NCBI GenBank assembly: GCA_001303705.1
Contig: LJUI01000020.1
Location: 1-25,523, forward strand
Reading direction: 5' to 3'
DNA: 25,523 nucleotides
From: a candidate division TA06 bacterium SM23_40
GTDB lineage: Bacteria; LJUI01; SM1-40
The position numbers and the translations under genes are program-made. Below the pieces are notes generated by a model. It saw only the letters and a program-made list of their open reading frames with translations. It made no database searches and was not told the origin of the DNA. Position 1 is the first letter of the stretch. Each line of letters starts with the position of its first letter. Shown in pieces: positions 1 through 25,523 of this stretch.

Positions 1-16
1 GCCCTCTCCGCTGAAT

Positions 17-856
17 ATGGAGGACGGGAGGGAGATCATCATCTCCTTCACTCGCGATGACAGGTACTCTCTCGTTCCTGTCACCGTCGAGAACGGTGAG
101 CCGCTCGACTACCGGAGCAACCAGTGGTATGGGAAGGGGAGGCAGCTCGAGGTCGACTCGCTCGACTTCCCGACTTTGGCGCGGACTGGACTCCACTCCG
201 AGGCGGAGCTCGATCGGACGGAGACGATCACGGGTGTGCCGGTTGCAGAGATCACGCGGATCGGGCGCCCGGAGGCGTACTCCACTGCCGGATTCATGAG
301 CCGGGACGAGGAGATCGTATCTGTTCTCCGGGGCGACAACGGACTGGTGAGGCAACTCGGGCTTACTCACCCGCAGTGCGCCAGGCCGCTCTTCCACGTC
401 TTCAACCTGATCCTGGCGGGAAGGCGAGACTCTGAACGGGCGAATGTAGGAGGCATCCTGTATAACGGAAGGAGGGTGCACTTGGACTTCTGGGGCTCCA
501 AGGGCTGGCAGGAATCGATCTTCGATGATGAGATTCTCGGGTACTGGGAGATCGAGATGCGGAGAGAGCTCGATCAAGAGGAGAAGGCCTTTCTCTCCAG
601 CCGATATTCGCACCTGAGCGAAGGTGAGATGGCTGAGTTGACAGAGAAGCTCGCCCACATCCATACAGGGGAGATGGTGCCCTTCTACATCATGCGATAT
701 GGGTTCTACGAGGGGCACACTTCGTATCGTGCCGACCCGATAGCCGTCGCGTCTATCTTTGGCCTGAGAAGCATTCGGGAGATCGAATCCGCCTTCGAGG
801 GCAGGCTGTATGAGGTCCTGACGCATCACTTCCCCGGAGAGAAGGGCGGAGAGTAG
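17..856 (+). CDS. Hypothetical protein, possibly 5' truncated by the window edge
   Basis: I do not recognise this family. The 279-residue product looks soluble: no signal peptide or membrane segment is visible, and it is acidic and rich in aromatic residues. The frame is still open from base 2, and no clear Shine-Dalgarno precedes the ATG at 17, so the true start may lie outside the window. The middle holds a Trp/Asp/Phe-rich patch (HLDFWGSKGWQES, about residues 155-167), and the C-terminal half is predicted helical with charged residues. The stop at 854-856 is followed 4 bases later by the next possible GTG start, so the two may be cotranscribed. It could be an uncharacterised enzyme or a phage/defence-type hypothetical; nothing visible decides this. 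Confidence 0.75.
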   Translation: MEDGREIIISFTRDDRYSLVPVTVENGEPLDYRSNQWYGKGRQLEVDSLDFPTLARTGLHSEAELDRTETITGVPVAEITRIGRPEAYSTAGFMSRDEEIVSVLRGDNGLVRQLGLTHPQCARPLFHVFNLILAGRRDSERANVGGILYNGRRVHLDFWGSKGWQESIFDDEILGYWEIEMRRELDQEEKAFLSSRYSHLSEGEMAELTEKLAHIHTGEMVPFYIMRYGFYEGHTSYRADPIAVASIFGLRSIREIESAFEGRLYEVLTHHFPGEKGGE

Positions 857-860
857 TCTT

Positions 861-1211
861 GTGTGGCTGGCGGCGGACGTCGGCTTGTGGCGAGAGCAGA
901 TGACGGGCGCGGCTGCTGGCGTACAGAGAAGGCGCAGGCGGGTGCTGTGCGGTGCCGCGCTCGTTCCCGCGGGTCCCCGCGAGATTGGCCGTGGCGCCAT
1001 CCCTGCGGCTCGTGCGGTCAGAGGGGAGGATGGGGCTGCTCTGGAAGAGATGCTCGGACTGAAGGCTGAGCTGATCGAGGGAGACGACGGGATCTTCGAT
1101 GTAGCTGTCGACGGAGATGTCGTCTTCTCGAAGCAGGAGCGCGGGGAGTTCATCAGCACATCGGAGATCGTTGAACTCGTAAGGGTGCGCGCGCAGGCGC
1201 TGGAGACCTGA
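861..1211 (+). CDS. Rdx (SelW/SelT/SelH-like) family protein, C-terminal half recognisable
   Basis: Residues from about 60 onward (LKAELIEGDDGIFDVAVDG, then VVFSKQERGEF and EIVELVR) match the second half of the thioredoxin-like Rdx/SelW fold. In that family the pattern is 'a-E-l-i-x-G-x-G-G-v-F-D-V-x-v-D-G-x-l-v-F-S-K'. The family normally starts with a short beta strand and a CxxC or CxxU redox motif followed by LPRA. Here the N-terminal 60 residues are Arg/Ala/Gly-rich with a single Cys (residue 30, VLCGAALVPAG) and no CxxC or CxxU. The 5' part may therefore be degenerate, frame-shifted or a wrong start (an internal ATG lies at 1050). The start given is the GTG 4 bases after the upstream gene. 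Redox function is doubtful without the second thiol. Confidence 0.5.
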   Translation: MWLAADVGLWREQMTGAAAGVQRRRRRVLCGAALVPAGPREIGRGAIPAARAVRGEDGAALEEMLGLKAELIEGDDGIFDVAVDGDVVFSKQERGEFISTSEIVELVRVRAQALET

Positions 1212-1387
1212 CGGTCTTCCAGTCGATGGCTGAGGCTACTTCGCTCAGGTCATCAGCAACTGCAATCTGCGGGTGTGGCGGTGGCGCCAGCTGTAGGAAG
1301 TCGGCCTCCGGGCGTGTGCCTGTCGGGGCGCGCAGTCGCGGCTTGTGCGCCATCGGCCGGGCCGCGCGATCCGGAAGGAGCAGTTAC

Positions 1388-2647
1388 GTGAGAATGATTC
1401 ACAGAGGCCATCGGAAGAGTGGGCGAATGCGCCGGTCTGTAGAAATCGCGCTCTGGGTCACGGTTCTCGTCATTGTTGCTCTCGGCTGCAGAGAAGGTCC
1501 TGCCGGTCCGGAGGGGGACGACGAGACCGGCGAGCGCACTCCTCGCCTTGCCCTCTGGCTCGCAAAGAAGGATGAGCTCATTGCGCATGACAGCGCTCGC
1601 TTCGATCTGGTGATGTCTGCGTGGTTCGAGCCCGATGAGGCCGAGTCGATCCGATCCCGTCATCCATCGGCGAAGCTGCTCGCCGGACTCACATTGACCT
1701 GGGTCTCCAGCTCAGAAGAGTGGCTGAACTTCCTCGTGACTGTCGCCAACGGCGGGGATCCGGACGGTCCGTTGCAGGTCACGGATGACATGTACCTGAT
1801 GTTCGACGACAACCAGGATCTGATCCTCGATCGCCGCTGCTCCCCGCCGGGCTGGGAGGGAGAGATCTACGCGATGGACCCACGGCACTCTGGATGGCAG
1901 GATCTCATTCTGTCGTTCTACGAGATAGTTGGCGACCAGCCGCAGCACGATGGCGTGATCGTCGACATGCTGGATGCCTACTCCTTCTGCGAAGGGGCGT
2001 GGTCAGGGGGCGTGCCCGTTCCTCTCGATTCGGAAGCATGGGTCCTCGGACAGGAGGAGCTTCTAGAGGCGGTGAGGTCAGCTGTCCCGGGGGAGAAGTG
2101 GGTTGTCGCGAATGCCGGCCGCGATCTGCCGGAGGGGTCACCATTTCCACAGTACCTCAACGGGTATCTACTGGAGAATGCCCTCGGGACGCTCTTCGGC
2201 CTGGAGAATGTCGAGGGGCTGCTTGCATCAGCTTCCAGGGCGCTCCAGAGCACGAATGCTCCTCACATTGTCGTGTACGCCGTCGATACCGATGATACCG
2301 GGGAGATGGACCTGCCCCGGTTGCGTGTGGGACTCGTCGCGAGCCTTCTACTGGATCACACGTATTTCGCTTTCGACTATGGGCCGCGGGATCACGGTGG
2401 GGTGACCGGGTGGTGGTTCCCCCAGTACTATGACGTGGAACTCGGGGATCCTCTCGGTTCCTATTATCAGGACGACGGGGCCCTGTACCGGGATTTCCGT
2501 AGCGGTCTCGCGGTACTGGCCTCGGAGGAGTCGGTATCCGTATCCTTCGACGTCCCGCACATCGATATCGCTACGGGCGAGTCAGGCACGGAGTTCATGG
2601 TCCCGGCTGATGACGCACGGATCTTCCTCAGAGCAGAGAGCCAGTAA
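1388..2647 (+). CDS. Lipoprotein resembling putative glycoside hydrolases (GHL15-like)
   Basis: A good Shine-Dalgarno (GGAAGGAG, 1373-1380) lies 7 bases before the GTG at 1388. I prefer this over the longer open frame starting at 1226. The 419-residue product begins with basic residues, a hydrophobic stretch (VEIALWVTVLVIVAL) and a lipobox ending in Cys, so it is probably a lipidated exported protein. The mature part has features of the putative glycosyl-hydrolase-like TIM-barrel family (GHL15): 'RLALWL' opening, 'FDLVMSAWF', 'MDPRHSGWQDLIL', 'HDGVIVDMLDAYSF' (likely acidic active-site strand), 'VVANAG', 'GYLLEN' and 'YFAFDYG'. This suggests a surface enzyme acting on a polysaccharide or a related amylase-fold protein. 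Substrate and catalysis are not shown by the sequence, and the family assignment is from memory of motifs. Confidence 0.7.
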   Translation: MRMIHRGHRKSGRMRRSVEIALWVTVLVIVALGCREGPAGPEGDDETGERTPRLALWLAKKDELIAHDSARFDLVMSAWFEPDEAESIRSRHPSAKLLAGLTLTWVSSSEEWLNFLVTVANGGDPDGPLQVTDDMYLMFDDNQDLILDRRCSPPGWEGEIYAMDPRHSGWQDLILSFYEIVGDQPQHDGVIVDMLDAYSFCEGAWSGGVPVPLDSEAWVLGQEELLEAVRSAVPGEKWVVANAGRDLPEGSPFPQYLNGYLLENALGTLFGLENVEGLLASASRALQSTNAPHIVVYAVDTDDTGEMDLPRLRVGLVASLLLDHTYFAFDYGPRDHGGVTGWWFPQYYDVELGDPLGSYYQDDGALYRDFRSGLAVLASEESVSVSFDVPHIDIATGESGTEFMVPADDARIFLRAESQ

Positions 2648-2759
2648 GGCGACGTTACGTGACTCGCGCGTGCGTTCCATGCGCTGGTGGGTGCTGTCTG
2701 CGACCTGAGCGCGCCGCGGCCTATGGGCGCAGACCGACCGTCGGGTCGGAGGACGGGAT

Positions 2760-3044
2760 ATGAGACCCGGTCAGGGCATTCGGGAGTCTGTCCGGCGGTT
2801 CCGGAACGAGATCGGCATGTACCGCCGGGTGTTGGGCCATCCCCGGACGCCCAGAGCGGCAAAGTTCATCCTGGGTGCTGCTATCGCCTACGCGATGTCT
2901 CCGGTTGATCTGATCCCGGACTTCATTCCAGTGCTGGGCCATCTGGATGACATTGTCATCCTGCCTCTGCTGTTGTAGATCGCGTTGACGCTCATCCCGC
3001 GTGACGTAGTCGAGGAGGCGAGACGTTTCAGTAGAGAGAGATGA
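2760..3044 (+). pseudogene. DUF1232 (YkvA-like) membrane protein interrupted by an in-frame TAG
   Basis: SD GGAGGA (2748-2753) sits 6 bases before the ATG. Residues 35-72 match the DUF1232 core, with AYAMSPVDLIPDFIPVLGHLDD followed by a hydrophobic helix. The frame stops at TAG 2976-2978 after 'ILPLLL'. Reading on in the same frame gives IALTLIPRDVVEEARRF, then TGA at 3042-3044. This is exactly how the family continues (helix, 'IALxLIPxxVxEEAR'). The gene is therefore one substitution away from intact; TGG to TAG is plausible because an aromatic residue is often found near this place, but that is inference. It could be a nonsense mutation, a sequencing error or suppressed in vivo. TAG is used as an ordinary stop by neighbours such as the gene ending at 3405, so general recoding is unlikely. 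Confidence 0.75.
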
Positions 3045-3129
3045 CTCGTCCGACCAGGGGACTGCTGGCGCGCACTGAACCGTGTGCCGGAGTCCCGTTG
3101 TCGGGCAGAGAACGAGGAGAAGTCAGGCC

Positions 3130-3405
3130 ATGAAGCTGAATGTGAGAGCGTTTGCGTTGACGTGCGGTCTGCTCTGGGGGCTGGGCCTGTTCGCCCTCAC
3201 CTGGTGGATCATCGCTTTCGATGGTGCGACGGGCGCCATCCCCTTTCTGGGCCATGTCTACCGCGGATACTGCATCTCGCCGCTCGGCAGCCTCATCGGG
3301 CTGGTCTGGGCTTTCTTTGATGGCATTATCGGCGGGATGATATTCGCGTGGCTGTACAATGCATTTGCTCCGCGTCTGGGCTCACGCGTACCCGATGCGG
3401 CGTAG
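3130..3405 (+). CDS. Small membrane protein of the kind annotated 'bacteriophage holin'
   Basis: The 91-residue product starts at an ATG with GAGGAG (3114-3119) upstream. It has hydrophobic segments at about residues 8-28 (LTCGLLWGLGLFALTWWIIAF) and 48-80 (SPLGSLIGLVWAFFDGIIGGMIFAWLYNAF), joined by a loop with VYRGYCISP. Near-identical short proteins (MKLNVRAFALTCG..., GSLIGLVWAFFDGxIGG) are widespread in bacterial genomes, and automatic pipelines label them bacteriophage holin. No phage gene surrounds it, so the holin label is not supported by context and its role is unknown. An inverted repeat overlaps the end of the gene. Confidence 0.8.
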   Translation: MKLNVRAFALTCGLLWGLGLFALTWWIIAFDGATGAIPFLGHVYRGYCISPLGSLIGLVWAFFDGIIGGMIFAWLYNAFAPRLGSRVPDAA

Positions 3406-3415
3406 TCGGGTACGC
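3386..3415. other. 10-bp perfect inverted repeat across the holin-like gene's stop codon
   Basis: The arms GCGTACCCGA (3386-3395) and TCGGGTACGC (3406-3415) are exact reverse complements separated by 10 bases that include the TAG stop. As RNA this is a strong GC-rich stem-loop. No T-run follows, so it is not a classic intrinsic terminator; it may protect the mRNA 3' end. A second weaker repeat (GGATCAGG 3483-3490 / CCTGATCC 3511-3518) lies in the gap before the next gene. Confidence 0.6.
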
Positions 3416-3539
3416 AACGAAGGCAGCGTCTCTAATCGATCGGCGCACGCAGCGGAGGGCGGACAGATAGAGCTCGTCTCCCGGATCAGGAGACGGCACG
3501 CTCGGCGATGCCTGATCCAGACGGTCAGGCCGGCAGGCC

Positions 3540-4265
3540 GTGAGGAGCGAGGACATTTCTCACTGGGGGTACGACGTGGAAAGGGGAACCGACAAGCAAC
3601 ACCGCGAGCTATCTGATCCCAAGACGGTTGCCGCAAAATATATCGCCGCATACCGCGCGTTACCCCTCAAGAGAACAAGACAGATTTGGGCTCTTCGCCG
3701 CGAGTTCGCCCGGTCCCTTGAGGATGCTCCGCCGGAGTTCGTTCTTGAGGTGGCAAGAGCGCTGTTCTACGATTACGACAACCCAGGGCATGCCAGTTCG
3801 CTTCTCATGTTTCACCAGGAGACCTTGGGGACTCTGGGCGAGGACGAGATCGAAGAGTTCGGAGGAGGGATCAACAGCCGGAGCGCGGCAGATGCTTTCG
3901 CGCGCCGCCTCTCAGGGCCTGCCTGGTTGAAGGGGCAGATATCGGATGCGCAGATCCACAGATGGGCTCGTTCAGACGATCGGTGGTGGCGCCGGGCAGC
4001 CCTGGTCAGTACGGTTGCGTTGAATGTTCGGTCCCAGGGAGGGTACGGGGATGTTCGGCGCACTCTTGAGGTATGCCGGCTGCTGGTAGATGATCGAGAT
4101 GATGTGGTAGTGAATGCACTGTCCTGGGCATTGTGCGAGCTCGTGGTCCACGACCCGGACGCGGTAAGAGCATTTCTGCACGAGTACGAGGATACTCTGG
4201 CGGCGCGCCTCAAGCGCGAGGTGAGAAACAAGCTGACAACAGGACTGGAGAACAAGTGTGGCTGA
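3540..4265 (+). CDS. AlkD-like DNA alkylation repair protein (HEAT-like repeats)
   Basis: The product matches the DNA alkylation repair family (AlkC/AlkD-type DNA glycosylases built of HEAT-like helical repeats). Diagnostic stretches are 'WARSDDRWWRRAALVSTVAL', 'GDVRRTLEVCRLLVDDRDDVVVNALSWAL' and the end 'KREVRNKLTTGLENK'. Characterised AlkD excises bulky or cationic alkylated bases such as 3- and 7-alkylpurines without base flipping. Length (241 aa) is normal for the family. The start is uncertain: GTG 3540 and GTG 3576 are both in frame, the latter preceded by GGGGG. It appears to be a stand-alone cytoplasmic gene; the next gene begins about 30 bases downstream and could share its transcript. 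Confidence 0.85.
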   Translation: MRSEDISHWGYDVERGTDKQHRELSDPKTVAAKYIAAYRALPLKRTRQIWALRREFARSLEDAPPEFVLEVARALFYDYDNPGHASSLLMFHQETLGTLGEDEIEEFGGGINSRSAADAFARRLSGPAWLKGQISDAQIHRWARSDDRWWRRAALVSTVALNVRSQGGYGDVRRTLEVCRLLVDDRDDVVVNALSWALCELVVHDPDAVRAFLHEYEDTLAARLKREVRNKLTTGLENKCG

Positions 4266-4296
4266 TCCTGGTGGCGCAAGCTGAGGATGAGTGAAG

Positions 4297-5187
4297 ATGT
4301 CAACCGAGATGCAGCGTATTTTACTCATTGTGGTGGTCGCCGCTGGCGCCCACGTGTCGGTGCTGGCGATGCGCTCGATTGCGGCCCGGTTGCTCGGGCC
4401 TCGCGCAGTCGCGCGGGCGAAGGTCCAGACGATCGTGGGGTTCGTCGTCAGTACTGCCGTCTTCGTGATCTACTTCGCGGCTCTGGGGTTCACGCTGCGA
4501 GAACTCGGAGTCTCTTTGACCGCCTACTTCGCTGGAGCCTCAATCATCGGCCTGGCCGTGAGCTTCGGTTCCCAGGGCGTTATTCAGGACGTCATCAGCG
4601 GGCTCACGATGGTGCTCACCGACGTCATTGACATCGGAGACATGGTTGAGGTGGGCGGACAGGTAGGGATCGTGGAGCACGTGGGCATTCGGTTCACGGT
4701 GCTGATCAGTGTGACCGGTTCAAGGGTGTACCTTCCGAATCGGTCGTTGGGGACCGTAATCAACTATCCGGACGGCTTCGTGCGCGCATTTCTCGATGCC
4801 CGTCTGCCCCGCGACACACGCGCGGGCGAGGAAGCTCATCTGGCGCTCATCGCTGTTGCCAGGGCCGTCCACCAGCAGTTCGGCGCTATCATGCCCCTGG
4901 CGCCCACGGTCCTCGAGCCGCGGCAGGCCGGGGACGGATACTCCTTTGTCCGGGTTAAGTTCCGTCTCTGGCCGGGGCAGGGTGCGATCCTCGATTCGTG
5001 CGTCAAGCCGGCGGTCGTGAGTGTGCTGCGGGCTCTCGATCCGGAGTACGCAGACTGGATGGTGGTTGTCCACTACCGCGCCGAGCCGTCGGAAGCCGAT
5101 TCAGAGCCGCTTCCGCAGCCCGCTCCAGTTCGGCTGCGAATGGCCGCAGGGAAAGCCCGGCGAGACCGGAGAATGCGAAATCCGTGA
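4297..5187 (+). CDS. MscS-family mechanosensitive channel
   Basis: This is a small-conductance mechanosensitive channel. It has an N-terminal hydrophobic helix, a second transmembrane helix (TIVGFVVSTAVFVIYFAALGF) and the Gly/Ala-rich pore helix TM3 (YFAGASIIGLAVSFGSQGVI). The conserved MscS beta domain follows (DVISGLTMVLTD, IGDMVEVGG, G-V-E-x-I-G-like 'GIVEHVGIRFT', YLPNRSLGTVINYP), then the alpha/beta vestibule domain. The family releases solutes on hypo-osmotic shock. The C-terminus is a basic tail (MAAGKARRDRRMRNP). ATG 4297 is chosen with GAGG at 4283-4286; GTG 4291 is an in-frame alternative. Length of about 296 aa is typical. Confidence 0.92.
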   Translation: MSTEMQRILLIVVVAAGAHVSVLAMRSIAARLLGPRAVARAKVQTIVGFVVSTAVFVIYFAALGFTLRELGVSLTAYFAGASIIGLAVSFGSQGVIQDVISGLTMVLTDVIDIGDMVEVGGQVGIVEHVGIRFTVLISVTGSRVYLPNRSLGTVINYPDGFVRAFLDARLPRDTRAGEEAHLALIAVARAVHQQFGAIMPLAPTVLEPRQAGDGYSFVRVKFRLWPGQGAILDSCVKPAVVSVLRALDPEYADWMVVVHYRAEPSEADSEPLPQPAPVRLRMAAGKARRDRRMRNP

Positions 5188-5516
5188 TCTGGCGGGGAAG
5201 CCCGGGTCGCGCCCCGGTTCTCATTCACGTGAGCCGCGCTCGTCGCGCCCCGTGGATCGACGAAGGCGGCGGCTGATAGGTGAGTGGAGCGGGATAGGCA
5301 TGGTGGCCGGGCCGCAGTCTGGCTGCAGCGGTAATCGCGACCCGGCCTGAAATGCGGACGCACCCTGATGCGGAGTGCTCGGGCGTTTCGGGGCAGGTGA
5401 TGCGCGATTCGATAGCCTGCGTATCGCAGTTGAAGGGATTCGAGTGTTGAAGAGCTGAGTCGACAACAGAGACTCGGCCTGCCAGGCCTGCGGTCTGCAC
5501 AGGATGCGGAGTACGG
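5188..5516. other. 329-base intergenic region upstream of the Mg2+-ATPase gene
   Basis: No convincing gene, RNA motif or consensus promoter is visible. Open frames here are shadows with no start signals. It holds only imperfect inverted repeats (for example TGCGCGAT and ATCGCA around 5402-5440). It must contain the promoter for the downstream ATPase gene if that gene is transcribed separately. I do not see the conserved core of a Mg2+ riboswitch, but I could not fold it. Confidence 0.5.
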
Positions 5517-8051
5517 ATGGTGCGAGAGATACCGACTGACTACTGGGCAGAGCCCGCGGCCAACCTGCTGTCCGCACTGGGCAGCGCCCCAGAGGGATTG
5601 TCATCCGCCGAGGGCTCCCTGCGGCTGGCGCAGTTTGGCTCGAACAGACTGGAGACTCGCACCGAAGGCGGTCCCTTCCGGACATTCCTCGCAAAGTTCA
5701 AAGACCCCATTGTCTTGATTCTCCTCTTTGCCACCCTCGTCTCTGCAGGCACAGGGGAATGGATTGATGCTGCGATCATCCTGGCCATTGTGCTCGGGAG
5801 CGCAACTCTCAGCTTCTTCCAGGAGTACAACGCCGGTAATGCCGCCGCCAGGTTGCGTGAGCAGATCAGCCTCAAGGCGACCGTTCTCCGCGACGGTCAG
5901 TCGCGGACTCTGGCGGCCGATGAAGTTGTCCCCGGTGATGTGGTGGTGCTGTCCGCCGGGACCCTCATCCCGGCTGACGGCGTACTCCTGGAAGCCACCG
6001 ACTTCTATGTGAACCAGGCCGTCCTCACCGGCGAGACCTTTCCGGTTGAGAAGACGCCGGGCGTGGCTGTGCAGACTGCCGGGCTGCCGGAGCGCACCAA
6101 CTGTGTCTTCAAGGGTACCAGCGTCCGCAGCGGTACAGCCAAGGCGCTCATCGTGCGCACGGGGGCCGCCACCGCCTTCGGACAGGTCGCCAAGCGCCTG
6201 ACTGTGCGCCCACCGGAGACAGAGTTCGAGCGGGGCATCCGCCGGTTGGGCTACTTGCTCACGTGGGTGATGTTCATCCTCGTGTTGGCGGTCTTCGCCA
6301 TCAACGTCTTCTTCCACAAATCGGTGCTGGATTCGCTGCTCTTCTCTGTCGCTCTGGCCGTGGGGCTGACACCGCAAATGCTGCCCGCGATAATAAGCAT
6401 CCTCTTGTCGAAGGGCTCGCAACACATGGCAGCAAGCGGGGTGATTGTGCGGCGAGCGGAGTCGATCGAGAATTTCGGCAGCATGGATGTGCTGTGCACC
6501 GACAAAACGGGCACGCTGACCGTGGGCGTCGTCCGTCTGGACGGCGCACTCGACGTCCAAGGGCACCCGTCGACGGAGGTCTACCGCGGGGCCTATCTGA
6601 ATGCCCACTTCGAGACCGGCCTGGCGAATCCGCTGGACGAGGCCGTCCTCGCGGCCGGCGAGCCCGACATCTCGGGTTTTGCGAAAGTGGGCGAAGTGCC
6701 TTACGACTTCGTCCGGAAACGGTTGAGCATCGTCGTCCGACACGGCGAGGGGGCGCCGATGCTGCTGACCAAGGGTGCGGTGGAGAACGTGCTGGCCGTC
6801 TGTGCTTCTGTGCAGAATGGCGATGCTCCCGAGCCCCTGGACGACGCGGGCCGGGAAGCCATCCGCCGCCGTTACGCGGAATGGAGCCGGCAGGGTTTCC
6901 GCGTACTGGGTGTGGCCATGCGCGATGTGCCTGAGCAATCCCGCTACACCCGCAGCGATGAGCAGGAGATGAGCTTCCGCGGCTTCTTACTCTTCTTCGA
7001 CCCGCCCAAGCCGGGCGTGAAAGATGCCATCGCCGACATGGCCGATCGTGGCGTAACGCTCAAGATCATCACCGGTGACAACCACCACGTGGCCCTGCAC
7101 GTTGCCGAAGCGGTGGGCTTCAGGGTGACGAGGGTGCTCACCGGCGCGGAGATGGCGTCGATGTCCGACGAAGCCCTCTGGCACAGCGTCGATCGCGCCA
7201 ACCTCTTCACTGAAGTGGACCCTAATGAGAAGGAACGAATCATCTTGGCCTTGAAGAAGTCGGGGCATGTCGTCGGTTACATGGGCGACGGCATCAACGA
7301 CGCACCCGCCCTCCATGCGGCCGACGTGGGCATCTCGGTCGATACGGCGGTGGACGTGGCCAGGGAGGCCGCCGACTTCGTGCTGCTCAGGCAGGACCTG
7401 GGCGTGCTGCGCGAGGGCATCGAGACGGGCCGCGCGACCTTCGCCAACACGCTTAAGTATGTCTTCACGACCATCAGTGCGAACTTCGGCAATATGTTCA
7501 GTATGGCTGGTGCATCGCTCTTCCTGCCCTTCCTGCCGATGCTGCCACTCCAAATCCTGCTCATCAACTTCCTCACCGACTTTCCTTCGCTGAATATCGC
7601 CGGGGACAGCGTAGACCGTGAACTGGTCGACAGACCGCGTCGTTGGGACATCGCTCTCATCCGGCGCTTCATGGTCACTTTTGGTCTGACCAGCTCTCTC
7701 TTCGACTACTTGACCATTGGTCTCCTCATCCTCCTCTTCAAAGTCGGAGAGCAGCAGTTCCACACGAGCTGGCTTCTCGTATCCGTCTTGACAGAGTTGT
7801 TTGTTATTCTCATCATTCGCACTCAGAAGCCGTTCTATCGTAGCAGGCCGGGCCGGATGCTGTTAGCCACAACGCTGATCGTCGCAGTGGTCACCCTGAT
7901 GCTCCCGTATTTGCCGTTCAACCGTCTCCTGGGCCTGGTACCACTGCCGTTGCCGATTCTATTGGCCCTGGCCGGTGTCACGGCGCTCTATCTGGTGGTA
8001 TCCGAGGTTGTCAAGCACTTCTTCTACAGGCGTGACTATGTCCATCACTGA
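5517..8051 (+). CDS. mgtA: Magnesium-translocating P-type ATPase (MgtA type)
   Basis: The 844-residue product is a full-length P-type ATPase. It has actuator motif TGET (171-174), TM4 motif GLTPQMLP (283-290), phosphorylation site DKTGTLT (Asp329), nucleotide-site KGA (419-421), TGDN (519-522) and hinge GDGIND (590-595). The run NFGSMDVLCTDKTGTLT and the C-terminal 'RFMVTFGLTSSLFDYLT' are typical of the P3B Mg2+ importers MgtA/MgtB. These move Mg2+ into the cytoplasm with ATP hydrolysis. The TM6 region reads LLINFLTDFPSLNIAGDSVD, as in the NFLTD variant group rather than enterobacterial NLLYD, so specificity is inferred. GGAG (5508-5511) precedes the ATG by 5 bases. The last 14 bases overlap the next gene. 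Confidence 0.9.
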   Translation: MVREIPTDYWAEPAANLLSALGSAPEGLSSAEGSLRLAQFGSNRLETRTEGGPFRTFLAKFKDPIVLILLFATLVSAGTGEWIDAAIILAIVLGSATLSFFQEYNAGNAAARLREQISLKATVLRDGQSRTLAADEVVPGDVVVLSAGTLIPADGVLLEATDFYVNQAVLTGETFPVEKTPGVAVQTAGLPERTNCVFKGTSVRSGTAKALIVRTGAATAFGQVAKRLTVRPPETEFERGIRRLGYLLTWVMFILVLAVFAINVFFHKSVLDSLLFSVALAVGLTPQMLPAIISILLSKGSQHMAASGVIVRRAESIENFGSMDVLCTDKTGTLTVGVVRLDGALDVQGHPSTEVYRGAYLNAHFETGLANPLDEAVLAAGEPDISGFAKVGEVPYDFVRKRLSIVVRHGEGAPMLLTKGAVENVLAVCASVQNGDAPEPLDDAGREAIRRRYAEWSRQGFRVLGVAMRDVPEQSRYTRSDEQEMSFRGFLLFFDPPKPGVKDAIADMADRGVTLKIITGDNHHVALHVAEAVGFRVTRVLTGAEMASMSDEALWHSVDRANLFTEVDPNEKERIILALKKSGHVVGYMGDGINDAPALHAADVGISVDTAVDVAREAADFVLLRQDLGVLREGIETGRATFANTLKYVFTTISANFGNMFSMAGASLFLPFLPMLPLQILLINFLTDFPSLNIAGDSVDRELVDRPRRWDIALIRRFMVTFGLTSSLFDYLTIGLLILLFKVGEQQFHTSWLLVSVLTELFVILIIRTQKPFYRSRPGRMLLATTLIVAVVTLMLPYLPFNRLLGLVPLPLPILLALAGVTALYLVVSEVVKHFFYRRDYVHH

Positions 8052-9084
8052 CCAGCACATACCTGAGAGAACTCGTGTCTTTTCTATTCCGACGCTGACT
8101 ATGCGGATAGGGCGGTCACTCTTGCCGTTGCTGCTGCTGGGGCTCGCGGTGCACGTCATCCTCCTCCACTTGCCTGAGCTGAGGCACTCGTGGGAGGTCG
8201 TCCGTAATATGGCGCTGTGGGCTGTGGGGCTGGCCGCTCTAGCGCAGATTCTGAGCTACGTGGGCAGTGGTTACCTGTTGCGCACGCTGGTAGCCGTCGT
8301 TGGACAGCGTCTATCGATCGGAGTTGGTGTGCTCGTCACGCTGGCTGCTTCCTTTGTAGGGTTGTTCAGCGGAGGAATGATAGGGAACGCGGCCGCCACT
8401 TACCGCTGGCTGTACAGGCGGGGAGTAAGCAAAGAAGGTGCACTTCTAGCAGGATGGCTACCCTCATTCTTCAACAATGTCGCTCTTGCAGTGGTTGGCG
8501 TCGTCGGCGTGGCGCACATGATCGCCATCCATGAGCTCTCCGGCCTACAGGCCATTGGGTTCGGTTTGACACTCGTGATGCTCGGGGGGGCGCTGGGGAT
8601 CGTTCTCTGGGGTGTTTACCAGCGCCCGAGGTTCACTGCCTTGTTGGCGAATGTCGCCAGGCGCTGGTCCAGGTTTCGTAAGCGCGCCTACCACCCCGCA
8701 GCAACAGAAGCCGCCGCGGGACGGGTGTTCGTGACCTGGGACGTCATGTATCGTGGAGGATGGCGTGGTCCTGCGCTGGGGGCGCTGCTCAATATCGGGT
8801 TCGATGCGTTGACCCTGTACCTGCTCTTCGTGGCCACAGGACACCCTGTCAGCCTGGGTGTGCTGCTTACGGGATACGGCCTGCCGCTTCTCTTGAGCAA
8901 GATCTCCTTTCTCCCGGGAGGCGTCGGCATCGTAGAAGCAACTATGGCGGCCCTGTACAACGGGATGGGGGTGCCGGGCGCCACAACGGTCGTAGTGGTG
9001 CTGGCCTATCGCGCGGTTTCGTTTTGGCTTCCTACATTACTGGGACTCCCGTTGGCGGCCTACTTGCAGCGTACCATGAAATAG
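8038..9084 (+). CDS. Flippase-like integral membrane protein (UPF0104/AglD, MprF N-terminal type)
   Basis: The 348-residue polytopic protein has about 8 hydrophobic segments. The family signatures are 'TLAASFVGLFSGGMIGNAAATYRWLYRRGVSKEGAL' and 'LSKISFLPGGVGIVEATMAALY', matching the lysylphosphatidylglycerol synthetase/UPF0104 transmembrane family (AglD2, MprF flippase domain). Members are thought to flip lipids or lipid-linked sugars; substrate here is unknown. There is no C-terminal MprF synthase domain. ATG 8038 lies inside the end of the ATPase gene (overlap 8038-8051 in another frame), so translation is probably coupled and the two genes form an operon. Confidence 0.85.
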   Translation: MSITDQHIPERTRVFSIPTLTMRIGRSLLPLLLLGLAVHVILLHLPELRHSWEVVRNMALWAVGLAALAQILSYVGSGYLLRTLVAVVGQRLSIGVGVLVTLAASFVGLFSGGMIGNAAATYRWLYRRGVSKEGALLAGWLPSFFNNVALAVVGVVGVAHMIAIHELSGLQAIGFGLTLVMLGGALGIVLWGVYQRPRFTALLANVARRWSRFRKRAYHPAATEAAAGRVFVTWDVMYRGGWRGPALGALLNIGFDALTLYLLFVATGHPVSLGVLLTGYGLPLLLSKISFLPGGVGIVEATMAALYNGMGVPGATTVVVVLAYRAVSFWLPTLLGLPLAAYLQRTMK

Positions 9085-9153
9085 ACTGGCATCATTGAGA
9101 CGCGCACGCTCGCGCCAGCACCGGACGCGGGCTGGGCGCGACTCGTTCTGCAG

Positions 9154-9384
9154 ATGGACATCTCGATGCACACAAGATGTCTTGCACTACAGGATGCTGA
9201 ACTCGCGGGCGTGAGCTTCCTCGAGGAACTCTGCGCCGTGGATCAGCGGTATGCGCTGCTCGAGCGGGAAAACAAGGATGGCAGCCGGTTCGTCGACGCG
9301 GGGTACCCGAGGGTTGATTCGGGGAGGATCTGCGACATTCTCGCGGGGGATGACAGCCCTTCGTACGGGGAACTGGTGGGGTAG
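9154..9384 (+). CDS. Small hypothetical protein (76 aa), possible fragment
   Basis: This frame sits in the 363-base gap between the flippase-like gene and the SIMPL gene. The predicted product (…ELAGVSFLEELCAVDQRYALLERENKDGS…) uses GC-ending codons like its neighbours and has no stop for 76 codons, which suggests real or recently real coding. No Shine-Dalgarno precedes the ATG and I recognise no family. It could be a genuine small protein or the 3' remainder of a larger gene. An antisense frame also spans this stretch, but its composition looks like a shadow. Confidence 0.35.
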   Translation: MDISMHTRCLALQDAELAGVSFLEELCAVDQRYALLERENKDGSRFVDAGYPRVDSGRICDILAGDDSPSYGELVG

Positions 9385-9447
9385 CGATATTCGGATGTCT
9401 CTGGTGAATTGGACCGCGACCGTTGTACAACTTCTGGAGGTTCCAAG

Positions 9448-10176
9448 ATGAGAACAGGAGTGGAGACATGGAGTGCCGTCATACTCGGGATCGGCGTCGC
9501 GTTGGGCGGATTCTTCATTGGAACTGGATTCTACAGGGGGAGGGCGACAGATCGCATAGTCACGGTGAAAGGAATCTCGGAGCGCGATGTGGAGGCTGAT
9601 GTCGCGCTGTGGCCTCTTCGTTTCGTGGCGACGCACGACAATCTACGCGAAGCGCAGTCCCAGATCAAGCGGAGCCACGACGACGTCATGAGATTCCTCG
9701 AAAGTCATGGCATCGCCCCGGAGGAGGCCGAAGTACAGCAATTGGAGGTGACGGACGTCCTGACGAATCCCTATAGAACGGGGCCGACGCTCAGTCGCTA
9801 CATCATCGAGCAGACGATAATGGTCCGGACAAGCGATCCGGCTAAGATCTCGAATGCGAGTCAGGCAGTTGGAGAGCTCGTCGACGCCGGTGTCATCCTC
9901 TCTTCGGGGGTAATGGGACGGAGTGGCCCAACATACCTGTTCACCAATCTGAGCGATTTGAAGCCGGAGATGATCGCAGAGGCGACCGCCCAAGCCCGTC
10001 GGGCTGCCGAGCAGTTTGCTCAGGATTCAGGCAGTCGGATAGGGAAGATCCGTCGAGCCAACCAGGGTGTATTCGTGATATTGGCCAGAGATCGGGCTCC
10101 CGGAATCAGTGAGGAGAGTCAGCTGCATAAGACGGTGAGGGTGGTCTCGACAGTCGAGTACTACCTGAAGGATTGA
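9448..10176 (+). CDS. SIMPL-domain (DUF541, YggE-like) protein
   Basis: ATG 9448 has GGAGG (9436-9440) 7 bases upstream, so the longer frame from 9409 is not used. The 242-residue product has one N-terminal membrane anchor or uncleaved signal (about residues 8-28, WSAVILGIGVALGGFFIGTGFY). A periplasmic SIMPL domain follows, opening with 'RIVTVKGISERDVEADVALWPLRF' and including the 'QSQIKRSHDDVMRFLESHGI' helix and 'AEVQQLEVTD'. It closes with 'VRVVSTVEYYLKD'. E. coli YggE of this family is linked to reduced oxidative stress, but the biochemical function is unknown. A 108-base gap separates it from the MFS gene. Confidence 0.88.
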   Translation: MRTGVETWSAVILGIGVALGGFFIGTGFYRGRATDRIVTVKGISERDVEADVALWPLRFVATHDNLREAQSQIKRSHDDVMRFLESHGIAPEEAEVQQLEVTDVLTNPYRTGPTLSRYIIEQTIMVRTSDPAKISNASQAVGELVDAGVILSSGVMGRSGPTYLFTNLSDLKPEMIAEATAQARRAAEQFAQDSGSRIGKIRRANQGVFVILARDRAPGISEESQLHKTVRVVSTVEYYLKD

Positions 10177-10284
10177 TGTGGGGTCGCTCTCGCCCGGGGC
10201 TCTCATGCGGCGGGCGGGTTGTGGGCGTCCCCGGGGGCGTCGTCGGTACGAGAAGGTGTGGCATTTGGAAAACGGGGAGCTCCG

Positions 10285-11628
10285 ATGAGCAGGGGAACCG
10301 GTGCATCTCGCCGTCATGAGCCGTCAGGGCTCACCAATATCTTTCGTTCACTTCGGTATCGTAACTACCGCCTCTTCTTCTTCGGGCAGAGCGTCTCGTT
10401 GATCGGAACGTGGATGCAGCGGATCGCACTGCCGTGGCTCGTCTATCGTCATACCGGTTCGCCGTTCTTGCTGGGCGTGGTCGGTTTTGCCGGCCAGACT
10501 CCCACCTTCCTGCTGGCGCCTCTTGCCGGGTTGCTCACGGACCGATTGAATCGCCATAGGATTCTCATCGCGACGCAGGTACTGGCAATGATACAGGCAT
10601 CGACCCTGGCGGTCCTCTTTTTCCTCGGGGCGATTCAGGTATGGCATATCATCCTGTTGGGCGTATTCCTCGGCATGATCAATGCTTTTGATATGCCGGC
10701 CCGCCAGGCATTCGTCATAGAGATGGTTGAGAATCGAAAGGATCTCGGGAATGCCATTGCTCTGAACTCCTCAATGGTTAACAGCGCACGGTTGATCGGA
10801 CCTTCGCTGGCGGGCGTTCTGATCGCCGCCACGAACGAGGGCACCTGCTTCCTTCTGAATAGCGTGAGCTACATATTCGTCATTGTGTCGCTGTTGATGA
10901 TGAAGGTTGCTTCGAGAAGGGTCGAGAGCCGAAAGACGCAGGTCCTCAAGGGGTTGAAGGAAGGATTCTCCTATGCGTTTGGGTTCGTACCGGTGCGATC
11001 CGTCATCCTGTTGCTCGCATTGGTGAGTCTGACGGGAATGCCGTATCTGGTGCTCATGCCCGTCTTCGCCAGGGAGATACTCCACGGGGGCTCGCACACG
11101 TTCGGATTCCTCATAGGTGCTTCGGGTATCGGGGCTCTGACGGGCGCTCTCTATCTTGCATCGAGGAAGGATGTCTTGTTGGTGGGCAGAATAATTCCCC
11201 TGTCGGCCGCGATCTTCGGCTCCGGGCTCATTGCGTTCTCGTTGTCACGATTCTTCCCGCTTTCCCTCGCCCTGATGTTCGTCACCGGCCTCGGAATGAT
11301 AACGCAGATGGCTTCCAGCAACACAGTCTTGCAGACCATTGTCGATGATGACAAGCGGGGTCGGGTGATGAGTTTCTATGCGATGGCCTTCTTCGGCACG
11401 GCGCCGCTCGGTAGCTTGCTGGCGGGGGGATTGGCGGAGAGAATCGGCGCGTCTGCCACGTTGATCGTAGGCGGGATCGCGTGCCTCGCCGGCGCGGCTG
11501 TCTTCGCAACCAGACTTCCCCGTTTGAGAGAAGTGGCTCGCCCGGCCTATGTACGATTGGGTATCATTCAGGAGGTATCCTCAGGGATCCAGACTGCGAC
11601 AGAACTGAGCGTTCCGCCAGAACGATAG
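10285..11628 (+). CDS. MFS transporter, MFS_3/EntS-like exporter
   Basis: The ATG at 10285 follows GGGGAG (10274-10279). The 447-residue product is a major facilitator protein with about 11-12 transmembrane segments. The opening 'RSLRYRNYRLFFFGQSVSLIGTWMQRIALPWLVY' and the following 'PLAGLLTDRLNRHRILI' (the MFS loop 2-3 motif) are characteristic of the MFS_3/enterobactin-exporter (EntS)-like group. 'NAFDMPARQAFVIEMV', 'NSARLIGPSLAGVLI' and 'DDDKRGRVMSFYAMAFFGTAPLGSLLAGGLAERIG' are also typical. These proteins usually export siderophores or drugs by proton antiport. No siderophore genes are nearby, so the substrate is unknown. Confidence 0.9.
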   Translation: MSRGTGASRRHEPSGLTNIFRSLRYRNYRLFFFGQSVSLIGTWMQRIALPWLVYRHTGSPFLLGVVGFAGQTPTFLLAPLAGLLTDRLNRHRILIATQVLAMIQASTLAVLFFLGAIQVWHIILLGVFLGMINAFDMPARQAFVIEMVENRKDLGNAIALNSSMVNSARLIGPSLAGVLIAATNEGTCFLLNSVSYIFVIVSLLMMKVASRRVESRKTQVLKGLKEGFSYAFGFVPVRSVILLLALVSLTGMPYLVLMPVFAREILHGGSHTFGFLIGASGIGALTGALYLASRKDVLLVGRIIPLSAAIFGSGLIAFSLSRFFPLSLALMFVTGLGMITQMASSNTVLQTIVDDDKRGRVMSFYAMAFFGTAPLGSLLAGGLAERIGASATLIVGGIACLAGAAVFATRLPRLREVARPAYVRLGIIQEVSSGIQTATELSVPPER

Positions 11629-12034
11629 ACAGCAGGTATCGGTTTCCCTCGAGGGGGTGGGGTCTCACTGGTTGCCGGGCGATGGCCTGGAGGAGAGCGG
11701 CCGAGCCACTCCCTTACTTGCGGTCTTCCCAGATATCGTCGATCCTGGATTCAGCGGCGTCGCCGCGGCGAAATGGTAGGTAGAGACATGTGTCGATGTA
11801 CTGAGCCGCGAAGCGGCGATTGCGACTGCGACATTCGAGCTTGCGCTGGTTCTCCAGAATGAAGAGAGAGGGCGCAGCCCGCGGGGACGTATACGGCCGG
11901 CTACGCGTCGCGCCGTGGTACGTCGCCTGCGAGACGGGGGGCTCTTCTGGCGCACTTCTGCCGTCCTACCACTCGCTGGAGCGGGGTGGAGGCACTGGCC
12001 GATACGAAATGCTGACGACGACAAGGAGGGGGAG
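11629..12034. other. 406-base region without a supported gene
   Basis: No plus-strand gene is convincing here. On the minus strand one frame ending at TAA 11714-11716 reads back through plausible protein (…RRFAAQYIDTCLYLP…RIDDIWEDRK) for about 60 residues without a clear start. This could be a gene relic or chance. The 3' end of the region carries the Shine-Dalgarno AGGAGG (12024-12029) of the next gene. Confidence 0.35.
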
Positions 12035-12549
12035 ATGATAAGTCCCGAGGAAGCAAAGGACTTGACCGCTTACTGCGGGGCGTACTGCGGGGAATGTGCC
12101 ATATACGGGGGCAGAATAATCGTACAGGTCGCGACGCAACTCAAAGCGCTGATAGAGGCTGCTGACTACCTTGAGTGGGTTCCGAAATTCGGTGGCATCG
12201 ATTTCGAGTTCGCAGAATTCTACAGGGGGTTGCCTTACTTCACGGAGAGCACGAGCGGATGCTACTGCCAGGAGCCCTGCAGAGAAGGCGGAGGAGCACC
12301 GTGCAAGGTTCGGCCGTGTGCCAAGGAGAGAGGAGTCGAGATCTGCTATGCATGTCGGGTTTTCCCTGTGAACATTTCTCATGGATTCTGGAAAAGAATC
12401 CTCGTAAGCGAGAGGATTATCAGAGATTCAAGAGACTCGGGTTGGAAGAATGGACAAGATTCCATGAGGAGAGAGCCGAGAGAGGATATGCTCACGGTAC
12501 AGGCAAGTACTACGTCCGGCCAAAGACTGATGAGACTATCGGGTGCTGA
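12035..12549 (+). pseudogene. DUF3795 Cys-rich protein with a -1 frameshift at 12361-12367
   Basis: AGGAGG (12024-12029) precedes ATG 12035. The first 111 codons encode a DUF3795-type protein: CGAYCGECAIYGG near the start, then GCYCQEPCREGGGAPCKVRPCAKERGVEICYACRVFP. The family then continues CExF…R…IKxxGLEEW. That continuation is present only in the -1 frame (CEHFSWILEKNPRKREDYQ, then GLEEWTRFHEERAERGYAHG), which ends at 12549 for a 171-residue joined product. The 0 frame instead runs unrelated residues to 12565. The break lies exactly on T TTC CCT (12361-12367), an X XXY YYZ slippery heptamer. A stem-loop (GGATTC 12383-12388 / GAATCC 12396-12401) begins 15 bases later. A lost base (mutation or sequencing error) or programmed -1 frameshifting are both possible. 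Function of DUF3795 is unknown; the cysteines suggest metal binding. Confidence 0.8.
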
Positions 12550-12595
12550 GACCATCAGATGTTGAGACTATCGGATGTCGAGACTATCGGATATT
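12532..12595. repeat. Four tandem 16-bp repeats at the end of the DUF3795 gene
   Basis: Four consecutive units start with GAGACTATC or GAGACCATC at 12532, 12548, 12564 and 12580; they differ at a few positions. The first unit contains the last codons of the DUF3795 reading frame (ETIGC), and its stop TGA 12547-12549 spans the first unit boundary. The gene tail has therefore been created or extended by the repeat. Confidence 0.9.
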
Positions 12596-12918
12596 GAGAA
12601 ATCCGTCCGTGCTCCCGATCACAGGCCCCTACCCCGTCGCGAAACCCGCAAGCGATGCGATGGATTGGGACGCCGTTCAGCGCCGGAGAGGAACCAGCGG
12701 AACGGAGAGTCGGTGTCCGACGCGCGCCGCCATTGCCTACCTCAACCGGCGAGCCTCGGGAGAGGCGGCGTGCCGCGAAGCTATCGGCGACCTGCGCTCG
12801 CTGAAGAGAAGCTATCTCAGTCTCCTGGCTGTCCACGTGATAAATAGCGAGGGGGATCCTTTCGTGGCGAGCATCGGTCTCGAGGAGCTCGAGCTATTTC
12901 CGTTCCGGCGCGAGGATA
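12596..12918. other. 323-base region without a supported gene
   Basis: A 132-codon open frame (12543-12941) crosses this stretch. Its N-terminus is made of the 16-bp repeat, and the rest has no recognisable family or ribosome-binding site. A short segment (about 12736-12880) could be remains of the 5' half of the acetyltransferase relic that follows, but I cannot show this. Confidence 0.4.
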
Positions 12919-13103
12919 ATGATCTCTGTCCGGGCGGATGAAGGTGCGCTCTTTCGCAAGCTGAGCGATATCCTGCCCGAGCATCAGGGTCCCGGGGGAT
13001 CGGGACCTTCCTGATCCGGCAGGTCATGGGTCGGGCCCGGGACCGGGGAGTTCCGACACGCCTCCAAGTACTGAGGGTGAATGCGGCCCGGAGCTCGGGC
13101 TGA
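12919..13103 (+). pseudogene. GNAT acetyltransferase relic, split over two frames
   Basis: In the frame starting at ATG 12919 the sequence reads DEGALFRKLSDILPEHQGPG. From 12996, in the next frame, it reads GIGTFLIRQVMGRARDRG followed by VPTRLQVLRVN-AARSSG to a TGA at 13101-13103. Joined, this is the signature of GCN5-related N-acetyltransferases: the acetyl-CoA loop 'LPEHQGRGIGTxLI' and the following 'a…G.p.rLqVLkvN..A' strand. The conserved Arg of QGRG is Pro here and one base is out of register at the same point. The N-terminal half of a normal gene of about 150 codons is missing or unrecognisable. The broken point is also the centre of a strong hairpin (12983-13015). Confidence 0.7.
12983..13015. 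other. Extended hairpin inside the GNAT relic
   Basis: GGTCCCG (12988-12994) and CGGGACC (13001-13007) are perfect complements around a 6-base loop. The flanks ATCAGG (12983-12988) and CCTGAT (13010-13015) extend the stem with a small bulge. There is no T-run, so it is not a normal terminator. It coincides with the frameshift in the relic, so the hairpin may have promoted the mutation or arisen from it. Confidence 0.5.
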
Positions 13104-13136
13104 TCGTCGGTTGCCGGGCGTAGAAAGGAATGCGGT

Positions 13137-13505
13137 ATGGCAGAATCAGCATTCGCGGAACTCAAGCGACGTACTCTCGTGAAATCACTGCTCTGGCGTG
13201 TCATCGGGATTGTGTGGACGTGGGTGGGAGCGTATTGCATCATTATGATCGTCCCGCCCACCTCGAGGAATGCTCCGATCATAGCGACCCTGATTGTGAT
13301 CTATCACCATTCGACGCGAACGATTATGTACTACTTCTACGAAAGAATCTGGGCCGCAATCTCCTGGGGTAAATACGATCTCAGGGAGGGCTCATATCGT
13401 CCCATGTCCAGGAGTGACCTGCTGATCTGGACATTCAGCACCCTCGCTGCGGTGGGATTTATCGTCTTCCTGGTTCTGTTCGTGGCACCACTCGTGACGA
13501 GATGA
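13137..13505 (+). CDS. DUF2061 membrane protein
   Basis: AAAGGA (13124-13129) lies 7 bases before the ATG. The 122-residue protein carries the DUF2061 pattern 'KRRTLVKSLLWRVIGIVWTWVGAYCI', then 'RTIMYYFYERIWAAISWGKYD', with hydrophobic segments at about 20-38, 45-60 and 97-118. DUF2061 proteins are small predicted membrane proteins of unknown function; the conserved 'YYxHER.W..i.WG' is here YYFYERIWAAISWG. It is intact although flanked on both sides by decayed genes. Confidence 0.88.
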   Translation: MAESAFAELKRRTLVKSLLWRVIGIVWTWVGAYCIIMIVPPTSRNAPIIATLIVIYHHSTRTIMYYFYERIWAAISWGKYDLREGSYRPMSRSDLLIWTFSTLAAVGFIVFLVLFVAPLVTR

Positions 13506-13672
13506 TAGACTCCCCCGGTGCTCACTCCGGCGCGTCGTCCGCGGCTCGCGGTTTCCAGCCGTCAGTGGATAGTGATCCGTCGAAGTCAGTCAGAATCGGT
13601 GTCCGCGTAGGCCAGCGGCGGGTCGGCTTGAATGTTCGGGTACAGACGCTCTGGAGTATGGGGATGGAGACG

Positions 13673-13984
13673 ATGATGGATTTCTCAGGAAGCATGTCCT
13701 CGTCACCGTCGGCTCGCGCGGGGTCGGCTGCGGCATCACTGAGGCGTTCGGCAACGAGGGAGCGCGGGTGGGCATCTGGTTGAGGACGAACGAAAGGGCA
13801 GGGCGGAACGTGCTGAGCTCTCTGCCGGGCAGCCCTCATCTCATCATGCAGGCAGACGTCGCGCAGCTGGAGTCGTCGCGCGGCCGGAGTCGTCGCGCCG
13901 GGCTTGGTGGAGGCGGACCTGTCCGCCCCCCTGCGTGAGGGGCCGGAAGGTGATGAGATCAGGAGGCAGACTCCCCCGGGGCGC
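13673..13984 (+). pseudogene. Short-chain dehydrogenase (SDR) relic with frameshift and internal deletion
   Basis: From ATG 13673/13676 the sequence reads MMDFSG in one frame, then after 13690 shifts by one base. It continues KHVLVTVGSRGVGCGITEAF…GARVGIWLRTNE…LIMQADVA, the Rossmann N-terminus of a FabG-like SDR (normal motif TGxxxGxG; here TVGSRGVG). Restoring one A at 13690 joins the two. At about 13870 the frame returns to the first one and reads GVVAPGLVEADLSAPLREG, then IRRQTPPGR, which is the conserved C-terminal 'N-x-V-x-P-G-x-v-x-T-x-l…PLGR' of the same family. About 100-120 residues, including the catalytic Ser and YxxxK, are absent. The junction carries a 12-bp direct repeat GGAGTCGTCGCG (13869-13880 and 13886-13897), as expected for deletion by short-homology slippage. 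Confidence 0.75.
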
Positions 13985-14335
13985 GCTCCTGCCGGCCTCG
14001 CGCTCTTCGCCCCGGCGCCAGTTGCGACTGCGACCGGGTTTGCGATCGGTCTGCTGCTCGGGGAGCGTCTTACGAGCCGAGGGGGGAGCGTGTTCCTCGA
14101 GGCGTGGGCGTGGTCTCTCGCCAGCTGCGCCTTCGGGGCGATCGTGGGCTTCGGGTTCGGCCCGATGCTGATCGTCTTCGGCATGTTCGTCTTCGGTACG
14201 GTGGCTGTGCCGCTACGGGAGGTGAGGCATCGCACGCGGAGAGCGCCGCCCCGCCGACTCGTGTTCTCGATGCTGTGCCGGGCGGCTGCTGCGCAACCTC
14301 AGTGTAGGCCTTGCCGGTGGTACGGTAGGGAGTAG
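13904..14335 (+). CDS. Open frame joining the SDR C-terminal relic to a hydrophobic segment
   Basis: The frame beginning at TTG 13904 starts with the SDR remnant (VEADLSAPLREG) and runs on into GLALFAPAPVATATGFAIGLLLG and SLASCAFGAIVGFGFGPMLIVFGMFVFGTVAVPL, two or three likely membrane helices, followed by a basic tail. The first hydrophobic run may still be SDR (compare GLALFLAS…TG), whereas the second looks like a separate small membrane protein. There is no ribosome-binding site for TTG 13904. I regard it as a doubtful product, perhaps a chance fusion of two relics. Confidence 0.25.
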   Translation: MVEADLSAPLREGPEGDEIRRQTPPGRAPAGLALFAPAPVATATGFAIGLLLGERLTSRGGSVFLEAWAWSLASCAFGAIVGFGFGPMLIVFGMFVFGTVAVPLREVRHRTRRAPPRRLVFSMLCRAAAAQPQCRPCRWYGRE

Positions 14336-14338
14336 CAG

Positions 14339-14470
14339 ATGGGACAATCACTTCACTCCCACGGACGTGAGCCTCGGTTTGAGCTGATGGTTGGTGAAGA
14401 GGAGTGGATACGGGTTCCGGTTCAGCAGATCTCGCTCACGCTCCAAAGCTGGATTCTGCCGTCGGGCTGA
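14339..14470 (+). CDS. Short open frame, 43 aa, hypothetical
   Basis: ATG 14339 follows GGGAG (about 14328-14332). The product MGQSLHSHGREPRFELMVGE continues with EEWIRVPVQQISLTLQSWIL to a TGA at 14468-14470. Its composition (few Arg/Pro/Ala shadow-type residues) looks like real protein, but I recognise no family. It may be the 5' fragment of a truncated gene, consistent with the decayed surroundings. Confidence 0.35.
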   Translation: MGQSLHSHGREPRFELMVGEEEWIRVPVQQISLTLQSWILPSG

Positions 14471-14526
14471 CGAGACTCAAGGCATGTGATCACTCCACCT
14501 GAGTGAACAGGCCGATTAGGAGGGGG

Positions 14527-15015
14527 ATGGGCACCGTGAATGATTTGATCAGGGTTATGGGCGAGCTCGAGCGCATCCGTTCAGCGACTCTCGACACGCT
14601 GGAGACGCTGACACAGGAACGGCTCGACTGGCGGCCGCCCGCTCTGGATGGCAGGGAAGAGTGGTCTCTCGGTGAGGTATTCATGCACCTCGCCATTGAT
14701 GAGATCTACTTGCGCGAGCTGATCGCGCGCCCCTTGCTGGAGGGGATAAGCCCTCCGGAAGGTGTGCGGTTCATCCCGCCGCCACCTCCGTACGGAACGG
14801 CCAAAGATGTCATCTGGTTCTGGTTCGAGCGCGCCCGCAGAGAGACGCGCCGTCTCTTCGAGGATTTGCCCGAGGGGGCGAACCTCGAACTTACCCATGA
14901 AGGCGGCCTGGAGCCGATGAACGGCCTCGAGTGGTTCGAGGGATACGCCTCTCACGAGGCGTTTCACCACAGGCAGATCGGAAGGCTGATCGCAGCGCAT
15001 TCCAGGGCGGAGTGA
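14527..15015 (+). CDS. DinB-family protein
   Basis: The protein is a four-helix-bundle DinB/YfiT-type protein of 162 residues. Helix one is ELERIRSATLDTLETLTQERLDWRP, followed by 'EWSLGEVFMHLAIDEIYLRELI'. The C-terminal 'YASHEAFHHRQIGRLI' supplies the HxxxHxxQ-like metal ligands, with the first His in FMHLA. Members bind a divalent metal and many act as thiol- or substrate-transferases; function here is unknown. AGGAGG (14518-14523) stands close before ATG 14527; GTG 14536 is an alternative with better spacing. It appears to be a single-gene unit. Confidence 0.85.
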   Translation: MGTVNDLIRVMGELERIRSATLDTLETLTQERLDWRPPALDGREEWSLGEVFMHLAIDEIYLRELIARPLLEGISPPEGVRFIPPPPPYGTAKDVIWFWFERARRETRRLFEDLPEGANLELTHEGGLEPMNGLEWFEGYASHEAFHHRQIGRLIAAHSRAE

Positions 15016-15174
15016 GGAGAGGACGGGGGACGGCAGCATTCTCGAAGACTGATGACTGGAGGGAGACACGCGGGCGGAGGCGGGCTGAGTGGGCTGTCGG
15101 CTACTCCCCTCAGGAGCAAACCGGCACAGTGTTCCTTCCGCGGAGGCGATTGGGATGTTGAGGTCGTGGCCTCA

Positions 15175-15203
15175 TTGACAGGGGATGGGCTTCGTGATAC
15201 TAT
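15175..15203 (+). promoter_or_regulatory. Sigma70-type promoter for the secreted propeller protein
   Basis: TTGACA (15175-15180), a 17-base spacer and TACTAT (15198-15203) form a near-consensus promoter about 75 bases before the ATG at 15277. The predicted start of transcription is near 15210, giving a leader of roughly 65 bases. This is the best promoter I see in the window. Confidence 0.75.
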
Positions 15204-15276
15204 GATATGACCCCGGGCGCGGCGATCACGAGGGTCATTCTTTTTTCGGCGAATCACCAAGGACAGGGGTACGAGC

Positions 15277-16887
15277 ATGATCTGTCTGCAGTCTCGTTGG
15301 CGTCGATTCCGTTCGACAATTCTCATTTCGCTCATTCTGGTCGCGGTATGGTCAGGCGCAGAAGCGAGAGCGACCTCGGAACTGTACATGACCGGTGCTG
15401 AGCGGAGTCTCTCGCTCTCGCCGGATACGACCGGTGTCTATACTGATCCCTTCTGGCTCAATCGAACGCTCGTGTGGGGGAATTTCATATTGCCCGAGGA
15501 GATCCGCGGCGACTCCTGTTCGTTTCATATCTGGGCACGGAGGAGCGATGTCTCGGGGACTGCGCACTTCCGGGCGACGATATCGATTGATGAATGGGAT
15601 CTCGCGTCGTTTGATTTCTATCCTGCCAGCAATACCTACCAGGTGTACGAGCTGGACTTTCCGTGTGTGGTTCCCGATTCGACCGCAGGGCGCGAGGTGG
15701 GGCTCACCATCACGCTTGAGAGCCAGACAGAGGGCGAGATACGTTATGGCGAGGGTTACGAGTCCTCTATTGAGATCCCGGCCATCGTCGTTCCGATACC
15801 GGTCCTCTCGGTCATCGATTCGCTGGCTGTGCGCTCAGGTCCGCGCGACGTTGCATGGGACGAAGGGAGTTCTACTGTCTGGTATGTCGATGCGGACAGT
15901 GAAGTGATGATCGAGCTCGATCCAGATACGGGCGATGAGCTGACGGAGATACCCTCGCCCTGTGCGGCACCGGCAGGGCTTAGCTGGGATGGGGTGTCGG
16001 TCGGCGGCCCCTATCTCTGGCTCTCCAACGCCGATTCGCTCGGCGGCGACGATACGATCTACAAGATCGACATCGCTCAAGGCGCGGCAGTCGATACGTT
16101 CGAAGTATCGCTGGGTTGGTGTACCGGCCTCGGGTGGGACAATGTGACGCCGGGCGGGCCATACCTCTGGTGCCTCGACTTGGAGGCGGAGATGATATTC
16201 ATGTACCAGGCCGGCGAAGGCTCGCTCGTGCCCATGACGAACGCACCGCCGCCTGACGGGGATTGCCGGCCGCTCACGGTGGGTAGCGGATCCTACTGGA
16301 CAGCGACAGTGACGTCGGACGAAGATACGATCTTCACGGGCTGGCCCGGGACGACACCGGACCGTTTCGGGATGCCGGGTGGGCCGGAAGATCTTCCGGT
16401 TGGGCTTGCGCTCGACGAGACCTCTCCCGGAGGGCCGTTCCTCTGGTGTGCCGACGCAAACAGAAGATACATCTACAAACTGTCGCCGACTCCCACCCGA
16501 GTTGAGGAGGGTGGAGAGGGAGATGTGCCGGCAGGGCCGCACTCGTGCAGTCTCGAGCTGCACCAGAACTTCCCCAACCCGTTTGGTGGTGAGACGACGA
16601 TCCGGTTTCGGGTTGCGACGCCGGGATCGAGAGGCCCGGTCGTACCCCGGGAAGGAACCGCGGATGCGGGACAACAGGTGAGGCTCGCGGTGTACAACCT
16701 CCAGGGACAGCTCGTGAGGACGCTCTTCGGGCATTCTTCGGGGATGTCTGGGGAATTGGTGGCGAGGTGGGACGGGAGGGATGTGGCCGGACGACCCGTG
16801 GGATCAGGGGTCTACTTCGTGCGGCTGAGCCTCGGTTCGAATAGAGGCGAGGAGCACGTAACGAGGAAGATGGTGGTCCTCAAATAG
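15277..16887 (+). CDS. Secreted beta-propeller-like protein with C-terminal sorting/FlgD-like tail
   Basis: The 536-residue product has a signal peptide (RWRRFRSTILISLILVAVWSG, likely cut after AEARA). An N-terminal beta-rich domain of about 150 residues follows. Residues from about 185 to 410 carry repeated blade-like units: 'GPRDVAWDEGSSTVWYVDADS', then three copies of GGPYLW or GGPFLW preceded by 'GLxWD' (GLSWDGVSVGGPYLW, GLGWDNVTPGGPYLW, GLALDETSPGGPFLW). These resemble NHL/YVTN-type propellers. The last ~110 residues are LHQNFPNPFGGETTIRF, VYNLQGQLVRTLF, WDGRDVAGRPVGSGVYFVRL and RKMVVLK. This is the type A sorting domain that directs proteins through type IX secretion in Bacteroidetes and is widely found in candidate phyla. 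No secretion machinery is in the window; ligand unknown. Confidence 0.88.
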   Translation: MICLQSRWRRFRSTILISLILVAVWSGAEARATSELYMTGAERSLSLSPDTTGVYTDPFWLNRTLVWGNFILPEEIRGDSCSFHIWARRSDVSGTAHFRATISIDEWDLASFDFYPASNTYQVYELDFPCVVPDSTAGREVGLTITLESQTEGEIRYGEGYESSIEIPAIVVPIPVLSVIDSLAVRSGPRDVAWDEGSSTVWYVDADSEVMIELDPDTGDELTEIPSPCAAPAGLSWDGVSVGGPYLWLSNADSLGGDDTIYKIDIAQGAAVDTFEVSLGWCTGLGWDNVTPGGPYLWCLDLEAEMIFMYQAGEGSLVPMTNAPPPDGDCRPLTVGSGSYWTATVTSDEDTIFTGWPGTTPDRFGMPGGPEDLPVGLALDETSPGGPFLWCADANRRYIYKLSPTPTRVEEGGEGDVPAGPHSCSLELHQNFPNPFGGETTIRFRVATPGSRGPVVPREGTADAGQQVRLAVYNLQGQLVRTLFGHSSGMSGELVARWDGRDVAGRPVGSGVYFVRLSLGSNRGEEHVTRKMVVLK

Positions 16888-16903
16888 CATCACATGATCC
16901 CGT

Positions 16904-17052
16904 GAGGCTCGGAGGAAACTCAGATTTCACGAGGGTCGGAGGAAGCTCAGATCTCATGAGGCTTTGAGGAAGCTCAGATCTCATGAGGCTCGGAGGAAAC
17001 TCAGATTTTACGAGGCTCGGAGGAAACTCAGATTTTACGAGGCTCGGAGGAA
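16904..17052. repeat. 27-bp tandem repeat, about 5.5 copies
   Basis: Units begin GAGGCTCGGAGGAA or close variants at 16904, 16931, 16958, 16985 and 17012, with a partial sixth from 17039. Copies 4 and 5 are identical and the first three differ by a few substitutions. The block starts 17 bases after the stop of the propeller gene. Because 27 is a multiple of three it stays open as a repetitive peptide (RRKLRFYEA), but other frames are mostly open too and no ribosome-binding site is seen. I treat it as non-coding. Confidence 0.92.
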
Positions 17053-17156
17053 TCTTTTTCTGGATGAGCGCGGGGCGCCGTCTTCTCGCGCCTTGTTACT
17101 GGTGGGCCTGAGGTGCGGGCAGCACGAGGAGGGCGGTTGCTCCCGTGCGCTCCAGG

Positions 17157-17172
17157 GCCACGTGCACGTGGC
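17157..17172. other. 16-bp perfect palindrome upstream of the cobalamin locus
   Basis: GCCACGTGCACGTGGC is self-complementary, and the symmetry extends to 17154-17175 with one G/T mismatch. It lies about 55 bases before the probable promoter of the B12 locus. It could be an operator or an exact-symmetry chance site; nothing else identifies it. Confidence 0.4.
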
Positions 17173-17226
17173 TCTGTGGGGGAAGGGTGTGCCGCAGGAG
17201 CTGCGATCGAACGACGGTTTTTTCGG

Positions 17227-17256
17227 TTGACATAGTGAGGGCAGTTGACGTACAGT
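17227..17256 (+). promoter_or_regulatory. Probable promoter of the cobalamin uptake locus
   Basis: TTGACA (17227-17232), an 18-base spacer and TACAGT (17251-17256) lie just upstream of the riboswitch. A second -35-like TTGACG (17245-17250) and a palindrome TGTGTACACA (17260-17269) are close by, so the exact start is uncertain. Confidence 0.45.
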
Positions 17257-17282
17257 ATTTGTGTACACATAGACAATTCTGG

Positions 17283-17447
17283 GGACGGGTGCCGTGCAGG
17301 TGAAAAGGGAAGTACGGTGAGAGTCCGTCGCGGCCCCGCCACTGTGAGCGGTGACGAAAGCCGGAAGATCGGTGCGTATGAGCCACTGGGCTACGGCCTG
17401 GGAAGGCCCGGCGAGTAGGAGGATCCGCAAGCCAGGAGACCTGCCCG
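17283..17447 (+). promoter_or_regulatory. Cobalamin (B12) riboswitch
   Basis: The conserved core is clear: GGTGCCGTGCAGGTGAAAAG (17288 onward), GGGAA, GAGAGTCCGTCGCGGCCCCG, GCCACTGTGAGC near 17338, GACGAAAGCCGGAAGATC and the B12 box AAGCCAGGAGACCTGCC at about 17429-17445. Cobalamin binding to such leaders lowers expression of transport and synthesis genes. Its position directly before btuF, C, D and B fits control of the whole uptake locus. Confidence 0.96.
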
Positions 17448-17505
17448 TTCCTACGGAGTGACTGGCCCTCGCAGGGAGGGCCCGGCACAGCTGTTGGTGC
17501 GCGGT

Positions 17506-17549
17506 ACGCTCGGGACCCCCGTTGGAGGGTTCTCGGGCGTTCTTGATTT
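17506..17549 (+). terminator. Candidate riboswitch-controlled terminator
   Basis: A long stem is formed by 17506-17519 and 17527-17540 (CGCTCGGGACCC against GGGTTCTCGGGCG, with G-T wobbles and one mismatch), followed by TTCTTGATTT. It lies 60 bases after the B12 box and 150 bases before btuF, so it may be the transcription-termination platform. The switch pairing with the aptamer was not worked out. A second stem, GGCCCTC/GAGGGCC at 17464-17482, lies between the B12 box and this terminator. Confidence 0.5.
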
Positions 17550-17669
17550 GTGGGCGTTGTACCCGGGCGGAGCAGTTCGTCTGACGGAGCATGCCCGGCG
17601 GAGGCAAGATGCCCGCCTCGCGTGTGATGCTCGCGCCGGCGCGTTCAGGCAGAACGGCAGTCCATATAG

Positions 17670-17708
17670 TGGTGTCAGAATGGTCATGTCAAGATGGTGC
17701 TGTCAAAG
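17670..17708. repeat. 14-15 bp tandem duplication over the btuF start
   Basis: TGGTGTCAGA (17670-17679), ATGGTCATGTCAAG (17680-17693) and ATGGTGCTGTCAAAG (17694-17708) are successive related units. The third provides the start codon chosen for btuF. ATGs at 17680 and 17686 are out of frame with it. No Shine-Dalgarno is visible in these units. Confidence 0.6.
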
Positions 17709-18650
17709 ATAGTTGCATCGGCGGGCCTTAGATCCTGGGTGTCGGCGGCCGCGGCGTGTCTGCACCTCGCGAAGGTATGCATGCTGGCCGCGGTAGGCGC
17801 GACACTCGTCGCGGGATGCAGTTCACCGGAGCGCAGTGAAGAGCTTCAGGCCGCGGCCTATCGGGGAACTGACAGCCTCGATCGCACCGTGGTACTCGAG
17901 GTCCAGCCGGTTCGCCTTGTGTCTCTCGCCCCGAATATCACGGAGATTCTCTATGCCCTGGGAGCGGGGACGCGGGTCGTTGGCGTGACAACTTACTGTA
18001 ACTACCCACCGGAAGTGACGGGGACCAGGAGGGTTGGCGACTTCTCTAATCCGAGCCTGGAGCGGATCGTTACTCTCGAGCCGGATCTCGTCTTCCTCAC
18101 GTCACACGAACAGGGACCTCTCCTCTCCAAGCTGGAGGGGCTTGGCCTGCGCGCGTTCGTCGTTTATCCACAGACCATCGCGGAGCTACAGGGGATGATC
18201 GGGGAGATCGGTGCACTCATCGGATGCGAGGACGAGGCTGAGACGCTCGCGGCGGAGATAGGAGGGTTGTGGAAGGGAGCGGCAGAGGAGCGGCGGCCCC
18301 GGGTATTCCTCGAGATAACAGAAGATCCCCTGATGACGGTAGGAGACGACTCGTTCGTAGGGGAGATGATACGCCTGGCCGGGGGAGAGAACATCGCACA
18401 CGATCTGCCCCGTCGCTATGCCGTAATCAGTCCTGAACGTGTGATCGCAGCGGATCCGGAGGTGATCATCGTTGCCCACCCAGGTGCCAGTAGGGAGACG
18501 GTAGGGCAGCGGCTTGGGTGGGGAAGGATCGAGGCTGTGCGCAGCGGGAGGGTGTACGACGATATCGATCCCGACCTCATCATGAGGGCCGGTCCGCGCG
18601 TGGTGCAGGGCGTGGCCGCTCTCAGAGCGTGCATAAGTGAAGCCCGCTGA
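17694..18650 (+). CDS. btuF: Cobalamin-binding lipoprotein, BtuF-like
   Basis: This is a 318-residue periplasmic substrate-binding protein of the BtuF/FecB/HutB cluster. The N-terminus is long and ends in a lipobox (LVAGC, Cys42), so the protein should be anchored to a membrane by lipid. The binding fold begins 'RLVSLAPNITEILYALGAGTRVVGVTTYCNYP', with 'RVGDFSNPSLERIVTLEPDLVF' and, later, 'VGDDSFVGEMIRLAGGENIA' and 'PEVIIVAHPG'. BtuF captures cobalamin delivered by BtuB and passes it to BtuCD. B12 specificity is supported by the riboswitch upstream and by btuC, btuD and btuB downstream. The start is weakly supported: no Shine-Dalgarno precedes it, and an internal ATG (17781) would give a shorter signal peptide with the same lipobox. 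Confidence 0.92.
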   Translation: MVLSKIVASAGLRSWVSAAAACLHLAKVCMLAAVGATLVAGCSSPERSEELQAAAYRGTDSLDRTVVLEVQPVRLVSLAPNITEILYALGAGTRVVGVTTYCNYPPEVTGTRRVGDFSNPSLERIVTLEPDLVFLTSHEQGPLLSKLEGLGLRAFVVYPQTIAELQGMIGEIGALIGCEDEAETLAAEIGGLWKGAAEERRPRVFLEITEDPLMTVGDDSFVGEMIRLAGGENIAHDLPRRYAVISPERVIAADPEVIIVAHPGASRETVGQRLGWGRIEAVRSGRVYDDIDPDLIMRAGPRVVQGVAALRACISEAR

Positions 18651-18690
18651 ACGTGCGGAGGCGTGCTCGGACTCCTGAGTGCGGCAGGTG

Positions 18691-19187
18691 CTAAACAAGT
18701 TGACACAGAACGTAAGGGCGTTGACCTATCCGGGAGTCAAGCAAGTTGGCCTATCAGGCAACCGCGTTAACGTGTTCAGGGAGCCTGGGAGAGTAGCACA
18801 GGAGGCAACCGTGTTCACCCGTTCGGAAGGGTCAAGCACGGCAACACAGGAGGCAGCGGCGTTCACCCGTTCAGAAGGCTCAAGCACGACAGCACAGGAG
18901 GTAGTGGCTTTGACTCGTTCGGAAGGGTCGAGCACGGCAGCACAGGGGGCGGCGGCGTTCAGTCGTTCAGCAGGGTCAAGCACGGCAGCACAGGAGGCGC
19001 TTGCGTTGATCCTTCGGGAGTCGAGGAAGTCGACACAGCTGGCGCTTGCGTTGACCCCTTCGGGAGTCGAGGAAGTCGACACAGGAGGCAACCGCTATCA
19101 CCTGTTCGGGGAGTCAAGCAAGTGAACAGTGGAGGCAAGTGCGTTACCTCGTTTGGCAGGCCAAGTAAGTTGACACTTCTGTCAACA
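18691..19187. repeat. Degenerate 45-48 bp tandem repeat block between btuF and btuC
   Basis: About 10 units are seen, each holding a GTTNACC-CGTTCGG part, a GTCAAGCA(C/A)G part and an ACACAGGAGGCA part. The four central copies (about 18813-19005) are 48 bp and most alike; flanking copies are 45-47 bp and more divergent. This is the pattern expected of a decaying minisatellite growing from the middle. The block stays open on both strands, reading FTRSEGSSTATQEAAA-like units on + from GTG 18679. I see no ribosome-binding site or family, so a protein is not supported. It fills most of the 660-base gap within the B12 locus. Confidence 0.88.
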
Positions 19188-19316
19188 TCGTTGTCGGGTC
19201 GGCGCGCGGGCGGCCAGCAGACGATCCAGGCCGGGCAGAGCGGGCGGCGAGTTGCTCGCATCCCGGGTTGAGCCGTGTGGAAGCTCGGCGGTCAGATACA
19301 GAGAGGATAGTGCGTG

Positions 19317-20354
19317 ATGAGAGAGGGAAAGCGGCTGGTCAAGATTGGCCTTGCCTTGCTCTTCCTCGCCGGGAGCGGGTATCTCTGCGTGGCTATCGGC
19401 CCGGGGGCTCTCGCCCCGTGGCGATGGGATTGGACCTGGGCCGGCACGCTATTCGCCGGCGGGCGGTGGGGGGACCGGACGATGATAAACATACTCCTCA
19501 ATGTCCGACTTCCCCGTGTGGCGCTGGGAGCAGTTGTTGGCGCCGCCCTTGCGGGTACCGGGGTCGTGTTTCAGGGCCTGCTCAGGAACCCGCTGGGCGA
19601 TCCCTACATCCTCGGCGTCTCCTCGGGCGCAGCGGTGGGGGCGAGTGCCGGGATCCTCCTCGGGCTGGGCGCTTCTCTATATGGAACCGTGCTCATCCCG
19701 GTCACCGCCTTCTGCGGCGCCGTCGTCGTAATGTTCGTTGTGTACGCGCTCGGTCGAGTGGGAGGCAGAGTGCCGCCGGATACACTGCTCCTCGCCGGGG
19801 TGATCGTCAATTTCTTTCTCGGCGGCCTGTTGAGCCTTGCCATGGCGCTTGCCCAGCGCGAGCTTCACGAGATCGTATACATCCTGCTGGGCAATCTCGG
19901 ACTCATTCTGACGACGACAACGGTGATCCTGTTCGGCACGGTTGCGTTGCTCGTCGTCGCTGGCCTTGTCGTCGTCTATCTGTTTGCACGCGAGCTCAAT
20001 CTGCTCGCGCTCGGCGAGGAGCCGGCTGAACATCTGGGGGTCGACGTCAACCGCACGCGCAAGATTTTATTCGTTGTCGCGTCACTCCTCGTCGGGGCCG
20101 TCGTCTCGATCAGCGGCTTGATCGGGTTTGTCGGGCTGGTGATCCCGCACACGGTGCGCATGGTCTCCGGGCCTGATCACCGCACCCTCATTCCCCTGTC
20201 CGCGATGAGCGGCGCGATCCTCCTGATGTGGGCCGACGCAGTGGCACGCACGGTCGCGCCGACGGAGATACCGGTCGGCGTTGTCACTGCTCTCATTGGT
20301 GGTCCGTACTTCATCTACCTCCTGCGGCGGAGCCACCGGATGGTGATGCCATGA
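19317..20354 (+). CDS. btuC: Cobalamin ABC transporter permease, BtuC-like (FecCD family)
   Basis: The product is a polytopic FecCD-family permease of about 345 residues. Motifs include 'VRLPRVALGAVVGAALAGTGVVFQGLLRNPLGDPYILGVSSGAAVGA' near the N-terminus, the coupling loop 'LGEEPAEHLGVDVNRTRKI' and 'SGLIGFVGLVIPHTVRMVSGPDHRTLIPLSAMSGA'. It ends in 'IPVGVVTALIGGPYFIYLLRR'. It forms the inner-membrane channel, as a dimer, through which BtuF-delivered cobalamin passes. Sequence alone cannot tell it from a haem or siderophore permease; the riboswitch context decides. AGAGGA (19302-19307) precedes ATG 19317; GTG 19314 is a neighbouring alternative. Its stop overlaps the next start (ATGA at 20351). 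Confidence 0.93.
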   Translation: MREGKRLVKIGLALLFLAGSGYLCVAIGPGALAPWRWDWTWAGTLFAGGRWGDRTMINILLNVRLPRVALGAVVGAALAGTGVVFQGLLRNPLGDPYILGVSSGAAVGASAGILLGLGASLYGTVLIPVTAFCGAVVVMFVVYALGRVGGRVPPDTLLLAGVIVNFFLGGLLSLAMALAQRELHEIVYILLGNLGLILTTTTVILFGTVALLVVAGLVVVYLFARELNLLALGEEPAEHLGVDVNRTRKILFVVASLLVGAVVSISGLIGFVGLVIPHTVRMVSGPDHRTLIPLSAMSGAILLMWADAVARTVAPTEIPVGVVTALIGGPYFIYLLRRSHRMVMP

Positions 20355-21181
20355 ACGATCATCGAGGATCGATTCAGATCCGCGATCTCTGGTTCCGGTA
20401 CGAGGGAGACTGGGTGCTCAAAGGCATCGATCTCTCGATCGGGCCCGGCGAGGTGTGGGGCATCATCGGCCCCAACGGCGCCGGGAAGTCAACGTTGCTC
20501 AGGTGCGTGTCGGGGATCCGTCGGGCGCAGCAGGGGGAGATATGGCTGGAGGGGCAGAGGCTCGATCGGATGTCGCGGATCGACATTGCGCGGATCATGT
20601 CTGTAGTGCCGCAGGAGACTGCGATCGTCTTCCCGTTTCGTGTGCTGGAGATCGTTCTCATGGGGAGATCACCGTTTCTCGGGCGCTTCGAGATGGCCCG
20701 TGAGGGGGACATCGAGATCGCCAGGCAGAACATGGAGCTCGCAGAGTGCTGGGACCTGCGGGAGAGGCCGGTCACTGATCTATCGGGGGGGGAACGGCGT
20801 CGGGTCATGATCGCGAAGGCGCTCACCCAGTCGCCACGCATCGTGCTGCTCGATGAACCGACCTCCCATCTCGACATCGGGCATCAGGTCCAGATACTGG
20901 ATGCGCTCCGCGATCTGAGCGTGCGGGATGGGGTGACGGTGGTGGCGACGATGCACGATCTCAACCTGGCGAGTGAGTTCTGCGGGCGCCTGGCACTGAT
21001 GGCGGATGGACAAGTCGTAGCAGAAGGGAGGCCGGAGGAGCTCCTCGTGCCGGAGCTGCTCGAGCGGGTGTACCATGTGAGGCCCGATATCGCCGAGAAT
21101 CCGAGGACGGGAAAGCCGATGGTATTCGTCGGCACAGCAACAGGAAGGCGCGGCCGGGCCGGGACTCTCGTCGAAGAGTAG
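20351..21181 (+). CDS. btuD: Cobalamin ABC transporter ATPase, BtuD-like
   Basis: The 276-residue ATP-binding subunit has Walker A GPNGAGKST (40-48), Q-loop VPQET (86-90), signature LSGGERRR (144-151), Walker B IVLLDEP (164-170) followed by TSHLD, and switch His in TMHDLN (200-205). 'PNGAGKSTLLR' and 'QTGxxxPF…VLMGRSPFLG'-like regions are typical of the FepC/BtuD/HmuV group. It powers BtuC. Start ATG 20351 overlaps the btuC stop as ATGA, so translation is coupled; no strong Shine-Dalgarno is present. The C-terminus has an extra tail of about 25 residues ending GRRGRAGTLVEE. Confidence 0.95.
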   Translation: MNDHRGSIQIRDLWFRYEGDWVLKGIDLSIGPGEVWGIIGPNGAGKSTLLRCVSGIRRAQQGEIWLEGQRLDRMSRIDIARIMSVVPQETAIVFPFRVLEIVLMGRSPFLGRFEMAREGDIEIARQNMELAECWDLRERPVTDLSGGERRRVMIAKALTQSPRIVLLDEPTSHLDIGHQVQILDALRDLSVRDGVTVVATMHDLNLASEFCGRLALMADGQVVAEGRPEELLVPELLERVYHVRPDIAENPRTGKPMVFVGTATGRRGRAGTLVEE

Positions 21182-21272
21182 GCCGTAGATATCGGCCCGT
21201 ATCCGCAATCGGACGGACGGCAATCGATTTGTAACTATACCTCGCTCAGGTCTGCGCTAAAACTTCCTCTGC

Positions 21273-21286
21273 GATACAACTGTATC
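21273..21286 (+). other. Small hairpin in the btuD-btuB spacer
   Basis: GATAC (21273-21277) and GTATC (21282-21286) form a perfect stem around AACT, and adjacent GC/GC bases could extend it. It lies in the 149-base spacer before btuB. There is no T-run, so it is at most a processing or attenuation element. Confidence 0.3.
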
Positions 21287-21330
21287 TGCGGTCGGACCGT
21301 GGCTCGACAACATCTGGGGAGGGTGAGAAG

Positions 21331-23280
21331 ATGGCATATGGAGGAAGGCGACCGGGGAGGCTGGCGAACTGGATGGTGCCCCCGACGATATGCCTCCAGT
21401 TCGTACTGGCGTCTGCTGTGGGTCTCCACGCAGCGAAGATGCCGGAGGCCGATGCGCGCGCGCCAGGCGCGACTGGCGGGGAGGTCACGGACATAGATTC
21501 CCTGCCCTACGTTCCCATTCCCAAGTATACCTATGTGCTCGAGGAACTCGTGGTGACGGCATCGCGCATACGGGAGCCGGTCCGGACCGCGCCTGCGAGC
21601 GTAGCTGTCATCAGTGCCGAGGAGATCGTCGACTCGGGGAGCGACCTGTTGAGCGACGTGCTCGACCCGATCGCGGGCGTGAACGTGGCCCGGTACGGCT
21701 GGGTAGGGCAGCTCTGTACCGGCGGCCTGCGCGGCTCGACGTACCAGCAGGTGCTGTACCTGTACGACGGTCGTCCCTTGTATGACCCGCACACGGGCGG
21801 ATTCGATCTCTCGCATACAGCAATCAACGGGTTCGAGAGGATCGAGACTCTATTGGGAGGCGCGTCATCCCTGTACGGGGCGAATGCACTCGGAGGGGTC
21901 GTCAATCTGATTCCCAAAGTCTTCGACGGAGATGTGCCGTACACAAAGGTCACACTCGAACGGGGAACCTACAACACCTCGTTCAGCCGGCTCGAGTTCG
22001 GCACGCAGCTCAGCGAACGGTTGGACGTTTATGTCACGGGCGAGTACCGAACGACCGAGGGGTTCAGGGAGAACAGCGATTCGAAGGGAAGGAGTGCATC
22101 TGCAAGAGCGCGGTATTGGCTGAACGATCAGCTGAATCTCAATTTCTCGATCAATCGATTCAACGGCGAGCTTGGCGTCCCCGGTTCTCTCACATGGCCG
22201 TCGTCAGATGCGCGCCAGCGGGACAACCGGGTCGATATGGACGTGGGCCTACAGGGAGAAATCGGCTCATATGGCTATTCGAAACTGAACCTCTACGGGA
22301 GCGATATCTGGTACCGGTATGAGGATGCGTGGGGGACGACGAGCCACACTGACTTCATAGGAGGTGGGGTCGTACAGCACACGTTCCCCGAGTGGCGCGG
22401 GCAGCGCCTCACCCTAGGAGCGGAGGGCGAGATGGTAGAGGCGCGCGTCAATGCAGGAGATGAGGACCGGACCCACCGTGAGGGCCTGTACGTTCGGGGA
22501 GTGGTTCGCCCGATCCCGCGGCTCTCTCTCGTCGCGGGGGGCCGATATGACCACCATTCTCAGTACGGCTCACACCTCTCTCCATCCGTGAACGCCGGCT
22601 ATGAGATCGGTCCCATGCTCCTCGCCTTCGCGGGATACGATCATTCGTACAAGGCTCCGACACTGAACGATCTCGATCCCCGATGGAACGGCGACCCGGG
22701 TCTGAAGCCGGAGCAGGCAGATGCGGTTCAAGTAGGTCTCAGAGAGCAGGGTTTGCTCCCGGTCGAGGCACAGGTGGCGGCGTTTGCCCGTCGGACGAGC
22801 GACGAGATCATCTGGGTGACAGACGACGGGTTCAACTGGTATCCGCGCAACATTGGACGGACGGAGGCAAAGGGATTGGAGGTGAGTCTTCGTGGCGAGC
22901 TCGGGGCCGGATTCAGCGGCGCGGCTGCGTACGCCTATGCTGACGTACGAGATCGTGAAACTGAGAAGCTGATTCTGTACCGTCCCCAACACAGGGTGTC
23001 GGGGCATCTCCAGTACCGCCGTGCGTTGAGGCACGACCGGGTTCATGTGACGCTGCGGATCGGGGGACTGCACGTTGGAGAGCGGTATGCTGACAACGAA
23101 GAGTCGACGGCAGTGGAGAGCTTCACTCTTGTGAACGGCAGGGGCGTGCTCAAGATCGTCGACGTCTCCCTGTACTATGAGATCGACAACCTCCTCGATA
23201 GCGAATATCAGTACATGTTCGATTACCCGATGCCCCGCAGGACGACTTCCATCGGCATCGCGTGGGAGTTCTGGGACTAA
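21331..23280 (+). CDS. btuB: TonB-dependent cobalamin receptor, BtuB-like
   Basis: The 649-residue outer-membrane receptor has a signal peptide (LANWMVPPTICLQFVLASAVG, cut near HAA) and a TonB-box-like segment (YVLEELVVTASRI, about 68-80). The plug domain follows: 'APASVAVISAEEIVDSGSDLLSDVLDPIAGVNVARYG', 'GLRGSTYQQVLYLYDGRPL' and 'IERIETLLGGASSLYGANALGGVVNLI' with small variants. A 22-strand-type barrel ends in RRTTSIGIAWEFWD. It would import cobalamin across the outer membrane using TonB energy; no tonB/exbBD is in the window. The last residue is Asp, one past the aromatic residue that usually ends such barrels. GGAGGG (21318-21323) gives a strong ribosome-binding site. Confidence 0.93.
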   Translation: MAYGGRRPGRLANWMVPPTICLQFVLASAVGLHAAKMPEADARAPGATGGEVTDIDSLPYVPIPKYTYVLEELVVTASRIREPVRTAPASVAVISAEEIVDSGSDLLSDVLDPIAGVNVARYGWVGQLCTGGLRGSTYQQVLYLYDGRPLYDPHTGGFDLSHTAINGFERIETLLGGASSLYGANALGGVVNLIPKVFDGDVPYTKVTLERGTYNTSFSRLEFGTQLSERLDVYVTGEYRTTEGFRENSDSKGRSASARARYWLNDQLNLNFSINRFNGELGVPGSLTWPSSDARQRDNRVDMDVGLQGEIGSYGYSKLNLYGSDIWYRYEDAWGTTSHTDFIGGGVVQHTFPEWRGQRLTLGAEGEMVEARVNAGDEDRTHREGLYVRGVVRPIPRLSLVAGGRYDHHSQYGSHLSPSVNAGYEIGPMLLAFAGYDHSYKAPTLNDLDPRWNGDPGLKPEQADAVQVGLREQGLLPVEAQVAAFARRTSDEIIWVTDDGFNWYPRNIGRTEAKGLEVSLRGELGAGFSGAAAYAYADVRDRETEKLILYRPQHRVSGHLQYRRALRHDRVHVTLRIGGLHVGERYADNEESTAVESFTLVNGRGVLKIVDVSLYYEIDNLLDSEYQYMFDYPMPRRTTSIGIAWEFWD

Positions 23281-23374
23281 GGCCAACAGGAGCGGTAATG
23301 GCGGCCGGTCTTGAGTCGAGCAGTGACAGGGGTCCCGCCCATTTGACAACCAGGGCCTCTATTGCCATTATTAA

Positions 23375-23400
23375 GGTAGCCACCGGGTGGCTGCCTTTTT
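23375..23400 (+). terminator. Intrinsic terminator after btuB
   Basis: GGTAGCCAC (23375-23383) pairs with GTGGCTGCC (23387-23395, one G-T wobble) around CGG and is followed directly by TTTTT. It lies 95 bases after the btuB stop and should end the cobalamin transcript. Confidence 0.9.
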
Positions 23401-23499
23401 GGTGTCTGGCGCACACGGCACGACCTCCCGGCCCCCGAAGGGGGTGGAGGAGGTTGTGCCTCGCGCGAACCGGGCGGGTGGTTAGATGGCTCGGCCGGG

Positions 23500-23820
23500 G
23501 AACGGGCGCTGGCGGCGAGCGCTCGATAAGGGGATGGACGCTGGCGGCGAGCATGCTCGACGAGGGGAGGGACAGAACCGGCGGTTAGCCAGCGTGACCA
23601 AGGAATGGGTGCTAACGGCGAGCGCTCGATAAGGGTACGGACGCTGGCGGTGAACGTGGTCGGCGAGGGGATGGACGGTGGCTGCGAACAGGCTCGACGA
23701 GCGGAGGAACAGAACCGGTCGTTAGCCAGCGTGACGAGGTAATGGGTGCTAACGGCGAGCGCTTGATAAGGGAATGGACGCTAACGGCGGACGTGCTCGA
23801 CGAGGGAATGGACGATGAGG
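23500..23820. repeat. Degenerate 33-36 bp repeats with a ~137-bp higher-order period
   Basis: About nine to ten related units carry GCTGGCGGCGAGC (or GCTAACGGCGAGC), then GCTCGA(T/C)(A/G)AGG and a GGATGGAC-like end. Every fourth unit is a distinct form beginning ACAGAACCGG and containing GTTAGCCAGCGTGAC (from 23572 and again from 23709, a 137-base offset). This implies block duplication. The last unit runs into the next gene: its GAGGGA (23802-23807) acts as the Shine-Dalgarno and its GGACGATG contains the start codon. The region between the terminator and this block shows nothing recognisable. Confidence 0.85.
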
Positions 23821-25523
23821 CCACAACGTGCCGCTCCGGGTAACAGGATGATGGGCATGGGCCTTGCGGTCATGGGTTCTGCGGCCATGGGGTTCGCGGC
23901 GGCGGGTGTCGCGAGCCTGAGCGCCGGGATCATCGGCCTTTTGGTGGTGGCGGCCGCACCCCCGGTGGCAGCGTCCCCGGCAGTCCCGCTCGCCGCTATC
24001 GCGGCAGCACCAGGTACGCCGGCGGAAGGGACCGTCCTCGGAAGGGCTTGGCCATACGGAACATGGAGGGAATGGTCGGAGGCTGTACCCGGCCTGGTTG
24101 AATCCCAGGAGGTGGTCAGCCATCCTCCCTGTCAGCGGGGAGAGCGGGCCTTGCCGCGCTCTTCGCTGCGCCGCGGTATCCGGGCCGAAGGTGAGATCGC
24201 CCTCTCATACCTGGATCCTGATGCAATTCCGTACCATGTGAGGATTTCAGATGAGGGGGAGCGGGTGTGGGTGGGCCAGGGGCTGAACTACGCGCGTCCG
24301 CAGCTGTTCATCCCCGGGGACACGCTGCCCGAATGGGAGTTCGCAGTGAGCATCGGCATCTGGGAGGCGGAGGTCAGCGTTGCAACCCCGTCCGATGGGA
24401 GCATGCTCGCGGCACTCGCCCAGGACCGCGCCCAGCTGCTCGTCTTCGATCCTTCCTCGTCCCTGCCGGCCTTTCCCGTGCTTACGTTCGATCTCGGGCC
24501 GGGGGAGCGGGGCACGGCGCTCGGGGTGTCGAGGGACGGCTCAACCCTCGTGGTGGGGGCTAATGCCCCTGGCGACGCGGTGAGGCTCTATGTCTTCGAC
24601 GCGCTCGTCTCGCCGCCCGAGACACTATGGACAGTAACTGTACCCGTGGCCCAGTGGGACTACATCGCCGGGGTGGACCTCACCGATGACGGATCACGCA
24701 TTCTCATCTCTACGTACTATGACTGGTACATGGTCGATCGAGATTCACGGACGCTGCTTCAACAGACGGCGAACTTCGGACAGACTGTCGCGGGAGTATC
24801 AGGAGATGGCTCCCGTCTGGTGACGGGCGGCTTCGATGGCGAGGTCGTTGCGTGGGAGTGGGATCCCGGATCTGCAGCGTATGAGCGGTTGTGGACACAC
24901 TGGGTCGGCGAGGATACGTGGGTGACGGCGGTGGCGATCTCGCGGGACGGTTCGACCATCCTCGCCGGGACGTACGACTACGGGAACCCGTTCTTCTGCC
25001 AGACGCTCCTGTTCGCAGCTGAGCAGAGCACTCCGCTCTGGTCGTTCTCGGAGTATGGCGGCCAGATTTCAGAGGTGGCGCTCAGCGGTGATGGCTCGCG
25101 CGCAGTTGCCGGGTCATGGGGGGACGTGGAGAACCTCCTGTGGGATCTGACCATCTTTTCGCGGGAGACAGCCCAGCCGCTGTCCGCTCTCAGTTCCCCG
25201 GGCTCATTCTACTCGGTCGATATCTCCGAGGACGGTGGTGTGGTCGTGGCCGGGGCCAAGCTCGTGCACGCCGGCATCCTGGGACGGGGGGGAACGGTGT
25301 ACAAGATTGTACTTGACTCGGGAGCGGAACCAGGCAAGGGGCCGCCCTCTGAGCACCACCGTGCGATCGAGACTGCGGTCTTTCCCAATCCGTGCCGCGG
25401 CGCGGCGGAGATAGCGTGGAGGGTTGCCCCGGCAGCTCGGGCCGATGCTTCAGTCGGCGAGGAATCGCGAGGAGCTTCGATCCACATCTACAACGTACTG
25501 GGTGAGGCGGTACGGCGTCTTCA
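23815..25523 (+). CDS. Secreted beta-propeller protein with sorting tail, 3' end beyond window
   Basis: The frame is open from ATG 23815 to the window end (569 codons plus 2 bases). GAGGGA (23802-23807) lies 7 bases upstream. The N-terminus is Gly/Ala/Met-rich with a long hydrophobic stretch (SLSAGIIGLLVVAAAPPVAASPA) that could be a signal peptide; ATGs at 23848, 23851 and 23857 are alternatives. From about residue 200 come blade repeats of the WD40/PQQ-like kind: 'GVSRDGSTLVVGAN', 'GVDLTDDGSRILISTYY', 'GVSGDGSRLVTGGFDG', 'AISRDGSTILAGTYD', 'ALSGDGSRAVAGSWGD' and 'DISEDGGVVVAGA'. The end reads ETAVFPNPCRGAAEIAW and IHIYNVLGEAVRRL, the start of the same sorting/FlgD-like tail seen in the gene at 15277. 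Probably surface-exposed or released; partner unknown. Confidence 0.88.
   Translation, partial: MRPQRAAPGNRMMGMGLAVMGSAAMGFAAAGVASLSAGIIGLLVVAAAPPVAASPAVPLAAIAAAPGTPAEGTVLGRAWPYGTWREWSEAVPGLVESQEVVSHPPCQRGERALPRSSLRRGIRAEGEIALSYLDPDAIPYHVRISDEGERVWVGQGLNYARPQLFIPGDTLPEWEFAVSIGIWEAEVSVATPSDGSMLAALAQDRAQLLVFDPSSSLPAFPVLTFDLGPGERGTALGVSRDGSTLVVGANAPGDAVRLYVFDALVSPPETLWTVTVPVAQWDYIAGVDLTDDGSRILISTYYDWYMVDRDSRTLLQQTANFGQTVAGVSGDGSRLVTGGFDGEVVAWEWDPGSAAYERLWTHWVGEDTWVTAVAISRDGSTILAGTYDYGNPFFCQTLLFAAEQSTPLWSFSEYGGQISEVALSGDGSRAVAGSWGDVENLLWDLTIFSRETAQPLSALSSPGSFYSVDISEDGGVVVAGAKLVHAGILGRGGTVYKIVLDSGAEPGKGPPSEHHRAIETAVFPNPCRGAAEIAWRVAPAARADASVGEESRGASIHIYNVLGEAVRRL

Follow-up and report, generated by a model that had tools for sequence, protein, structure and literature searches.

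Why do tandem-repeat blocks with unrelated units recur between the genes of one short contig of the candidate division TA06 bacterium SM23_40, and are they separate elements or products of a single process? The window analysed here is the entire contig of 25,523 nucleotides. It belongs to a metagenome-assembled genome that totals 2.88 Mb over 189 contigs, with a completeness of 89.8% and a G+C of ~0.60. The organism is taxonomically isolated in the collection of 97,973 species genomes that was consulted, which includes no second genome of its phylum. The initial annotation listed five degenerate blocks at gene boundaries, and proposed either unusual slippage or repair behaviour or selection for spacer repeats near transcript ends. 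Tandem Repeats Finder (TRF) located the following arrays in the window:

12531..12599, + strand: degenerate 16-bp array, unit TGAGACTATCGGATGT, 4.3 copies, TRF score 96
13857..13898, strand not assigned: 17-bp array, 2.5 copies, TRF score 70
16904-17052 (16896..17052 with the 81-bp reading), + strand: 27-bp array, unit GAGGCTCGGAGGAAACTCAGATTTCAC, 5.5 copies
17680..17706, strand not assigned: 14-bp near-duplicate, initially listed as 14-15 bp at 17670-17708, 1.9 copies, TRF score 40
about 18690..19187, + strand: 45-48-bp array, ~10 copies, TRF score 275
23498..23814, + strand: 32-34-bp array with a 137-bp higher-order unit, TRF score 431 at 137 bp

As a chance baseline, 60 windows of random sequence with matching composition and length were simulated. 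These averaged 0.95 arrays with a score of at least 40 and 0.03 with a score of at least 60, and the top score was 61. The 16-, 27-, 45-48- and 137-bp blocks are far above chance, and in each of them two or more copies of a unit exceeding 10 bp follow one another head to tail. The 27-bp block scores 221 at 27 bp and 244 at 81 bp, the latter reading starting at 16896. The 14-15-bp block is indistinguishable from chance, since a score of 40 is expected about once per random window, and it was not counted. Thus, four of the five blocks first described are real degenerate arrays (scores 96, 244, 275 and 431). The 17-bp array at 13857-13898, absent from the initial list, is real but small. The window carries 4 arrays against 1.2 expected, having been chosen for its arrays.

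TRF places the 45-48-bp array at 18795-19138 (score 275 over 18795-18998, plus a 46-bp extension), and weaker copies lie beyond it. Its central four copies are best preserved, as are copies 4-5 of the 27-bp block, in keeping with the earlier remark that the best copies are central or terminal. The 137-bp higher-order unit at 23498-23814 is present in 2.3 copies, each built from 32-34-bp units.

Gene calls around the blocks come from a home-made caller based on codon usage, which may miss small genes, and every gene called in the window is on the + strand. A WD40-like protein is also encoded in the reported stretch (Pfam). The features closest to the arrays are:

12035-12549 (ORF 12175-12549), + strand: frameshifted DUF3795-family gene, with the DUF3795 match on the upstream frame
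15388..16887, + strand: secreted protein with an FlgD_ig-like C-terminus (gene call; Pfam FlgD_ig, E 9e-6, just under the cut-off)
17270..17462, + strand: cobalamin riboswitch (Rfam RF00174, 117.6 bits)
17694..18650, + strand: BtuF-like periplasmic binding protein (Pfam Peripla_BP_2)
19314..20354, + strand: BtuC-like FecCD permease (Pfam FecCD)
20351..21181, + strand: BtuD-like ABC ATPase (gene call; Pfam ABC_tran in the longer ORF 20228-21178)
21331..23280, + strand: TonB-dependent receptor, BtuB-like by position (Pfam Plug and TonB_dep_Rec_b-barrel)

The 16-bp block overlaps the final codons of the frameshifted DUF3795-family gene, and the 27-bp block, 3' of the gene for the secreted FlgD_ig-like protein, begins ~17 bp past a stop codon. 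The 45-48-bp array occupies most of the 666-bp btuF-btuC gap in a cobalamin uptake cluster headed by a riboswitch. The last block (23498-23814) starts 217 bp beyond the preceding gene and ends 42 bp short of the next. The placement at gene edges therefore holds for the four real blocks only insofar as they are intergenic, and the 45-48-bp block lies in mid-gap. The frame of the DUF3795-family gene breaks near 12358 (at GGGTTTTCCC); its N-terminal part matches DUF3795 and its tail apparently continues in another frame; it may be a real pseudogene or the product of a sequence error. A scan with BtuF, run in search of relatives, returned distant homologues alone, at no more than 46% identity and in other phyla.

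The blocks belong to a pattern that extends across the genome. In a sample of 1.107 Mb of the same genome, taken in stretches and 16% non-coding, TRF found 51 intergenic arrays with a score of at least 80 and 11 within genes, corresponding to 29.5 per 100 kb outside genes and 1.2 inside (~24x). Markov simulation of the genome's own intergenic DNA yielded 0-1 arrays with a score of at least 50, while the real sample holds 79 intergenic ones. With sensitive TRF settings, arrays cover 9.5% of real intergenic bases and 0.9% of simulated ones; overall, roughly 4-10% of intergenic DNA lies in arrays, varying with TRF sensitivity. Stretches without any array number 54 of 84, against 46.9 expected, so that clustering is no more than mild. 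The blocks are best read as examples of this single pattern, not as five separate elements.

For comparison, stretches from 38 other genomes, E. coli K-12 among them, were pooled (1.30 Mb) and contained 10 comparable arrays. Per 100 kb of non-coding DNA, 28.0 arrays were counted here and 5.2 in the controls, a 5.4-fold difference (binomial P ~2e-8). None of the 14 controls represented by several stretches, each sampled with 40-100 kb only, reached 28 per 100 kb. Array-rich genomes may occur elsewhere, as four arrays were found in L036, one 20-kb stretch from a different genome.

The units of these arrays are private to their loci, as first noted for the lack of a common consensus among the blocks. 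No dispersed relative was found within the 1.1-Mb sample for 74 of the 79 intergenic arrays, and the 27-bp, 45-48-bp and 137-bp blocks have no other match anywhere in the whole genome. In the 15 arrays whose copy number allowed the comparison, similarity was higher between neighbours (0.81) than between distant copies (0.755; Wilcoxon P=0.003), which is the mark of stepwise local duplication and fits its combination with point mutation. The period is divisible by three in 30 of the 79 intergenic arrays, about the one-third expected by chance, in contrast to 31 of the 34 arrays inside genes; as a class, the intergenic arrays are therefore non-coding. RNA folding of the units showed no excess over shuffled units (mean z 0.11), and the search for a motif common to the arrays gave nothing beyond weak words rich in purines and the GGGGACGTTGG family, which is dispersed.

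Two small dispersed families were seen in the course of this work. The motif GGGGACGTTGGTAGGTTC(A/T)G(A/T)AGGTTA has 29 core matches in 1.1 Mb, all 29 intergenic and often paired, in 13 of 84 stretches (L102, L107, L109, L110, L113, L119, L122, L134, L139, L146, L147, L149 and L150), and a related form, GGGGACGTACC(C/T)AG, occurs near it. No Y1 transposase for this family scored above the cut-off in the genome, where one sub-threshold partial match was obtained, and the GGGGACGTTGGTAGGTTC motif had no exact match in viral contigs. The second family, around ACCGGACATTTCT (L101:1298-1365, L135:12264-12358, L132:3647-3682 and L098:471-511), is possibly made of remnants of a mobile element end.

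Taken together, these results favour, with a probability of roughly 0.8, the reading that the blocks are ordinary neutral intergenic minisatellites, generated by slippage or unequal recombination and unusually dense in this genome. They are ordinary in kind and notable in density; their source in slippage or recombination and their neutrality are what we infer from the pattern. A review presents slippage and recombination as the two principal models for how tandem repeats change (PMC3899988). According to the minisatellite reading, replication slippage or unequal recombination would produce a tandem duplication of a short intergenic stretch, and the resulting array would then gain or lose copies locally. 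The unit would be drawn from whatever sequence was there, and therefore each array would have its own. Copies would decay through point mutation because they are unconstrained, and arrays would come to lie between genes because in-gene changes of copy number are presumably selected against unless the frame is kept.

The proposal of selection, with the arrays acting as spacers or regulatory elements at the ends of transcripts, is improbable. Of the 59 arrays in co-directional gaps, 18 are no more than 30 bp from the upstream 3' end, where random placement predicts 14.0, a slight excess in favour of the proposal (P=0.075), and 16 lie near the 5' end against 14.0. Placement within gaps is thus near random, and selection at transcript ends lacks support, with a small effect still possible. 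Since there is no significant pull to gene ends, the phrase 'at gene boundaries' largely restates 'between genes'. Co-directional, convergent and divergent gaps also carry similar densities (5.0, 4.0 and 4.9 arrays per 10 kb respectively), the units give no fold signal and share one dispersed family as their sole common motif, and one array lies within the btuF-btuC gap. The largest arrays are mildly enriched in purines on the sense strand, which may be counted on the side of such elements. The purine fraction is 0.587 in arrays and 0.529 in all gaps (P=1e-5), but against their own gaps the excess over all 50 arrays is not significant (P=0.29), and the bias is therefore not array-specific, except possibly in the 20 arrays with a score of at least 120 (0.585 vs 0.543 in the rest of the gap, P=0.04). 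This richness of the largest arrays is not predicted by a fully neutral model.

Two other readings are more doubtful still. One might suspect small repeat ORFs, or genes for repeat proteins that have since decayed, because ORF 18679-19125 stays open for 148 aa through the 45-48-bp block and in-frame repeats exist inside this genome's genes. However, intergenic periods do not favour multiples of three, no Pfam match was obtained, and the opposite strand of the block is likewise open for 121 aa, as is common in GC-rich DNA. Assembly artefacts are equally hard to credit. The assembly is a fragmented metagenome assembly, probably from short reads, and mutL contains a run of N; but the longest exact repeat in any window block is 41 bp, short enough for each diverged copy to be positioned unambiguously by short reads, and mis-joined identical reads cannot yield diverged copies.

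A cause might also be added to the minisatellite reading, rather than set against it, if the lineage had unusual duplication or repair biochemistry, such as a polymerase or single-stranded-DNA nuclease trait, that yields far more tandem duplications. This is unlikely, though clearly less so than the readings above. It draws on the 5.4-fold array density over the pooled controls and on the SbcD_C domain, which was not found in this ~90% complete assembly but is likewise missing from 8 of the 14 control genomes. Against it, the same density would be expected from weaker purifying selection on long gaps. An obvious repair defect, for which mutS, mutL and recombination genes had been proposed as a check, did not emerge: MutS (a 955-aa open frame), MutS2, MutL, RecA, RecJ and the large subunit of ExoVII were all found in the genome. 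Loss of mismatch repair is therefore not the cause. Mismatch repair acts on loops of a few bases, and units of 16-137 bp would be unrestrained by it regardless. The mutL gene reads 591 aa, and its end is unreadable because the run of N in its C-terminal part (stretch L155, contig C189) interrupts the frame. There is a small chance that this isolated lineage carries a replication or repair trait that produces 15-140-bp tandem duplications at several times the usual rate despite its MutS, MutL, RecA and RecJ genes, leaving intergenic DNA that consists partly of decayed minisatellites.

The significance of the minisatellite reading depends on what the density reflects. If it reflects a higher duplication rate, the genome would offer a natural system for the birth of bacterial minisatellites, a process that usually shows itself just through polymorphism between strains at a small number of loci. 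If the density reflects merely relaxed selection on long gaps, it would be a descriptive trait of one genome.

Among known systems, CRISPR arrays resemble the blocks in their direct repeats and regular spacing. The units here are degenerate and abut head to tail, with no unique spacers between them, and no cas genes were found among the identified window proteins (Pfam), so that a CRISPR array was rejected. Palindromic units and BIME clusters of E. coli are similarly short, intergenic and sometimes clustered. BIMEs, however, belong to one palindromic family genome-wide, in contrast to the unrelated, non-palindromic units of the present arrays; no inverted repeats were found in the 45-48-bp block, and the assignment was set aside because no palindromic unit is shared across many loci. 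Minisatellites are a known component of bacterial genome diversity (PMC2884548), and the closest likeness is to the bacterial intergenic minisatellites or VNTR loci used in MLVA typing. Both consist of tandem units longer than 10 bp that are mostly intergenic, with a locus-specific unit and variable divergence between copies. The arrays of SM23_40 differ from those loci in a density above that of the sampled genomes.
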